DNA from: Hyphomicrobiales bacterium
Lineage (GTDB): Bacteria; Pseudomonadota; Alphaproteobacteria; Rhizobiales; Xanthobacteraceae
Length of the DNA: 64,000 nt
Assembly (NCBI GenBank): GCA_017305715.1
Contig: JAFKKG010000010.1
Span: 331,216-395,215 of the forward strand
Reading direction: 5' to 3'
Positions 1 to 64,000 of this stretch are shown piece after piece. Numbering within the stretch: the first letter of the stretch is position 1; each line of letters starts with the position of its first letter. The notes under the pieces were generated by a model, which was not told the DNA's origin, made no database searches, and was given only the letters and a program-made list of their open reading frames with translations. A program made the translations under genes and the position numbers.

Positions 1-845
1 AGAATTTTGATCGCGCCATCGCCGCAGGCAATCGTGAGCTGCTCGTCGAGCACATCGCCCGGCGCACCCGCGCCCTTGGCGGGTTCGCAGCGCAATATCT
101 TGATGCGCGCTTGCTCGCCGTCCAGCGCAGCCTCGCACCAGGCGCCGGGAAACGGCGACAGCCCGTGAATATGCCGCAGCACCTCCCGCGCCGGCCGCTT
201 CCAATCGATCCGCGCCTCGGCCTTTTCGATCTTGGCCGCGTAAGTCACGCCCTGTTCGCTTTGCTTCGTCAATTGAAGACCGCCGCGTTCCAGCCCGCCC
301 ATTGCGCGCACCATCAGGTCGGCGCCGAGCGGCGCCAGCGCGTCGTGCAGATCGGATGCCGTCATGGCGTCCGAGATCGCAAGCCGTTCGGCCATGGCGA
401 CATCGCCGGTATCGAGCCCGACATCCATCTTCATCACCATCACGCCGGTCTCGGCGTCGCCGGCCATGATCGCCCGGTTGATCGGCGCGGCGCCGCGCCA
501 GCGCGGCAGCAGCGAGCCGTGCAGATTGAAGCAGCCGAGCGGCGGCGCATCGAGGATCGCCTGCGGCAGGATCATGCCATAGGCGACGACCACAGCCGCT
601 TCCGCATTGTGCGCACGGAATTCGTCCAGCGCTTCCGGCGTCTTCAAGGTCGTGGGCGTCAGCACGGGTATGCCGAGCCGCCGTGCTTCCTGCTCGACCG
701 GGCTCAGTTGCAACTTCATGCCGCGCCCGGCCGGTTTCGGCGCGCGGGTGTAGACCGCCGCGATCTCATGGCCGTGGGCCACGAGTTCCAGCAGCGTCGG
801 CACCGCGAAATCGGGCGTGCCCATGAAGATCAAGCGGAGAGGCAT
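1..845 (-). CDS. fmt: Methionyl-tRNA formyltransferase, 3' end cut by window edge
   Basis: Transfers a formyl group from 10-formyl-THF to initiator Met-tRNA. The frame reads leftward from an ATG at 845 (begins [16 protein letters not shown]) and is still open at base 1, giving about 281 codons of a family usually near 310 residues, so only the C-terminal tail is missing. Visible family features are the N-terminal GTPDFAVP nucleotide-fold start, the [16 protein letters not shown] catalytic segment (Asn and His of the formyl transfer site) and, further on, DVGLDTGD. It lies downstream of def on the same strand, the usual def-fmt order that links formylation to deformylation. A palindromic repeat sits between the two genes. 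Identification is firm; only the C-terminus is unseen. Confidence 0.95.
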
Positions 846-862
846 GACTAGAAACCGGTGCG

Positions 863-965
863 TTCCCTGCCCCTTGCGGGGGGAGGGTTAGGGAGAGGGG
901 CTTTCACGGGCAGTCTCGCTTGTGGCTACCCCTCTCCCCGGCCCTCCCCCGCAAGGGGGGAGGGA
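863..965. repeat. Intergenic palindrome between def and fmt (family B)
   Basis: Two roughly 37-nt arms are inverted copies with small mismatches: the left arm contains CCCCTTGCGGGGG and GGGAGAGGGG, the right arm CCCCTCTCC and CCCGCAAGGGG. A related element with the same CCCTCTCCCCTTG-type ends lies at 16431-16566. It could fold as a long hairpin in def-fmt mRNA. Confidence 0.8.
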
Positions 966-997
966 GCAGATCGAGTATGGGGCCACGTAGATGGCTT

Positions 998-1525
998 TTA
1001 CTCCGCCGCGCGTTTGGCGATCTTCGTAAACTTCTTCATGACGCGGTCGCGCTTCAGCTTGGACAGGTAATCCACGAACAGCACGCCATTGAGGTGATCG
1101 ATCTCGTGCTGGATGCAGGTGGCGAACAGGCCGTCGGCGTCCTCTTCATGCACCTTGCCGTCCAGATCCGTGAAGCGCACCCGCACCTGCGCCGGCCGCT
1201 CGACCGCCTCGTAATATTCGGGGATCGACAGGCAGCCTTCCTCGTAGACCGACAGCTCTTCGGACGCGGACACGATCTCCGGATTGATGAAGACCCGCGG
1301 CTGCGGCTGGGTCTCGCCGTCCTCGTTCTTCTTGGCGAGGTCCATGGTGATCAGCCGCAGCGGCTGCGCGATCTGGATCGCGGCGAGCCCAATGCCCGGC
1401 GCGTCGTACATGGTCTCGAACATGTCGTCGGCGAGCTTGCGGATCTCCGCCGTTACCTTCTCGACGGGTTTGGAGACGAGCCGCAACTGTTTGTCCGGCA
1501 GGATGATGATTTCTCGGATTGCCAT
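998..1525 (-). CDS. def: Peptide deformylase
   Basis: Removes the N-formyl group from nascent proteins. The 175-residue protein carries all three deformylase motifs: GIGLAAIQ (44-51), EGCLS (96-100, metal ligand Cys98) and QHEIDH (139-144, ligands His140 and His144, catalytic Glu141). Length is typical of a type 1 enzyme. The ATG at 1525 opens directly with [11 protein letters not shown], the family's normal N-terminus. fmt follows downstream on the same strand. The upstream region, shared with the divergent rmuC, holds a CtrA-like box. Confidence 0.97.
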
Positions 1526-1578
1526 GATGGGGCGATTTAAGCTGCTGGTTTGCCGCGGTCAATGCGCGGCGGAACCGG

Positions 1579-1621
1579 TTAAGCCGGCCTTAACCATGAT
1601 TTTTATGGCCGCGTTAACCAT
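1579..1621. promoter_or_regulatory. CtrA-like binding sites between def and rmuC
   Basis: TTAAGCCGGCCTTAA at 1579-1593 fits the CtrA full-site pattern TTAA-N7-TTAA. Its right half extends to TTAACCAT (1590-1597), and a second TTAACCAT lies at 1614-1621. The sites sit between divergent def (start 1525) and rmuC (start 1697). The pattern match is seen; CtrA control is inference. Confidence 0.45.
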
Positions 1622-1696
1622 CAAAATTGAGGAACAATTTGCCATAAATGTTCCCTCTTCGTTCGCGCCAGCCGGCGAATCGGCTACAAGCAGGCC

Positions 1697-2905
1697 ATGA
1701 ACGAGATTCTTTTTGTCGCCGGCGACCTGCCGATTCGGATCGCCGATGCGCTGATCGCCTTTGGCGTGCTCGCGCTGGCGCTGCTGCTCACCATTGCCAT
1801 CGTGATCGCCCGCTCCGGCCGCCGCGGCGCGGAAGTGGCGATGGCGCAGGCGATCCGCGCCGACGAGCTCGAGGAGCGCCTGAGCGAGATGCTGCGCGCG
1901 CAGAGCGAATCCACCGGCCGGGTCGATGCGATGGGACAGGCGCTGGCCGGCCGCCAGGCCGAGCTGGCGCGCACCGTCAACGAGCGGCTGGATTCGGTGA
2001 CCCATCGGGTCGGCCAGTCGATGGAAGCCACCACGCGCAACACCATGGACAGTTTGCGCGCGCTGCATGAGCGGCTCGGCATCATCGACAATGCGCACAA
2101 GAATCTCACCGACCTGACCTCGCAAGTCACGACGCTGCGCGATGTGCTCGCCAACAAGCAATCGCGCGGCGCGTTCGGCCAGGCGCGGATGGAAGCGATC
2201 GTCCAGGACGGCATGCCGAAGGGCGCCTATGAATTCCAGTACACGCTGTCGTCGGGCAAGCGGCCGGATTGCGTGGTGTTCCTGCCGGATCAGCGCCCGC
2301 TCTGCATCGATGCGAAATTTCCGCTGGAAGCGATGACCGCGCTGCACGATGCGCGCACCGACGAGGAGCGCAAATACGCGACAGCGCGCCTGCGGGCCGA
2401 CGTGATGAAGCATGTCAGCGACATCGCCGAGAAATATCTGATCACCGGCGAGACCCAGGACACCGCGCTGATGTTCGTGCCGTCGGAATCGGTCTATGCG
2501 GAGATTCACGACGGTTTTGACGACGTGATCCAGAAGGCCTATCGCGCCCGCGTCGTGCTGGTGTCGCCGTCGCTGCTGATGCTGGCGATCCAGGTGATGC
2601 AGCAGATCCTGAAAGACGCGCGTATCCGCGACGCCGCGGACCAGATCCGCAACGAGGTGATGCATCTCGGCGACGATTTGACGCGCCTGCGCGAACGCGT
2701 GGTGAAGCTGCAAAAGCACTTTGGCGATGTGAACGAGGACGTCCGCCAGATCCTGATTTCCGCCGACAAGATCGAAAAGCGCGCCGGGCGGATCGAGGAG
2801 CTGGACTTCAGCAAGACCGAGGCGCCGGTAGAGGTGCCACGCTTCGTCAAATCGGGTGCGCCGGAGTTGTTTCCGTTGCAGCGCAAGCTGCAAGCGGGGG
2901 AGTAG
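1697..2905 (+). CDS. rmuC: DNA recombination protein RmuC
   Basis: 402-residue RmuC-family protein. In E. coli this family limits inversions between short inverted repeats and has a nuclease-like core. An N-terminal hydrophobic helix (about residues 12-35) would anchor it to the membrane. It is followed by a long charged coiled coil (about 45-150) and the conserved RmuC core, with segments such as RPDCVVFLPDQRPLCIDAKF, FVPSESVYAEI and SPSLLMLAIQVM. The start is the ATG after the CtrA-like region, divergent from def. A strong hairpin with a T-run follows the stop codon. Confidence 0.93.
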   Translation: MNEILFVAGDLPIRIADALIAFGVLALALLLTIAIVIARSGRRGAEVAMAQAIRADELEERLSEMLRAQSESTGRVDAMGQALAGRQAELARTVNERLDSVTHRVGQSMEATTRNTMDSLRALHERLGIIDNAHKNLTDLTSQVTTLRDVLANKQSRGAFGQARMEAIVQDGMPKGAYEFQYTLSSGKRPDCVVFLPDQRPLCIDAKFPLEAMTALHDARTDEERKYATARLRADVMKHVSDIAEKYLITGETQDTALMFVPSESVYAEIHDGFDDVIQKAYRARVVLVSPSLLMLAIQVMQQILKDARIRDAADQIRNEVMHLGDDLTRLRERVVKLQKHFGDVNEDVRQILISADKIEKRAGRIEELDFSKTEAPVEVPRFVKSGAPELFPLQRKLQAGE

Positions 2906-2933
2906 AGAAGACTAACGGTCCCGCCACATATTC

Positions 2934-2977
2934 AGTGTCATCACCCGGTCAAGCCGGGCGATGACACTATCATTTTT
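2934..2977 (+). terminator. Hairpin terminator after rmuC (palindrome-derived)
   Basis: A 15-nt stem with one mismatch (AGTGTCATCACCCGG paired with CCGGGCGATGACACT, loop TCAAG) is followed within a few bases by TTTTT. The GTCATC...GATGAC ends match the dispersed family A palindromes, so a repeat appears to act as terminator. Confidence 0.7.
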
Positions 2978-3004
2978 GGCGGCCGAATCTGCTAACACGT
3001 CTAC

Positions 3005-4357
3005 ATGACAACACCCGACGCGCCCTCCGCGCCCGCATCGCCGCCAAGCATCTCCTGGCGCGAGAGCCTCACCGTCTACCTGCAGCCGCGCGTATTGATC
3101 GTGATGCTGCTCGGCTTTTCCTCCGGCCTGCCGCTGGCGCTGTCGGGATCGACCTTGAGATTCTGGCTGCGCGAGTCACATATCGACCTCGAAACCATCG
3201 GCCTGTTCGCGCTGGTCGGCACGCCCTACACCATCAAATTCCTCTGGGCGCCGCTGGTCGATGCGCTGAACGTCCCGTTTCTTTCAAAGGCGCTCGGCCG
3301 CCGGCGTGGATGGTTGATCCTGTCGCAGTTCCTGCTTGTCGCGGCGATCTTCCTGCTTGGCTTCTGCAATCCAGGGACGACCCCCTGGTATGTTCCCTTT
3401 GGCGCCGCGCTGCTGGTGGCGACGGCTTCCGCCACGCAGGACATCGTCGTCGACGCCTTTCGAATCGAGAGCCTTCCGAAGGATGAACAGGCCGCGGGCA
3501 TGGCGTCCTACGTCGCCGCCTATCGTATCAGCACGCTGGTCTCCACGGCCGGCGCGCTGTACCTGATCGATACGATCGAGAATTCCGGGCTTGCCAGAGG
3601 CGACGCCTGGAAGTTTGGATATGCCGCGATGGCGGCCCTCATCGTCATTGGCATCGTCACTGCGTTGTTTGCCGCCGAGCCAGACCAATCGCGAATGGTA
3701 GCCGAGAAAAGCACCGGCCATCCGCTGCAGCGCGTTCTTGCCACAACCAAAGCTGCCTTTCTCGATTTCCTGACCCTCGATGCAGCTGTCGTGCTCCTGC
3801 TGTTCGTCATCCTGTTCAAATTCACCGATGCGTTTGCCGGCATCATGACCGAAGCCTTCGTCATCGACATCGGCTTCAGCAAGGTCGATTACGCCGCGAT
3901 CGTCAAGGTCGTCGGCCTCGTCGCCACCCTGGCCGGAGGCTTCGCCGGCGGGTTCGTGGCGCGGCGCTACTCGCTGGTGACGAGCCTCTGGATCGGCGGC
4001 GTGCTGCAAGCCGTCGCCAATCTGTCGTTCTCCTGGCTGGCGCTGCTTGGTGCCAACAAATGGGGGCTCGCGCTGGCGATCACGGCGGAGAATTTCACCA
4101 GCGCGATCGGCACCGTGATCTTCGTCGCCTACCTCTCAGCGCTGTGCCGCAACCCGCTGCACACCGCGACCCAATATGCGCTGCTGACGGCGCTCGCCGC
4201 CGTCGGACGGACCTACCTGTCCGCGGGTGCCGGGTATGTCGCGAAGGCGACAGGATGGCCGTTGTTTTTCGTGATCTGCATGCTGGTGGCGATACCCAGC
4301 CTGCTGCTGCTGGCGTGGCTGCAGCGGCGCGGGCATTTCGAAGCGTTGGACCGGTGA
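3005..4357 (+). CDS. AmpG-like MFS transporter
   Basis: 450-residue, 12-helix-type major facilitator protein. The first loop SGLPLALSGSTLRFWLRE and the following GTPYTIKFLWAPLVDA segment match the AmpG family, whose known members import anhydro-muropeptides for cell-wall recycling. The ATQDIVVDAFRIE motif in the first half is also AmpG-typical. A Pro/Ala-rich leader of about 15 residues precedes the first helix. The substrate is inferred from family only; some AmpG-like carriers have other roles. It follows the rmuC terminator, so probably has its own promoter, and converges with the secreted-protein pair. Confidence 0.85.
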   Translation: MTTPDAPSAPASPPSISWRESLTVYLQPRVLIVMLLGFSSGLPLALSGSTLRFWLRESHIDLETIGLFALVGTPYTIKFLWAPLVDALNVPFLSKALGRRRGWLILSQFLLVAAIFLLGFCNPGTTPWYVPFGAALLVATASATQDIVVDAFRIESLPKDEQAAGMASYVAAYRISTLVSTAGALYLIDTIENSGLARGDAWKFGYAAMAALIVIGIVTALFAAEPDQSRMVAEKSTGHPLQRVLATTKAAFLDFLTLDAAVVLLLFVILFKFTDAFAGIMTEAFVIDIGFSKVDYAAIVKVVGLVATLAGGFAGGFVARRYSLVTSLWIGGVLQAVANLSFSWLALLGANKWGLALAITAENFTSAIGTVIFVAYLSALCRNPLHTATQYALLTALAAVGRTYLSAGAGYVAKATGWPLFFVICMLVAIPSLLLLAWLQRRGHFEALDR

Positions 4358-4365
4358 AGGTTTGA

Positions 4366-4755
4366 CTACCGCTTCCCCTGCAGCGTCCAGTCCGGCACGG
4401 CGACGTCGCCGATGTGCCAGGCGGTCTGCGAACAGAACAGCGCATTCGTCTTCACCGAAATGACCTTGCCGAGCAACCGCTTCAGCTGTTTCTTCGCGGC
4501 ATCGGTCATCGTGAACAGATGAAACGTCGTGGCGCCCTTGGCGTAATCGCAGAAATCGTCATTGGGCGGCATCATCCTGGCGGCGCTGACGATCTGATAC
4601 GCTTGGAGCCTGGTGCCGTTGGGATGACGGGTGACCACCAGGCGCAACTTGCCGGTCAGGATGTCGCCTTGCTTGATCGGCTGCTGCGCCTCCGCCGCCG
4701 TGCAGATGGCGAGCGCAGTCAATCCAGCCATCACCGTCAACCGCAAGACGCGCAT
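4366..4755 (-). CDS. Small secreted protein, paralogue of upstream neighbour
   Basis: Unrecognised family. From the ATG at 4755 (MRVLRLTVMAG) it is about 129 residues with a signal peptide ending near AEAQQ. The mature part shares a collinear core with the product of 4767-5210: GDILxGxL, YQIxSxAR, PP, a first Cys, TFxL, LKxxxGKxISVK and a second Cys. The two conserved cysteines suggest one disulfide in the periplasm. An in-frame ATG 12 codons upstream would bury the signal sequence and is less likely. It starts only 11 bp after the stop of its paralogue, so the two are probably co-transcribed. Confidence 0.75.
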   Translation of the reverse strand: MRVLRLTVMAGLTALAICTAAEAQQPIKQGDILTGKLRLVVTRHPNGTRLQAYQIVSAARMMPPNDDFCDYAKGATTFHLFTMTDAAKKQLKRLLGKVISVKTNALFCSQTAWHIGDVAVPDWTLQGKR

Positions 4756-4766
4756 CGCGGACGCTC

Positions 4767-5210
4767 CTATTGCTTGGTAACGACGCTCCACTTGGTGACT
4801 ACGGCCTCGCTCATCTGCCCGACATCTTCGGCACAGGCGACTTCATCGACCTTCACTGAAATTTCCTTGCCCACCCTGCTCTTCAACTGCGCCGCCTGCG
4901 CCTCGCTGGTGATGACGAGTTGGAAGGTCTCCGGTCCGGTCTCCAGATTGCACAGGCCGCTCGGCGGCGGCAGGCGGCGCGCCTCGGACGTGATCTGGTA
5001 CGTCGCGGTCTTCGGACCACGCTTGCCGCCGCGCACCTTCATGGCGTTGAGCTCGCCCGAGAGGATGTCTCCGATATTGATCAGCTTGCCTGCCTTGGCC
5101 GGTGCAGGTTCCATCTGCTGAGCCGACTGCGCAGACGCCGCCGGCGCCGCAAACGCCATAACCATGATGGCCGCAATGCAAAGGCGTTTGCCGAATCGTG
5201 GTGTCGTCAT
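4767..5210 (-). CDS. Small secreted protein, first of a tandem paralogous pair
   Basis: Unrecognised family, about 147 residues from the ATG at 5210 (MTTPRFGKRLC). A hydrophobic stretch ending in AAPAASAQS gives a clear Sec signal peptide. The mature core (GDILSGELN, YQITSEAR, LPPP, TFQLVI, GKEISVK, two Cys) aligns without gaps to the protein encoded just downstream. A further upstream ATG would add a cationic, non-signal leader and is rejected. The pair looks like a local duplication of an exported protein. Function is unknown; the short beta-rich core could be a binding domain, but that is a guess. Confidence 0.75.
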   Translation of the reverse strand: MTTPRFGKRLCIAAIMVMAFAAPAASAQSAQQMEPAPAKAGKLINIGDILSGELNAMKVRGGKRGPKTATYQITSEARRLPPPSGLCNLETGPETFQLVITSEAQAAQLKSRVGKEISVKVDEVACAEDVGQMSEAVVTKWSVVTKQ

Positions 5211-5232
5211 ATCGATGAGTTCCGTATGTTGG

Positions 5233-5838
5233 TTAGAATAGTGTTCGCTGCCGCATCGCTGCGGATAGCGTACCTTCGTCGAGATAATCAAGCTCGCCGC
5301 CGACCGGCACGCCATGGGCCAGCCGTGTCACCTTGACATTGGCCTCTTGCAGCAGATCGGTGATGTAATGCGCCGTGGTCTGGCCATCAACCGTTGCATT
5401 CAGCGCCAGAACGATCTCGCTCACTTGCGAATCATGCGCCCGCGCCACCAGCGCATCGATGGTGAGATCCTGCGGCCCGACGCCGTCGAGCGGCGACAGC
5501 GTGGCGCCCAGCACATGATAACGGCCGTTGGTCGCGTTGGCCCGCTCCAGCGCCCACAGATCGGCGACGTCGGCGACCACGACGATGGTCGTGGGATCGC
5601 GGCGGGGGTCGGTGCAGACCGTGCAGGGATTTTGCGTGTCGATATTGCCGCAGGTCTTGCAGACCTGGATTTTTTCAATCGCCACCTGCAGCGCGCCGGC
5701 GAGCGGCGTCATCAGCGCCTCGCGCTTCTTGATCAGATGCAGCGCCGCGCGCCGCGCCGAGCGCGGGCCGAGCCCGGGCAGCCGCGCCAGCAGCTGAATC
5801 AGGCGTTCGATTTCGGGGCCGGCAACCGCAGAGGGCAT
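5233..5838 (-). CDS. recR: Recombination mediator RecR
   Basis: 201 residues. RecR works with RecF and RecO to load RecA at gaps. The N-terminal helix-hairpin-helix contains [12 protein letters not shown] four-cysteine zinc finger follows (Cys60, Cys63, Cys72, Cys75, in [16 protein letters not shown]), then a Toprim domain with [13 protein letters not shown] and the C-terminal [17 protein letters not shown]. The start is the ATG at 5838, just after the ybaB stop; an upstream ATG would overlap ybaB. This is the conserved dnaX-ybaB-recR order. Confidence 0.97.
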
Positions 5839-5839
5839 T

Positions 5840-6160
5840 TCAGGTGAGACCGAGCCCCGGCGGCAGTCCAAGCCCGCCGGTCAACGCCTGCATCTTTTCC
5901 TGCATCGCGGTCTGCGCCTTGCGCTGCGCATCATTGTGCGCGGTCACCAGCAGGTCTTCGAGGATTTCGCGGTCTTCCGCCTTCATCAGCGACGGATCGA
6001 TCCTGACGCCCTTCACTTCCATCTTCGCGGTCATCCGCACGGCGACCATGCCGCCGCCGGAAATGCCCTCGACTTCGACATTGCCGAGCTCTTCCTGCAT
6101 CGCCTGCATCTTCGATTGCAGCTGCGCCGCCTGCTTCATCATGCCGAGAAAATCAGCCAT
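5840..6160 (-). CDS. YbaB/EbfC nucleoid-associated protein
   Basis: 106-residue YbaB/EbfC-family DNA-binding protein. These dimers coat DNA and are nearly always encoded between dnaX and recR, as here. The sequence opens [15 protein letters not shown] with the typical amphipathic helix and has the family core [12 protein letters not shown] and KGVRIDPSL. The start at 6160 is set by AAGGAAACC just upstream; an ATG 15 codons earlier is possible but lacks this site. The short distances in the block suggest one transcript. Confidence 0.93.
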
Positions 6161-6201
6161 TTGGTTTCCTTGCGGTTTTCCTTGCGTGCGTGCTCTGGAG
6201 A

Positions 6202-8034
6202 TCAATCGTCGTCGCTGTCGGAAAGCTCGCTGGGGTCTTCACCGACAATATCGGGTTCCGGCGGTTCGGCGGCAAGCCTGCGCACCTCGACGACCTTGGC
6301 GCCGGGAAACCGCGCCAGCACTTCCTGCACGCGCGGATCGGCCTCTGCGGCGCGCGCATGCTCGTTTTTGGCATGTTCGTTCTGCGAGCGCAGCGTCGGC
6401 TGCCCGGCCTCGTTGGACACGATCACGGTCCAGCGCCGGCCGGTCCATAATTCCAGCTTGCGCGAGAGATCGCTGACCAGCGCCCGCGCCGCGTGACGCT
6501 CGAGCGCGACTTCAAGCTGCCCATCCTCGATGCGCACCAGGCGCATGTCGGCTTCGAGCGCGGCCTTGATCAAGAGATCGCGCTTCTCGCCCGCCAGCGC
6601 CACGAGCTGCGGAAAATTCGTGATTCGCAGCGCGGGCGCGGATTGCGGCTCCGGCGCAGGCGAGGCCATTTGCGGACGTGCGGACGCCTCGGCTCCGCTT
6701 CTTTGTGCGACGGACGCGCGCACTGGTGCGGACGAGATCGCGGACACGGTGGAAGCCGGCGCAGCCGATCGCGCCGCAGTTCCGGAAACCACCGGCGAGC
6801 CGCCGCCGTTCTGTTCCAGCATCCTGATCGCTTCGTCCGGGGTCGGCATGTCGGCGACATAGGCAATGCGCACCAGCACCATTTCGGCCGCGGCCGCCGG
6901 CCGGGTTGCGGTCTGCACCTCGGCGATCCCCTTGAGCAGCATCTGCCACATCCGCGACAGCACCCGCATCGACAGCTTTGCGGCAAAATCGCGCGCGCGC
7001 ACCCGCTCGGTCTCGCCATAGGCGACGTTGTCGGCGGTGGCCGGCACGACCTTCACCCGGGTGACGAAATTGACGAATTCGGCGAGATCGCTGAGCACCA
7101 CGACCGGATCGGCGCCGACGTCATATTGCTCGCGAAATTCCTTGAAGGCGCTGGCGATATCGCCGCGTGCCAGCGATTCGAACAGGTCGATCACCCGCGT
7201 GCGGTCGGCGAGGCCAAGCATCTGCCGCACCGCATCGGCGCGCACGAGGCCGGCGGCATGCGCAATCGCCTGGTCGAACAGCGACAGCGAATCGCGCACC
7301 GAGCCCTCGGCCGCGCGCGCGATGATGCCGAGCGCCTCGGGCTCGACCTCGACGCCTTCCTTGGTGGCGATATTGGACAGATGGCCCATCAGCACATCGG
7401 CCTCGACCCGGCGGAGGTCAAAGCGCTGGCAGCGCGACAGCACCGTGACCGGCACTTTGCGGATTTCGGTGGTCGCGAACACGAATTTGGCGTGCTCCGG
7501 CGGCTCCTCCAGCGTCTTCAAGAATGCGTTGAAGGCCGCGGTCGACAGCATGTGGACTTCGTCGATGATGTAGACCTTGTAGCGGGCGCTGGCCGGCGCA
7601 TAGCGCACGCTGTCATTGATCTGGCGGACATCGTCGACGCCGGTATGGGACGCCGCGTCCATTTCCAGCACGTCCATGTGCCGGCTTTCCATGATCGCCT
7701 GGCAGTGCACGCCCAGCGTCGGCATCTGGATCACCGGCCCCTTCACCGAGCCGTCGGCCATTTCGTAGTTCAGCGCGCGGGCGAGGATCCGCGCGGTGGT
7801 GGTCTTGCCGACCCCCCGCACCCCGGTCAGAATCCAAGCCTGCGGAATGCGTCCGGTTTCGAACGCATTCGAAACGGTGCGGACCATGGCCTCCTGGCCG
7901 ATCAGGTCTTCGAAACTGGAGGGGCGGTATTTGCGCGCCAGAACCCGGTAGGGCTTTCCAGCCTCGGCGCCACCAGGATCGAGGCCGCCCGCGTTGCCTT
8001 CAGGTTTTTCTTGGGGAGCGCCAGCGTCACTCAT
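6202..8034 (-). CDS. dnaX: DNA polymerase III subunits gamma/tau
   Basis: 610-residue clamp-loader ATPase. Walker A GVRGVGKT is at 71-78, Walker B DEVH at 158-161 and the sensor SRC at 200-202, followed by the collar domain and a long Ala/Pro-rich linker (about 400-470). The C-terminal tau-like part ends in an acidic tail (SELSDSDDD). Oddly, the zinc-finger region, normally with four Cys, has only Cys111 here (LGVHCQAI). Whether a short gamma form is made is not evident. It is followed by ybaB and recR, with the SRP RNA gene upstream on the same strand. Confidence 0.96.
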   Translation of the reverse strand: MSDAGAPQEKPEGNAGGLDPGGAEAGKPYRVLARKYRPSSFEDLIGQEAMVRTVSNAFETGRIPQAWILTGVRGVGKTTTARILARALNYEMADGSVKGPVIQMPTLGVHCQAIMESRHMDVLEMDAASHTGVDDVRQINDSVRYAPASARYKVYIIDEVHMLSTAAFNAFLKTLEEPPEHAKFVFATTEIRKVPVTVLSRCQRFDLRRVEADVLMGHLSNIATKEGVEVEPEALGIIARAAEGSVRDSLSLFDQAIAHAAGLVRADAVRQMLGLADRTRVIDLFESLARGDIASAFKEFREQYDVGADPVVVLSDLAEFVNFVTRVKVVPATADNVAYGETERVRARDFAAKLSMRVLSRMWQMLLKGIAEVQTATRPAAAAEMVLVRIAYVADMPTPDEAIRMLEQNGGGSPVVSGTAARSAAPASTVSAISSAPVRASVAQRSGAEASARPQMASPAPEPQSAPALRITNFPQLVALAGEKRDLLIKAALEADMRLVRIEDGQLEVALERHAARALVSDLSRKLELWTGRRWTVIVSNEAGQPTLRSQNEHAKNEHARAAEADPRVQEVLARFPGAKVVEVRRLAAEPPEPDIVGEDPSELSDSDDD

Positions 8035-8144
8035 CGGTCGATCCGCAATTGATTGTCTCTCAAGGCCGGCTTGCGGAACGGAAAGGAATCAAGCGCCAAA
8101 GGCGGGCTTCGCCGCTTTCAGCGTGATTCGCTCGAAAAACAGGT

Positions 8145-8245
8145 AGGAGACTGACGAGCGACCCGATCCGGACCTCGTTAGGGCTGCTTCCTTCCGGACC
8201 TGACCCGGTTGGCGAGTGGCTCGTCCACCGCCAATCTCCCGGTCC
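8145..8245 (-). ncRNA. ffs: Small signal recognition particle RNA (4.5S type)
   Basis: The minus strand contains the SRP RNA hallmark GGTCAGGTCCGGAAGGAAGC (domain IV, with the symmetric and asymmetric loops that bind Ffh). Flanking sequence can close the rod: GGGAGA near the 5' end pairs with TCTCCT near the 3' end, and GACGAGC pairs with GCTCGTC. The length of about 100 nt is usual for alphaproteobacteria. Exact ends are estimated from pairing. It lies upstream of dnaX on the same strand. Confidence 0.92.
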
Positions 8246-8330
8246 TTATTTGGGGCCAAAAGGCCCGGAAAGCAAGCGGGGTGAGCCGCGTTTGCAGGAC
8301 TTGTGTGGAACCGCGGAAAGGCTTTACTTG

Positions 8331-8423
8331 CCGTCATGCCCGGCCTTGTGCCGGGCATCCGCGCCTTCCTTTGGTTCCCAACCAAAAGGGCGTGGATGGC
8401 CGGGACAAGCCCGGCCATGACGG
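8331..8423. repeat. Intergenic palindrome, family A
   Basis: The left end CCGTCATGCCCGGCCTTGTG and right end ACAAGCCCGGCCATGACGG are inverted copies. An inner pair sits around the loop (GCCTTCCTTTGG...CCAAAAGGGC). It lies just before the HIT gene and ends 11 bp before its start codon. Confidence 0.85.
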
Positions 8424-8433
8424 GGAAATTCGT

Positions 8434-8856
8434 ATGTCCGCTGACGCCGCCTGGTCGCTGCATTCCCAGCTCAAGAAAGACACCATCGATATCGGCGACC
8501 TGCCGCTGTGCAAGGTGCTGGTGATCAAGGACGCCCATTACCCATGGCTGCTGCTGGTGCCGCGCCGCGAAGGGGCGGTGGAAATCATCGATCTCGACGA
8601 AGTCGCCCAGGCGCAGTTGATGACGGAAGTCTCGCGCGTCGCCCGCGCCCTGAAAGAGATCACCAAATGCGACAAGCTCAATATCGCGGCACTGGGTAAT
8701 CTGGTGCCGCAGCTCCATGTTCACGTCATCGCGCGCCGCACCAGCGATGCGGCCTGGCCGCGGCCGGTATGGGGCGTGATGCCGCCACTGGCGCATGACG
8801 CCGAGGAAGTCCAGAATTTCATCAGCGCACTCCGCCGCAAGATTTGGCTAGGTTGA
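8434..8856 (+). CDS. HIT-domain nucleotide hydrolase-like protein
   Basis: 140-residue histidine-triad family protein, likely acting on a nucleotide phosphoester or phosphoramidate. The motif is LHVHVIAR (94-101): two of the three motif histidines are present (His95, His97) and the third position is Ile, a pattern common in one bacterial HIT branch. The start at 8434 (MSADAAWSLH) is the first ATG after a palindromic repeat; an earlier in-frame start would run through the repeat and the SRP region. nudC begins 4 bp after its stop, so the two are probably one operon with linked nucleotide roles. Confidence 0.85.
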   Translation: MSADAAWSLHSQLKKDTIDIGDLPLCKVLVIKDAHYPWLLLVPRREGAVEIIDLDEVAQAQLMTEVSRVARALKEITKCDKLNIAALGNLVPQLHVHVIARRTSDAAWPRPVWGVMPPLAHDAEEVQNFISALRRKIWLG

Positions 8857-8860
8857 ATTC

Positions 8861-9811
8861 ATGTCCGCATTCGATTCGTTTCCGCTCGGCAAGCCGGCTT
8901 TCGTCACCCACATTCTCGACCGTGCCGCGCATCTGCGCAGCAACGACGAAAAACTGTTCGCGCTGGAAGGCCACCGCGACGCCCGCGCCTATGTGATCTA
9001 TCGCGACTCACTGCTGGTGCGACAGGAAGGTGGCGGATCGCGCGTCCTGCTCGGCGTCGACGAGGCCGTGAAACTCGGCGCCAATCCGGGCACGATCTTT
9101 TTGGGCCTGCGCGACGGTGCGCCTGTGTTCGGAATGGGCATCGCGGCGGCGGCGGTGGAAAAGCTGCTGGGCCGCGACGACGTTGCGGTCACCGAACTGC
9201 GCGGCATGGTGATGCAGGGCGCCGTGCCGACTGAACAGCTCTCGGCGATCGCGATGGCCAAATCGATGGTGACCTGGCATCAGCGCCATGGCTATTGCGC
9301 CAATTGCGGCACCCGTACCGCGATGAAGGAAGGTGGCTGGAAACGCGACTGCCCGAACTGCAAGGCCGAGCACTTTCCGCGCACCGATCCGGTCGTCATC
9401 ATGCTGGTGACTCATGGCGACAGGTGCCTGCTGGGGCGGCAGAAGCAGTTCATGCCGGGGATGTGGTCGTGCCTGGCGGGCTTCGTCGAGGTCGCAGAGA
9501 CCATCGAGGATGCGGTCCGGCGCGAGATTTTCGAGGAATCCGGAATTCACTGCACCGACGTGACCTATTACATGACGCAGCCGTGGCCCTATCCGTCATC
9601 GCTGATGATCGGATGTTCCGCGCACGCAACTTCGGACGAAATTGTGGTCGACAAGGCCGAACTGGAGGATGCGCGCTGGTTTACCCGTGCCGAGGTAACC
9701 CTGATGCACAGCCGCACGCATCCCGACGGCATGTTTGCCGCGCATCCGTTCGCGATCGCGCACCATTTGATCGGCCGCTGGGTGCATGGCGCAACTGATT
9801 CAAGCGCATAG
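8861..9811 (+). CDS. nudC: NAD(+) diphosphatase / RNA-decapping Nudix hydrolase NudC
   Basis: 316 residues. NudC hydrolyses NAD(H) and can remove NAD caps from RNA. A zinc ribbon is formed by Cys146, Cys149, Cys164 and Cys167 (CANCG...CPNC). The Nudix box spans 207-229 (GFVEVAETIEDAVRREIFEE and following SGI). The family-specific QPWPYPSS follows at 240-247, which separates NudC from other Nudix enzymes. The N-terminal half is the usual NudC dimerisation region. It sits 4 bp behind the HIT gene and ahead of a sugar kinase. Confidence 0.95.
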   Translation: MSAFDSFPLGKPAFVTHILDRAAHLRSNDEKLFALEGHRDARAYVIYRDSLLVRQEGGGSRVLLGVDEAVKLGANPGTIFLGLRDGAPVFGMGIAAAAVEKLLGRDDVAVTELRGMVMQGAVPTEQLSAIAMAKSMVTWHQRHGYCANCGTRTAMKEGGWKRDCPNCKAEHFPRTDPVVIMLVTHGDRCLLGRQKQFMPGMWSCLAGFVEVAETIEDAVRREIFEESGIHCTDVTYYMTQPWPYPSSLMIGCSAHATSDEIVVDKAELEDARWFTRAEVTLMHSRTHPDGMFAAHPFAIAHHLIGRWVHGATDSSA

Positions 9812-9889
9812 CGGGAACCGTCCGATGGCCCAATCCATTAACTTCGGAAATCACTGCTTTTCCGGGCTCCGTCAGAAGGCGGGTTCGGC

Positions 9890-10867
9890 ATGACGGATTC
9901 CCGAATGAACGTTCAGAACAAGGCGCCGAAAATGCCACCGCGCATCCTGTGCATCGGCATGCCGGTGCGCGATCTCACCTTCCATACCCCAGGCGTCCCT
10001 GGGCGCGGCTCCAAGGAGAACGCCACCGCATTCGACGAAATCTGTGGCGGCAACGCGCTCAATGGCGCGATCGGCATCGTTCGGCTCGGTGGCCGCGCCT
10101 CGATCTGCGGACCGATGGGCGATGCCAAGGAAACATCGAGTCGCTTCATCTTCGATCAGATGGCGCATGAGGGCATCGAGACGAAACATCTCATCCACAT
10201 GCCGGGTCTGGTGACGCCGATCTCGGCGGTGATGATCGATCCCTCCGGCGAGCGCACCATCGTGACCTTCCGCGATCCAGAACTGTGGCGCGTGAAATTG
10301 CCCGACTTCGACGCGCTGCTCGACGATTGCGCCGCCATCCTGACCGAGAGCCGGTGCGCCGAATTCTGCACGGAACTCTGCGCCGAGGCACGACGGCGCG
10401 GCATCCCCGTCATCGTCGATGTGGATCGCGCGATGTCGCTGCGCGAGGGATTGCTCAATGCGTCTTCGCATCTGGTGTTCTCGAGCGAACCGCTGCAGGA
10501 GACCGCCGACGTCAGCGATGATGCCCAGGCGCTGAAGAAGATCTCAAAACTCACCAAATCGTTCCTGGCGGGGACGCGCGGCGCGCGCGGCACGATCTGG
10601 CTCGACGAGCAGGGCGGCATCCAGGAGACCCCGGCCTTTCCGGTCCATACCGTCGATACCCTGGGCGCCGGCGACGTTTTCCATGGCGCCTTCGCGCTCG
10701 CCATCACCGAGGGGCAGGAGTTACGGCAGGCACTGCGATTCGCCTCGGCTGCCGCGGCCCTGAAATGCACCCGCTTCGGCGGCGCCTTTGCTGCACCGCA
10801 ACGCATTGAAGTTGAAGAGCTTTTGAAGCAAGGCGTGGGCGCCGCGGCGACCTCGCCGGGCCAATAA
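9890..10867 (+). CDS. PfkB-family carbohydrate kinase
   Basis: 325-residue ribokinase-like sugar kinase. The N-terminal strand ILCIGMPVRDLTF is followed by the substrate-side GGNALNGAIGIVRLGG motif. The C-terminal PfkB signature DTLGAGDVFHGAF begins near residue 256, with the catalytic Asp in GAGD. The sugar cannot be read from sequence; sulfofructose- or ketohexokinase-like activity is possible. The ATG at 9890 has AAGGCGGG about 7 nt upstream. An ATG 14 codons in is an alternative, closer to the first strand. It is followed by an Lrp-type regulator gene that may be independent. Confidence 0.85.
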   Translation: MTDSRMNVQNKAPKMPPRILCIGMPVRDLTFHTPGVPGRGSKENATAFDEICGGNALNGAIGIVRLGGRASICGPMGDAKETSSRFIFDQMAHEGIETKHLIHMPGLVTPISAVMIDPSGERTIVTFRDPELWRVKLPDFDALLDDCAAILTESRCAEFCTELCAEARRRGIPVIVDVDRAMSLREGLLNASSHLVFSSEPLQETADVSDDAQALKKISKLTKSFLAGTRGARGTIWLDEQGGIQETPAFPVHTVDTLGAGDVFHGAFALAITEGQELRQALRFASAAAALKCTRFGGAFAAPQRIEVEELLKQGVGAAATSPGQ

Positions 10868-10876
10868 TTGGACTTG

Positions 10877-10897
10877 ATATAGAAGATTTTTCTATAT
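10877..10897. promoter_or_regulatory. Perfect inverted repeat upstream of Lrp-type gene
   Basis: Eight-base arms ATATAGAA and TTCTATAT separated by GATTT, about 39 bp before the lrp-like start codon and in an AT-rich patch unlike its surroundings. It is a good candidate for an autoregulatory operator and/or -10 region; Lrp-family proteins often bind AT-rich imperfect palindromes and control their own gene. Confidence 0.5.
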
Positions 10898-10935
10898 ATG
10901 AGGGATGAAGCCCTTCTCTATGGAACATTCTTCTC

Positions 10936-11436
10936 ATGACCGACCTCGCTGTCCAGCTTCCCGATGCCAACCGTCGGCTCGATGCCATCGACCGCAAGAT
11001 CCTGACCGTGCTGCAGGACGACGCCTCGCTATCGGTCGCCGAGATCGGCGACCGGGTCGGACTTTCCTCGACCCCGTGCTGGAAGCGCATCCAGCGGCTG
11101 GAAGCCGACGGCGTGATCCTGCGCCGGGTCGCCCTGGTCGACCAGAACAAGATCGGGCTCGGCATTTCGGTGTTCGTCTCGGTCGAGAGTTCCGATCATT
11201 CCGAGGCCTGGCTGAAGACCTTCGCCAGCGCGGTCAGCGCGATGCCCGAGGTGATGGAATTTTACCGGATGGCCGGCGACGTCGATTACATGCTGCGCGT
11301 GGTGGTCGCCGACATGGCGAGCTATGACGTGTTCTACAAGAAGCTGATCAGTTCCGTGCCGCTCAAGAACGTCACCTCGCGCTTTGCGATGGAGAAGATC
11401 AAGTCGGTCACCGCATTGCCGGTGCCGGCGGCGTAA
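10936..11436 (+). CDS. Lrp/AsnC-family transcriptional regulator
   Basis: 166 residues. The N-terminal winged helix-turn-helix includes LDAIDRKILTVLQDD and the recognition region VGLSSTPCWKRIQRLE. The C-terminal RAM ligand-binding domain follows (FYRMAGDVDYMLRVVVAD). Such proteins usually sense an amino acid and form octamers. The ligand and targets are not evident; the upstream sugar kinase is on the same strand but separated by an AT-rich promoter-like region with a palindrome, which suggests the regulator has its own promoter. Confidence 0.92.
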   Translation: MTDLAVQLPDANRRLDAIDRKILTVLQDDASLSVAEIGDRVGLSSTPCWKRIQRLEADGVILRRVALVDQNKIGLGISVFVSVESSDHSEAWLKTFASAVSAMPEVMEFYRMAGDVDYMLRVVVADMASYDVFYKKLISSVPLKNVTSRFAMEKIKSVTALPVPAA

Positions 11437-11482
11437 GGCGCGCGGTGGATGACAGCGGAGCACGTAGCGCGTTCGTGCCCCC

Positions 11483-12982
11483 TCAAATCGTCTGATTATA
11501 CGCGCCGACTTCGGGATGGGTGCGCAGCACCACATTCATCGCCTCGAACATGTCATGCATCCGCTGCTCGGCAACCGGGCTCTCGACCACCACCACCAGT
11601 TCCGGCTTGTTGGAAGACGCCCGCACCAGGCCCCAGCTGCCGTCTTCGACGGTGACGCGCACGCCGTTGACAGTGACGAGATCGCGGATCCTTTGTCCCG
11701 CGACCTTCTCGCCGTTCTTCTGCAACGCCTCGAAATGCTTCACCACCGCGTCGACGACGCCGTATTTGGTCTCATCCGCGCAATGCGGCGACATCGTCGG
11801 TGACGACCAGGTCTTCGGTATCGCGTCCTTCAGATCCGCCATCGACTTGCCGATGGCGCGGTCGAGCATCTCGCAGATCGCGATCGCCGACACCAGGCCG
11901 TCGTCGTAGCCGCGGCCGAACGGCTTGTTGAAGAAGAAGTGCCCGGACTTTTCGAAGCCCGCCAGCGCGCCTGACTCGTTGGTGCGGCGCTTCATGTAGG
12001 AATGGCCGGTCTTCCAGTATTCGGTTTTGGCGCCCTGCTTCTGCAGCACCGGATCGGTGACGAACAGCCCGGTCGACTTCACGTCGACCACGAAGCGCGC
12101 ATCCTTGTGGATCGCCGACATGTCGCGCGCCAGCATCACGCCGACCTTGTCGGCGAAAATCTCCTCACCGGTGTTGTCGACCACGCCGCAACGGTCGCCG
12201 TCACCATCGAACCCGAGGCCGACATCGGCCTTGTGCTTCAGCACTTCATCGCGGATCGCGTGCAGCATCTCCATGTCTTCGGGATTCGGATTGTATTTCG
12301 GGAAGGTGTGATCGAGTTCGGTATCGAGCGGGATCACCTCGCAGCCGATCGCTTCCATCACCTGCGGCGCGAACGCGCCAGCGGTGCCGTTGCCGCAGGC
12401 AACCACGACCTTCAGCTTGCGCTTCAATTTTGGACGTTTCGTGAGGTCGGCGATGTAGCGCGCCGGAAAATTCTCGTGGAATTGATAGGAGCCGCCGGCC
12501 TTGTTCTTGAACTCGGCGTTGAGCACGATTTCCTTCAGCCGCGTCATCTCGTCGGGGCCGAAGGTCATCGGCCGGTTGGCACCCATCTTGACGCCGGTCC
12601 AGCCATTGTCGTTATGCGACGCGGTGACCATCGCGACGCAGGGCACGTCGAGTTCGAACTGGGCGAAATAGGCCATCGGCGTCACCGCAAGCCCGATGTC
12701 ATGGACCTTGCAGCCGGCCGCCATCAGGCCCGAAATCAGCGCGTATTTGATCGAGGCCGAATAGCCGCGGAAATCGTGCCCGGTGACAATTTCCTGGGCC
12801 ACGCCGCGTTCCGCGATCAGCGCGCCGAGCCCCATGCCCAGCGCCTGAATGCCCATCAGGTTGATTTCCTTGTTGAACAGCCAGCGCGCGTCATATTCGC
12901 GAAAACCCGTCGCCTTCACCATCGGCTCGGATTCAAAGGCATAGGTATTCGGAACCAGCACGGATTTCGGCTTCGGAAACAT
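11483..12982 (-). CDS. Phosphomannomutase/phosphoglucomutase
   Basis: 499-residue alpha-D-phosphohexomutase of the AlgC/ManB type, interconverting hexose 6- and 1-phosphates for polysaccharide precursors. The phospho-Ser loop TASHN is at about 120-124 and the metal-binding DGDGDR at about 259-264. The sugar-binding loop reads GFEKSGHF instead of the usual GEMSGH, and the phosphate-binding RASSNKPEL is near the C-terminus. The start MFPKPKSVLVP at 12982 is chosen over an ATG 12 codons upstream because it gives the compact N-terminus. Ugd, nearby on the same strand, uses related sugar nucleotides. Confidence 0.92.
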   Translation of the reverse strand: MFPKPKSVLVPNTYAFESEPMVKATGFREYDARWLFNKEINLMGIQALGMGLGALIAERGVAQEIVTGHDFRGYSASIKYALISGLMAAGCKVHDIGLAVTPMAYFAQFELDVPCVAMVTASHNDNGWTGVKMGANRPMTFGPDEMTRLKEIVLNAEFKNKAGGSYQFHENFPARYIADLTKRPKLKRKLKVVVACGNGTAGAFAPQVMEAIGCEVIPLDTELDHTFPKYNPNPEDMEMLHAIRDEVLKHKADVGLGFDGDGDRCGVVDNTGEEIFADKVGVMLARDMSAIHKDARFVVDVKSTGLFVTDPVLQKQGAKTEYWKTGHSYMKRRTNESGALAGFEKSGHFFFNKPFGRGYDDGLVSAIAICEMLDRAIGKSMADLKDAIPKTWSSPTMSPHCADETKYGVVDAVVKHFEALQKNGEKVAGQRIRDLVTVNGVRVTVEDGSWGLVRASSNKPELVVVVESPVAEQRMHDMFEAMNVVLRTHPEVGAYNQTI

Positions 12983-13131
12983 CAGGGGATGGCCTCTTGA
13001 GAATGCGGAAAAGGGCAATGCCGCAGGCTTAGCGAAAGCCCAGCCGCAGCGGAAGGCGGGATCGGCGGCTTTTGGTGATTAATTGCGGCGGATTTGACGG
13101 CGAAACGGCATCCCCTTCGCCCGACAACGCT

Positions 13132-13641
13132 TTATTGCTCCAGCACCAGTTTGCCGTTGGCGTATTCGAAGCGCTTCAGCTTCGACAGGAACGACAGGCC
13201 GAGCAGGTTCTCCGAGAGCGCCTCATCGGGCAACACCATGGCATCGACGTCGCGCACCACGATCCCGCCAAGATCGATCATGGCAATCCGCGAGCGCGCG
13301 GCCTTGATGGTGCCGTTGGCGGTGGTGACGGTGGCATTGTAGTCGCTGCGGGAGGGACGCAGGCCGAACCGTGCCGCGGATTTTTCGTTCAGCGCCACCA
13401 GCGAGGCGCCGGTGTCGACCATGAAGGCGACGCGCTGGCCATCGATCCGGCCATCGGTCTGGAAATGGCCGCGCGCGTCCCTGGGAATGCTGAGGCTGCG
13501 GGGGGTGGCCTGCGCGACCGTCACAGGCTGGACTTTGAGCGGCCCGGAATTGGCGGAAGCCGGCGTAAATTTATCGGCCATCTGCGCCATGAAGCTGCCG
13601 AGGACGACGAGAACGGCGGCAAAGATCATCAGGTTACGCAT
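13132..13641 (-). CDS. TIGR02281-type clan AA aspartyl protease, membrane-anchored
   Basis: 169 residues. One N-terminal hydrophobic helix (about 4-20) acts as anchor or signal. A single retropepsin-like domain follows, with the active-site motif VDTGAS at 75-80 and the conserved NLLGLSFLSKL and FEYANGKLVL near the end. Single-domain aspartyl proteases of this kind are expected to dimerise and work in the periplasm. Their substrates are poorly known. The gene stands alone between the mutase and HrpB genes. Confidence 0.88.
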   Translation of the reverse strand: MRNLMIFAAVLVVLGSFMAQMADKFTPASANSGPLKVQPVTVAQATPRSLSIPRDARGHFQTDGRIDGQRVAFMVDTGASLVALNEKSAARFGLRPSRSDYNATVTTANGTIKAARSRIAMIDLGGIVVRDVDAMVLPDEALSENLLGLSFLSKLKRFEYANGKLVLEQ

Positions 13642-13788
13642 GGCGCCACACTCGATACGCTAAGCTCGATTAGCCGCTGGGTCCAAGACCGCCGATAACA
13701 CCACGGCACCGGCCAAGTCGCGACTAACAACGCCGGCCGGGACCGCCATTTTGGCGAAAAGGATGAGTGAAGTGTTAACGCCCGCGCT

Positions 13789-13918
13789 TGTCATGCGCGG
13801 GCTTGACCCGCGCATCCATCCATCTTCGTAAAAAGCCCTTCATTTGGGGATGGATTGCCGGGGCGCAGACAAGTTTACGTCGTCTGCGCAAGGCAGACGA
13901 CTATGCCCGGCAATGACA
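13789..13918. repeat. Intergenic palindrome, family A
   Basis: Starts TGTCATGCGCGGGCTTGACC and ends with the inverted GCCCGGCAATGACA. It contains inner complementary segments (CCATCC...GGATGG and CGTCTGCGC-type repeats). It lies between the aspartyl protease gene and the end of hrpB. Confidence 0.8.
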
Positions 13919-13922
13919 CGGT

Positions 13923-16409
13923 TCACGTCCCGCGCGGCTTGACCCGTCGTGTTGGCAGAGCGCTGGCTGGGTCTTCCGGCCAGGGATGGCGGGGATAGCG
14001 GCCACGCAGGTCGGAACGCACGGCCGCATAGCTGCCGCGCCAAAATCCGGGCAGATCGCGCGTCACCTGCACCGGCCGCTGTGCCGGCGACAGCAGTTCC
14101 AGCACCAGCGGCACCGCCCCCTTGGCGATCGAAGGATGGGTGTTGAGCCCGAACAATTCCTGCAGCCGCACGGCAATGGTCGGCCCCTGCTCGGCCTCGT
14201 AGTCGATCGCAAGCATGGTGCCGGTCGGCGCTTCGAAATGGGTGGGCGCCTCGCGCTCCAGCCGCGCCCGCAAATCCCATGGCAGCAGCGCCATCAGCGC
14301 ATCGGAGAGATCGCCCGGCGACAAGTCTTTCAGCGAAGTCTTGTTGTAGAGCGCAGGCACCAGCCACGTCTCGCTCGCCGCGGCAAGAGCCTCGTCCGAC
14401 AGATCAGGCCAGCTTTCGCCTTCCGCCTTGCGCAGGAACATGACGCGGTCGCGCCATTGCTTCAGGGATTTCGACCACGGCAATTTATCGAGCCCGGCCG
14501 CAATCAAACCGGCAGCGAATATGGTGGCCGTCTCTGCCGATGGTGACAGCGCCATCGGCGCTTCCGACAGCGTGATCGCGTGCAGGCTCTTCTTGCGCCG
14601 CGCCCGCAGCGCTATCGCTGCGCGGTCGAACGAGATTTCCTCGGTATTTTCGATCTGGTCGGCGAAGCGTGATTCGATCTCTTCCTGGGTGATCGGCGCC
14701 GCCAGCAGGATGCGGCCCTGGGCTGCGGTACCGGTCAGTTCGGCGACCGCGATATAGGGCGCGCGCGCCAGCGACGAGGTCTGCTCCACGGCGGCGCCCC
14801 GCCCATTGGCGAGCACGAAACTGCCGTTGCCCCGGTTGCGCGCAACACGATCGGGGAAGGCAAAGGCCAGCATGACGCCGGTGCTCAGATCGCCGTCCAC
14901 TTGCGCGCCGGAAAAAGCCGGCGTTTCGGCGGCGACCTGCGAAGCCCAGCGCTGCGCGAGACTCCGCGCGCTCGATGCACGCTGGGAGCGGTCGCGGCGG
15001 AACTGATCGAGCCTGTGGTCGAGATCGACGCCGTCGCCGCCGAGCCCGCGCTCGGTCAGGATGGCGGCGATATCGGCGGCCTCCTCGCCGGCGCCTGCTC
15101 GATGCGAGTCCACGATCATGCGCGCCAGCCGCGGCGGCAGCGCCAGCGCTCGCAGGCTTTTGCCTTCCGCGGTGATGCGGCCGTCGCCATCGAGCGCGCC
15201 GAGTTCGGCAAGCAGAGTGTTGGCCTCCTTCAGCGCCGGCGCCGGCGGCGGATCGAGGAACGCCAGGGTGGCCGGATCGCGCACGCCCCATTGCGCGAGA
15301 TCGAGCACCAATGAGGACAAATCGGCCGAAAGGATTTCAGGCTGCGTGTAGGCCGCAAGCGACGCGGTCTGCGGCTCGTCCCACAGCCGGTAACACACGC
15401 CGGGCTCGGTGCGGCCGGCACGGCCGCGGCGCTGATCGACCGCCGCACGCGAGGCGCGCACGGTTTCCAGCCGCGTCAGGCCTATATCCGGCTCATAGCG
15501 CGGCACCCGCGCCATGCCGGAATCGACCACGATGCGAACGCCTTCGATGGTCAGCGAGGTCTCGGCAATCGAGGTCGCCAGCACCACCTTGCGCTGTCCT
15601 TTGGGTGCGGGCTGAATGGCGCGGTCCTGCACGGCGGCATCGAGCGCACCGAACAGCGGCACGATCTCCACGCTGGCGTCATGCACCCTTTCGCCGAGAA
15701 AATTCTGCGTGCGGCGGATTTCGGCGGCGCCCGGCAGGAACGCCAGCACCGAACCGGGATCGGCGCGCAGCGCGGTTGCGATCGCGTCCGCCATCTGCCG
15801 CTCCAGCGGCGCATCTAACTTGCGGCCAAGATAGCGCGTCTCCACCGGAAAGGCGCGGCCCTCGCTGGCGATCACAGGCGCATCGCCGAGCAGTTTGCCG
15901 ACCCGCGCGCCGTCCAGCGTTGCCGACATCACGAGAATCCGCAAATCCTCGCGCAACCCGGTCTGCGCATCACGCGCCAGCGCCAAACCGAGATCGGCAT
16001 CGAGCGAGCGCTCGTGGAACTCGTCGAACAGCACGGCGGCGACACCGTTCAACTCGGGATCATCGAGGATCTGGCGCGAAAAAATTCCCTCGGTGACGAC
16101 CTCGATCCGGGTCGCCCGCGAAATCTTCGAGCCGAAACGCACGCGATAGCCGACGGTCTCGCCGGCGCGCTCGCCCAGCGTCCGCGCCATCCGCTCCGCG
16201 CTGGCGCGCGCCGCGATCCGCCGCGGCTCCAGCATGATGATCTTCTTACCCCTCAGCCACGGCGCATCGAGCAGCGCCAGCGGCACCCGCGTGGTCTTGC
16301 CGGCGCCCGGCGGCGCCACCAGCACCGCGGCATGATGATCCGTCAGCGTGCGCGACAATTCGCCGAGCACGGCGTCGATCGGAAGGGGCGTGTCAAAGCT
16401 GCGGGTCAA
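13923..16409 (-). CDS. hrpB: ATP-dependent helicase HrpB
   Basis: 828-residue DEAH-type RNA helicase of the HrpB family. Motif I is APPGAGKTT (about 32-40), motif II is DEFH (129-132), motif III is SAT in VMSATLDG, and motif VI is QRRGRAGRTEPG. HrpB-specific C-terminal domains follow, ending with the QVTRDLPGFWRGSYAAVRSD region typical of the family. The cellular RNA target is not established. Length matches the family. The gene starts just downstream of a long palindromic repeat that separates it from ugd. Confidence 0.95.
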   Translation of the reverse strand: MTRSFDTPLPIDAVLGELSRTLTDHHAAVLVAPPGAGKTTRVPLALLDAPWLRGKKIIMLEPRRIAARASAERMARTLGERAGETVGYRVRFGSKISRATRIEVVTEGIFSRQILDDPELNGVAAVLFDEFHERSLDADLGLALARDAQTGLREDLRILVMSATLDGARVGKLLGDAPVIASEGRAFPVETRYLGRKLDAPLERQMADAIATALRADPGSVLAFLPGAAEIRRTQNFLGERVHDASVEIVPLFGALDAAVQDRAIQPAPKGQRKVVLATSIAETSLTIEGVRIVVDSGMARVPRYEPDIGLTRLETVRASRAAVDQRRGRAGRTEPGVCYRLWDEPQTASLAAYTQPEILSADLSSLVLDLAQWGVRDPATLAFLDPPPAPALKEANTLLAELGALDGDGRITAEGKSLRALALPPRLARMIVDSHRAGAGEEAADIAAILTERGLGGDGVDLDHRLDQFRRDRSQRASSARSLAQRWASQVAAETPAFSGAQVDGDLSTGVMLAFAFPDRVARNRGNGSFVLANGRGAAVEQTSSLARAPYIAVAELTGTAAQGRILLAAPITQEEIESRFADQIENTEEISFDRAAIALRARRKKSLHAITLSEAPMALSPSAETATIFAAGLIAAGLDKLPWSKSLKQWRDRVMFLRKAEGESWPDLSDEALAAASETWLVPALYNKTSLKDLSPGDLSDALMALLPWDLRARLEREAPTHFEAPTGTMLAIDYEAEQGPTIAVRLQELFGLNTHPSIAKGAVPLVLELLSPAQRPVQVTRDLPGFWRGSYAAVRSDLRGRYPRHPWPEDPASALPTRRVKPRGT

Positions 16410-16430
16410 CTACGGCTCGTTGCTCTGTTC

Positions 16431-16566
16431 TTCCCCTCTCCCCTTGTGGGAGAGGGTGGCTCGCATCGAAGATGCGAGACGGGTGAGGGGTCTGTTTCCG
16501 CGGATGCAGACCCCTCATCCGGCAGCCTTACGGCTGCCACCTTCTCCCACAAGGGGAGAAGGGAAG
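16431..16566. repeat. Long cruciform-like palindrome, family B
   Basis: About 65-nt arms converge on GGGTGAGGGGTCTG / GCAGACCCCTCATCC. The outer ends read CCCCTCTCCCCTTGTGGGAG and CTCCCACAAGGGGAGAAGG. Each arm also carries its own small hairpin (CTCGCATC-GAA-GATGCGAG; GGCAGCC-TTAC-GGCTGCC). The ends resemble the 863-965 element. Confidence 0.85.
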
Positions 16567-16574
16567 AAAGCGCA

Positions 16575-17894
16575 TCAAGCGCCGTTGGTCGATCCCCGTC
16601 CCACGCTGTCATACGTGAACCCGTGGGCTTCCATGTCCTCGCGACGGTAGATATTGCGCAGATCGACAATGACCGGCTGGGCCATCGCGTTTTTCACGCG
16701 GTCCAGATCGAGGGCGCGGTATTGCACCCATTCGGTCACGATCACCATGGCATCGGCGTCACGCATGCATTCATAGGGGTCGTCGCAATATTCGATATCG
16801 GGCAATTCCTTGCGCGCCTGCTCGATGCCGACCGGATCATGCGCGCGCACCCGGGCGCCCATGTCGAGCAGCCCGGTGATGAGCGGAAGTGACGGCGCCT
16901 CGCGCATGTCGTCGGTGTCGGGCTTGAAGGTAAGGCCGAGCACGGCAATCGTCTTGCCACGCAAATTGCCGCCGGCCGCGTTCGACACCTTACGCGCCAT
17001 CGCGCGCTTGCGGTTGTCATTGACGCCGAGCACCGCCTCGACGATCCGAAGTTGCACGTCATGATCGAGCGCGATCTTGACCAGCGCGCGGGTATCCTTC
17101 GGGAAGCAGGAGCCGCCGAAGCCGGGGCCGGCATGCAGGAATTTCGAGCCGATGCGGTTGTCGAGCCCGATGCCGCGCGCGACTTCCTGCACGTCGGCGC
17201 CGACCTTTTCGGACAGATCCGCAATCTCGTTGATGAAGGTGATCTTGGTAGCGAGGAACGCATTCGCCGCGTATTTGATCAATTCCGCGGTGCGCCGCGC
17301 CGTGTACATCACCGGCGCCTGGTTGAGCGACAGCGGCCGGTAGATGTCGCCCATCACCTTGCGCCCGCGCTCGTCCGACGTGCCGACCACGATACGGTCG
17401 GGAAATTTGAAATCGCGGATCGCAGCGCCCTCGCGCAAAAACTCCGGATTGGAGGCGACCACGACGTCAGCCGACGGATTGACCTCGCGGATCAATCGCT
17501 CGACCTCGTCGCCGGTGCCGACCGGCACGGTCGACTTGGTGACCACCACCGTGAAACCCTCGAGCACGGCGGCGATCTCGCGTGCCGCGGCGTGCACATA
17601 GCTCAAGTCAGCGTGACCATCGCCGCGCCGCGACGGCGTGCCGACCGCGATGAACACCGCGTCCGCTTCCGCGACCGGCGCGCGCAGGTCGGTGGTGAAA
17701 TCAAGCCGTTTGGCCTTCACATTGGAAGCCACCAGCCCGTCGAGCCCGGGTTCGAAAATCGGGATCTCGCCGCGCTTGAGGGCTGCGATCTTGTCGCCGT
17801 CCTTGTCTACGCAGGTGACCTGGTGGCCGAAATCGGCAAAGCAGGCGCCGGAAACCAGCCCCACATAGCCCGTGCCAATCATGGCAATTCGCAT
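16575..17894 (-). CDS. ugd: UDP-glucose 6-dehydrogenase
   Basis: 439 residues; oxidises UDP-glucose to UDP-glucuronate with NAD+ for extracellular or surface polysaccharide. The Rossmann motif GTGYVG is at 7-12. The catalytic Cys263 lies in FGGSCFPKDTRAL, and the general-base region is KITFINEIADL. The third domain contains GLTFKPDTDDMREAPS. The start at 17894 (MRIAMIGTGYVG) is the family's normal N-terminus; an upstream ATG would add 30 unrelated residues. A TTAACCAT motif lies on the coding strand 19-26 nt before the start. Confidence 0.96.
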   Translation of the reverse strand: MRIAMIGTGYVGLVSGACFADFGHQVTCVDKDGDKIAALKRGEIPIFEPGLDGLVASNVKAKRLDFTTDLRAPVAEADAVFIAVGTPSRRGDGHADLSYVHAAAREIAAVLEGFTVVVTKSTVPVGTGDEVERLIREVNPSADVVVASNPEFLREGAAIRDFKFPDRIVVGTSDERGRKVMGDIYRPLSLNQAPVMYTARRTAELIKYAANAFLATKITFINEIADLSEKVGADVQEVARGIGLDNRIGSKFLHAGPGFGGSCFPKDTRALVKIALDHDVQLRIVEAVLGVNDNRKRAMARKVSNAAGGNLRGKTIAVLGLTFKPDTDDMREAPSLPLITGLLDMGARVRAHDPVGIEQARKELPDIEYCDDPYECMRDADAMVIVTEWVQYRALDLDRVKNAMAQPVIVDLRNIYRREDMEAHGFTYDSVGRGSTNGA

Positions 17895-18119
17895 GAAAAA
17901 CAGCCTGTTCCGATGGTTAACGGTCGCTTCCGAGTCTGCCCGCCTCTTAAAGCATTTGGCGGCAAAGGGGAAACCGGAAAACACCGAAAGACGGCACAGA
18001 AAACCGGCAGGAACCGGCGAAATACCAGCAAAGAAACCGGCATGTCATTTGTATGAATAAAGGAGAAAGAAACCGATCCGGCCGATGATGCCACCCGAGC
18101 GCGCCGAAACAGGACATCC

Positions 18120-19202
18120 ATGACAACAACCGGCACATCTACTGTTACAGAACGCCCCACGTCTTTTGCGGGCTCTGCGCTGTCGATATCGGCCCGCGTC
18201 GACTGGGTGGACTATGCCAAGGGCATCTGCATCGTCATGGTCGTGATGATGCATTCGGTGCTGGGGGTTGAGGCGGCGGCGGGCCAGACCGGGTTTATGC
18301 ATTGGCTGGTCATGTTCGCCAAGCCGTTCCGGATGCCGGATTTCTTCCTGATTTCAGGCCTTTTCCTCGCCGTCGTGATCGACCGCGACTGGCGCACCTA
18401 CCTCGACCGCAAAGTGGTGCATTTTGCCTATTTCTACGTGCTGTGGGTGACGATCCAGTTCGGCTTCAAAGCACCGTCTTTTGCCGCCGAATCGAGCTGG
18501 AGCCATGTCGGCTACCTGTATCTGGAATCCTTCATCGAGCCGTTCGGCACGCTGTGGTTCATCTATCTGCTGCCGATCTTCTTCATCGTCACAAAACTGA
18601 CACGCGGCGTCCCGCCGCTGGGGATCCTTGCCGTCGCTGCGCTGCTGGAAATGGCGCATGTCGCGACCGGCTGGACCGTGATCGACGAGTTCTGCGCACG
18701 CTTCGTCTATTTCTACGTGGGCTACTGGCTGGCACCTCACGTCTTCGCGCTGTCGGATCGCGCGCGGGCGCAGCCCGCATTGGCACTCGCGGGCCTGGCG
18801 CTGTGGGCGCTGATCAATGGCGGTCTCGTTATTGCGGGCTTCAGCGAATGGCCGCTGGTCTCGCTTGCGCTTGGGCTTGCCGGCGCCGGCGCCATCATCG
18901 TGATGGGCACGCTGCTGGCGCGGATGCACTGGCTCAATTTCCTGCGCTATTGCGGCGAGCATTCGATCGTCATCTACCTCGCCTTCTTCCTGCCGATGGC
19001 GGCGACACGGACGCTGCTGCTGCGCAGCGGGATTTTCGACATCGGCACGGTGTCCTTGATCGTAACCGTCGCAGGCGTCGCCGGCGCGCTCGTTATCTGG
19101 CGGTTGGCCCTGGCGCTGCATGCCAATTTCCTGTTCGACCGCCCCGATGCGTTCTGGATCGCGCCAAAAAAGCCGGGTGCGGTGTTACAGGCCGCGGAGT
19201 AG
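18120..19202 (+). CDS. Membrane acyltransferase, acyltransferase-3 family
   Basis: 360 residues with about ten hydrophobic helices. It has the acyltransferase-3 hallmarks: RVDWVDYAKGICIVMVVMMH near the first helix and PDFFLISGLFLA in the second. These proteins modify sugars or envelope polymers with acyl groups (NodX, OpgC and OafA are relatives). The target is unknown; ugd, divergent from it across about 225 bp, is consistent with surface polysaccharide modification. An N-terminal Ser/Thr-rich tail of about 25 residues precedes the first helix. Confidence 0.85.
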   Translation: MTTTGTSTVTERPTSFAGSALSISARVDWVDYAKGICIVMVVMMHSVLGVEAAAGQTGFMHWLVMFAKPFRMPDFFLISGLFLAVVIDRDWRTYLDRKVVHFAYFYVLWVTIQFGFKAPSFAAESSWSHVGYLYLESFIEPFGTLWFIYLLPIFFIVTKLTRGVPPLGILAVAALLEMAHVATGWTVIDEFCARFVYFYVGYWLAPHVFALSDRARAQPALALAGLALWALINGGLVIAGFSEWPLVSLALGLAGAGAIIVMGTLLARMHWLNFLRYCGEHSIVIYLAFFLPMAATRTLLLRSGIFDIGTVSLIVTVAGVAGALVIWRLALALHANFLFDRPDAFWIAPKKPGAVLQAAE

Positions 19203-19301
19203 GCCCTCAAAGCCGTCCGCCGCCAGGATGGCGGCTGATGACAGCGTGGAAAATCGTCCGCCGAGGCTGTCAATCCGCGCAAAAATCCCTAGATTTCGGC
19301 C

Positions 19302-22300
19302 ATGCCGAAAACAGCCCCCAAAGCCGCCAAACCCGCCCCCTCCAAGGCCGCAGCCAAGGCCGAGACCAAGCCTGAGACGAAGACAGCCGCCAGGACTGAA
19401 ACCAAGGTGCCCGCCAAGGTTCCGGGCAAGGGCGACCATGTGTTTCTGGTCGATGGTTCCTCCTATATCTTCCGCGCCTATCACGCACTGCCGCCGCTGA
19501 ACCGCAAATCCGACGGGCTGCAGGTCAATGCGGTGCTCGGTTTCTGCAACATGCTGTGGAAGCTGCTGCGCGACATGCCCGAGGACAACCGGCCGACGCA
19601 TCTGGCGATCATCTTCGACAAATCCGAGATCACGTTCCGCAACAAGCTCTATCCCGATTACAAGGCGCACCGGCCGCCGGCGCCCGACGATCTGATCCCG
19701 CAATTCTCCCTGATCCGCGACGCCGTGCGCGCGTTCGACCTGCCCTGCCTCGAGCAGGCCGGCTTCGAGGCCGACGATCTGATCGCGACCTATGCCAGGA
19801 TCGCGGGCGAGCGCGGGGCGAGCACGACCATCGTTTCCTCCGACAAGGATCTGATGCAACTCGTGACCGACAAGGTCATGATGTACGACACCATGAAGGA
19901 CCGCCGGATCGGCATCCCCGAGGTGATCGAGAAGTTCGGCGTGCCGCCGGAGAAGGTGGTCGAGGTGCAGGCGCTGGCCGGCGATTCCACTGACAACGTG
20001 CCCGGCGTACCCGGCATCGGCATCAAGACCGCGGCGCAATTGATCATCGAGTATGGCGACCTCGAACAATTGCTGTTCCGCGCCGGCGAGATCAAGCAGC
20101 CGAAGCGGCGCGAGGCGCTGATCGAGAATGCCGAAAAGGCGCGGATTTCGCGGCAGCTCGTGCTGCTGGACGACAAGGTCGAACTCGACGTGCCGCTCGA
20201 CGACCTCGCCGTGCATGAGCCTGACGCGCGAAAGCTGATCGCGTTCCTCAAGGCGATGGAGTTCTCCACCCTCACCCGCCGCGTCGCCGATTATTCGCAG
20301 ATCGATCCGTCGGATGTGGAGGCAGAAGCCGGCAGCAAAAGCGCGGCAGGCGCCGCACCCGCCACGGCCAAGGCCGCCGGCGGCACGACTGGTGATCTCT
20401 TTGCCAGCCCGCCGGCCACCGCAAAACCCGGCGCCGACAAGCAGGACAAGGCCGCGAGCGTCAAGGGCACGCCGATTTCGCTTGCCGCGGCGCGCGCCGA
20501 AGCTGCGCGAAACCTTCGTATCGACCGCAGCAAGTACCAGACCATCCGCAGCCTCGATGCACTCAAGGCCTGGATCGCGCGCGCGCACGATACCGGCCAC
20601 TTCGCGATCGACGCACAGGCCAATCTGGACGATCCGATGCAGGCCGACATCTGCGGCATCGCGCTGGCGCTGGGGCCGAACGATGCCAGCTACATCCCGC
20701 TCACCCATAAGCCATCCGGCGGCGGTGCCGGGCTGTTCGACGCCGGTCTCGCGCCCGACCAGATCAAGTCGAACGACGCGCTCGCCGCGCTAAGACCGCT
20801 ATTGGAATCGATCGGCATTCTGAAGATCGGCTTCAACATCAAATTCAACGCCGTGATGCTGGCGCAGCATGGCATCACCCTGCGCAATGTCGAAGACGCG
20901 CAGTTGATGTCGTATGCGCTCGATGCCGGCCGCAATGCGCACGGGCTCGACGGGCTCGCCGAACGCTGGCTTGGCCATGCCGTGCTCAGCTATGGCGATC
21001 TTGTCGGCAGCGGCAAGAACAAGCTCAGCTTCGACCAGGTCGAGATCGACAAGGCCACCGCCTATTCGGCCGAATATGCCGACGTGATCCTGAGGCTGTG
21101 GCGCGTGATGAAGCCGCGCCTGATCGCCGAGCGCATGAACGTGGTCTATGAGACGCTGGAGCGGCCGCTGGTCAGCGTGCTGGCACGGATGGAGCGCCGC
21201 GGCATTTCGATCGACCGGCAGGTGCTGTCGCGGCTGTCGGGCGATTTCGCCCAGACCGCCGCGAGAGTCGAGGCCGAAATCCAGGAGATTGCGGGCGAGC
21301 CGATCAATGTCGGGAGCCCCAAGCAACTCGGCGACATCATCTTCGGCAAGATGGGATTGCCCGGTGGCAGCAAGACCAAGACCGGCGCCTGGTCGACCTC
21401 GGCGCAGGTACTCGATGAGCTCGCCGAACAGGGCCATGAATTCCCGAAGAAGATTCTGGAATGGCGGCAGGTTTCAAAGCTGAAATCGACCTATACCGAC
21501 GCGCTGCCGGAATATGTCCACCCCCAAACCCACCGCGTTCACACCACCTACGCGCTGGCCGCGACCACTACGGGACGACTGTCGTCGAACGAGCCGAACC
21601 TGCAGAACATTCCGGTGCGCACCGAGGACGGCCGCAAGATCCGCCGCGCCTTCATCGCAACCCCCGGCCACAAGCTGGTGTCGGCAGACTATTCACAGAT
21701 CGAGCTGCGGCTGCTGGCCGAGATCGCCGACATCCCGGTGCTGAAGCAGGCGTTTCGCGACGGGCTCGACATCCACGCCATGACGGCTTCCGAAATGTTC
21801 GGCGTGCCGATCAAGGACATGCCGAGCGAGGTGCGCCGCCGCGCCAAGGCGATCAATTTCGGCATCATCTACGGCATCTCGGCGTTTGGCCTGGCTAACC
21901 AGCTCAGCATCGCCCGCGAGGAAGCCTCCGCCTACATCAAGAAATATTTTGAGCGCTTCCCAGGCATCCGCGCCTACATGGACGACACCAAGGAATCCTG
22001 CCGCAGGAACGGCTATGTCGAGACGCTGTTCGGCCGGAAGATGTATTATCCCGACATCAAGGCCTCCAATGCCTCGGTCCGCGCCTTCAATGAGCGCGCA
22101 TCGATCAACGCGCGCCTGCAAGGCTCCGCCGCCGACATCATCCGCCGCGCCATGATCCGGATGGAGGATGCGCTGGCCGAAAAGAAGCTCTCGGCGCAGA
22201 TGCTGCTGCAGGTCCACGACGAACTGATCTTCGAAGTGCCGGAGAAGGAAGTCGCGGCAACCTTGCCCGTGGTGCAGCACGTGATGCAGGACGCCCCCTT

Positions 22301-22373
22301 CCCGGCGGTGCTGCTTTCGGTCCCGCTGCAGGTCGACGCAAGGGCTGCGAACAATTGGGACGAGGCGCATTGA
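19302..22373 (+). CDS. polA: DNA polymerase I
   Basis: 1023 residues. A Lys/Ala/Pro-rich extension of about 44 residues precedes the 5'-nuclease domain (FLVDGSSYIFRAYHALP, GFEADDLIATYA, IVSSDKDLMQLV, AGDSTDNVPGVPGIG), which is intact. A second Ala-rich linker separates it from the 3'-5' exonuclease-fold domain. There the catalytic carboxylates are mostly replaced: Asp437 is kept, but Gln439, Asn516 and Tyr592 stand where E. coli has Glu357, Asp424 and Asp501. The polymerase domain is intact (motif A DYSQIELR, motif B RRRAKAINFGIIYG, motif C VHDE). It is therefore predicted to lack proofreading. Confidence 0.97.
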   Translation: MPKTAPKAAKPAPSKAAAKAETKPETKTAARTETKVPAKVPGKGDHVFLVDGSSYIFRAYHALPPLNRKSDGLQVNAVLGFCNMLWKLLRDMPEDNRPTHLAIIFDKSEITFRNKLYPDYKAHRPPAPDDLIPQFSLIRDAVRAFDLPCLEQAGFEADDLIATYARIAGERGASTTIVSSDKDLMQLVTDKVMMYDTMKDRRIGIPEVIEKFGVPPEKVVEVQALAGDSTDNVPGVPGIGIKTAAQLIIEYGDLEQLLFRAGEIKQPKRREALIENAEKARISRQLVLLDDKVELDVPLDDLAVHEPDARKLIAFLKAMEFSTLTRRVADYSQIDPSDVEAEAGSKSAAGAAPATAKAAGGTTGDLFASPPATAKPGADKQDKAASVKGTPISLAAARAEAARNLRIDRSKYQTIRSLDALKAWIARAHDTGHFAIDAQANLDDPMQADICGIALALGPNDASYIPLTHKPSGGGAGLFDAGLAPDQIKSNDALAALRPLLESIGILKIGFNIKFNAVMLAQHGITLRNVEDAQLMSYALDAGRNAHGLDGLAERWLGHAVLSYGDLVGSGKNKLSFDQVEIDKATAYSAEYADVILRLWRVMKPRLIAERMNVVYETLERPLVSVLARMERRGISIDRQVLSRLSGDFAQTAARVEAEIQEIAGEPINVGSPKQLGDIIFGKMGLPGGSKTKTGAWSTSAQVLDELAEQGHEFPKKILEWRQVSKLKSTYTDALPEYVHPQTHRVHTTYALAATTTGRLSSNEPNLQNIPVRTEDGRKIRRAFIATPGHKLVSADYSQIELRLLAEIADIPVLKQAFRDGLDIHAMTASEMFGVPIKDMPSEVRRRAKAINFGIIYGISAFGLANQLSIAREEASAYIKKYFERFPGIRAYMDDTKESCRRNGYVETLFGRKMYYPDIKASNASVRAFNERASINARLQGSAADIIRRAMIRMEDALAEKKLSAQMLLQVHDELIFEVPEKEVAATLPVVQHVMQDAPFPAVLLSVPLQVDARAANNWDEAH

Positions 22374-22486
22374 GCTGCGGGGCGAGGAAGCGCCTCCCGC
22401 CTGCTGAATTGCACTCCGAACAATATACGAAATGACATCGCGGTGGAACGCGCGCTAGAAGCGCGCATTCCCTCGCGAGTCCCATC

Positions 22487-23122
22487 ATGCCCCACATTTC
22501 CGCCCTGCTCGGTTTCGCCCTCGTCTCGCTCGGCATGGTGCTGACGCCGGGACCGAACATGATTTACCTGATCTCGCGCTCGATCACCCAAGGCGCCGCG
22601 GCGGGGATCGTGTCGCTCGGCGGCGTCGCGCTCGGGTTCGTGTTTTACATGCTGTGCGCGGCGTTCGGGATCACGGCGCTGCTGTTTGCGGTGCCTTATG
22701 CCTATGATGCGCTGCGGTTTGCGGGCGCAGCCTATCTGCTATGGCTGGCGTGGCAGGCGCTGAAGCCCGGCGGCCGCTCGCCGTTCCAGGTGAAGAAGCT
22801 GCAGGTCGATGGCCCGCGCAAATTGTTCGCGATGGGCTTTGTCACCAATCTGCTCAACCCGAAGATCGCAATGCTCTATCTGGCGTTGCTGCCGCAGTTC
22901 ATCGATCCCGCGGTCGGCAGCGTGCTGACGCAATCGCTGGCGCTGGGCTCGGTCCAGATCGTGATCAGCGTCAGCGTCAACGCGATGATCGCGCTCGCGG
23001 CCGGGTCGATTGCGCTGTTTCTCGGCACGCGGCCGAGCTGGCTATTGCTGCAGCGCTGGCTGATGGGAACGGTGCTGGCGGGGCTGGCGGTGAAGATGGC
23101 GCTTGAGGCGCGGAAGGCGTGA
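22487..23122 (+). CDS. LysE/RhtB-family amino acid exporter
   Basis: 211 residues with about six hydrophobic helices. The family signature is SLGMVLTPGPNMIYLISRSI near the N-terminus, followed by GGVALGFVFYM and the conserved NLLNPKIAMLYLALLPQFI. LysE/RhtB proteins export amino acids such as lysine, homoserine or threonine; the substrate here is not predictable. The ATG at 22487 directly precedes the first helix. It stands alone between polA and a palindromic repeat. Confidence 0.92.
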   Translation: MPHISALLGFALVSLGMVLTPGPNMIYLISRSITQGAAAGIVSLGGVALGFVFYMLCAAFGITALLFAVPYAYDALRFAGAAYLLWLAWQALKPGGRSPFQVKKLQVDGPRKLFAMGFVTNLLNPKIAMLYLALLPQFIDPAVGSVLTQSLALGSVQIVISVSVNAMIALAAGSIALFLGTRPSWLLLQRWLMGTVLAGLAVKMALEARKA

Positions 23123-23130
23123 TCCCATCT

Positions 23131-23227
23131 CGTCATGCGCGGGCTTGACCCGCGCATCCATCGCCTGCGCAGCAGGCGCATGATTTTCTGAAGAAGGATG
23201 GATTGCCGGGTCGAGCCCGGCAATGAC
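23131..23227. repeat. Intergenic palindrome, family A
   Basis: The left end CGTCATGCGCGGGCTTGACC and right end GTCGAGCCCGGCAATGACAT are inverted copies. An inner hairpin is CGCCTGCGCAGCAGGCG. It lies between the convergent lysE-like and GST genes. Confidence 0.85.
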
Positions 23228-23240
23228 ATCGGGAATCAAC

Positions 23241-23867
23241 TCAATCCAGCTTCGCTTCCATGCCGCGCTTGGTCGCGGGCCGAGCCATCAGGGCGTTGTA
23301 CCAGCGCTCGACATTGGGGAAATCCTTCAGCTCGACCTTGTGGCGCGGGTGGCGCCAGGCCCAGCCGAGGATGGCGAAATCGGCGACCGACAAGGCATCC
23401 GCCACGAATTCGCGGCCCGCGAGCCGGCGGTCGAGCACGCCATAGAGCCGGCGCGTCTCGTCCATGTAGCGCTTCAGGCCATAGGCGCGGTCGGTCTCGT
23501 TCTCCAGCGCGATGAAATGGTGGACCTGGCCCGGCATCGGCCCAAAACCGCCCATCTGCCACATCAGCCATTCATAGACCGGGATGCGGTCGGCCAGGGG
23601 CCTGGGCAGGAACTTGCCGGTCTTCTCGCCGAGATAGAGCAGGATGGCGCCGGATTCGAAAATGCTGACCGGCTTGCCGTCCGGGCCGTCAGGGTCGACG
23701 ATCGCCGGAATCTTGTTGTTGGGGCTGATCTTGAGGAAAGCGGGCGCCATCTGTTCGCCCTTGGCGATGTTCACCGGGATCACCTTGTAGGCCAGCCCCA
23801 TTTCCTCCAGCGCCACCGAGATCTTGCGGCCGTTCGGCGTGTTCCAGGTGTGCAGTTCGATGGTCAT
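23241..23867 (-). CDS. Glutathione S-transferase, YfcG/Nu-class-like
   Basis: 208 residues. The thioredoxin-fold N-terminal domain begins MTIELHTWNTPNGRKISVAL. TPNG followed by KGEQMAPAFLKISPNNKIPA resembles the Nu-class disulfide reductases YfcG/YghU, which use glutathione without a classical Ser/Tyr nucleophile. The C-terminal helical domain contains LSVADFAILGW. The start at 23867 is supported by GGGGGAA about 5 nt upstream; an ATG 30 codons further up would add an unrelated leader. Divergent from pyrE across about 200 bp. Confidence 0.9.
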   Translation of the reverse strand: MTIELHTWNTPNGRKISVALEEMGLAYKVIPVNIAKGEQMAPAFLKISPNNKIPAIVDPDGPDGKPVSIFESGAILLYLGEKTGKFLPRPLADRIPVYEWLMWQMGGFGPMPGQVHHFIALENETDRAYGLKRYMDETRRLYGVLDRRLAGREFVADALSVADFAILGWAWRHPRHKVELKDFPNVERWYNALMARPATKRGMEAKLD

Positions 23868-24067
23868 TCCGGTTCCCCCAATTAAGGCTTTGACTTCCCG
23901 TAGCGCGGAAGCTTGCGGCCTTACAACCGCCGTTTCCGAGGGGGCCTCCCTGCGCAAGACGGGGCCCGGCCGATTGCCGCGCCCTGTTGATTGGGCCAGA
24001 TCGGGTCTGGAATGTGCGGGAAACCACCGATAGATTGCCGCCCGCCTCCAACCCCCGGGATCAAACC

Positions 24068-24631
24068 TTGTCCAAATCAGCCTCCCGCGCCCGCCTCGCC
24101 GAGATCATCCGCAAGCGATCGTTCGGCCGCGGCGAGATCACGCTGGCCTCGGGCCGCAAGAGCGACTTCTACTTCAACCTCAAACCGACCATGCTCGACC
24201 CCGAGGGTGCCGCGCTGCTGGCGGAACTGACCTATGACGCGTTGAAGGACGACCAGCTCGACTTCGTTGGCGGTCTGGAAATGGGCGCGGTGCCGCTGGC
24301 CGGCGCGATCGCGCAATTGTCCTGGCTCAAGGGCCATCCGATCGCGGCGTTCTTCGTACGCAAGAAGCCGAAGGAGCACGGCGCCCGCCTTGCGGTCGAA
24401 GGCCTCGCCAAAGGCGAGAGCCTGCAGGGCAAGCGCATCGTCATCGTCGAAGACGTCACCACGACCGGCGGCTCGGCGCTGAAAGCGGTTGAAGCCGTGC
24501 GCGACGCCGGCGGCGAGATCGTGCTCGTCTTCACCATGGTCGACCGCGACGAAGGCGCCACCGAAAATTTTGCCGAGGCCGGCATTCCGTTCCGCTCGCT
24601 CTACAAGGCCGGTGAGTTCCTGAAGGGTTGA
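24068..24631 (+). CDS. pyrE: Orotate phosphoribosyltransferase, probable TTG start
   Basis: Converts orotate and PRPP to OMP in UMP synthesis. From the TTG at 24068 the protein is 187 residues and starts (M)[18 protein letters not shown], the normal beginning of the family. An in-frame start 27 codons upstream would add sequence with no family match. Seen motifs are [39 protein letters not shown] and the PRPP-binding [13 protein letters not shown]. The gene is monocistronic here, divergent from the GST gene, and followed by a GC-rich repeat remnant. Confidence 0.93.
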
Positions 24632-24802
24632 TTCTTCTACCCCTCGCCCGGCTCTTGCGGGGCGAGGCAAGTAAGCAAGCGCCCGCAATTTTTCCTGCCG
24701 CCCGGCCCTCGCTCATAGCTCGTTTACCATCCGCCATTATGGTGAATCCGCCGGCGCCTGTAGCGCGTTGGCGCGTATGTGTTGCGTTGGGTGGAGTAAG
24801 CG

Positions 24803-25621
24803 TTGCGTACAGAGTTGGCTTTTTCGCGCATGCGGCGCCGCGCGACCTCCGTTGCCGCCGCCACGCTCGCAGCATCCCTCATGCTGGTGCCCGGCAGCGT
24901 ATCGGCTGAAGGCCTGTTCGATATGTTTTTCGGCGGCGGCCAGAAACAGCAGGCCCGGCAAGCTCCGCCGCAGGCGAATTTCTTTGCCGATCCGTTCGGC
25001 CTTAACCAGCCGCCGGCCCAGCCCGCACCGGCGCCCCGCGTGGCGAGTTCCGGCGGCTCCGGCGGTTCCGGACCCGCCTTTTGCGTGCGCAGCTGCGACG
25101 GCAAGTATTTTCAGCTGACCACGCGTGGCAATGCGACGCCGGTTCAGATGTGCCAGGCATTCTGCCCCGCCAGCACCACCAAGGTATTCTACGGCAGCCA
25201 TATCGACAGCGCCTCGGCCAGCAATGGCGAGCGCTATGCCGACAGTGAAAACGCCTTCGCCTATCGCAAGGCGCTGCGCGCCGATTGCACCTGCAACGGC
25301 AGAAGCCCGACAGGTCTGGCGCCAATCGACCTTGCGCTCGACAGTTCGCTGCGCTCGGGCGATGTCGTCGCCACCACCGACGGCCTCGTCGCCTATACCG
25401 GCGTCCGCCTCGGCGCCGAGCAGACCGCCGAATTCACCCCCGTGGCGTCCTATCCCGGCCTCACCGCCAGCGTCCGCGCACGGCTCGGCGAAATGAAGGT
25501 CGCCCCGGTCAGCGCCGAAATGGTCGGTGAAACCGTGATGCCGGAGACCAGAAGCGAGATCACGACCACGGGCCCGAAGACGGTTGTGCCCAAGACGGCG
25601 AAGCGGGCAGAAGCGAATTGA
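24803..25621 (+). CDS. DUF2865 secreted protein, TTG start
   Basis: 272 residues. A signal peptide ends near GSVSAEG, followed by a Gln/Pro/Ala-rich linker with a Gly/Ser patch. The DUF2865 core comes next: FCVRSCDGKYFQL, CQAFCPASTTKVFYG, AFAYRKALRADCTCNG. Six cysteines in this core suggest disulfides in the periplasm. The tail is low-complexity Thr/Lys-rich. The TTG at 24803 has GGAG six bases upstream; an ATG nine codons later is the alternative. The family is common in Rhizobiales and of unknown function. Confidence 0.85.
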   Translation: MRTELAFSRMRRRATSVAAATLAASLMLVPGSVSAEGLFDMFFGGGQKQQARQAPPQANFFADPFGLNQPPAQPAPAPRVASSGGSGGSGPAFCVRSCDGKYFQLTTRGNATPVQMCQAFCPASTTKVFYGSHIDSASASNGERYADSENAFAYRKALRADCTCNGRSPTGLAPIDLALDSSLRSGDVVATTDGLVAYTGVRLGAEQTAEFTPVASYPGLTASVRARLGEMKVAPVSAEMVGETVMPETRSEITTTGPKTVVPKTAKRAEAN

Positions 25622-25632
25622 CGGCCGAAGGC

Positions 25633-25672
25633 CGTCATTCCGGGGCGTGCGAAGCACGAACCCGGAATGACG
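25633..25672. repeat. Short intergenic palindrome, family A
   Basis: CGTCATTCCGGG and CCCGGAATGACG enclose GCGTGCGAAGCACGAA, itself a small hairpin. It directly follows the DUF2865 gene and may also end its transcript. Confidence 0.8.
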
Positions 25673-25711
25673 AACGGATGGATTGCTTCGCTTCGCTCGC
25701 AAAAAGCGACA

Positions 25712-26143
25712 TCACCGCCCGACGATGACGCCGATCACGTTCGGCGCCAGCAAATATTTTTCCTCGATCGCCGCGCGCGCCGCCGCCCGGTTTTCCGGCG
25801 TCAGCAAGCCGCGCTTTTCGGCGAGGATCATCCAGCAATAGCCCCACCAGTCGGTTAGCATGCCCTGGTCGTCGACGAGGTCATAGCCCTGCTCCGCGGC
25901 GAAGATCCGCGCATGGGCCTCGTCGAGCGAATCGAGCCAGGCGTGGTCGGCGATCGAGAACAAATCGTCGCTGAAATCGTCGGTGGTATAGCCCCACACC
26001 GACATGCAGACGGCATTGAACTCCCGGTCGATCGCGTCGTCGTCGACCATTTGGCGGCGCGAGGCCTGGTGCAGGCGCGACAGCGAGCGCGCGAAATCGG
26101 CGATACGGGTGAGGGCGAATTGATCGAAGGCGATGGTGGACAT
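25712..26143 (-). CDS. Hypothetical protein
   Basis: I do not recognise this family. From the ATG at 26143 (MSTIAFDQFALTRI) it is 143 residues, acidic and helical, with no signal peptide or membrane segment. Notable are an aromatic-rich centre (SVWGYTTDDF, TDWWGYCWMILAEKRG) and a C-terminal AAARAAIEEKYLLAPNVIG. An ATG 15 codons upstream is possible. Codon use looks like that of its neighbours, so it is probably real. It is divergent from another hypothetical gene, sharing a relatively AT-rich region of about 110 bp. Confidence 0.65.
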   Translation of the reverse strand: MSTIAFDQFALTRIADFARSLSRLHQASRRQMVDDDAIDREFNAVCMSVWGYTTDDFSDDLFSIADHAWLDSLDEAHARIFAAEQGYDLVDDQGMLTDWWGYCWMILAEKRGLLTPENRAAARAAIEEKYLLAPNVIGVIVGR

Positions 26144-26251
26144 GTAGTCCTCGATACTGGCGGTAGACCATAGATATTGTGTCGGCACTGCGCCGAATCA
26201 CAATGACATATCAAAGACTTGCTAAAGTGTTCTTAATTTGTTCCGACGAGC

Positions 26252-26725
26252 TTGATTGGTAGGATTGAGACACTGGACCTGCGGCAAGCCACGGAAATTG
26301 TCAGGCACTTGCACCCTGCGGCGGACGCCATCGACCAGGCGAGCGCGGCCATAGCCGCCCTTGAGCAGCGGGATCGGGCAGCGCTCGCCGTTCCCCTTGG
26401 AGAAATCGTTTCTGCTTTGCATTTCGAACTGCTGCTGGCGATTTACAACCGCTATCCAGACTTGCGACCGCCGTCAGATCAGGTGCCCATCATCGATTCG
26501 GCCCTGCGATGGGAGAACGTCGTGCTCCCCACGTCCGTGTCCGAGGCCGACCTCGACCAGTTGATCTTTTCCGCTCTGGAATCGAATTGGCGGAAGACCG
26601 CCCGGGTTATCGGCAACCTTGTCATTCGCTGCGAGGCGCTTGCATGGCCCCTTGATGCGGACATGCTGGCTGCGCGCAGCCGGAAGGATCGAGAGCGCGG
26701 GCGACCTTCGTGCCTGGCGGCATAG
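26252..26725 (+). CDS. Hypothetical protein, TTG start if real
   Basis: 157 residues of unknown function. The only sensible in-frame start is TTG at 26252, because a stop lies 18 bases upstream and the first internal Met is near the C-terminus. The predicted protein is helical and soluble, with ALHFELLLAIYNRYPDLRPP in the middle and VSEADLDQLIFSALESNWRKTARVIGN in the second half. This looks like a globular protein with genuine hydrophobic patterning, not random translation. The Arg-rich tail is less convincing. Confidence 0.55.
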   Translation: MIGRIETLDLRQATEIVRHLHPAADAIDQASAAIAALEQRDRAALAVPLGEIVSALHFELLLAIYNRYPDLRPPSDQVPIIDSALRWENVVLPTSVSEADLDQLIFSALESNWRKTARVIGNLVIRCEALAWPLDADMLAARSRKDRERGRPSCLAA

Positions 26726-26771
26726 CGAGGTGCGATTGACAGGCGGACGAGCGCGGTGATCGGCAGCCCCT

Positions 26772-27101
26772 TCACTGTGACGAAGCGCTGGAAAACAGAT
26801 TGATCACGACGACCCCGGAGACGATCAGGCCCATGCCGCAGAGCGCCGCCATATCCAGCTTCTGGCTCTGGAACACCCAGGCAATCGTGGCGATGAGCAC
26901 GACACCGACGCCGGACCAGACGGCATAGACCACGCCGGTCGGCAGGCTCCGCAGCGTCAGCGATAGAAAGTAGAACGCCACCGCGTAACCCACGACCGTC
27001 ACCACCGATGGCAGCGGCCTGCTGAAACCGTCCGACAGTTTCAGGAACGTCGTCGCCGCGACCTCCGAGAGAATCGCGATGCCCAGATAGAGATAGGTCA
27101 T
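26772..27101 (-). CDS. Small multidrug resistance (SMR) efflux protein
   Basis: 109 residues with four hydrophobic helices: an EmrE-type proton-coupled drug or quaternary amine exporter. The essential membrane Glu is in AILSEVAATTFLKLSDGF, and the conserved Trp in GVVYAVWSGVGVV. The start at 27101 (MTYLYLG) has AGGCGG about 4 nt upstream; an ATG seven codons earlier is possible. It lies 85 bp downstream of two small genes on the same strand and may share their transcript. Confidence 0.92.
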   Translation of the reverse strand: MTYLYLGIAILSEVAATTFLKLSDGFSRPLPSVVTVVGYAVAFYFLSLTLRSLPTGVVYAVWSGVGVVLIATIAWVFQSQKLDMAALCGMGLIVSGVVVINLFSSASSQ

Positions 27102-27186
27102 GCCGCCTGCTAGCAGAGGCATGTGATGTTTTGACGACTCGTTAGCGCCGATCTGGCGGTATCGACTTCGCTTGAATAGGCCCTGG

Positions 27187-27348
27187 CTAGTGTCCACCAT
27201 GCCCGTCGGAACCGCTCGATCCGTCGCTACCGATCGAGGTGTCCGTACTATCGCGGTTCGGACTGACCTTCGTGCCCTGGCGAAATGCAAAGCCCAAGAA
27301 CCCTACCAGCGCTATCAGGGCGAGCAGTGGCTCGATCCAATTTGGCAT
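27187..27348 (-). CDS. 53-residue single-pass membrane protein
   Basis: A strong GGAGG lies 7 nt before the ATG at 27348. The product starts MPNWIEPLLALIALVGFLGF, a single transmembrane helix, then turns cationic and ends in a Ser/Gly/Asp-rich tail with GHGGH at the C-terminus. It is too short for most gene finders. It is co-directional with the 76-residue secreted protein 32 bp upstream. Function is unknown; the ribosome site and clean helix support that it is expressed. Confidence 0.7.
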   Translation of the reverse strand: MPNWIEPLLALIALVGFLGFAFRQGTKVSPNRDSTDTSIGSDGSSGSDGHGGH

Positions 27349-27380
27349 GGTCGCCTCCGTTCCGCCGGCAGTCTCTCCAA

Positions 27381-27611
27381 TCACATCGCCGACAGCATCT
27401 TGTCGCCGCAATAATTGGCGTAGAATTTTCCGCCGCATTGCCGCTTGATCGCCGCACAGCGCGCCGCGGGAGAGGCGTTGGCCGGCACGCTGAACGAGCA
27501 GCCCAATCCGTCGGCGCTCCTGCCCGGCTTGCCGGCGGCGAAGGCTGCGCTGGTGGCGCTGATGCAGAACACCAGCAATGTGGCGGCGGCGATTTCGATC
27601 ATCAATTTCAT
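27381..27611 (-). CDS. 76-residue secreted cysteine-containing protein
   Basis: The ATG at 27611 is preceded by GGAGGAGGATGGGCC, a textbook ribosome-binding site. The product has a signal peptide (MKLMIEIAAATLLVFCISAT to AFAAG) and a small mature part with cysteines in GLGCSF, ARCAAIKRQCGGKFY and ANYCGDK, likely two disulfides. A longer reading from further upstream is unlikely. It is followed at 32 bp by the 53-residue membrane protein. I know no function for it. Confidence 0.75.
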   Translation of the reverse strand: MKLMIEIAAATLLVFCISATSAAFAAGKPGRSADGLGCSFSVPANASPAARCAAIKRQCGGKFYANYCGDKMLSAM

Positions 27612-27664
27612 GGCCCATCCTCCTCCAGCTTCAGGCGATATCCCGCACCTGATACGCAATTCTA

Positions 27665-27681
27665 GCACCCAAATCGGGTGC
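27665..27681. promoter_or_regulatory. Perfect inverted repeat between glgP and the small secreted protein gene
   Basis: GCACCC-AAATC-GGGTGC, in the divergent promoter region. It resembles an NtrC half-site pair but the spacing differs (GCACC-N7-GGTGC, where NtrC sites have N5), so its binder is unassigned. Confidence 0.35.
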
Positions 27682-27814
27682 ACGCAGGCCACCAAATCGG
27701 CCCGGTCCTTGCATAAAAACATACCAGCGCGGTGCACAACAATCGCCTGGACGGTTTCGATTGCGGTGCAAGGCGCGTATCATTTTGTGAGTCTGAACTG
27801 CAGGGATTGACGCG

Positions 27815-30334
<2,520 letters not shown>

Positions 30335-30347
30335 GGCGTTTCTCTCT

Positions 30348-30438
30348 CGTCATGGCCGGGCTTGTCCCGGCCATCCACGTCTTCACAGTATCGCCGCTAG
30401 AAAGACGTGGATGCCCGGGTCAAGCCCGGGCATGACGG
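30348..30438. repeat. Intergenic palindrome, family A
   Basis: The left end CGTCATGGCCGGGCTTGTCC and right end GGTCAAGCCCGGGCATGACG are inverted copies, with inner CCACGTCTT...AAGACGTGG arms. It follows glgP and probably limits read-through into the thioesterase gene. Confidence 0.85.
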
Positions 30439-30536
30439 AGAATCTGCGGCTCCCCTCGCCCCACAACGATTACCCGTCACGTCATTGAATTCATCGCGAT
30501 TGCGGTGATACTGCAAGGCAGTATCCGGGGAATTCC

Positions 30537-31355
30537 ATGCTCACCAAGACACCGCACCTTTTCGACGACGCCACGCAGGTCACCGCCGGCGACAGCCGCT
30601 GGCAGGGCAAGACCAGTCCGGACTACTGGGCCTTTGTCGGCCCGTTCGGCGGCTGCACGGCCGCGACCATCCTGCGCGCCCTGATGGACCATCCCCAGCG
30701 GGCGGGCGATCCGCTGGCGCTCACGGTCAATTTCTGCGCGCCGGTGGCGGAAGGCGCCTTCGATCTCGACGTGCGGCTGGTCAAGGCGAACCGTTCGAGC
30801 CAGCACTGGAGCGTGGAGATGACGCAAGGCGGCGGCGAGGTCGCGACGCTGGCGACCGCCGTATTCGCCGAGCGCCGTCCCTCCTGGTCGCACCAGCAGG
30901 CAACGTTTCCGGACGCCGTGCCGTTCGAACAGGCGCGGCCGTTTCCGCGCATGGGGATGACCTGGACGCACCAGTATGATTTCCGCTTCGTCGAGGGCGA
31001 ACCGAGCTTCTACGGCTCGCCCGCGGCCTCGCCGCTGGACGCCTACTCCAAGCAGTGGATATCCGATTCCACGCCGCGCCAGATCGACATGCTGTCGCTG
31101 ATGTCGATGTCGGACGCCTTTTTCGGCCGGATTTTCCTGGCACGGCGCGAGCTGATCCCGTTCGGCACGGTCTCGATCACGACCTATTTCCATACCGCGT
31201 CGGATGAGCTCGCCGCCGAGGACATCACCCATGTGCTGGCGGTGGCCGACGCCAGGATTTTCCACAGGTCTTATGGCGACCAGAACGGCGAATTGTGGTC
31301 GCCGAATGGACGGCTGCTCGCAACGACGACGCAAATCGCGTATTTTAAGGCGTAG
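30537..31355 (+). CDS. Acyl-CoA thioesterase-like protein (double hotdog)
   Basis: 272-residue protein of the TesB/thioesterase-like superfamily, predicted to hydrolyse acyl-CoA. The N-terminal hotdog includes the W-x-FVGPFGGCTAATILRAL helix and SLTVNF-like strand (LALTVNFCAP). The second hotdog contains MLSLMSMSDAFFGR and TVSITTYFH, where the TesB-type catalytic Asp would be. The acyl chain is unknown. The ATG at 30537 is the first in frame after the repeat. It converges with a TetR gene. Confidence 0.85.
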   Translation: MLTKTPHLFDDATQVTAGDSRWQGKTSPDYWAFVGPFGGCTAATILRALMDHPQRAGDPLALTVNFCAPVAEGAFDLDVRLVKANRSSQHWSVEMTQGGGEVATLATAVFAERRPSWSHQQATFPDAVPFEQARPFPRMGMTWTHQYDFRFVEGEPSFYGSPAASPLDAYSKQWISDSTPRQIDMLSLMSMSDAFFGRIFLARRELIPFGTVSITTYFHTASDELAAEDITHVLAVADARIFHRSYGDQNGELWSPNGRLLATTTQIAYFKA

Positions 31356-31364
31356 GGCGCCGCG

Positions 31365-31961
31365 TCAAGCCAGATTGACCAAATAGCTGACGGCGTCGCG
31401 CGCCGCGGCGCGGTCAAGCGCATCCAGCGCGTTGCCGCCCGGCTCTTCGGAATAGGGACGGCGGCGGCCGAGCAGCCGATCGAGACGGGCCGGCGCGGTC
31501 AGCCGGTTGACCCATTCGCGCGCCAGACTCGTCGCGGCGGGACCCTTGTGGCCTTGCGCCGCCCACCATGAAGCGATCGGCTTTTCCATGATCTCGGAAC
31601 TCTCCTTCACCAGCCTCGCGCCGAGCTTCGGAAAGGTGTCGGCTTCGGCGATCACGAGCCGCTGGACGCCGATCGCGCCGTCCCAGCAGATCAGCTCGAC
31701 CAGGGTTTCGGCGAAGCGCAGCAATTTCGGTTGCCCGGCATCCGTCGGCAATGGCGCCAGGCGGTCACTGAGCCGCGCGAGCGTGCCGTCAATCACCGCC
31801 TCGAGCAACTGCTCCTTGGATTTGAAATTATTGTAGATCGTGCGCTTGGTGACCTTGGCGCGCTCCGCGATCAGATCCATCGACGTTGCGCGGTAACCGA
31901 CCGTCAGGAACGTCGCTTTGGCGGCGTCGATGATCTGTTCGGTCTTGTTGGCAACGGGCAT
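31365..31961 (-). CDS. TetR-family transcriptional regulator
   Basis: 198 residues. The helix-turn-helix is typical: IIDAAKATFLTVGYRATSMDLIAERAKVTKRTIYNNFKSK, spread over residues of about 9-50. The rest is the ligand-binding helical domain. The start at 31961 (MPVANKTEQII) has GGAGG 10 nt upstream. The gene is divergent from a NAD(P)-binding protein gene, and the 107-bp gap carries a large perfect palindrome, so this regulator probably represses that neighbour and itself. Confidence 0.92.
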   Translation of the reverse strand: MPVANKTEQIIDAAKATFLTVGYRATSMDLIAERAKVTKRTIYNNFKSKEQLLEAVIDGTLARLSDRLAPLPTDAGQPKLLRFAETLVELICWDGAIGVQRLVIAEADTFPKLGARLVKESSEIMEKPIASWWAAQGHKGPAATSLAREWVNRLTAPARLDRLLGRRRPYSEEPGGNALDALDRAAARDAVSYLVNLA

Positions 31962-32020
31962 GGCCGTCCGGCCTCCATGGCGATGATGCTGACGCATATA
32001 GAGACGGCCGGGCCTTGACC

Positions 32021-32056
32021 ATAGTCTCTGACTATACTATACCGTATAGTATAGTC
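32021..32056. promoter_or_regulatory. Overlapping operator palindromes of the TetR gene pair
   Basis: A 27-bp perfect palindrome at 32030-32056 has 13-nt arms (GACTATACTATAC and its complement GTATAGTATAGTC) around one base. A second inverted repeat ATAGTC-TCT-GACTAT at 32021-32035 overlaps its left end. It sits just upstream of the NAD(P)-binding gene start (32069), within the divergent promoter region. Confidence 0.75.
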
Positions 32057-32068
32057 TGGAGGTTGAAA

Positions 32069-32887
32069 ATGGCACGCATCGTTGTGGCAGGCGCAAACGG
32101 CAAGGTCGGACGGTTGCTGATTCCTCAACTCGTGGCGACCGGACACGAGGTGATCGCATTGGTACGCACCGAACCGCTGTCATCGGCGACCCTGTGCATC
32201 ACCGACTGGATGAATGCACGCCTGCCGGATGCCGATTCCGGCGACGTGGTCGTTAATCTGACAGGGGACATCAATCCACCGCGAGGCGACTATGAAAGCG
32301 CCAACACGCGAACCGCAGAGCGGCTTCAAGCGCATTTTGGCGGCCGCGCGGCGCAGGCGATCTTCATCAGTTTTCCGGGCGCCAGTGCGATCTCTGCAAA
32401 TCGCTATTTGCGGACCAAGGCGGAAGCCGAGGCGCTGACGCTTGGCACGGCGAGGTGCGCCACCATTCTGCGGACCGTGTACATTTGCGGCAGGCCGGAC
32501 GCCCCGGTGGAAAGCGATTTGCGGCAGCAGACGCCGAAGGGGCGTTCCGCGCGCTGCTTCGGCGATGGGCGGTCGCGATACCGGCCGTTGCTGATCGACG
32601 ACGTCGTTCGCGCAGTGATTGCCTGCATCGATCGGCGCCTGCCGGGTGCCTTTGCGCTGGAGGGAAAACAAATGCTGTCGTCCGACGAAATCATCCGCCT
32701 GCTCAATCAAGACCCGGGCAAGCCGATCCAGCATTTCCCGAAACCGCTCGCGCGCCTGATGGGGCCGATGATCGGCGTCACCAGGGATTTCATCGACATC
32801 CTCGTTGAGGATCAACTCAGTACCGATCCGAACGTCTTCGACGTCTGTGGAGTTGTAGCGGGGTCAGTGCAGCAGGCCTGGCGTTAG
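32069..32887 (+). CDS. NAD(P)-binding NmrA/epimerase-like protein
   Basis: 272 residues with an atypical short-chain Rossmann fold: MARIVVAGANGKVGRLLI holds the GxxGxxG dinucleotide site. Family segments such as VVNLTGDINPP and the SISF-like FISFPGASAIS follow. The YLRTKAEAEAL segment matches the YxxxK region of atypical SDRs. The substrate is unknown. GGAGG lies 7 nt before the ATG at 32069. It is predicted to be controlled by the divergent TetR protein through the palindromes immediately upstream, which suggests induction by a small molecule. Confidence 0.85.
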   Translation: MARIVVAGANGKVGRLLIPQLVATGHEVIALVRTEPLSSATLCITDWMNARLPDADSGDVVVNLTGDINPPRGDYESANTRTAERLQAHFGGRAAQAIFISFPGASAISANRYLRTKAEAEALTLGTARCATILRTVYICGRPDAPVESDLRQQTPKGRSARCFGDGRSRYRPLLIDDVVRAVIACIDRRLPGAFALEGKQMLSSDEIIRLLNQDPGKPIQHFPKPLARLMGPMIGVTRDFIDILVEDQLSTDPNVFDVCGVVAGSVQQAWR

Positions 32888-33040
32888 GGGCTGCAAAACC
32901 TGTGCTCATCATCGAGAGGTGGATTGCCTATTTCAGGGCGGGAGGGAACATACGAGCGTCACGGTCTTTGAATGTATGTCGCGCTTCGAGCAGCGACGGA
33001 CAAGCCGCGCTGCCCACCCAACGGTCCCTGAAGGCACCTC

Positions 33041-34009
33041 ATGTCCGAACCCGACGTCAAGCCCGATATCGCCCTCCTCGGCATCCCCATCGAAATCGGC
33101 GCCTCGCAAGCCGGCACGCTGATGGGGCCCGACGCGCTGCGGACCGCCGGCATCGCGCGCCTGCTCAACCAGTTGGGATTTGCGGTCCAGGATCACGGCG
33201 ATCTCGCGATAGGGCCGATAACATCGGATTCATCGCCGCCGCCGGCCAACGCCAAATTCTACGACGAGGTCAAAACCTGGATTCGGCTGCTCAGCGAACG
33301 CGCCTACCATTTGGCGCGTTCCGGCGCCGTGCCGATCTTCATGGGCGGCGATCATTCGCTGTCGATGGGATCGGTCAACGGCGTCGCGCGCTATTGGCGC
33401 GAACAGGGCCGGCCGCTGTTCGTGCTGTGGCTCGATGCGCATGCCGACTACAACACGCCCCACACCACCATCACCGGCAACATGCATGGCATGTCGTCGG
33501 CCTTCCTGTGCGGCGAAGGCGGGCTTGACGATCTGCTCGGCGATCAGCCGCGCGCGTCGATCACGCCGGACCAGCTCGACCTGTTCGGCGTGCGGTCGAT
33601 CGATCCCCTGGAAAAGCAACTGGTCCATCAGCGCCATGTTGCGATCGCCGACATGCGCGCGCTCGACGAATTCGGTGTCGGCGTGCTGATCCGCCGCGTC
33701 ATCGAGCGCATCAAGGCAAAGAACGGCGTGCTGCATCTGAGCTTCGACGTCGATTTCCTCGATCCGGCCGTGGCGCCCGGCGTCGGCACCACCGTGCCCG
33801 GCGGCGCCACCTACCGAGAGGCGCATCTCATCATGGAGCTGCTGCATGATTCAGACCTGGTGCGCTCGGTCGACATCGTCGAACTCAACCCGTTCCTCGA
33901 CGAGCGCGGCCGCACCGCGCGCGTCGCGGTCGAACTGATCGGCAGCCTGTTCGGCCTGCAGATCACCGACCGGCGGACGCCGACCAATGCGGTGTTGCTG
34001 GGACGATAG
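33041..34009 (+). CDS. rocF: Arginase (ureohydrolase family)
   Basis: 322 residues. The metal ligands are clear: GGDHS near residue 105, WLDAHADYNTP near 135 and SFDVDFLDP near 235, giving the His and Asp pairs of the Mn2+ cluster. TPHTTITGNMHGM matches arginases more than agmatinases, so conversion of arginine to ornithine and urea is favoured. Closely related ureohydrolases cannot be excluded. The gene abuts, stop to stop, the minus-strand hypothetical gene at 34010. Confidence 0.88.
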   Translation: MSEPDVKPDIALLGIPIEIGASQAGTLMGPDALRTAGIARLLNQLGFAVQDHGDLAIGPITSDSSPPPANAKFYDEVKTWIRLLSERAYHLARSGAVPIFMGGDHSLSMGSVNGVARYWREQGRPLFVLWLDAHADYNTPHTTITGNMHGMSSAFLCGEGGLDDLLGDQPRASITPDQLDLFGVRSIDPLEKQLVHQRHVAIADMRALDEFGVGVLIRRVIERIKAKNGVLHLSFDVDFLDPAVAPGVGTTVPGGATYREAHLIMELLHDSDLVRSVDIVELNPFLDERGRTARVAVELIGSLFGLQITDRRTPTNAVLLGR

Positions 34010-34372
34010 CTAGCCCTGCGCGGCGTTGCCGGTAATGAGGCTGGTGTTTCCCGTGACGGGATCGGTGATCGCGGTTTTGATCTGGGCGTTGCCGGCGGAA
34101 GACAGTATGAACTTGCTGTCGCCGATCCGGAACGAGTTATCCTTGATCAGTACGCTCTGGTACTGAACCGTCGAGCCGCTCTGGTATTTGACCTGCGCGC
34201 GAAACCCCTGGACCTGCGAGATCGTGAACTCGAATTTCTGGTTGTTCGAATAGGTCCCGTTCCAGTTGCCCTGATAGCTCGCAGGATCGACATTGGTGTA
34301 GGCCGTGGCTGACGGTGTCGACAGCGATGCCGACGCGTAGCTGTTCTGAAGAATGCTCATGATGTCGCCCAT
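34010..34372 (-). CDS. Hypothetical protein, beta-rich
   Basis: About 120 residues from the ATG at 34372 (MGDIMSILQNSYASAS), or 116 from the next Met. No family recognised. The N-terminus is Ser/Thr/Ala-rich. The core has alternating strands (YQGNWNGTYSNNQKFEFTISQV, split here by eye) and the end is VTGNTSLITGNAAQG. It has no signal peptide and resembles small repeat-type or export-substrate proteins with flexible N-termini; that is only an impression. Its stop codon directly touches that of the convergent arginase gene. Confidence 0.6.
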   Translation of the reverse strand: MGDIMSILQNSYASASLSTPSATAYTNVDPASYQGNWNGTYSNNQKFEFTISQVQGFRAQVKYQSGSTVQYQSVLIKDNSFRIGDSKFILSSAGNAQIKTAITDPVTGNTSLITGNAAQG

Positions 34373-34486
34373 GCAGATGCTCCGTGCCGGCAATCCTGAT
34401 GAGGCACTTACGGGCACAGGAAGTTAACCGGAGCTTGAGCCACTTTGCGGGATGTTGCGGGGAAGCTCACAGACATCTGCGGAAAC

Positions 34487-34516
34487 AAAAAAGGGCGACT
34501 CAAGGAGCCGCCCTTT
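34487..34516 (-). terminator. Intrinsic terminator after pckA
   Basis: Read on the minus strand: AAAGGGCGGCTC, loop CTT, GAGTCGCCC, then a run of T. The stem is long and GC-rich with one mismatch, and lies 23 bp after the pckA stop. It is the clearest rho-independent terminator in the window. Confidence 0.9.
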
Positions 34517-34539
34517 CAACTTCACAATCGGCTTGCGCC

Positions 34540-36156
34540 TTACTCCGCCGCGAGCTTGACCTCGGGGGCGGCGGCGCGGACGTCGGCGTCGACCTGGGCT
34601 TCGAACTTGGCAAAATTCTTCTGGAACATGCCGACCAGCGCGCGCGCGGTCTTGTCGAACTCGGCCTTGTCCTTCCAAGTGTTGACGGGATCGAGGATGT
34701 CGGTGGGCACGCCCGGCAGCGCGGTCGGCACTGCAAAACCGAAATATTTGTCGGTGCGGAATTCGACGTTGCGGAGCGAGCCGTTCAGCGCAGCCGTCAG
34801 CAGGGCCCGGGTCACCTTGATCGGCATCCGGCTTCCGGTGCCGTATTTGCCACCGGTCCAGCCGGTGTTGACCAGCCAGCAGTCGACATTGTGCCTGGCG
34901 ATCAGCTCGCGCAGCATGTTGCCGTAGACGGAGGGATCGAGGGGAAGGAACGGCGAACCGAAGCAGGTGGAAAATTCCGGCTGCGGTTCGTTGCCGAGGC
35001 CGCGTTCGGTGCCGGCGACCTTTGCCGTGTAGCCGGACAGGAAGTGATACATCGCCTGCGCCGGCGTCAGCTTTGCGATCGGCGGCAACACGCCGAAGGC
35101 ATCGGCCGCCAGCATCACGACGTTCTTCGGCTGGCCGGCGCGGCCGGTGCGCGAGGCGTTCGGGATGAAATCGAGCGGATAGGCCGAGCGGGTGTTTTCC
35201 GTCTTCGAGCCGTCGTCGAAATCGGGCACGCGGGTGCGCTCGTCGAGCACCACATTCTCCAGCACCGCGCCAAAACGGTTGGAGGCCGCGAAGATCTCGG
35301 GCTCGGCTTCCGGTGACAGCTTGATGCACTTGGCGTAGCAGCCGCCTTCGAAATTGAAGACGCCGTCCTTGCCCCAGCCATGCTCATCGTCGCCGATCAG
35401 CGTGCGCTTGGGATCGGCCGACAAGGTCGTCTTGCCGGTGCCGGAGAGGCCGAAGAAGATCGCGGTGTCGCCGTCGGGGCCCACATTGGCCGAGCAGTGC
35501 ATCGGCAGCACGCCCTTGGCAGGCAGGTAATAGTTCAGCGTGGTGAACACGCTCTTCTTCATCTCGCCGGCATAGTAAGACCCGCCGATCAGGACGATCT
35601 TGCGGGCGAAATCGATCGCGACGACGTTCTCGGACTTGCAGCCATGGCGTTTGGGATCGGCGCGGAAGCTCGGCAGATCGATGATGGTCAGCTCCGGCAC
35701 GAAGCTTTGCAGCACGGAGGCCTCGGGGCGGATCAGCAGCGTGCGGATGAACAGCGAATGCCAGGCGAGCTCGGTGAAGACGCGGGTCTTGATCTGGAAG
35801 CTCGGATCGGCGCCACCAAAAAGGTCCTGCGCGAACAGCGTCATGCCCTCGGCGTGCTTGAGGAAATCGGCATAGAGCGCGTCGAACTGTTCCGAGGTGA
35901 TCGACTGGTTGCCGGCCCACCACATGTTCTTGTCGGTGGTGGCGTCGCGCACCGTGAACTTGTCCTTCGGGCTGCGGCCGGTGAACTCGCCGGTGTCGGC
36001 GCAGAGCGCGCCATGAGCGGACAACACGGCTTCGCCCGATGAAAGCGAATGTTGGTAGAGCTGCGGCGCGCCCAGGTTCCAATGCACCTGTTTGAGATTT
36101 TTTAAACCGAATTTGTCGGCGCCGAAGGCACCGTTACGTAGACCCGTCTCTTGCAC
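34540..36156 (-). CDS. pckA: ATP-dependent phosphoenolpyruvate carboxykinase, GTG start
   Basis: 538 residues; forms PEP from oxaloacetate in gluconeogenesis. The ATP-binding loop [11 protein letters not shown] is followed by [15 protein letters not shown]. Substrate-binding segments include [10 protein letters not shown] near residue 60 and [13 protein letters not shown] near 205. The GTG at 36156 has GGAGGG five bases upstream. An intrinsic terminator follows. In related genomes pckA is close to chvI, as here, though a CHAT gene and a HugZ-like gene lie between. An FNR/FixK-type box lies upstream. Confidence 0.97.
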
Positions 36157-36328
36157 GAAGACCCTCCTCGAACCCGCGTATCTTGATCGCGCGAATGCCG
36201 CTAAACGCGCTTCTGTCGCGGTGACCCACTGAATATAGCCTTCCGGCTCCGGTCCGGCGACCTAATACTTGGCAACGCCGTGCTTGCCAAGCCGATCCCG
36301 TGTATTTTGGTTTATTCCAGCCAAGGCG

Positions 36329-36342
36329 TTGATTTGGATCAA
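36329..36342. promoter_or_regulatory. FNR/FixK-type box upstream of pckA
   Basis: TTGATTTGGATCAA is a perfect TTGAT-N4-ATCAA palindrome. It lies 173 bp before the pckA start codon, between the CHAT gene stop and pckA. A class II arrangement would put the pckA transcript start near 36294. Being palindromic it has no strand; no plus-strand gene begins nearby. Confidence 0.6.
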
Positions 36343-36443
36343 ACACTTGCTGCGAGGCAGGGCATTTTGCGCGCTTTCTGCGCGCGACCATCGGTCGCGA
36401 TAGCGCTACCATCCGCTGTTGCGTCGCACAATCCCCGTTAACC

Positions 36444-39050
36444 TCAGCGGGCTGCGCCTTCGCCGATCAGCGCAAACGGCGCCCAGAACGCCGGATAGGC
36501 ATTGCGGGGCGAGGAAGCATCATTGAGATAGGCCAGCATCGACTGACGCAGCGCTTCGGCGCGGCCGAGCTTGGGGTCCGCTTTGAGACGATCGAAGGTC
36601 GATGTGGTGAGGCGCGTGGCGGCCGCGGAATCCACCGCCCAGTGCGAGACCAACAGCGCACGCGCGCCGGCATAGAAGAACGATCGCGCCAGTCCGGAAA
36701 GCGCTTCGGCGCCGGGCTTGTCGCCGGCGATCGTGTTGCAGGCGGACAGCACCACCCAATCGGCATTGAGCTTGAGCTGCGCCACTTCGCTTGACGTCAG
36801 CAGGCCATCGTCGAATTCGGACGGCTGCTTTGGAAGGCTCAACACCAGCGATGGTTCGGCGATCCCCTTCACGTCGCCGGCGACGAGACCATGGGTGGCG
36901 AAATAGACGATGCTGTAATCGGCGAGCCGGGCGCGCTTGACCGTGGTTTCGCTGGCATCCTCGCCGAGATGGATATCGGATACGGAAACGCCGAGATCTT
37001 TCGCGACCGCATTGAGCTCGTCCGCGGTGTCGGGCAGTTGCGCCAGCACCTGGGAGAGCCGCGCGCGGTCGACGCCGGCGCCCTGCCAGAAATCGGTATA
37101 GGCTGCGTTGGTGACGCTGCGCGCCGCGGACTTGATCGCCGCGCTACGCCTATCGCCGCTATTATCCCGGAGCGGGTTGAACAAGGGATCGCCGAAGCCG
37201 GTCATCGGCTTGGTGGTTTGATCCTTGCGGGCCAGCATGCGCAGCGTTTTCAGGCTCGCGACCGACGGCAATACCGATACGGCGTGGCGCTTGAGCAACC
37301 AGGCGGCATCGCGGTAGCCGTCGAGTTTTTCCGGGATCGCGGCCGGCGGCTTCTCCGTCACCAGCAAATGGAACGGCAGCGCCGTCAACGCGCCGGTGGG
37401 GACGATCAGGAGATTGCGCTTGTCCTTCACCAGTGGCTCGACGCCACCCAGCAGGTTGTTGTACAGCCCGTTGGCGCGTTCGAGATTGAACAGAGCGGAT
37501 TTTCCTGACGAATCGCTGGCATTGGCGACGTTCAATCCACGGCGGAAATCGGCGACCAACCCGTTCAGTGCTTCCGCGCCCTGCCCGATCGACTTCCAAT
37601 CAAACCCTTCCCGCGTGATCGCGATGGTGTAGCTGTCCTTCGCCGTGACCGTAAGCAGCACGATCGCCTCATCGCCCGACAACAGCGACTGGATCTCCTT
37701 CGCCGTCATCGGCAACGGATTAGACAGCGCCGCGTAATCAGGGAATTCAGCCGACAGGGTCTTTTGCAGCGTCGGGCGTTCGGTCGAAACGGCCGCGAGT
37801 CTGGCTTTTATCTTCTGCTCGGCCGCAGGGTCGCGCTTCGAACGTTCTTTGGACACCGCCGCCACCACGGCCTTGTCCAGGGCCTCCGCTTCCGCGGCGA
37901 GATCCTGATCCCGGCGTACCAGTTCGGCGAGCCGATCGTTTCCGGCCGCGAGCCGCACGGCAAGCTTGTTCACGGCGGAGGCTGCCTGCGATTGGGTGCC
38001 ACGCTGGATCGCGTCGAGCATCGCATCCATCGCCTGCTCGGCCGGTATCAGCCGGTTGCGTTCGGAATCCACCAGCACCGGCAGCACGGCGCGCAGTTCA
38101 CCGCGTCCGCTCGCGACCAGTTTTAGCGCCAGCGGCAACGCCTTCTCCGGGTAACCCGTCCGGGCCTCAAAGAGCGCGAGATTGTTCATGGATTTGGCGG
38201 TATCCGGATGGTCGGGGCCAACCGCGCGTTCACGGATCGCCAATGCCCGCTCGAACAGCCGCTCGGCGTCGCGGACGCGGTCGGTCGGCCCATCGTAGAG
38301 TTCGGCTAAATTATTCAGCGAACGCGCCACGTCGGGATGATCGGGGCCGAGCACCTTCTCGCGGATCGCCAGCGAACGCTTGATCAGCGGCTCCGCTGCC
38401 GCGAAATGGCCTTCGACCTTCTCGACCTGGCCGAGATTGTTCAGCAGCGTCGCCACCGCCGGATGCTCCGGACCCGCCACTTTCTCGTAGATCGCGAGCG
38501 CACGCTTGAACAATGGCTTGGAATCGTCATGGCGGCCCTGCTTCTCGTAATAGGTGCCGAGATTGTTCAGCGACTGCGCGACGTCGGGATGGGTGGGCCC
38601 CAGCGACTTCTCGCGGATCGAGAGCGCGCGCTTGAACAGCGGCTCGGCTTCGGCAAAGCGTTCCTGGCGCTGATAGAGCGCGGCGAGATTGTTCAACGCG
38701 GAAGCGATATCCGGTGAATCGGCCCCGGCCGTCTTCTCCAGGATCGCAATCGCCCGCTTGAACATCGGCTCGGCTTCGGCGTCCCTGCCCTGACTGCCAT
38801 AGAGCTGCGCCAGATTGTTCAGCACCGCGCCGACGTCGCGATGCGAGGGGCCGTATTTCTTCTCCAGGGATTCCAGTTGGCTCTGCGCCAGCGCGACGGC
38901 GTCCGAATATTTTCCGGCGCGGCTGAGCTCGTTGATTTTGGCGGTGAGCGCTGCGGTGTCGCTCTTCTGTGCGGAAGACGGTGCGCTCAAGCAGGTGCTC
39001 GCGAGCAGCGCGACAACAAGCGAAAAGACCAATCGATGGCGGAAATTCAT
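36444..39050 (-). CDS. Exported TPR-CHAT (caspase-like) protein
   Basis: 868 residues. A signal peptide (to about SSAQ) is followed by five or more 42-residue tetratricopeptide repeats of the kinesin-light-chain type (about 60-310, each with LNNLAxLY and AEPLFKRALxIxEK). A helical linker precedes a C-terminal CHAT domain. Both expected catalytic residues are present: His720 in YFATHG and Cys771 in LSACN. CHAT domains are caspase-related proteases; TPRs bind partners. Export places it in the periplasm. No substrate is identifiable from the neighbours, pckA downstream and a HugZ-like gene upstream. Confidence 0.9.
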   Translation of the reverse strand: MNFRHRLVFSLVVALLASTCLSAPSSAQKSDTAALTAKINELSRAGKYSDAVALAQSQLESLEKKYGPSHRDVGAVLNNLAQLYGSQGRDAEAEPMFKRAIAILEKTAGADSPDIASALNNLAALYQRQERFAEAEPLFKRALSIREKSLGPTHPDVAQSLNNLGTYYEKQGRHDDSKPLFKRALAIYEKVAGPEHPAVATLLNNLGQVEKVEGHFAAAEPLIKRSLAIREKVLGPDHPDVARSLNNLAELYDGPTDRVRDAERLFERALAIRERAVGPDHPDTAKSMNNLALFEARTGYPEKALPLALKLVASGRGELRAVLPVLVDSERNRLIPAEQAMDAMLDAIQRGTQSQAASAVNKLAVRLAAGNDRLAELVRRDQDLAAEAEALDKAVVAAVSKERSKRDPAAEQKIKARLAAVSTERPTLQKTLSAEFPDYAALSNPLPMTAKEIQSLLSGDEAIVLLTVTAKDSYTIAITREGFDWKSIGQGAEALNGLVADFRRGLNVANASDSSGKSALFNLERANGLYNNLLGGVEPLVKDKRNLLIVPTGALTALPFHLLVTEKPPAAIPEKLDGYRDAAWLLKRHAVSVLPSVASLKTLRMLARKDQTTKPMTGFGDPLFNPLRDNSGDRRSAAIKSAARSVTNAAYTDFWQGAGVDRARLSQVLAQLPDTADELNAVAKDLGVSVSDIHLGEDASETTVKRARLADYSIVYFATHGLVAGDVKGIAEPSLVLSLPKQPSEFDDGLLTSSEVAQLKLNADWVVLSACNTIAGDKPGAEALSGLARSFFYAGARALLVSHWAVDSAAATRLTTSTFDRLKADPKLGRAEALRQSMLAYLNDASSPRNAYPAFWAPFALIGEGAAR

Positions 39051-39150
39051 GATGCGGACTTAACCTCTCGACGCAGGCGTCGAGTAGGTCGCGCCAATTG
39101 CCGCAGCCGTTCAAATCCGCCGCGCGTGGTGGCTTGTGGCTTGGCTGGCT

Positions 39151-39897
39151 TTAAGGCGTGGCCGGCTCCTTGGCGCGCGCCTCGCCCGCCAGTCTCACCA
39201 GCATCTTGCGCAGGGCTGTCCCGCTCGTGACCCGTTCCGGGAAATCCAGCCGCAGCGTCGCGGAGCCGGCCTGCATGTCCATCCCATCGGGGTCGCAGCC
39301 GGTGCAGGCCCAGTCGGCGCTGTCGGCCCCGAGCAGCCGCGTGGCGTAGAGGTTCATCGCCTCGCGGTGGTCCTCGTTCATGTGTTCCACGGCCCCCTGC
39401 TCGGCTTCCAGCAGCCCCTCGGCATCGCTGAGTTCGGTCAGGAACTGCGCCGGTTTGAGGTCGATGATCCGGCCAAACCCGGCGACGAGATGGGCCCCAA
39501 GCGGCAGGATCCGGAAGAACGAAAAATCCTTAAAGTCTACAAAGACTTCCGCGGACGGATGGGCGTTGAGGTAGCGCCGGCGCAGGATTTCGACCTGATC
39601 CTCCGCAGCCTCCTCGGCCCGGCCCGCCAGCATGATCCGGGCACCCTCCAGGGGATCGCCGGCGACCCGCTCGTCGAGCATCAGCGAAACCCTGTTGTCG
39701 CCGAGGATATTCTTCGTATGCAGCGCCAGCCGCGAGATCAGCAGGATCGGCGCGGCGTCGTAATGGCTGGCGACATTGACCAGCGAGCAATAGGGGTCGC
39801 CGCTGCCGGCCATCAGGGTTGCCAGCGCCCCCTGTCGGCTCCGGCGCAGCAGTGAGCGGGCCAGTCTGGATGGGTCGAAATCAGCGGTCGGTTGCAT
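39151..39897 (-). CDS. HugZ-like pyridoxamine 5'-phosphate oxidase-fold protein
   Basis: 248 residues. An N-terminal split-barrel PNPOx-like domain (ALATLMAGSGDPYCSLVNVA, LLISRLALHTKNI) is joined to a C-terminal DUF2470/HugZ domain (AVEHMNEDHREAMNLYA). HugZ relatives bind or degrade haem; flavin or haem binding is possible here but unproven. It has no signal peptide, so is cytoplasmic. The ATG at 39897 is the start nearest the conserved domain. It is divergent from chvI. Confidence 0.85.
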   Translation of the reverse strand: MQPTADFDPSRLARSLLRRSRQGALATLMAGSGDPYCSLVNVASHYDAAPILLISRLALHTKNILGDNRVSLMLDERVAGDPLEGARIMLAGRAEEAAEDQVEILRRRYLNAHPSAEVFVDFKDFSFFRILPLGAHLVAGFGRIIDLKPAQFLTELSDAEGLLEAEQGAVEHMNEDHREAMNLYATRLLGADSADWACTGCDPDGMDMQAGSATLRLDFPERVTSGTALRKMLVRLAGEARAKEPATP

Positions 39898-40124
39898 CGG
39901 GATGTCCAGCCATCTTATTGCAAAAAAGGGCCTTTTCTCGGGCCTTGAGGGTGGTATATGGGGGCCAGGAACGAAACCATGAACTTCCCGCAGAAGCGTT
40001 TTTGCGGAACTCGGTCACACTTCAGCCCAGCTTGCATTGCTCGTTGACCGCGTACGAAGCCCATTTATACGGCGCATAGCTGAATTGCCCGCCGTTAAGC
40101 CACTTCTCTTTCGAAAGCAGGCTC

Positions 40125-40826
40125 ATGCCCACAATCGCCTTGGTCGATGACGACCGCAACATTCTCACTTCCGTCTCGATCGCGCTCGAAGCCGAAGGCT
40201 ATCGCATCATGACGTACACGGATGGTGCGTCGGCGCTCGACGGCTTCCGGACCTCCCCGCCCGACCTTGCGATCCTCGACATCAAGATGCCGCGCATGGA
40301 CGGCATGGAAACGTTGCGGCGGCTGCGGCAGAAGTCCGATCTGCCGGTGATCTTCCTCACCTCCAAGGATGAAGAAATCGACGAATTGTTCGGCCTCAAG
40401 ATGGGCGCCGACGATTTCATCCGCAAGCCGTTCTCCCAGCGCCTCTTGGTCGAACGCGTCAAGGCCGTGCTGCGCCGTGGCCAGCCCAAGGATCCGACCG
40501 CCGCGCCGAAGGAGCCGGATGCGCGTGCGCTGGACCGCGGCCTGCTGCGGATGGATCCGGAACGCCACACCTGCACCTGGAAGAACGAGCCGGTGACGCT
40601 GACGGTGACCGAATTCCTGATCCTGCAGGCGCTGGCCACCCGGCCCGGCGTGGTGAAGAGCCGCAATGCGCTGATGGACGCGGCCTATGACGATCAGGTC
40701 TATGTCGACGACCGCACCATCGACAGCCACATCAAGCGGCTGCGCAAGAAATTCAAGGTGGTGGACGACGATTTCGAGATGATCGAGACGCTTTACGGGG
40801 TCGGCTACCGCTTCAAGGAAGCCTGA
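40125..40826 (+). CDS. chvI: Response regulator ChvI
   Basis: 233-residue OmpR-type regulator. The receiver domain has the acidic pocket (VDDDRN), the phospho-acceptor Asp in [13 protein letters not shown] and the Lys in IRKPFS. The C-terminal winged helix contains [11 protein letters not shown] and [15 protein letters not shown]. With ChvG it forms the envelope-stress/acid and symbiosis-related two-component system of rhizobia and Agrobacterium. It is the first gene of chvI-chvG-hprK-EIIA-HPr, about 230 bp from the divergent hugZ-like gene. Confidence 0.95.
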
Positions 40827-40898
40827 TTTCTCCTCTTTGAATGGCTTCCGTAAGCCGCGCTTTGCAGGGATAGTCGAGACAACCGGCAGTTTTCGCCA

Positions 40899-42710
40899 TT
40901 GCTAGATCGAACGCAGCCTGATCCGGGCCGAAACGACGAGGACGCGTCTGCGCCGCTCGATCGGGATCACGTTGCCGACGACAAGGTGCAGAGCCAGGGC
41001 TGGCGGCGGCCGCTCGGCTGGCTGCGCCGCGCCGGGCAGTTCTTCTTCGCGCTGTCTTTTTCCAGCCTCACGCGCCGCATCGTCTCGCTCAACCTGGCCG
41101 GCCTCGTGGCGCTGGTCGCGAGCATTCTCTATCTCTCGCAATTCCGCGCCGGCCTGATCGAGGCGCGTGCGCAGAGTCTGCTGGTCTATGCCGAGATCAT
41201 CTCGGAAGCGATCGCGACCTCGGCCACCGTCGAGGGCGGCACCATCACCGTCGATCCCGACCGCCTGCTCGATCTGAAGCCCGGTGAAAGCTATGGCGTG
41301 CCGGACGAGTATTCCGACTTCCCGATCAACCCGGAACGCGTCGCACCGGTGCTGCGCCGCCTGATCGCGCCGACCAAGACGCGCGCCCGCATTTTCGATC
41401 GCGAGGGCGGGCTGATCCTGGACAGCCGCAATCTGTTTGCCCGCGGCGACGTGCTGCGCTTCGAATTGCCGCCGCCGCTGGCCGGCAAGCCCAATATCGC
41501 CGAGCGCACGCTGACCGCGATCCGCACCTGGTTCAATCGCGGCGACCTGCCGATCTATCGCGAACTCGGACCGGAGGGCGGCAAGGGCTATCAGGAAGTC
41601 GCCCAGTCGCTGGACGGCCAGAAGAGCAGCATGATCCGCGTCAACGAACGCGGCGCGGTGATCGTGTCGGTCGCCGTGCCGGTGCAGCACTTCCGCGCGG
41701 TGCGCGGTGCGCTGATGCTCACGACCCAGGGCGACGACATCGACCAGATGGTCGGCGCCGAACGCTGGGCGATCCTGAAAATCGGCGGCGTCGCCTCCGC
41801 CGTCATGATCGTGTTGTCGCTGCTGCTGGCGAGCACGATCGCCGGCCCGGTGCGGCGCCTCGCCGATGGCGCCGAGCGCGTCCGCCGCCGCATCCAGACC
41901 CGCGTCGAGATTCCCGACTTCACCCGCCGCCGCGACGAGATCGGCCATCTCTCCGGCGCGCTGCGCGACATGACCAATGCGCTCTATAGCCGCATCGAGG
42001 CGATCGAAATGTTCGCCGCCGATGTTGCCCATGAACTGAAGAATCCGCTGACCTCATTGCGCTCGGCGGTGGAAACGCTGCCGCTGGCGCGCAACGAAAA
42101 CAGCCGCGCGCGACTGCTCGCCGTGATCGAACACGACGTGCGAAGGCTCGACCGGCTGATCTCCGATATCTCCGACGCCAGCCGCCTCGATGCCGAATTA
42201 CAGCGGCAGGACATGGCGCCGGTCGATCTGCGCCGGCTGCTGGTGACGCTGACCTCGGTCGCCAATGAAACCAAACTCGGCCATGACGTCGCGGTCGAGG
42301 CGCGCTTCGAGGGCCGCACCCCGACGGACCCCTTCTCGGTGCCCGGCCATGATTCACGGCTCGGCCAGGTGATTTCCAACCTGCTGTCGAATGCGCAATC
42401 CTTCTCGCACGCCGGCGGCAAGGTGCGCATCGTCTGCCGCCGCGTGCGCTCGGAAATCGAGATAGTGGTGGATGACGACGGCCCGGGCATCGGCGAGGAT
42501 GCGCTCGAGCGCATCTTCGAGCGCTTCTATACCGACCGGCCGCATCAGGGTTTTGGCCAGAATTCGGGTCTTGGCCTGTCGATCTCCAAGCAGATCATCG
42601 AGGCCCATGGCGGCCGCATCTGGGCCGAGAATCGTCCCGGCCCGGCCGACGAGGACGGCAACCCGACAGTGTCGGGCGCCCGCTTCGTGGTACGGTTACC
42701 GGCGCCATGA
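40899..42710 (+). CDS. chvG: Sensor histidine kinase ChvG (ExoS), TTG start
   Basis: 603 residues. Transmembrane helix 1 (about 60-85) and helix 2 (about 290-312) flank a periplasmic sensor domain. A HAMP segment, the phospho-acceptor His in DVAHELKNPLTSLRS, the N box (SNLLSNA) and the G boxes (VDDDGPGIG, GLGLSISK) follow. In relatives the periplasmic protein ExoR restrains this kinase; exoR is not in the window. The TTG at 40899 is the best in-frame start I see, with a poor ribosome site; the exact start is uncertain. The stop overlaps hprK by 4 bp. Confidence 0.94.
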   Translation: MLDRTQPDPGRNDEDASAPLDRDHVADDKVQSQGWRRPLGWLRRAGQFFFALSFSSLTRRIVSLNLAGLVALVASILYLSQFRAGLIEARAQSLLVYAEIISEAIATSATVEGGTITVDPDRLLDLKPGESYGVPDEYSDFPINPERVAPVLRRLIAPTKTRARIFDREGGLILDSRNLFARGDVLRFELPPPLAGKPNIAERTLTAIRTWFNRGDLPIYRELGPEGGKGYQEVAQSLDGQKSSMIRVNERGAVIVSVAVPVQHFRAVRGALMLTTQGDDIDQMVGAERWAILKIGGVASAVMIVLSLLLASTIAGPVRRLADGAERVRRRIQTRVEIPDFTRRRDEIGHLSGALRDMTNALYSRIEAIEMFAADVAHELKNPLTSLRSAVETLPLARNENSRARLLAVIEHDVRRLDRLISDISDASRLDAELQRQDMAPVDLRRLLVTLTSVANETKLGHDVAVEARFEGRTPTDPFSVPGHDSRLGQVISNLLSNAQSFSHAGGKVRIVCRRVRSEIEIVVDDDGPGIGEDALERIFERFYTDRPHQGFGQNSGLGLSISKQIIEAHGGRIWAENRPGPADEDGNPTVSGARFVVRLPAP

Positions 42711-43225
42711 CGAGCCCAAGCGTGCACGCCTCGGCCGTGCTGGTGGGCGACCGTGCCGTCCTGATCCGCGGCCCCTCGGGCTCCGGCAAGTCCCGCCTCG
42801 CCTTCGATCTGATCCTGGCCGGGCGCAGCGGCCATTTGCCGCCGGTCGTTCTGGTGGGAGATGACCGTGTCCATCTCGACACACTGGCCGGGGAATTGTG
42901 GGTCCGGCCGGCGGCCGAATTGGCCGGCCTGATCGAGATCCGCGGCCTCGGCATCCGTCGCTGTAATTGTGCCAGCGAAGCGGTGGTCGGCCTGGTTGTC
43001 GATCTTGCGGCGGATGATGGTGAACGGCTGCCGCCGCCCGAAGCCCTCGAAACCCGCCTTAATGGTGTTTTGATACCGAGAATTCCCCTCGCGGCCGGCT
43101 ATCAACCCCTGCCGCTGGTTGTCGCGGCGCTGACGACAACTGAAAGTTCACCTTCCGGTAATAATACGGCCAATTGTGTGAAGGGGTTTGGTAACCATAT
43201 AAGCCCCACTATCGCGACCGAATAA
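42707..43225 (+). CDS. hprK: HPr kinase/phosphatase, short alphaproteobacterial form
   Basis: 172 residues, only the C-terminal catalytic domain of the Gram-positive enzyme. The P-loop is GPSGSGKS and the HPrK signature region is LIEIRGLGIRR. An unusual Ser/Asn-rich tail (about 148-172) follows. It phosphorylates HPr on a serine, in relatives linked to carbon or nitrogen status. The start codon overlaps the chvG stop (ATGA), which indicates translational coupling. Confidence 0.92.
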   Translation: MTSPSVHASAVLVGDRAVLIRGPSGSGKSRLAFDLILAGRSGHLPPVVLVGDDRVHLDTLAGELWVRPAAELAGLIEIRGLGIRRCNCASEAVVGLVVDLAADDGERLPPPEALETRLNGVLIPRIPLAAGYQPLPLVVAALTTTESSPSGNNTANCVKGFGNHISPTIATE

Positions 43226-43359
43226 GACCGGCGCAGGCTCCCCCCTCTCTGCCACCGTTTCCGGGAGAATAGCCAAGATGCCCTCTTGCGCGGGGCCTCT
43301 GGATGGTCAAAGTGGCGCGTTCGTGCGGTGCACCAAAAAGCACCCGCGAGGAGTTTCCG

Positions 43360-43761
43360 ATGATTGGTCTAGTGCTTGTGACCCATGGGCGCCTTGCCGA
43401 CGAGTTCAGGGCGGCGCTCGAACATGTCATGGGTCCGCAGAAACAAATTGAAGCGATCACGATTGGAGCCGAGGACGACTCCGATTTGTGTCGAAGCGAC
43501 ATCATTGAAGCGGTGAATCGCGTCGACAGTGGTGACGGGGTTGCCATCCTCACCGACATGTTCGGTGGCACGCCTTCCAACCTTGCGATCTCCTGCATGA
43601 GCCGCCCCAAGGTGGAAGTGCTCGCAGGCATCAATCTGCCCATGCTGGTCAAGCTCGCCAAGGTGCGTGAAGAGCGCTCGCTTCCGGATGCCATCGCGAT
43701 GGCCCAGGAAGCCGGCCGCAAATACGTCACCATCGCCAGCCGCGTACTCGCCGGCAAATGA
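43360..43761 (+). CDS. PTS mannose-family EIIA component
   Basis: 133 residues of the EIIA-Man fold. The phospho-accepting His is His9 in MIGLVLVTHGRLADEF, and DMFGGTPSNLA is the other family motif. In alphaproteobacteria this protein belongs to a regulatory PTS without a sugar permease; none is encoded nearby. GAGGAG lies 6 nt before the ATG at 43360. The HPr gene overlaps its stop by 4 bp. Confidence 0.93.
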   Translation: MIGLVLVTHGRLADEFRAALEHVMGPQKQIEAITIGAEDDSDLCRSDIIEAVNRVDSGDGVAILTDMFGGTPSNLAISCMSRPKVEVLAGINLPMLVKLAKVREERSLPDAIAMAQEAGRKYVTIASRVLAGK

Positions 43762-44084
43762 GCGACGAAGCCGCGCCGGGAAACGATGTCGGGCCGAGCG
43801 TGCCGGCGGGCGCCATTTCCCGCGAGCTCCTCATCATCAACAAACGCGGCCTGCATGCGCGTGCGTCGGCAAAATTCGTCCAGATGGTCGAGCGCTTCAA
43901 CGCCACGATCTGGGTGACGCGCGGCAACGAGACCGTCGGCGGCAACTCGATCATGGGATTGATGATGCTGGCCGCTGGCCCCGGCACGACCGTGGTCGTC
44001 TCCGCCACCGGCCCCGAAGCGCAGGCCGCGCTCGACGCGATCGCGGGGCTTGTTGCCGACAAGTTCAATGAAGAAGGCGTGTGA
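43758..44084 (+). CDS. ptsH: Phosphocarrier protein HPr
   Basis: 108 residues. The site phosphorylated by enzyme I is the His in NKRGLHARASAKF (about residue 33). The serine region that HprK would target is GGNSIMGLMMLAA (about 62-74). An N-terminal extension of about 20 residues precedes the normal HPr start. It overlaps the EIIA gene by 4 bp and completes the chvI-chvG-hprK-EIIA-HPr run. Enzyme I is not in this window. Confidence 0.94.
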   Translation: MSDEAAPGNDVGPSVPAGAISRELLIINKRGLHARASAKFVQMVERFNATIWVTRGNETVGGNSIMGLMMLAAGPGTTVVVSATGPEAQAALDAIAGLVADKFNEEGV

Positions 44085-44112
44085 GGCATTCGGCCTCGTG
44101 TGAGCAGCGCGG

Positions 44113-44232
44113 CCTCGTGGTTCGAGACGCGCGCACGAGCGCGCTCCTCACCATGAGGGTTCAAGACCTCAACTCTAGTCTAAATCCTCATCCTGAGGAG
44201 CGGCCTCTTGGCCGCGTCTCGAAGGATGCAGG
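44113..44232. repeat. Intergenic palindrome, family C
   Basis: CCTCGTGGTTCGAGACGCG...GCTCCTCACCATGAGG is followed, 25 bp on, by its degenerate inverted copy CCTCATCCTGAGGAGC...CGCGTCTCGAAGGATG. It lies between convergent ptsH and the SDR gene. Confidence 0.8.
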
Positions 44233-44255
44233 CCCGCCCTCAAGCGCGCGCAATC

Positions 44256-45053
44256 TCAAAACGGATTGGTGACGATACCGCCGTCGGCGCGGAGCGCGGC
44301 GCCGTTGGTGGCGCTGGAGGCTTTGGAGCAGACATAGCAGATCAAATTGGCGATCTCCTCGGGCTCCGCGTAGCGCTGCAACAACGACGCGGGGCGGCGC
44401 TCGGTAAACATCCGTGAGGTGATGTCGTCGACGGTCGTCCCGGCCGCTTTGGCGCGCGCGGCCAGCCGCACCGGTGCCATTTCGACCCAGGTCGGTCCCG
44501 GCATGACGGAATTGACGGTCACGCTGGTCGCCTTGGTCAGCTCGGCGGCTCCGCGCGCCACCACGAGCTGGGCAGCCTTGGAGAAGCCGTAATGAACCAT
44601 CTCCTTGGGAATGAAGACGCCGGACTCGCTGGAGACGAACACGACGCGGCCCCACGCCTTGTTCTCGAGCATCCGCTTCAGATAGTGCCGGGTGAGGCGC
44701 ACGCCGCTCATCACGTTGACTTCGAACATCCTCGTCCAATCCGCATCCTCGATGTCGAAGAATCCCTTCGGCTCGTAGATGCCGAGATTGTTAACGAGGA
44801 TATCGACGTCGGGGAATTGCGCGATCAGCGCGGCGCAGCCGTCGGCGCCTCCGAGATCGACCGCCGCCGAATGCACCTCGGCGGCAGGCGCAGCCTGTCG
44901 CACTTTTGCCATGGCCGCGGTGACATCAGCCTGCCCGCGTCCGTTGACGATCACCTCCGCGCCCATTTGCGCCAGTCCGATGGCGGTGGCGAGCCCGATG
45001 CCGCGCGTCGAACCGGTGACGAGCGCGGTCTTTCCAGTCAGATCGAGATTCAT
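44256..45053 (-). CDS. Short-chain dehydrogenase/reductase
   Basis: 265 residues. The cofactor motif TGSTRGIG is near residue 14, NNLG near 90, and the catalytic Ser-Tyr-Lys are in VVFVSSESG and YGFSKAAQL. The C-terminus GGIVTNPF is typical for classical SDRs. The substrate cannot be read. The start at 45053 has GGGGAA 3-4 nt upstream, and a long 5' extension from an upstream in-frame start overlaps the GT39 gene and is rejected. It lies 26 bp after the GT39 stop, so is probably co-transcribed. Confidence 0.93.
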   Translation of the reverse strand: MNLDLTGKTALVTGSTRGIGLATAIGLAQMGAEVIVNGRGQADVTAAMAKVRQAAPAAEVHSAAVDLGGADGCAALIAQFPDVDILVNNLGIYEPKGFFDIEDADWTRMFEVNVMSGVRLTRHYLKRMLENKAWGRVVFVSSESGVFIPKEMVHYGFSKAAQLVVARGAAELTKATSVTVNSVMPGPTWVEMAPVRLAARAKAAGTTVDDITSRMFTERRPASLLQRYAEPEEIANLICYVCSKASSATNGAALRADGGIVTNPF

Positions 45054-45079
45054 GCGTTCCCCAATTCCCTGGTCGTCGC

Positions 45080-46696
45080 TTATTTCCTGGCCGGCGGCAC
45101 CACAAACACGTTCCAGACCGTGGCGGCGCCAGGCCCCCCCAAAAGGAACCGCCGCGTGGTCATCACGATGCGCTCGCCATGGGCGGCATGGAGCTTCATC
45201 CACGCCTCGCATTTTTCCAGCTTCCAGTCACCGGTCTCGCAAATGCCGATAAAGCCGGATCGCTGGGCCTCTTCGAGCGAGGTCAGGCCCGATGACCACG
45301 GCTCGTCCGGCGCCAGCACCGCCGGATGATCGGGGCTGTAGAACGTCACGGGATGGCCGATATCGCTATAGGCGGCGACCACCGGCAGGGCCGAGAAGAA
45401 CCGCCGATGCCAGACCTCGGTGAGTTCGCGCGCGAGTTCGGAACGCGCACGATAGCTGCCGCCATCACTGCGATGCCGGCCGACGTCATAGGCGACGATC
45501 TGCGGTGAGGCGATCAGCACCGCGAGCGTCAGCACCAGCCAGGTCATCGTCAGCCGCAGCAGTGCGATACTGCGCACGCGCAGCGCCGGGATCGCGAGCA
45601 GCGCCAGCGGCACCAGGAAGAACAGCGGGATGCCCCAATCGGTCTTGATATAGACCTGGAACAGCACGGCGCCGACCGGCGGCCCGATCGCGACCACCAC
45701 CTGGATCAGCCAGACATTGAGCGCCTGCGCGGCGTTAACGCCGGAATTCGGTCCACGCGACCAGAATGCAAAAGACGGCTTGCGCCAGCGCGACGGCCAC
45801 GCCAGCGCTACACCCGCCAGCACCACCGGCAAGGCCAGCAGCGCCAGATTATGGCCGACATAGCCGAGCGCGAGATTGTCGATCAAATGGCGGTCGGTGA
45901 GCGAATAGACATCGCCGGCGTAGGTGAAGGGGACGAAATTCACGTCGCGGAGCCACATGAAATGCGGGACCATCGCCACCACGAACACGAAGATCGCCAC
46001 CCACGGCGCTGGCGAGCGCAGGAATAGCAGGCGTTGCGGGTGGATCAGCGCGGCAAGGCCGATCGCGCCGATCATGGTCAGCGCCCAGTATTTGGTCAGC
46101 AGAGCCAGCGCGCCGGCGATGCCGAGCATCCATCCGGACTTCACGCTGCGCTTCTCGAACGCGTCGAGATAGGCCAGCACCACCAGCGGCAGCGTCACCA
46201 GCTGCAGCAGGTCCGGATTGTATTTGAAGCCCTTGAAGTTGAAGATCGGATAGAGCGCGAGCATCACCACGACGAGGAATGCGCGGCGGTGATCGACCAC
46301 GCGCAGCGAAAGCCACCAGCAGATCACGAGCCCGCAGCCGAGCGTGGCCATCGCCAGCGCATAGCTCGCCCAGTCGGTAACCGGAAACGCCCTGAACCAC
46401 AGGCCGGCCACCCATCCCGACAGCGGCGGATGCTTGCCATAGCCCCAAAGGAACTTCTGACCCCAGCCGAACGCCTCGGCGACGTCCATATGGATGTCCT
46501 GGCCGGTCTTCAGATTGACCAGAATCACCGTCCACAGCGCGGCATGGAGCACGGCAAAGCCGCCGACCAGCCACGGAGCGGCGGTCGGATGAGCCTTGGG
46601 ACCGCCGGCACGCGCGGCCAGCCAAGCTGCCAGCCGCCGGATGGACAGTTTGCGCCTCGAGCGCGCGGCGGCGGGCAAAATTGATGCAGTCGACAT
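45080..46696 (-). CDS. Glycosyltransferase family 39 membrane protein
   Basis: 538 residues with about eleven hydrophobic helices, a PMT/ArnT-like polyprenyl-phosphate-sugar glycosyltransferase. The first periplasmic loop has HMDVAEAFGWGQKFLWGY and the following KHPPLSGWVAGLWF, the family's Asp/Glu and His-Pro-Pro signature. It transfers sugar to a lipid or protein acceptor on the periplasmic side; the acceptor is not known. It is divergent from lepA. Confidence 0.88.
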   Translation of the reverse strand: MSTASILPAAARSRRKLSIRRLAAWLAARAGGPKAHPTAAPWLVGGFAVLHAALWTVILVNLKTGQDIHMDVAEAFGWGQKFLWGYGKHPPLSGWVAGLWFRAFPVTDWASYALAMATLGCGLVICWWLSLRVVDHRRAFLVVVMLALYPIFNFKGFKYNPDLLQLVTLPLVVLAYLDAFEKRSVKSGWMLGIAGALALLTKYWALTMIGAIGLAALIHPQRLLFLRSPAPWVAIFVFVVAMVPHFMWLRDVNFVPFTYAGDVYSLTDRHLIDNLALGYVGHNLALLALPVVLAGVALAWPSRWRKPSFAFWSRGPNSGVNAAQALNVWLIQVVVAIGPPVGAVLFQVYIKTDWGIPLFFLVPLALLAIPALRVRSIALLRLTMTWLVLTLAVLIASPQIVAYDVGRHRSDGGSYRARSELARELTEVWHRRFFSALPVVAAYSDIGHPVTFYSPDHPAVLAPDEPWSSGLTSLEEAQRSGFIGICETGDWKLEKCEAWMKLHAAHGERIVMTTRRFLLGGPGAATVWNVFVVPPARK

Positions 46697-46812
46697 AAGG
46701 CAAGTCCGTAGCGCGTTTTTTGCTCGCGTGGAATCGGCTTGGCGTGCAAAAAGTCCCTTAAATTACAGCAATATGGTTGCCGCACGGGGATGTGAATGCT
46801 ATCCCGCGCCCC

Positions 46813-48624
<1,812 letters not shown>

Positions 48625-48773
48625 TAACCGAATCGACCTGAACGTCGGTTCCAAACTCAGATCGGCCACGGGTCGTACGTTGCGATGCGGCTCGGCTACC
48701 TCAGTTACCATCCGCTCCGTTCTGTTGGCGTTAGGTGGGGCAACTTCCCATCACCGCCCGCCTTGCCCTGTCG

Positions 48774-48832
48774 CGGCGGATAGGTCACCATCGTCCCGCG
48801 CACACAAAAAAATGACAAGCGCGAGGAAACGC
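48774..48832 (+). promoter_or_regulatory. 59-nt leader shared with the next transcription unit
   Basis: This leader matches 50168-50226 at about 42 of 59 positions without gaps. Shared blocks are CGGCGGAT, CACCAT, an A-rich run and CGAGGAA ending in CGC right before ATG. It contains the ribosome site of the MFS gene. Confidence 0.6.
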
Positions 48833-50080
48833 ATGAGCAAGCCCGTCAATTTCGGCCAGTCCAATTCCTCCTATGGCTGGATCGTCGTCGGTGCCGGCGC
48901 GCTGATGACCTGTGTCGGGTTCGGCTCGATGCTGTCGCTGGCCGTATTCCTGCAGCCCATCTCGGCCGACACCGGCTGGTCGGTCAGTGGCGTCTCGGCG
49001 GCGGCGACGATCGATTTCCTCGCCATGGGTTTTGCGGCGTTCCTGTGGGGGACGTTGTCCGACCGCTTCGGCACCCGCATCGTGGTGCTCTCCGGCGCCG
49101 TGCTGCTCGGCATCGGCCTGATCGGAGCGAGCCAGGCCACGAGTCTCTGGCAATTCCAGTTCTTCTTTGGCGTGCTGATCGGGATCGCGGCCGGCAGCTT
49201 CTACGCGCCGATGGTCGCGGTGGCGAGCGCCTGGGTCGAACATCGCCGCAGCCTTGCAGTGGCGCTGGTGTCGGCCGGCATGGGCGTTTCGCCGCTGACG
49301 GTGGCGCCGTTCGCGAGCTATTTGATCACGACCTATGACTGGCGCACGGCGATGCTGGTGATCGGCATCGCCGCCTGGGCGCTGCTGATCCCGGCGTCGT
49401 TCCTGGTGCGTCCGGCGCCGCAGGCGCCCGCGCCCGCCGGCGGCCAGGCCGACGCGCCGGAAGTGCAGTGGTCGGTTGGACAGGCATTGCAGACCCCGCA
49501 ATTCATCACGCTGGCGCTGGCGCATTTCGCCTGCTGCGCGGCGCATTCGGGGCCGATCTTCCACATGGTGAGTTACGCGATGATCTGCGGCATCGCGCCG
49601 CTCACCGCGGTCACCGTCTATAGCCTTGCGGGGTTTTCCGGTTTGGGTGGCCGTCTCCTGCTCGGCGTGTTGGCCGATCGCCTCGGCGCCAAGCCGGTGC
49701 TGGTCGGCGGGCTGTTCGTGCAGGCGATGTCGGTCGCGACCTATCTCGCCGTCGCCCAGCTCGGCGAGTTCTACGCGCTGTCGGTCATCTTCGGGCTCGC
49801 TTATGGCGGCGTGATGCCGCTCTATGCGGTGCTGGTGCGCGAATATTTCGGCGCCCGCATCATGGGCTCGGTGTTCGGCGCCGTCTCCGCCTTTGCCAGC
49901 CTCGGCATGGCGCTGGGGCCGCTGGCCGGCGGCTGGGTGTTCGATGCCTTCCATGCCTATAACTGGCTCTATGTCGGCTCCTTTGGAATCGGAATTGCCG
50001 CAGTCGCCGTGGCCTTGAGTTTTCCATCGGCGCAGCGGCCCCCGCAACCCGCGCTCGATCTCGGGCGCGCCGCGGCGTGA
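48833..50080 (+). CDS. MFS transporter
   Basis: 415 residues with 12 predicted helices. The MFS loop motif is WGTLSDRFGTRIVV after helix 2, and the second half has GRLLLGVLADRLGAKP. It resembles the oxalate/formate-antiporter-like (OFA) group by helix pattern, but its substrate is unknown. The start at 48833 is set by GAGGAA 4-5 nt upstream; the ATG seven codons earlier lacks this. The leader is nearly the same as that of the next gene, a flavoprotein, which suggests a linked pathway. Confidence 0.88.
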   Translation: MSKPVNFGQSNSSYGWIVVGAGALMTCVGFGSMLSLAVFLQPISADTGWSVSGVSAAATIDFLAMGFAAFLWGTLSDRFGTRIVVLSGAVLLGIGLIGASQATSLWQFQFFFGVLIGIAAGSFYAPMVAVASAWVEHRRSLAVALVSAGMGVSPLTVAPFASYLITTYDWRTAMLVIGIAAWALLIPASFLVRPAPQAPAPAGGQADAPEVQWSVGQALQTPQFITLALAHFACCAAHSGPIFHMVSYAMICGIAPLTAVTVYSLAGFSGLGGRLLLGVLADRLGAKPVLVGGLFVQAMSVATYLAVAQLGEFYALSVIFGLAYGGVMPLYAVLVREYFGARIMGSVFGAVSAFASLGMALGPLAGGWVFDAFHAYNWLYVGSFGIGIAAVAVALSFPSAQRPPQPALDLGRAAA

Positions 50081-50167
50081 GCCATCGCGTTTCCAGCAAA
50101 GTGGGGCCGGCTTGCGTCAAGAAAACGCGCCGAAATAGGGAATGCGCCCCACCGTCTTGATCGGCGG

Positions 50168-50226
50168 CGGCGGATGGGCCACCATTGCCCTTCGCGCCAA
50201 CAAAATTCAAAAATACGAGGAAGCGC
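50168..50226 (+). promoter_or_regulatory. 59-nt leader, second copy
   Basis: The partner of 48774-48832: same position relative to its start codon, same CGGCGGAT and CACCAT blocks, and ACGAGGAAGCGC as ribosome site. Confidence 0.6.
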
Positions 50227-51399
50227 ATGAACAGACATTCCGGTCTCGACCTCGTCGAACGCGCGCGGGCGCTGCAGCCGTTGATCGCGCGCGATGCCGA
50301 CGAGATCGAGCGGACGCGGCGGTTGACGCCGGCGGTGACCGCGGCCCTGATCGAGAACGGGCTTTACCGGTCGCTGTTGCCGCAGAGTTTTGGCGGCGCC
50401 GAAGCGCCGCTCGAGATCTTCATGCAGATGCAGGAGGAAATCGCCAAGGCCGATGCGTCCACCGCCTGGTGCCTCGGCCAGTGCAGCGTCTGCGCCATGA
50501 CCGCGGCCTATCTCGATGCAGATGCGGCGAACGAGATCTTCAACGTCGCGCCCGGCATCCTCGCCTGGGGCGCGATCAACCATGAAGTGCAGGTGGTGCC
50601 CGGCGGCTACAAGGCGAGCGCGCGCTGGGATTTTGCCAGCGGCTCGCGGCAGGCGAGCTGGCTCGGCGCCCATGTCCGCATTGTCGAAGCCGACGGCTCT
50701 CAGCGCAAAAAGCCGGACGGTTCGCCGGAAATCCGCACCATCCTGTTCCCGGTGACGGACGCTGTAATGTACGACGTCTGGGACGTGATCGGCCTGCGCG
50801 GCACCGGCACCGATTCCTATTCGGTCGATAATCTGTTCATCCCGGACAAATTCGCGGCCCTGCGCGACGACCCCGCGGCACTGCGCGAAAACGGCCCGCT
50901 CTACAAGCTCTCCACCAACATGGTGTTCAGCATGGGCTTTGCCGCGACTTCGCTCGGCGTCGCCCGCGCCACCCTCGATGCCGCCACGGATCTGGCGCGC
51001 GGCAAGACGCCGCAAGGACTCAAGGCGATGCGCGACAACAACGCCGTGCAGGGCCTCATCGGACGCACCGAGGCAACGCTGCGCGCCGCGCGCGCCTATC
51101 TCTACACCACCGCCGGCGAGGTCTGGCGCGATCTGGCGCGCGGCGATGCCCTCACCGAACAGCACCGCATCGCGCTGCGGATCGCCGCGACCTGGACCAT
51201 CCATCAATCGGCATCGGTCGTCGACACCGCCTATCACATGGCCGGCGCCACCGCCGTCTTCAGCGCCAACAAGTTCGAGCGGCGGTTTCGCGACATGCAC
51301 GCCATCGCCCAGCAGATCCAGGCCCGCGATACCCATTACGAGGACGCCGGCAAGGCCATCCTGTTCGCCCATCTCGATACCCCACCGACGGCGCGGTGA
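50227..51399 (+). CDS. Acyl-CoA dehydrogenase-like flavoprotein (HsaA/DszC type)
   Basis: 390 residues of the acyl-CoA dehydrogenase fold. The N-terminal helical domain includes LLPQSFGGAEAPLEIFMQMQ and the middle strand domain has WDFASGSRQASW, where FMN- or FAD-dependent monooxygenases of the HpaB/DszC/HsaA group replace the usual CoA site. The C-terminus has HMAGATAVFSANKFERRFRD, again typical of that group. I therefore favour a two-component hydroxylase oxygenase over a true dehydrogenase. No flavin reductase is next to it. It shares a leader with the preceding MFS gene. Confidence 0.8.
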   Translation: MNRHSGLDLVERARALQPLIARDADEIERTRRLTPAVTAALIENGLYRSLLPQSFGGAEAPLEIFMQMQEEIAKADASTAWCLGQCSVCAMTAAYLDADAANEIFNVAPGILAWGAINHEVQVVPGGYKASARWDFASGSRQASWLGAHVRIVEADGSQRKKPDGSPEIRTILFPVTDAVMYDVWDVIGLRGTGTDSYSVDNLFIPDKFAALRDDPAALRENGPLYKLSTNMVFSMGFAATSLGVARATLDAATDLARGKTPQGLKAMRDNNAVQGLIGRTEATLRAARAYLYTTAGEVWRDLARGDALTEQHRIALRIAATWTIHQSASVVDTAYHMAGATAVFSANKFERRFRDMHAIAQQIQARDTHYEDAGKAILFAHLDTPPTAR

Positions 51400-51869
51400 T
51401 GGCGCCCGCGACAACAGCAGGTGCGAAACCGGCGGCGCGGCGACGCACCGGAAATGCGAACGCAACCGTCGACGCCGTGTTCGACGCCTATCCCCGGCCG
51501 GTGAAGGCAAAATTGCTGGCGCTGCGCCGGCTGATCCTCAACACCGCAAAAGCCACCAAGGGGGTCGGCGTGCTGGAAGAGACGTTGAAATGGGGGCAGC
51601 CGAGTTATCTGACCCCGGAAACCAAAAGCGGAAGCACGATCCGGATCGATCAGGTGAAGGCGGAGCCCGGGCAATATGCGGTCTACTTCCACTGCCAGAC
51701 CAATCTGGTCGAGACGTTTCGCGGGCTCTATCCGGAACTGCGCTACGGCGGCAACCGCTGCATTCTGCTCGACGCCGGGGACAAGCTGCCGGAGGCCGCG
51801 CTGCGCCACTGCGTGGCGCTCGCGCTGACCTATCATCTGGGGAAGCGGAAAGCGGTTCGCGCCAAATAA
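51399..51869 (+). CDS. DUF1801 protein
   Basis: 156 residues of the DUF1801 (YdhG-like) fold. The core is VFDAYPRPVKAKLLALRRLI, the following ETLKWGQPSYLT and TIRIDQVKAEPGQYAVYFHC. A basic Ala-rich tail of about 20 residues leads. No catalytic role is established for the family. The ATG at 51399 shares its A with the TGA of the flavoprotein gene, so the two are translationally coupled. That link makes a shared function likely but unspecified. Confidence 0.85.
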   Translation: MAPATTAGAKPAARRRTGNANATVDAVFDAYPRPVKAKLLALRRLILNTAKATKGVGVLEETLKWGQPSYLTPETKSGSTIRIDQVKAEPGQYAVYFHCQTNLVETFRGLYPELRYGGNRCILLDAGDKLPEAALRHCVALALTYHLGKRKAVRAK

Positions 51870-51870
51870 T

Positions 51871-52012
51871 CCCCGTCGTCCCGGCCTTGAGCCGGGAGCC
51901 CTAACCACCGGCTGCCATTGTTGAGCGCGCTGGTCGTGAACTTCCTTCTCCAACAATGCGGGCCGCGGCGTATGGACCCCGGCTCGAGGTCGGGGCGACG
52001 ACGGAACCGTTA
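51871..52012. repeat. Intergenic palindrome, family A/D
   Basis: CGTCGTCCCGGCCTTGAGCC at the left and GTCGGGGCGACGACGG at the right are inverted copies, with CCATTGTTG...CAACAATG inner arms. It lies between convergent genes and just touches the last codons of the GGDEF-EAL gene. Confidence 0.75.
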
Positions 52013-54229
52013 CGCCACCAGCGCCGCATCCTCGCCGGAATCGTCCCCGCGCTGCGCCTTCAGCAGGCTGACGATCTCCGCATTGGGCCGCGCGCGGCTG
52101 AACAGAAAGCCTTGCCCTTCGTGGCAGCCTTCGTTGCGCAGGCAGCTCAATTCGGCTTCGGTCTCGACGCCTTCGGCGGTGATGGTGACGCCGAGGCCCT
52201 TGCCGAGGCTGATGATCGAACGCACGATCGCCTGCGCATCGCGATTGGAGCCGAGATCGCGCACGAATGACTGGTCGATCTTGATCTTGTCGAACGGAAA
52301 ACTGCGCAGGTAGCTCAGGCTGGAATAGCCGGTGCCGAAATCGTCCATCGAGATGCGGACGCCGAGCGCGCGCAGCGCATGCAGCGTCGCCAGCACCTGG
52401 CTGCTTTTTTCCAGCACCAGCGTCTCGGTGATTTCGAGCTCGAGCCGCGTGGCGGCCAGACCCGTTTGCTTCAGCGTGTCCATCACCGTCGACAGCAGAT
52501 TGCCGACGCGAAACTGCAGCGGCGACAGATTGACGGCGACGCGGACGTCGTCGGGCCATTGCGCGGCATCCATACAGGCGCGGCGCAGCATCAACCCACC
52601 AACGGCATTGATCAGGCCGGTTTCCTCGGCGACGGGAATGAAATCGCCGGGCGAGATCATGCCGCGCTCGGGATGCGGCCAGCGCACCAGCGCCTCGAAG
52701 CCGGTGATCCGCCCCGTAGCAAGGTCGATCAACGGCTGATAATACGGCCGCAGCAAATCGTTCTGGATGGCGTCGCGCAGTTCGATCTCGATCTTGCGGC
52801 GGGTCTGGGCACGGGCGTCCATCTCCGCTTCAAAGAAGCTGAACATGCCGCGGAACTCGTTCTTGGCGCGCGACAGCGCCATGTCGGCGTTCTTCAGGAG
52901 TCTGTCGGACTCGTCGCCGTCGCCCGGCGACATCGCAATCCCGATGCTGGCGCCGATCACCACCGAATGGCCGTCCAGCAGATAGGGGTCGCCGATCGCC
53001 TCCAGCAGGCGCCTCGCCAGCAGCACCGCATCTTCGGGGCGCGTCACGCCGCTTTGCACGACCGCGAACTCATCGGAGTTGAGCCGCGCCAGCACGTCGT
53101 CCTCGCGCAATGTCGACCGCAGCCGCTTGGCGACGCCGCGCAGCAGCTTGTCGCCGATGCCGTGACCGAGCGTATCGTTGACCGCCTTGAAATTGTCGAG
53201 GCCGAGCACCAGCACCGCCACCCTGTCGGCGCTGCGCCGCGTGTGCAGCAGCAAATCGTCCATCTGCTGGCGCAACAGGGAGCGGTTCGGCAACCCGGTC
53301 AGCCCGTCATGCTGGGCCATGAAGGCCAGCCGCGCCTCGGCGCGTTTGCGTTCGGTGATGTCCATCAGCGCCAGCAGGATCGCCGGTTGATCGCCGTAAA
53401 CGAGTTGGCGCGAATAGATCGCCAGATCGATCAGGGCGCCGTCGGCCCGGACATGCTTCCAGGTCCGGGCCGCCTGCTCGTCATCGCTGCGATCGCCCGC
53501 CCAGGGCAGTTCGGGATCGAAGGCCTGCAGGCTGCGGATCGTCAGTCGTTCGAATTCGGCGCGGCTGTAGCCATAGTGCTCGATGGCGGCGTCGTTGACG
53601 CCGAGCATGCGTTCGCCGTCGAGCGAGCAGACGATCATCGGCACCGGGTTGCTGTCGAACAGGAGGCGGAACGACGCCTCGCGCTGTTTCAACTCGGTGA
53701 TATCGACCCGCAGGCCGATGACGCCGCCGTCCTCGGTCAACCGTTCATCGATCAGGATGACGCGGCCGTCGGCCAGGGTCTGCTCGTGCCGCTCGCCGGG
53801 CTGGTAGAGCTTGGCCAGCCGTTCGGCGATCCATTCTTCCTCGCGGCCGATCGCTTCCGGATAATCGCCGCGCTCGACGCCGACACGGATGGTATCCTCC
53901 AGCCGCGCACCCGGCTTGAACAGATCCGAACTGCGGTTGTAGATCTCCGCATATTTCTTGTTCCAGAGAATGTAGCGGCCCTCGGCATCGAGAAACACGA
54001 TGCCTTGCGGCAGAATCTCGATGGCCTCGCGGAGCCGCTCGTGCGATTTGCGGCCTTCCGCAATCGCGGCCTCAACCTCGGCGCGCGTTCGCGTGATCTC
54101 GCCGGCCTCGGCAGTGGTGCGCCGGCGGTTACCCGGCAGCTTTGAGCCGGACCTTGCAGGCCGGCCGAACAGGCGGGTCATCGCGGTCTGCTTTTGTTTC
54201 TTTGTTTTGTTTGGCCTTGTCGTCGGCAT
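52010..54229 (-). CDS. PAS-GGDEF-EAL protein, predicted c-di-GMP phosphodiesterase
   Basis: 739 residues. Two PAS domains (about 65-180 and 185-295) precede a GGDEF domain. Its signature is NSDEF (384-388) in place of GGDEF, and the first metal Asp is Gly343 (VLGLDNFK). Cyclase activity is unlikely; GTP binding may remain. The EAL domain (from about 480) is intact: EAL at 512-514, NLSPLQF, TETLVL, DDFGTGYSSL, KIDQSFV and AEGVET. The net prediction is c-di-GMP hydrolysis, tuned by PAS ligands. GAGG lies 7 nt before the ATG. No transmembrane helix is seen. Confidence 0.92.
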   Translation of the reverse strand: MPTTRPNKTKKQKQTAMTRLFGRPARSGSKLPGNRRRTTAEAGEITRTRAEVEAAIAEGRKSHERLREAIEILPQGIVFLDAEGRYILWNKKYAEIYNRSSDLFKPGARLEDTIRVGVERGDYPEAIGREEEWIAERLAKLYQPGERHEQTLADGRVILIDERLTEDGGVIGLRVDITELKQREASFRLLFDSNPVPMIVCSLDGERMLGVNDAAIEHYGYSRAEFERLTIRSLQAFDPELPWAGDRSDDEQAARTWKHVRADGALIDLAIYSRQLVYGDQPAILLALMDITERKRAEARLAFMAQHDGLTGLPNRSLLRQQMDDLLLHTRRSADRVAVLVLGLDNFKAVNDTLGHGIGDKLLRGVAKRLRSTLREDDVLARLNSDEFAVVQSGVTRPEDAVLLARRLLEAIGDPYLLDGHSVVIGASIGIAMSPGDGDESDRLLKNADMALSRAKNEFRGMFSFFEAEMDARAQTRRKIEIELRDAIQNDLLRPYYQPLIDLATGRITGFEALVRWPHPERGMISPGDFIPVAEETGLINAVGGLMLRRACMDAAQWPDDVRVAVNLSPLQFRVGNLLSTVMDTLKQTGLAATRLELEITETLVLEKSSQVLATLHALRALGVRISMDDFGTGYSSLSYLRSFPFDKIKIDQSFVRDLGSNRDAQAIVRSIISLGKGLGVTITAEGVETEAELSCLRNEGCHEGQGFLFSRARPNAEIVSLLKAQRGDDSGEDAALVA

Positions 54230-54590
54230 CGCTACGCCTCACCCGCCTTCTGCGCGCAACGTTCTCCGATAAGTATCTGAAAAAATGGTATCTCTTGCCG
54301 GTCGCCGCGTTGGCGCACGGGTTGCCGGCTGCCTGCTAAAAAGGCTCACTCGCGCACCGCGTGTATTGCAGCGATGGAAACGCGAGGCCAAACGCCGGTG
54401 CACAAGGCAGAACCGGCGCTGCCGCATGCACGATGCGCGACACATCTCCGGATTGCACAAGGAATGCGCGAAATTTCGCGTTGACGCATGAATAATCGTC
54501 AATGATCGACAGGGTTATCACGGGGTTAAGGTTCGCACCCGCCAACGCGGCACGTTCACGCGCCGGCCTCATACCTTGGTAGATCTCGCC
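54230..54590. other. 361-bp intergenic region with a 14-bp palindrome
   Basis: No convincing gene. It holds a perfect palindrome CGCGAAATTTCGCG at 54467-54480, and AT-rich patches near 54275-54300 and 54480-54520. It carries the minus-strand promoter of the GGDEF-EAL gene and the 3' side of the L,D-transpeptidase gene. Confidence 0.5.
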
Positions 54591-55025
54591 TTAGTTGATC
54601 TCGATCCGCGTGCCGCGCGAGCCGGTCCGCTGGACCAGCGCGTACAACGTCGCCGCATGCGAAGGATGCAGCCGGACGCAACCATGCGACGCCGGCCCGC
54701 CGAGCCGCCTGATATCGTTGGTGCCGTGGATGGCGAAGCCATAGTAGAAGAAGATCGAATGCGGCATCGGCGAATTATAGTATTTGCGCGAGTAATGCAT
54801 TCGCACCAATGATTGCGGACGGAATACGCCGCTCGGCGTTCCATAGCCGCCGCGGCCGGTCGAGACCGGCCAACTGTATCGTGCCGCGCCATCGACGCTG
54901 ACGGCCATGCGCTGCGATGATTTGTCGATATGCACCACGACATCGGCGCGTGCCGGCTGCAATCCCAATACGAACGTGACAATTGCGGCTGCCAATATCA
55001 GCCGGCGACCAAATGAAAAACACAT
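54591..55025 (-). CDS. L,D-transpeptidase (YkuD family)
   Basis: 144 residues. A signal peptide ends near PARAD. The YkuD domain has GYGTPSGVF and the active-site pair His100 (FAIHGT) and Cys116 (SHGCVRL, 113-119). These enzymes form 3-3 cross-links in peptidoglycan or attach proteins to it. The single short domain lacks LysM or other binding modules. The start at 55025 (MCFSFGRRL) gives a normal signal sequence. It is divergent from mepA, across about 235 bp. Confidence 0.93.
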   Translation of the reverse strand: MCFSFGRRLILAAAIVTFVLGLQPARADVVVHIDKSSQRMAVSVDGAARYSWPVSTGRGGYGTPSGVFRPQSLVRMHYSRKYYNSPMPHSIFFYYGFAIHGTNDIRRLGGPASHGCVRLHPSHAATLYALVQRTGSRGTRIEIN

Positions 55026-55260
55026 AATGACGCCCTGCAACCCAAAGCTTCTTATCCGCACATGATGTCGTTTGGATATAAGCCTTGTAAAGGGCCGCGG
55101 ACGTTCGGGCGCACCCGGCCGAAATTAATCTTAACCCGGGACGACCGGGATAATGCGGAAATGCCGTGTGCGGATGAACGGGAGATCAAGCAATTGCGAT
55201 CCCTTCAGTGGTCCCGCCTCGCCGATTCCATGTTACATTTTGCGCAACTAGAGTGATTTG

Positions 55261-56208
55261 ATGACATCACGCCTGATTCTGATCCCGCTTCTGGTCTTGA
55301 TGGGTCTCGCCAGCGCCGCCGCGGCATGGGCTCAGGACAAGGGCAGCGTCGACCCCAAGCCGCTGCCGCCGCTGGCCAACCCCAACGACCCCAGGCTCGG
55401 CGCCAAGGAGTTGTTCGGCCGCAAGGTGCTGCCGGCGGCGATGCCGACGCGGGTGCTTGGCTTCTACGCCCATGGCTGCATCGCGGGCGCGGAGGGGCTG
55501 CCGATCAATGGCGACACCTGGCAAGTGATGCGGCTGTCGCGCAACCGCTACTGGGCGCATCCCGACATGGTGGCGCTGGTGAAGCGGCTGGCGAACAAGG
55601 CGAACAGGGAGGCGGGCTGGCCCGGCATTCTGGTCGGCGACATGTCGCAGCCGCGCGGCGGCCCGATGTTCACGGGCCATGCCAGCCATCAAGTCGGACT
55701 CGACGCCGACATCTGGCTGACGCCGATGCCGAACCGCAGATTATCGCGCAACGAGCGCGAGGAAATGTCGGCGGTCATGATGGTGCGCGGGGATCGCCTC
55801 GACGTCGATCCCAAGGTGTTCACCCCTGGCCATCTCGTGGTGATCCGCGCCGCCGCGCAGGAGTCGACGGTGCAGCGCATCTTCGTCAATGCCGCGATCA
55901 AAAAGGCGCTGTGCCGCGAGGCCAAGGGCGACCGCAGCTGGCTTCACAAGGTGCGCCCGATGTACGGCCACGACTATCACTTCCACATCCGCATCAAGTG
56001 CCCGCCGGGCGCGGGCGAATGCGAGGGCCAGCCCGATCCAACCGAAGGCGAAGGCTGCAGCACCGGCGATCTCGCCTACTGGTTCAAGGATTCGGTTCTC
56101 CATCCGAAGCCGCCGGCCACCCCGCCGAAGCCGAAACCGCCGATGACGATGGCCTCCTTGCCTCCGGCCTGCAAGGCGGTGCTGGCCGCGCCGGACGCGA
56201 AACAATAG
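55261..56208 (+). CDS. mepA: Penicillin-insensitive murein endopeptidase MepA
   Basis: 315 residues. A signal peptide ends near AAAWAQ. The LAS-family zinc site is formed by His and Asp in GHASHQVGLDADIW and by His in GHDYHFHIRI. MepA cleaves D-Ala-mDAP cross-links and, in E. coli, also 3-3 cross-links. The Pro-rich C-terminus (PPKPKPP) is extra. Together with the divergent L,D-transpeptidase it makes a cross-linking/cutting pair. Confidence 0.94.
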   Translation: MTSRLILIPLLVLMGLASAAAAWAQDKGSVDPKPLPPLANPNDPRLGAKELFGRKVLPAAMPTRVLGFYAHGCIAGAEGLPINGDTWQVMRLSRNRYWAHPDMVALVKRLANKANREAGWPGILVGDMSQPRGGPMFTGHASHQVGLDADIWLTPMPNRRLSRNEREEMSAVMMVRGDRLDVDPKVFTPGHLVVIRAAAQESTVQRIFVNAAIKKALCREAKGDRSWLHKVRPMYGHDYHFHIRIKCPPGAGECEGQPDPTEGEGCSTGDLAYWFKDSVLHPKPPATPPKPKPPMTMASLPPACKAVLAAPDAKQ

Positions 56209-56393
56209 TCGCAGGCGCGGAGCCTTTGCGCCGCCGCGACAATGCTGTAAGCTCGCCGGGGCGATATTCCTGATCGACCGTAAGTCGCAGGAATCACCGG
56301 AACGGCGCTTCCGATTGTCGCATCCCTGACCTACCCAACGCCTGATTGCGGCGCGCGGATTGCGCGTCTGCAAGCACGCCCGGAGCGCTCCTT

Positions 56394-57179
56394 ATGCATC
56401 GTATCGCCAGAATTTTTGCCGCCTTCATCATCCTGTTCGGCGCGATCCATGCGCCCGCCGCGGCACAGGACAAGACCATCACGGTGTTCGCCGCCGCCTC
56501 GATGAAGAACGCGCTCGACGACATCGACGCCGCCTATACCGCCAAGACCGGCGTCAAGGTCACGGTGAGCTATGCCGCGAGTTCGGCACTCGCAAAGCAG
56601 ATCGAACAGGGCGCGCCGGCCGACGTCTTCATCTCCGCCGACACCGACTGGATGGATTACGCTACGGCCAAGAAGAACATCAATGAGCCGACCCGGATCA
56701 ATCTGCTCGGCAACGCCATCGTGCTGATCGCGCCGAAGGATTCCAAGATCGACAATGTCAGCATCGGCGCGGGCTTCGACCTCGCCAAGCTTGCCGGCGA
56801 CGGCAAGATCGCCACCGGCGACGTCAAATCCGTGCCGGTCGGCAAATATGCCAAGGCCGCGCTGGAGAAACTCGGCTCCTGGCAGGCGGCCGAGCCGAAA
56901 TTCGCGATGGCGGAAAGCGTGCGCGCGGCGCTGACGCTGGTGGCGCGTGGTGAAGCAGCGCTGGGCATCGTCTACGCCACCGACGCCAAGGTCGAGCCCG
57001 GCGTCAAGGTCGTCGGCACCTTCCCGGCCGATTCCCATCCGGCGATCATCTATCCCGTCGCCGCCACCACGACCGCGAAGCCCGAGACATCGGGCTACCT
57101 CGCTTTCCTGCGCTCGGCCGCGGCCAGGACGATCCTCGAAAAATACGGCTTCAAGTTCCTGGTCAGCCCCTCGACCTGA
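56394..57179 (+). CDS. modA: Molybdate ABC transporter, periplasmic binding protein
   Basis: 261 residues. A signal peptide ends near APAAAQD. ITVFAAASMKNALDDI and VSYAASSALAKQIEQGAPADVF hold the oxyanion-binding serines and alanines typical of ModA; SVPVGKYAKAALE and GIVYATDA follow. It delivers molybdate to ModB. GGAG lies 8-9 nt before the ATG at 56394. The stop overlaps modB by one base. No molybdenum-cofactor riboswitch or ModE gene was seen. Confidence 0.95.
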   Translation: MHRIARIFAAFIILFGAIHAPAAAQDKTITVFAAASMKNALDDIDAAYTAKTGVKVTVSYAASSALAKQIEQGAPADVFISADTDWMDYATAKKNINEPTRINLLGNAIVLIAPKDSKIDNVSIGAGFDLAKLAGDGKIATGDVKSVPVGKYAKAALEKLGSWQAAEPKFAMAESVRAALTLVARGEAALGIVYATDAKVEPGVKVVGTFPADSHPAIIYPVAATTTAKPETSGYLAFLRSAAARTILEKYGFKFLVSPST

Positions 57180-57874
57180 TGTTCGAGATCACACCGGCCG
57201 AATGGACGGCGATCCTGCTCAGTTTGCGGGTCGCCGTCATCGCGACGCTGGTGGCGACGCCGTTCGGCATCGCGCTGGCGTGGCTGCTGGCGCGATACGA
57301 CTTCTGGGGCAAATCGATCCTCGATGCCGCGGTCCATCTGCCGCTCGTGCTGCCGCCGGTCGTCACCGGCTATCTGCTGCTGCTCACCTTCGGCAAGCGC
57401 GGCCTCGTCGGTGGGTGGCTGGCCGACCATCTCGGCATCGTCTTCGCCTTTCGCTGGACGGGAGCTGCGCTCGCCTGCGGCGTGATGTCGTTCCCGCTGC
57501 TGGTGCGACCGATCCGTTTGTCGATCGAAGCGATCGACCGGCGGCTCGAACAGGCCTCCAGCACGCTCGGCGCCGCCCCCTGGCAGGTCTTTGCCACTGT
57601 CACCTTGCCGCTGGCCCTGCCGGGCATTCTGGCCGGCATGGTGCTGGGCTTTGCCAAAGCGATCGGCGAATTCGGCGCCACCATTACCTTCGTGTCCAAC
57701 ATTCCCGGCGAGACCCAGACCATTTCGTCGGCGATCTATTCGCTGATCCAGACCCCTGATGGCGACGCCGCCGCGGGGCGGCTCGTCCTGATCTCCATCG
57801 TGATCGCGATGGGCGCCCTGATCGCCTCCGAGTGGTTCGCGCGGCGCGCCACCCGGCGCCTGCACGGGAACTGA
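57179..57874 (+). CDS. modB: Molybdate ABC transporter permease
   Basis: 231 residues with five hydrophobic helices. The ABC permease EAA-like loop is EQASSTLGAAPWQVFATVTLPLA (split: EQASSTLGAAPWQVF then ATVTLPLALPGI). FAKAIGEFGATITF follows, as in ModB. The start codon overlaps the modA stop by one base and the stop is 3 bp before modC, so the three form one operon. Confidence 0.94.
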   Translation: MFEITPAEWTAILLSLRVAVIATLVATPFGIALAWLLARYDFWGKSILDAAVHLPLVLPPVVTGYLLLLTFGKRGLVGGWLADHLGIVFAFRWTGAALACGVMSFPLLVRPIRLSIEAIDRRLEQASSTLGAAPWQVFATVTLPLALPGILAGMVLGFAKAIGEFGATITFVSNIPGETQTISSAIYSLIQTPDGDAAAGRLVLISIVIAMGALIASEWFARRATRRLHGN

Positions 57875-57877
57875 GCC

Positions 57878-58552
57878 ATGCTGCGCGTCGACGTGACCAA
57901 GCAGCTTGGCGAATTTTCGCTCGAGGCCTCCTTCACCAGCGAGGGCCGCGTCACCGGCCTGTTCGGCGCGTCGGGCGCGGGCAAGAGTTCGCTGATCAAC
58001 ATGATCGCCGGCCTGCTGCGGCCCGACCGCGGCATCGTCGTGCTCGACGACGAGACCCTTGACGACACCGCCAAGGGCATCCATGTGCCGCCGCACCGCC
58101 GCCGCATCGGCTATGTGTTCCAGGATGCCCGGCTGTTTCCGCATCTCGATGTCCGGCAGAATCTCGACTATGGGCGGCGCATGAACCGCCTGGCCGACGA
58201 TCCCGCGCAGCGCAGCCGCGTCACCGACCTGCTCGACATCGGCGGCTTGCTCGATCGCCGGCCCGGACAACTTTCCGGCGGCGAGCGCCAGCGCGTCGCG
58301 CTCGGCCGCGCGCTGCTGTCGAAGCCGCGCCTGCTGCTGATGGATGAGCCGCTGGGATCGCTCGACGAAGGACGCAAGGTCGAGATCCTTCCCTATCTGG
58401 TGCGGCTGCGCGACGAAGGCATCCCGATGGTCTATGTCAGCCACGACGCCGCGGAGCTGCGCCAACTCGCGACGCAGATCGTGATGCTGCGCAACGGACG
58501 CGTCACCGCGCTCGGCGGCGTCAAGGTGCTGACGACGGGCAGCCCTGCCTGA
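57878..58552 (+). CDS. modC: Molybdate ABC transporter ATPase, lacking the Mop domain
   Basis: 224 residues. Walker [10 protein letters not shown]-loop [11 protein letters not shown], signature [17 protein letters not shown], Walker [13 protein letters not shown] and switch His in YVSHD are all intact. ModC of E. coli is about 350 residues because it ends in a molybdate-binding TOBE/Mop domain. Here the reading frame stops shortly after the ATPase domain (TTGSPA), so feedback by that domain is absent. A compact natural form or a recent loss are both possible. Confidence 0.92.
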
Positions 58553-58619
58553 TCGTGCGTGATCCAGGTCACGTCTGATCGGTGCGAAATTCAAAATATC
58601 CTTTGTTTATCGGCATTTC

Positions 58620-58635
58620 CTGAACATCCGTTCAG
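58620..58635. repeat. Inverted repeat between modC and the His-rich gene
   Basis: CTGAAC-ATCC-GTTCAG, a 6-bp perfect stem, flanked by TTTC and AAAA that extend the pairing with one mismatch. It could be an operator for the downstream His/Gly-rich gene or a weak terminator for modABC. Confidence 0.4.
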
Positions 58636-58718
58636 AAAAATGGTTCGAACTGTTTCCGTGCCGAGGGCGTCGAATAGGCCTGTAGGCAATCACGCCTTAC
58701 ACATGGAGACGACACAAT

Positions 58719-58997
58719 ATGTTTCGCAAACTTTCTCTCGCAGCCGTCGCCGCAATCGCTCTGACCGCTGCTGCCGTCGCCCCTGCTTCGGCTGGCGGTC
58801 ACGGTGGTCATGGCGGCGGACATGGCCATGGCGGACACGGCATGCACGGTGGCCATGGCCACGGTCATGGCGGTCACTGGGGTCACGGTCACCGCCGCTT
58901 CGGCGGACATGGCTTCTACGTCGGCGGAAGCTGCTGGCGCACGGTGTGGACCGATCTCGGGCCGCGTCGCGTCTATGTCTGCGATCGGCTGCTCTGA
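58719..58997 (+). CDS. Secreted His/Gly-rich peptide
   Basis: 92 residues. A signal peptide (to about PASAGG) is followed by a low-complexity tract of GGH/GH/GGH repeats with 13 His, then a short folded tail with a CWRTVWTDLGPRRVYVCD segment and two Cys. The His density suggests binding of Ni, Zn or Cu in the periplasm. Its place just after modABC is suggestive, but molybdate is an oxyanion and would not bind such a tract. GGAGA lies about 9 nt before the ATG. Confidence 0.8.
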   Translation: MFRKLSLAAVAAIALTAAAVAPASAGGHGGHGGGHGHGGHGMHGGHGHGHGGHWGHGHRRFGGHGFYVGGSCWRTVWTDLGPRRVYVCDRLL

Positions 58998-59056
58998 GCG
59001 TCCGACAGACATCGCCTGGATTTGGAAGGCCTCAGCCGATGGCTGGGGTCTTTCAT

Positions 59057-60514
59057 TCATTGACCACCCGCATAGGCTTTCACCAGACGGTACAGATACT
59101 CGCCGCCTTGGAGGAACGATTTGACGAGAATCCGCTCGTCGCGCCCATGCGCGCGGCTTTCTGCGATGTCGCCCGCCAGCCCCGAATGCCCATAGGTCGG
59201 GATGCCGGCATTGCGCAGATAGCTGCCGTCGGTGGCGCCGGTGCTCATCGTCGGCAGCACCACGGCGCCGGGCCAGAACTCCGCCGACAATTTTGCGATC
59301 GGCCCGATGACCTCGTCGCTGAGCACCGAAGGCGCGCTGAGCACCGGTGAATCGAGCTGCGTCACCGCGATCTGCTCGTCGGCCAGCACGCGTTCGAGCG
59401 TTGCCTTCACGCCGTCGATCGGCTCACCGGGAATGACCCGGCAATTGACCTTGGCGCTTGCCAGTTGCGGCAGCGCGTTGATGGCGGATCCGCCTTCGAG
59501 CATCGTCGCGACGCATGTGGTTCGCAATTGCGCGTTGAAGAACGGATTGGCCGTGAGACGCATGACGGGCACCGCGGCCGGATCGGACGGTCCCGACAGT
59601 GCCGCGCGCACATCGTCGGCGAACTGGCCGCCCTCCATCTGCGCGGTACGTTCGAAATAGGCGCGGGTCGTATCGGTCAGTCTGATGGGAAAGCTGAATG
59701 CCGCAAGCCGGCCGAGCCCCGCCGCCAACCGATAGATCGCATTGTCCCTCACCGGAACGGAACTGTGGCCGCCCTTGTTCTTTACGGTCAGCGCGTAGCT
59801 GACCGAGACTTTTTCGCTGGTTTGCACCGAGTTGCGGACAGGCTTGCCATCCTTCAGGCCCACGCCGCCGCCTTCATTGAGCGCGAATTCGGCATCGATC
59901 AGATCGCGATGGTTTTTCAGCAGAAATTGAATGCCGCGCCCGTCCCGGTCGAGGATTTCCTCGTCGGTCTCCAGCGCCACGATGATGTCGCGCTCCGGCT
60001 TGTAGCCCTCCTGCCGGTAGCGAATGAGATTGGCGACGAAGCTGGCTGCCATGTATTTGTCGTCGCCGCTGCCGCGTGCATAGAAATAGCCGTCCTGCTC
60101 GACCAGCTTGAACGGATCGGTCGACCAGTCCTCGGGGGCAGCCGGCACCACGTCGATATGGGCGAGCAGCAGGATCGGCTTGCGCGCGCCGGTGCCGCGA
60201 AGCCGCGCCACCAGATTGCCCTTGCGCGGCGCCGGCGACAGCACCCGGACATCGGCTTCGGGAAAGCCGCCGGCGCGCAGGCGCGCCGCCATCGCCTCGG
60301 CTGCCTTCAAGGTATCGCCGGTCGCGGTCACCGTGTTGATCTCGATCAGTTCCTTGTAGATGTCGAAGGCGCGCTGCTGGTCGGGGTTCAGGCCCTCGAC
60401 GGCCGCGGCTCCGGATGATGTCAGGCAAGTCGACGTCAATGCCAGCGCACACAACGCCATCACGCGATAAGCGAAACCTGAACGGGAAATCCGGCGCATC
60501 TCACCCACCCTCAT
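59057..60514 (-). CDS. Secreted M20-family metallopeptidase
   Basis: About 485 residues from the ATG at 60514, or 480 from the one at 60499; the choice is open. A signal peptide ends near SSGAAAVEG. Zinc-ligand regions are LLAHIDVVPA (His-Asp), YARGSGDDKYMAA (Asp), ALETDEEILDRDGRG (Glu pair) and the late TYGHSGLAGDIAESRAHGRDE (split: TYGHSGLAG and HGRDE). The lid domain has NKGGHSSVP. It may be an exported carboxypeptidase or aminoacylase-like enzyme. It lies last in a co-directional run after the secreted RidA, 16 bp downstream of its stop. Confidence 0.9.
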   Translation of the reverse strand: MRVGEMRRISRSGFAYRVMALCALALTSTCLTSSGAAAVEGLNPDQQRAFDIYKELIEINTVTATGDTLKAAEAMAARLRAGGFPEADVRVLSPAPRKGNLVARLRGTGARKPILLLAHIDVVPAAPEDWSTDPFKLVEQDGYFYARGSGDDKYMAASFVANLIRYRQEGYKPERDIIVALETDEEILDRDGRGIQFLLKNHRDLIDAEFALNEGGGVGLKDGKPVRNSVQTSEKVSVSYALTVKNKGGHSSVPVRDNAIYRLAAGLGRLAAFSFPIRLTDTTRAYFERTAQMEGGQFADDVRAALSGPSDPAAVPVMRLTANPFFNAQLRTTCVATMLEGGSAINALPQLASAKVNCRVIPGEPIDGVKATLERVLADEQIAVTQLDSPVLSAPSVLSDEVIGPIAKLSAEFWPGAVVLPTMSTGATDGSYLRNAGIPTYGHSGLAGDIAESRAHGRDERILVKSFLQGGEYLYRLVKAYAGGQ

Positions 60515-60530
60515 TTCGAATTGCAGGAAG

Positions 60531-61016
60531 TTATTTCGAATCCTTCGCGGCGACAACTTCGATCTCAACCAGGAATCCGGGATTGGCCAGCGAGGCGATG
60601 CCGATCACCGAGCGCGCCGGGAGATTGGGCTGCGCGCCGCCGAAGAATTGCGTGTAGCCCTCCATGAAGGCCTTGAAGTCCATCGGCGCGCGGGCGTCGT
60701 GGACCAGGAACACCTGCATCTTGATGACATCGGCCATGCCGAGCCCCTGCCCTTCCAGGATCTGCTTGATCCGGTTGAGCACGCCGACGGTCTGGGTCTT
60801 GACGTCGCCATAGGCCTGTGGGGTCTGTGGATCGGCATCCCTGTTGATCACGGGCGGCACTTGCCCGCTGACATAGGTGATGACGGAATCGCCCGTCACC
60901 TTCACCGCCTGCGCAATCGGGAATGTCGAATTGGGTATCGGGTATCGGACGATCTCGGCCTGCGCGGCGGTCGAGCCGAGCAGGATGGCGGCCAGTGAAA
61001 GCATCTTGCAGTTCAT
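60531..61016 (-). CDS. RidA/YjgF-family protein with signal peptide
   Basis: 161 residues. A clear signal peptide (MNCKMLSLAAILLG to AAQAE) is followed by a RidA domain: VSGQVPPV, QTVGVLNRIKQILEGQGLGM, VIKMQVFLVHD and PARSVIGIASLANPGFLVEIE. The Arg of SARSVIG-type sites, which binds the substrate carboxylate, is present (PARSVIG). RidA hydrolyses reactive imines; most are cytoplasmic, so export is unusual. GGGGAGACGAAG precedes the ATG. It lies between a cytochrome c gene and a secreted peptidase gene. Confidence 0.9.
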   Translation of the reverse strand: MNCKMLSLAAILLGSTAAQAEIVRYPIPNSTFPIAQAVKVTGDSVITYVSGQVPPVINRDADPQTPQAYGDVKTQTVGVLNRIKQILEGQGLGMADVIKMQVFLVHDARAPMDFKAFMEGYTQFFGGAQPNLPARSVIGIASLANPGFLVEIEVVAAKDSK

Positions 61017-61035
61017 CTTCGTCTCCCCATGATCA

Positions 61036-61479
61036 TTATCTCGGATATCTCTCGGGCCGCACGCGCTTGACGTCGTCGGCGCTGACGGCGTCCTGATACT
61101 GGTTGCCGAAATGGGTCCGGACATAATTGACGACGGCGGCGACCTGGGCATCGGTCATCATCGCGCCGATCGGCGGCATTGCGCGCTGTCCCCTGACCAC
61201 GACATAGACCGGATAGCCTCCGGATTCGAGATTGCTGTCCTGGGCGAGCGACGGATAGGTGCCCGCGCCGATCGCGCCTTTGCCGTCGGGCATGTGGCAC
61301 CCCTGACAGGCACTGGCAAACAACTCCTCGCCGGTCGCCTCGGTAAACCTGAAGCCCGGGCTCAGCGGGGCCGCAGGCCGCGGACGGATTTCTTCGTCGG
61401 CATGGGCTGGATGCGACAGCAAGGCCAGGACCGTGAGGACGCCCAACAGTAAAGCGAACACAAAGCGGCTATCCCTCAA
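61036..61479 (-). CDS. Class I cytochrome c, exported, probable TTG start
   Basis: 147 residues from TTG at 61479. A signal peptide (RFVFALLLGVLTVLALL) ends near AHADE. The haem motif is CQGCH (58-62), and the axial Met is in QRAMPPIGAMM. It is a single-haem electron carrier. No ATG gives a signal peptide; AGGGG lies about 4 nt upstream of the TTG. It is 19 bp from the RidA gene, and 196 bp downstream of the amine oxidase gene on the same strand, so is a plausible electron acceptor for it. Confidence 0.88.
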   Translation of the reverse strand: MRDSRFVFALLLGVLTVLALLSHPAHADEEIRPRPAAPLSPGFRFTEATGEELFASACQGCHMPDGKGAIGAGTYPSLAQDSNLESGGYPVYVVVRGQRAMPPIGAMMTDAQVAAVVNYVRTHFGNQYQDAVSADDVKRVRPERYPR

Positions 61480-61675
61480 GACGCCCCTCTTTGGCAGGCT
61501 CCTCTGGATGAGGTCTTGCTTTGCGGCAAAATCGCAGACCCTGATGGCGAGGAACCCGCAAGGCGGGCGGCTCGAACCATGGGGCCGAGCATGTTCCCAC
61601 GCAGACCGGAGAGGGAGCGCACCCTCATCGCGAATGCAACTCGATCTGATCCTGTCACGCTCTCGCCACATCGCA

Positions 61676-63274
61676 TCACGTCCTGACGACACGTTGGTGC
61701 AGCCGCGTGATGGCATCGAGCGAAGACAAGATCGCGCCTTCCTGCCAGGCCGGGATGTAGGAGGCGTGCTCGCCGGCAAGGACGATCCGGCCGTCGATCT
61801 GGCACAGATTGTCATAGTGCTGTTCGCGCATTTCCTCGGTCCAGCCGCCGGCGCAGCCCAGCGTGAAGGGTACCCGGTGCCAGGCCACCGCGATCCCATT
61901 CTCGAACTCGGCGCGGTATTGCGGATGAAGGCGGGAGCCGAGTTCGACCGCGCGCGCCACCCGATCAGACGGCGTCATCGACGTGAGTTCATACGCATTG
62001 GCGCCGCCATAGACATAGGCACCGAGCAGTACCCCGCGCCCGGTTCGATTGTAGTCGCTGCTCGGATAGGAGATCTGCCGGATCGGCAAATCCGTGTAGC
62101 TGATGCCGCCATAGATCGCCTCGTCTTCCTCCCAGAACCGGCGCTTGAATTGCAGGCCGATCTTGACGGAGGACGTATAGGGCACCGCGTCGATCGCGGC
62201 CTTCATGCGCGGACCGACGTCGATCTGAATCTGGCTCAGGATGGACAGCGGAATGGTGCACACGCACCAGTCGGCTTTTGCAAGCTGCGGCGTGCCGGGC
62301 GCCTTTGCATCCACATAGCTGACCGTGACGCCACTATCATTCTGCTGGATCCGGGTGACCTTCGCATCGTAGCGGATGAGATCGCCGACTTGCCGCGCGA
62401 ATGCCTTGCCGATCATATCCATGCCGCCGACGGGCTGAAACATCGTGGTCTGGAATTCATGCAGGGCAAAATTCCGCAAATATCGCCAGAGCTGTGATTG
62501 CAGGATATCCGACAGCCCGATCGGCTCGCCGGCAACCGGCGCGGCGCCGAGGCCACCGCCGGGGTTTTTGGCGTAACCGCGAACTTCGGCCGAAATCAGA
62601 TTGGCCTTGTAGGCGTAGTTCTTGTCCAGCGCGCCCCACGACTGCATCGCCTGCAGCAGCATCTGCTTGTCCTGCACCGACACGGCCTCGTCGAGCTTGC
62701 TCTGCTGCGTGACCTTGGCGAGCAATTCCGAGACATGCCCCTGGAAGTCGGTCTTGATGTCGCGGATCCGCTGCGGTTTGCCGTCGAACGCATGGGAGGC
62801 GTGCAGCAGCGCATTGTGATTGAGTTGGATGAAGGGTTCGAGCGTCACGCCGAGCCGCTTGCAATAGTCCAGCACGGCGCGGTGGTGATAGGGAATGCGC
62901 CACGGGCCCGGATTGAGATAGAGGCCTTGCTCGAAGCCGCAGGTCTGGGTCGCGCCGCCGAGTTCGGTAAAACTGTCGCCGCCGCGCAGCGTCCAGTTGC
63001 GGCCACCGGGGCGGCTGTTGAATTCCAGCACTTGCACCTGGTAGCCGGCGCGACGCAATTCGAGCGCGGCCGTCATGCCGGCGAGGCCCGCGCCCAGGAT
63101 CAAGACCGAGGCGCTTTTGGCATCGCCTTCCAGCTTGATCGGGCCCATGTAGGCGGATTCCGATGCGAAGCCGAGGCTGGTCATGGCGTGAACCATCGCG
63201 GCGCTGCCGGCGACCGAGCCCACCAGCGACAGCAGATCGCGCCGGCTCACCCCTGTCTTACCCTGGTTCTGCAT
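61676..63274 (-). CDS. Tat-exported flavin amine oxidase/dehydrogenase
   Basis: 532 residues. The twin-arginine signal is SRRDLL (10-15). The FAD site has GAGLAG (61-66) and RPGGRNWT (88-95). The C-terminal FAD segment is VLAGEHASYIPAWQEGA. It belongs to the monoamine-oxidase/L-amino-acid-oxidase superfamily. The substrate is unknown. The start at 63274 (MQNQGKTGVSRRDLL) puts the twin Arg at the right depth; an ATG 30 codons earlier does not. With the downstream cytochrome c it may act as a dehydrogenase, as NicA2 does in Pseudomonas. Confidence 0.92.
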   Translation of the reverse strand: MQNQGKTGVSRRDLLSLVGSVAGSAAMVHAMTSLGFASESAYMGPIKLEGDAKSASVLILGAGLAGMTAALELRRAGYQVQVLEFNSRPGGRNWTLRGGDSFTELGGATQTCGFEQGLYLNPGPWRIPYHHRAVLDYCKRLGVTLEPFIQLNHNALLHASHAFDGKPQRIRDIKTDFQGHVSELLAKVTQQSKLDEAVSVQDKQMLLQAMQSWGALDKNYAYKANLISAEVRGYAKNPGGGLGAAPVAGEPIGLSDILQSQLWRYLRNFALHEFQTTMFQPVGGMDMIGKAFARQVGDLIRYDAKVTRIQQNDSGVTVSYVDAKAPGTPQLAKADWCVCTIPLSILSQIQIDVGPRMKAAIDAVPYTSSVKIGLQFKRRFWEEDEAIYGGISYTDLPIRQISYPSSDYNRTGRGVLLGAYVYGGANAYELTSMTPSDRVARAVELGSRLHPQYRAEFENGIAVAWHRVPFTLGCAGGWTEEMREQHYDNLCQIDGRIVLAGEHASYIPAWQEGAILSSLDAITRLHQRVVRT

Positions 63275-63400
63275 GGCCAGCCGGCCCCGCCAATTTCGCC
63301 CGACGATGCGCCCGCCAGGACGCCCGCCCGGACAACAGATAGGCGATGGCTTTCGCACGTGCAAACGATTGAATGGCGATTATGTTCACGAGTTCGCGCC

Positions 63401-63568
63401 TGTCGTCCCCGCGACTTCCGTCGTCGTCCTCCGCGAGGGCGGGGGACCCAGTACGCCGCGGCGTTCATTTTGCAAGGCATTTAACGTCTGCGCTCTCATT
63501 GATGGGCCGCGGTGTGTGGGTCCCCCGATGCGCAATTGCGCATCTGAGCTCAAGGCCGGGACGACACT
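63401..63568. repeat. Intergenic palindrome, family A/D
   Basis: TGTCGTCCCCGCG at the left and GGCCGGGACGACAC at the right are inverted ends. Inner GGGGGACCC and GGGTCCCCC arms are also inverted copies. It lies upstream of the amine oxidase gene. Confidence 0.75.
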
Positions 63569-63570
63569 GA

Positions 63571-64000
63571 ATGTGTGTTCGCATTCTCGCGACGCATGGC
63601 GCCCGAGCTTTGTTGGAAATTCTCCGCCCTCTTCAAACAAAGGGCGCAGGGAATGCCGGATGCGCGCTGCACCCGCGGTCTCGTGTGCAATGTGCACAAG
63701 GAAGTGCGCACACGAGCATACAGGGCAGCGGAGAACATCCGACATTCCCTGCGCGATGGCTTTACGGCTTATGGCGAGCTCTCCCCGGAGAACGGCTCTT
63801 TTGCCTCCGTTGCGCCCTGGGAAGTCAGACGCCTCCCAGGTGCATGGACGCCAGCAACGCGACGTCGGGACCACACGCTTTTGCCGTACGCTTCGGCCGC
63901 GCGCGTCAGGCGACAACCTCCACGTCCACCGCTCCCCGCCCAACGTCCGTGACGACGGCCGACGCCCTTCTGACCAGGACGGGATGGGCAAGGTCGTAGC
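63571..64000. repeat. Structured, apparently non-coding element, cut by the right edge
   Basis: Nested inverted repeats are visible: 63644-63660 pairs with 63738-63754 (17 nt, one mismatch); inside it CTCGTGTGC (63680-63688) pairs perfectly with GCACACGAG (63708-63716); CCTGGGA pairs with TCCCAGG at 63816-63840. Open frames cross it on both strands, but they are Arg/Pro/Thr-rich with no recognisable domain. From memory it resembles a long dispersed repeat in Bradyrhizobium genomes. I see no gene here. Confidence 0.55.

Follow-up and report, generated by a model that had tools for sequence, protein, structure and literature searches.

Several described systems resemble the locus reported here, and the idea behind it has largely been published in outline (PMC5053998, PMC4433059, PMC12224317). 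The lao-cccA-ridA cluster (GDI2456-2454) of Gluconacetobacter diazotrophicus PAL5 is a similar gene set that was linked to plant-hormone production in 2016: lao mutants lose IAA made from tryptophan and give smaller rice roots, and mutants in cytochrome c maturation (ccm) are cited in the same paper as having about 5% IAA (PMC5053998). The available text of that paper states export for the LAAO only, and none for the bacterial RidA or CccA. Tat amine oxidases that use adjacent cytochromes have also been published, from a NicA2-search set of 2911 sequences in which a Tat signal plus an adjoining CytC predicted dehydrogenase behaviour (PMC12224317). The terms 'amino acid oxidase', 'LAAO', 'RidA' and 'imine' do not appear in the text of that paper. 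In Chlamydomonas, LAO1, which forms IPyA and IAA from tryptophan, is a periplasmic LAAO that has a RidA protein (LAO2/RIDA) as its partner, as in our locus; unlike it, the system is eukaryotic and makes H2O2, and the text at hand mentions no cytochrome in its cluster (PMC10805672). Among Rid proteins, PFL_1385 and PSPTO_3006 speed the removal of imines formed by L-amino acid oxidase (PMC5619798); this Rid3 paper contains neither 'signal' nor 'periplasm'. Elsewhere, in the parts seen, a RidA-family protein is treated under cytoplasmic steps (PMC9537276), and a nicotine-cluster Rid6 protein is proposed to clear enamines in a pathway whose enzymes, NdhAB excepted, are said to be cytoplasmic (PMC7688666).

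The cluster considered here spans positions 59057-63274 of the window, by which we mean the whole stretch of 64,000 nucleotides of Hyphomicrobiales DNA that was analysed. Its features are as follows.

61676..63274, minus strand: flavin amine oxidoreductase of the L-amino acid oxidase type, 532 aa, putative Tat export (Amino_oxidase, PF01593, 2.4e-57)
61465..61599, strand not assigned: short interspersed repeat, mostly inside the flavoprotein-cytochrome gap (genome self-match)
61036..61479, minus strand: monohaem cytochrome c, putative export, one CQGCH, TTG start (Cytochrome_CBB3/Cytochrom_C, PF13442, 2.1e-12; signal MRDSRFVFALLLGVLTVLALLSHPAHA)
60531..61016, minus strand: RidA-family imine deaminase, putative export (Ribonuc_L-PSP/RidA, PF01042, 2.2e-19; signal MNCKMLSLAAILLGSTAAQA)
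59057..60499 (60514 an alternative start), minus strand: M20-family metallopeptidase, putative export (Peptidase_M20, PF01546, 6.7e-29)

The preliminary description had seen four same-strand genes with export signals, and the minus-strand ORFs, the Pfam matches and the signals, scored by a home-made rule of our own rather than by SignalP, all agree with it. By that rule the flavoprotein carries a Tat signal (motif SRRDLL) and the cytochrome, RidA and M20 proteins carry Sec-type signals. The cytochrome carries a single CxxCH motif. After correction, the starts are TTG at 61479 for the cytochrome, ATG at 61016 for RidA and ATG at 60499 for M20, with 60514 also possible. The gap between flavoprotein and cytochrome is then 196 bp from the TTG (193 bp counted from 61482), that between cytochrome and RidA 19 bp, and that between RidA and M20 either 31 bp with the 60499 start or 16 bp with 60514. 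The repeat occupies bases 11-145 of 61455-61675 and shares about 15 bases with the start of the cytochrome gene; it is listed at 10 places in its own genome including itself, the nine other copies being 71-84% identical. Promoters and terminators were set aside, their consensus sites numbering 1 and 2 against 1.2 and 3.8 in shuffles. The window end is also the contig end, so that genes upstream of the flavoprotein are out of view. The neighbouring plus-strand genes appear to encode an ABC transporter with a binding protein presumably of molybdate type, and a murein endopeptidase; a link to them was considered and set aside, the genes being not obviously related.

The G. diazotrophicus cluster has the same gene content, and its LAAO is likewise Tat-type (PMC5053998), with 533 aa against 532 in the window and 34% against 38% identity to R. 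opacus LAAO; the window differs by an M20 gene behind the cluster and a repeat in the lao-cccA gap. Direct sequence comparison with G. diazotrophicus was made through primer stretches alone, some of which, from lao and cccA, fit the window proteins at matching codons. Of the six in-frame stretches, two fitted at p <0.05, namely NYVRSH of cccA against NYVRTH in the window (0 of 500 shuffles) and QVIHPNY of lao against SRLHPQY (0.03); one, YPSHGYF of lao against YPSSDYN, reached 0.06, and the cccA forward and both ridA stretches did not fit (0.38, 0.91 and 0.44). The comparison is weak, since values of 0.004 and 0.03 were obtained with out-of-frame stretches too. An exact search of 204 loci with one lao primer gave zero matches.

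The flavoprotein belongs by sequence to the LAAO family. Among the PDB matches listed, its best is 2jae, R. opacus LAAO (RoLAAO), at 1.1e-87 over residues 54-530, with 175 of 463 aligned residues identical (38%); NicA2 is named in none of the 60 listed out of 103 matches. Conservation was scored in 107 relatives that share 50% identity or more, and separately in 24 more distant ones. R126 (RoLAAO R84) is Arg in 106 of the 107, the remaining one having a gap, and Y420 (RoLAAO Y371) is Tyr in 104 and Phe in 3; both are kept in 24/24 of the distant set. We take R84 and Y371 to be the alpha-carboxylate clamp of RoLAAO, their letters fitting the 2jae chain if its count runs one lower. K371, a Lys near the flavin, is kept throughout (107/107 and 24/24). 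The side-chain pocket is unlike that of RoLAAO, with F274 for Q228 and A475 for W426, positions that we presume to line this pocket and to be a feature of substrate specificity rather than of family membership. Because RoLAAO is the nearest relative and its carboxylate-binding Arg and Tyr are kept, the substrates are more probably L-amino acids than amines in general. The original assignment as a flavin amine oxidase-like protein holds for the family; its implied amine substrates are less likely.

The co-occurrence of flavoprotein, cytochrome and signal-bearing RidA was put forward for a neighbourhood check, which bears it out. The cytochrome comes next after the flavoprotein, in the same orientation, in 101 of 105 relatives, and RidA likewise follows in 72 of 104, 71 of these with a predicted signal; with two duplicate records removed the counts are 99/103 and 70/102. 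Since the order of the window, flavoprotein then cytochrome c then ridA on one strand, recurs in alpha-, beta- and gammaproteobacteria, the cluster is more than chance. In an Acidobacteriota MAG (L084) flavoprotein and cytochrome lie within one ORF, a natural fusion such as also occurs in the NicA2-type set (PMC12224317), and in another locus (L138) the cytochrome sits on the other side of the flavoprotein. Three paralogues (L060, L061, L063) are without both CytC and RidA, and the cytochrome is present in only 7 of the 24 more distant relatives. In 32 of 104 relatives RidA does not adjoin the flavoprotein (3 of them carry it elsewhere in the locus), and it is therefore not essential. A hidden or diverged RidA was sought by loose tblastn in 32 downstream stretches, some shortened by contig or locus ends, yielding one chance match of 12 residues.

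The best matches of the window RidA among 45 PDB sequences are 9bka (PSPTO3006, 3.3e-27) and then 9bkc (PFL1385, 5.6e-23), two Rid3 proteins that are its closest solved relatives. Arg136 and Glu154, the latter presumably a catalytic residue, are kept in 88/88 aligned rows (the window counted twice). A catalytic Arg is important for Rid imine deaminases (PMC4433059). Rid copies that resemble PSPTO_3006, as judged by eye, have no signal peptide. That an exported RidA is unusual, as first supposed, is upheld: by rule-based signals only 2 of 40 Rid genes scored in four genomes are exported, and both adjoin the flavoprotein. Where the flavoprotein Tat signal is intact, RidA is exported in 95 pairs and not in 2; where it is degenerate, RidA is exported in 0 and not in 15. 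An initial Tat rule gave a less clear-cut table, with 92 pairs with both exported, 13 with neither, 4 with the flavoprotein only and 4 with RidA only. The joint loss belongs to one Pseudomonas-like lineage and is a single event on the tree, so it amounts to 1 independent pair and has no statistical weight.

M20 enzymes include N-acyl hydrolases. The window protein scores 618 bits against NCBIfam NF006596 (cut-off 349) and matches several N-acyl hydrolase models below their cut-offs. An M20 gene comes next in 33 of the 75 relatives with enough flank, all 33 being Bradyrhizobium or near kin, and none turned up in the clusters from Xanthomonas (12), Pseudoxanthomonas (3) or Inquilinus (2). It was accordingly rejected as a core part and is a lineage-specific neighbour; its place beside the other genes stands, and its proposed part in the chain is weakened.

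Taken together, we put at about 70% the probability that the locus encodes an L-amino acid dehydrogenase that works in the periplasm, is coupled to cytochrome c and has an imine hydrolase of its own, judging from sequence and gene order. The Tat-exported flavoprotein would take hydride off an L-amino acid, leaving reduced FAD and an imino acid. The cytochrome, likewise exported, would accept the electrons singly and deliver them to the respiratory chain, so that they do not reduce O2 to H2O2. RidA, in the same compartment, would accelerate hydrolysis of this imino acid, with release of ammonium and a keto acid. The exported M20 enzyme of Bradyrhizobium and its near kin may cleave peptides or N-acyl amino acids and so provide free amino acids.

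That the enzyme is instead a periplasmic LAAO turning O2 into H2O2, like R. opacus LAAO and Chlamydomonas LAO1, with a cytochrome that handles peroxide or is unrelated, we consider unlikely. Its nearest solved relative is known as an oxidase, there are paralogues that lack the cytochrome, LAO1 produces peroxide (PMC10805672) and the Lys beside the flavin, which is linked to O2 reactivity, is retained; in a sampling of NicA2-like and not LAAO sequences, this Lys is also retained in nearly all dehydrogenases (PMC12224317). Against O2 as acceptor speak the cytochrome's standing as the most constant neighbour, the fusion in L084, the Tat-plus-CytC pattern of dehydrogenases (PMC12224317) and the low IAA of the ccm mutants (cited in PMC5053998). 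A system acting on N-methyl compounds or on amines other than amino acids, with M20 freeing the amine from N-acyl precursors, seems improbable, although the altered pocket and the N-acyl hydrolases of the M20 family would suit it, since the carboxylate-binding Arg and Tyr are kept almost everywhere and M20 was not found in the Xanthomonas, Pseudoxanthomonas and Inquilinus clusters. The similar G. diazotrophicus cluster, moreover, uses tryptophan (PMC5053998). We would give very little credence to a device chiefly for plant interaction, making indole-3-pyruvate and auxin from tryptophan rather than serving general amino acid use; the IAA and rice-root phenotypes of the lao mutants (PMC5053998) and the many carriers in plant-associated genera are in keeping with it, but a broad-substrate version of the same chemistry would do likewise, so that it names an application of the mechanism and not another mechanism.

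On the dehydrogenase reading, the cluster appears to let a Bradyrhizobium-like soil bacterium strip nitrogen from amino acids outside the inner membrane and pass the electrons to respiration; we infer the direct electron transfer to the cytochrome and the amino acid substrates in this organism, as well as the M20 role and the benefit of exporting RidA. The arrangement is like that of the NicA2/Pnao/CycN group, where a Tat flavoprotein from this superfamily likewise adjoins a Sec cytochrome c, and the window flavoprotein lies nearer LAAO (PMC12224317). The present analysis adds the export of this RidA type and its loss jointly with the Tat signal, a flavoenzyme fused in nature to its cytochrome, and the prediction that L-amino acid oxidases include a lineage of dehydrogenases. 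The odds seem even that LAAO-type flavoproteins hold a further cytochrome-c dehydrogenase lineage respiring amino acids in the periplasm, with Rid matched to the compartment, exported or cytoplasmic alongside the flavoprotein. If so, RidA export would be a genomic marker for the site of imine formation, and many annotated L-amino acid oxidases would be predicted to feed respiration through a partner cytochrome without making hydrogen peroxide. It would also be a case of a damage-control enzyme stationed in the very compartment that suffers the damage. Bacteria that associate with plants can use this chemistry to make indole-3-pyruvate, an auxin precursor.

Four genes at 59057-63274 lie on the same strand and, as the preliminary description had proposed, each encodes a protein with a predicted export signal, judged by a simple rule of charge, hydrophobic run and cleavage motif that was applied to all four:

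61676-63274, minus strand: flavin amine oxidoreductase
61036-61479, minus strand: monohaem cytochrome c, TTG start
60531-61016, minus strand: RidA-family protein
59057-60499, minus strand: M20 peptidase

Spacing is tight among the last three genes, with 19 bp between cytochrome and RidA and, taking the M20 start as 60514, 16 bp between RidA and M20. The gap of about 195 bp 5' of the cytochrome gene holds a short interspersed repeat, present at 10 places in the genome among the matches listed, its own copy included. Upstream of the flavoprotein gene, positions 63401-63500 are repeated at four other genome places with 82-93% identity; the contig stops at the same point as the window. On the other side, 58719-58997 encodes a small protein rich in Gly and His; its start is signal-like, no Pfam match was found for it and it is possibly metal-binding.

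The cluster is best explained overall, with a probability that we put at about 0.7, as a periplasmic, cytochrome-c-coupled L-amino acid dehydrogenase system with imine hydrolysis by RidA. Going by the chemistry of the families, an amino acid would be converted to the imino acid at the FAD in the periplasm, electrons would pass through the partner cytochrome to respiration and RidA would hydrolyse the imine; M20, where present, may free amino acids. These steps are supported by published results on the similar lao-cccA-ridA cluster of Gluconacetobacter diazotrophicus (PMC5053998, available sections): lao insertions abolished IAA and left tryptophan largely unused, transcript levels of the three genes dropped together and, in earlier work cited there, ccm mutants gave about 5% IAA. 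Those sections, from 2016, also describe the three-gene cluster as conserved in Caulobacter and Xanthomonas and suggest a role for the cytochrome and RidA. Excerpts of other papers report that Rid3 proteins lower the levels of LAAO-made imines in vitro (PMC5619798), that FAD amine oxidase genes cluster with RidA, sometimes Rid3, genes (PMC4433059) and, from kinetics within a set of 25 FAOs, that dehydrogenase function is considered well predicted by a Tat signal together with a neighbouring CytC (PMC12224317). No paper that explicitly predicts LAAO-type enzymes to be dehydrogenases was found in the open-access literature searched.

The closest named relative, 88% identical, is from Bradyrhizobium erythrophlei GAS478, which probably places the organism in Bradyrhizobium or close beside it. 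Among solved structures, a PDB sequence search matched the flavoprotein best, along its whole length, to the Rhodococcus opacus L-amino acid oxidase (RoLAAO, 2jae; 1.1e-87), and the name NicA2, a Tat-type dehydrogenase, does not occur among the 60 matches listed of 103. We take R84 and Y371 of RoLAAO to be the residues that bind the substrate carboxylate, their letters agreeing with the chain as printed, provided that its numbering is one lower. Their aligned counterparts are R126, which 106 of the 107 relatives with 50% identity or more retain (the other has a gap), and Y420, retained in 104 (three have Phe); both are present in all 24 more distant relatives. Since this Arg and Tyr are kept and two pocket residues are changed (F274 vs Q228 and A475 vs W426 in RoLAAO), the alignment favours L-alpha-amino acids as substrates, with a side-chain preference different from that of RoLAAO.

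Relatives were drawn from one scan of genome contigs (80 of 206 kept) and from samples of 41, 385 and 398 genomes. Matches at 1e-60 occurred in 7, 19 and 27 genomes of these samples, each figure including the own genome. The suggestion that flavoprotein, cytochrome and signal-bearing RidA recur together across genera was borne out. At 50% identity or more (n = 107), a same-strand cytochrome follows the flavoprotein in 101 of the 105 loci with enough flank (exceptions L060, L061, L063 and L138), and RidA does so in 72 of 104, with a signal by rule in all except L065, that is 71; the set includes two pairs of identical sequence, and without duplicates the counts are 99/103 and 70/102. Three of the 32 loci without an adjoining RidA have one elsewhere in the locus (L038, L084, L138). 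M20 comes next in 33 of 75 loci with enough flank: 28 of 39 in Bradyrhizobium, the single Tardiphaga and four of nine alphaproteobacterial MAGs (the two largest MAG groups). It is absent from the clusters of Xanthomonas (0/12), Pseudoxanthomonas (0/3) and Inquilinus (0/2), all of which have both cytochrome and RidA. Seven more short-flank loci with M20, all from the genome samples, stand outside that count. Below 50% identity (n = 24), a cytochrome is found in 7/24 loci and RidA in 12/23, ten of these with a signal.

Several loci have peculiarities of their own. In two distant clusters a different, longer c-type cytochrome seems, from a weak match, to fill the cytochrome slot (L130:860-1480 and L137:822-1484). 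Apparently broken copies have a flavoprotein with an internal stop (L183), a flavoprotein in two ORFs (L190) or a broken RidA frame (L065). The flavoprotein of a record titled Mycobacterium sp. KBS0706 (L030) is 92-97% identical to those of Inquilinus loci L034 and L037, and the record is probably mislabelled or contaminated.

In L084, a single record of an Acidobacteriota MAG, one ORF (5995-7944) comprises both flavoprotein and cytochrome c, joined by a hydrophobic linker that resembles an old signal peptide, with an exported RidA behind it in convergent orientation. Such a fusion in the LAAO lineage was not found in the open-access literature searched.

There are 16 Rid-family genes in the own genome, and three other genomes have 19, 9 and 9. 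Of the 46 loci examined in these four genomes 40 were scored, and the signal cut-off was reached by only two, the window's and L233, both adjoining a flavoprotein; two further genes passed weakly, at 18 and 20. As for the remaining two of the four genomes, the cluster RidA of G596 (L116) had no locus in this survey but is exported by separate scoring, and that of G682 (L228) adjoins its flavoprotein and is not exported. Among 161 labelled loci, the window and two duplicates included, Tat and RidA signals are both present in 95, both missing in 15, confined to the flavoprotein in two (L065, and L197, whose signal has no basic residue) and never confined to RidA; 46 have Tat and no adjacent RidA. 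Of the others, L110 fails the Tat rule and has no adjacent RidA, L204 has an exported RidA and an unscored Tat region, and L175 has neither adjacent RidA nor Tat score. An earlier Tat rule gave 92 with both signals, 13 with neither, 4 with the flavoprotein signal only and 4 with the RidA signal only.

One genus, which we regard as Pseudomonas-like since its RidA resembles the Rid3 protein PSPTO3006 of P. syringae, has relatives in 35 of 149 genomes (37 matches, 30 of which became loci). In one of its lineages charged residues break the Tat hydrophobic stretch and the adjacent RidA has no signal, while sister lineages retain both signals. This loss is one event on the tree, so it illustrates the link between Tat and RidA export rather than proving it. 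Neither the joint loss nor systematic export of the cluster RidA was found in the open-access literature searched.

The G. diazotrophicus proteins were compared through translated qPCR primer stretches (Table 1 in the available part of PMC5053998), with frames from the stated positions. Lao YPSHGYF (codons 404-410) corresponds to window YPSSDYN (403-409), QVIHPNY (447-453) to SRLHPQY (447-453) and cccA NYVRSH to NYVRTH; the stretches from the cccA forward primer and from both ridA primers fit the window proteins no better than shuffles. With three stretches at shuffle level and an out-of-frame stretch also reaching p 0.004, the primer comparison tests the link only weakly. According to the same part, GDI Lao itself has 533 aa and 34% identity to R. 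opacus LAAO. That the two clusters belong to one family is likely rather than proved.

Flavoprotein paralogues without cytochrome or RidA (L060, L061, L063; about 6001-7593) occur in Bradyrhizobium strains that also have the full cluster (L051, L056, L054). Such paralogues in strains with the full cluster offer a natural comparison of oxidase with dehydrogenase.
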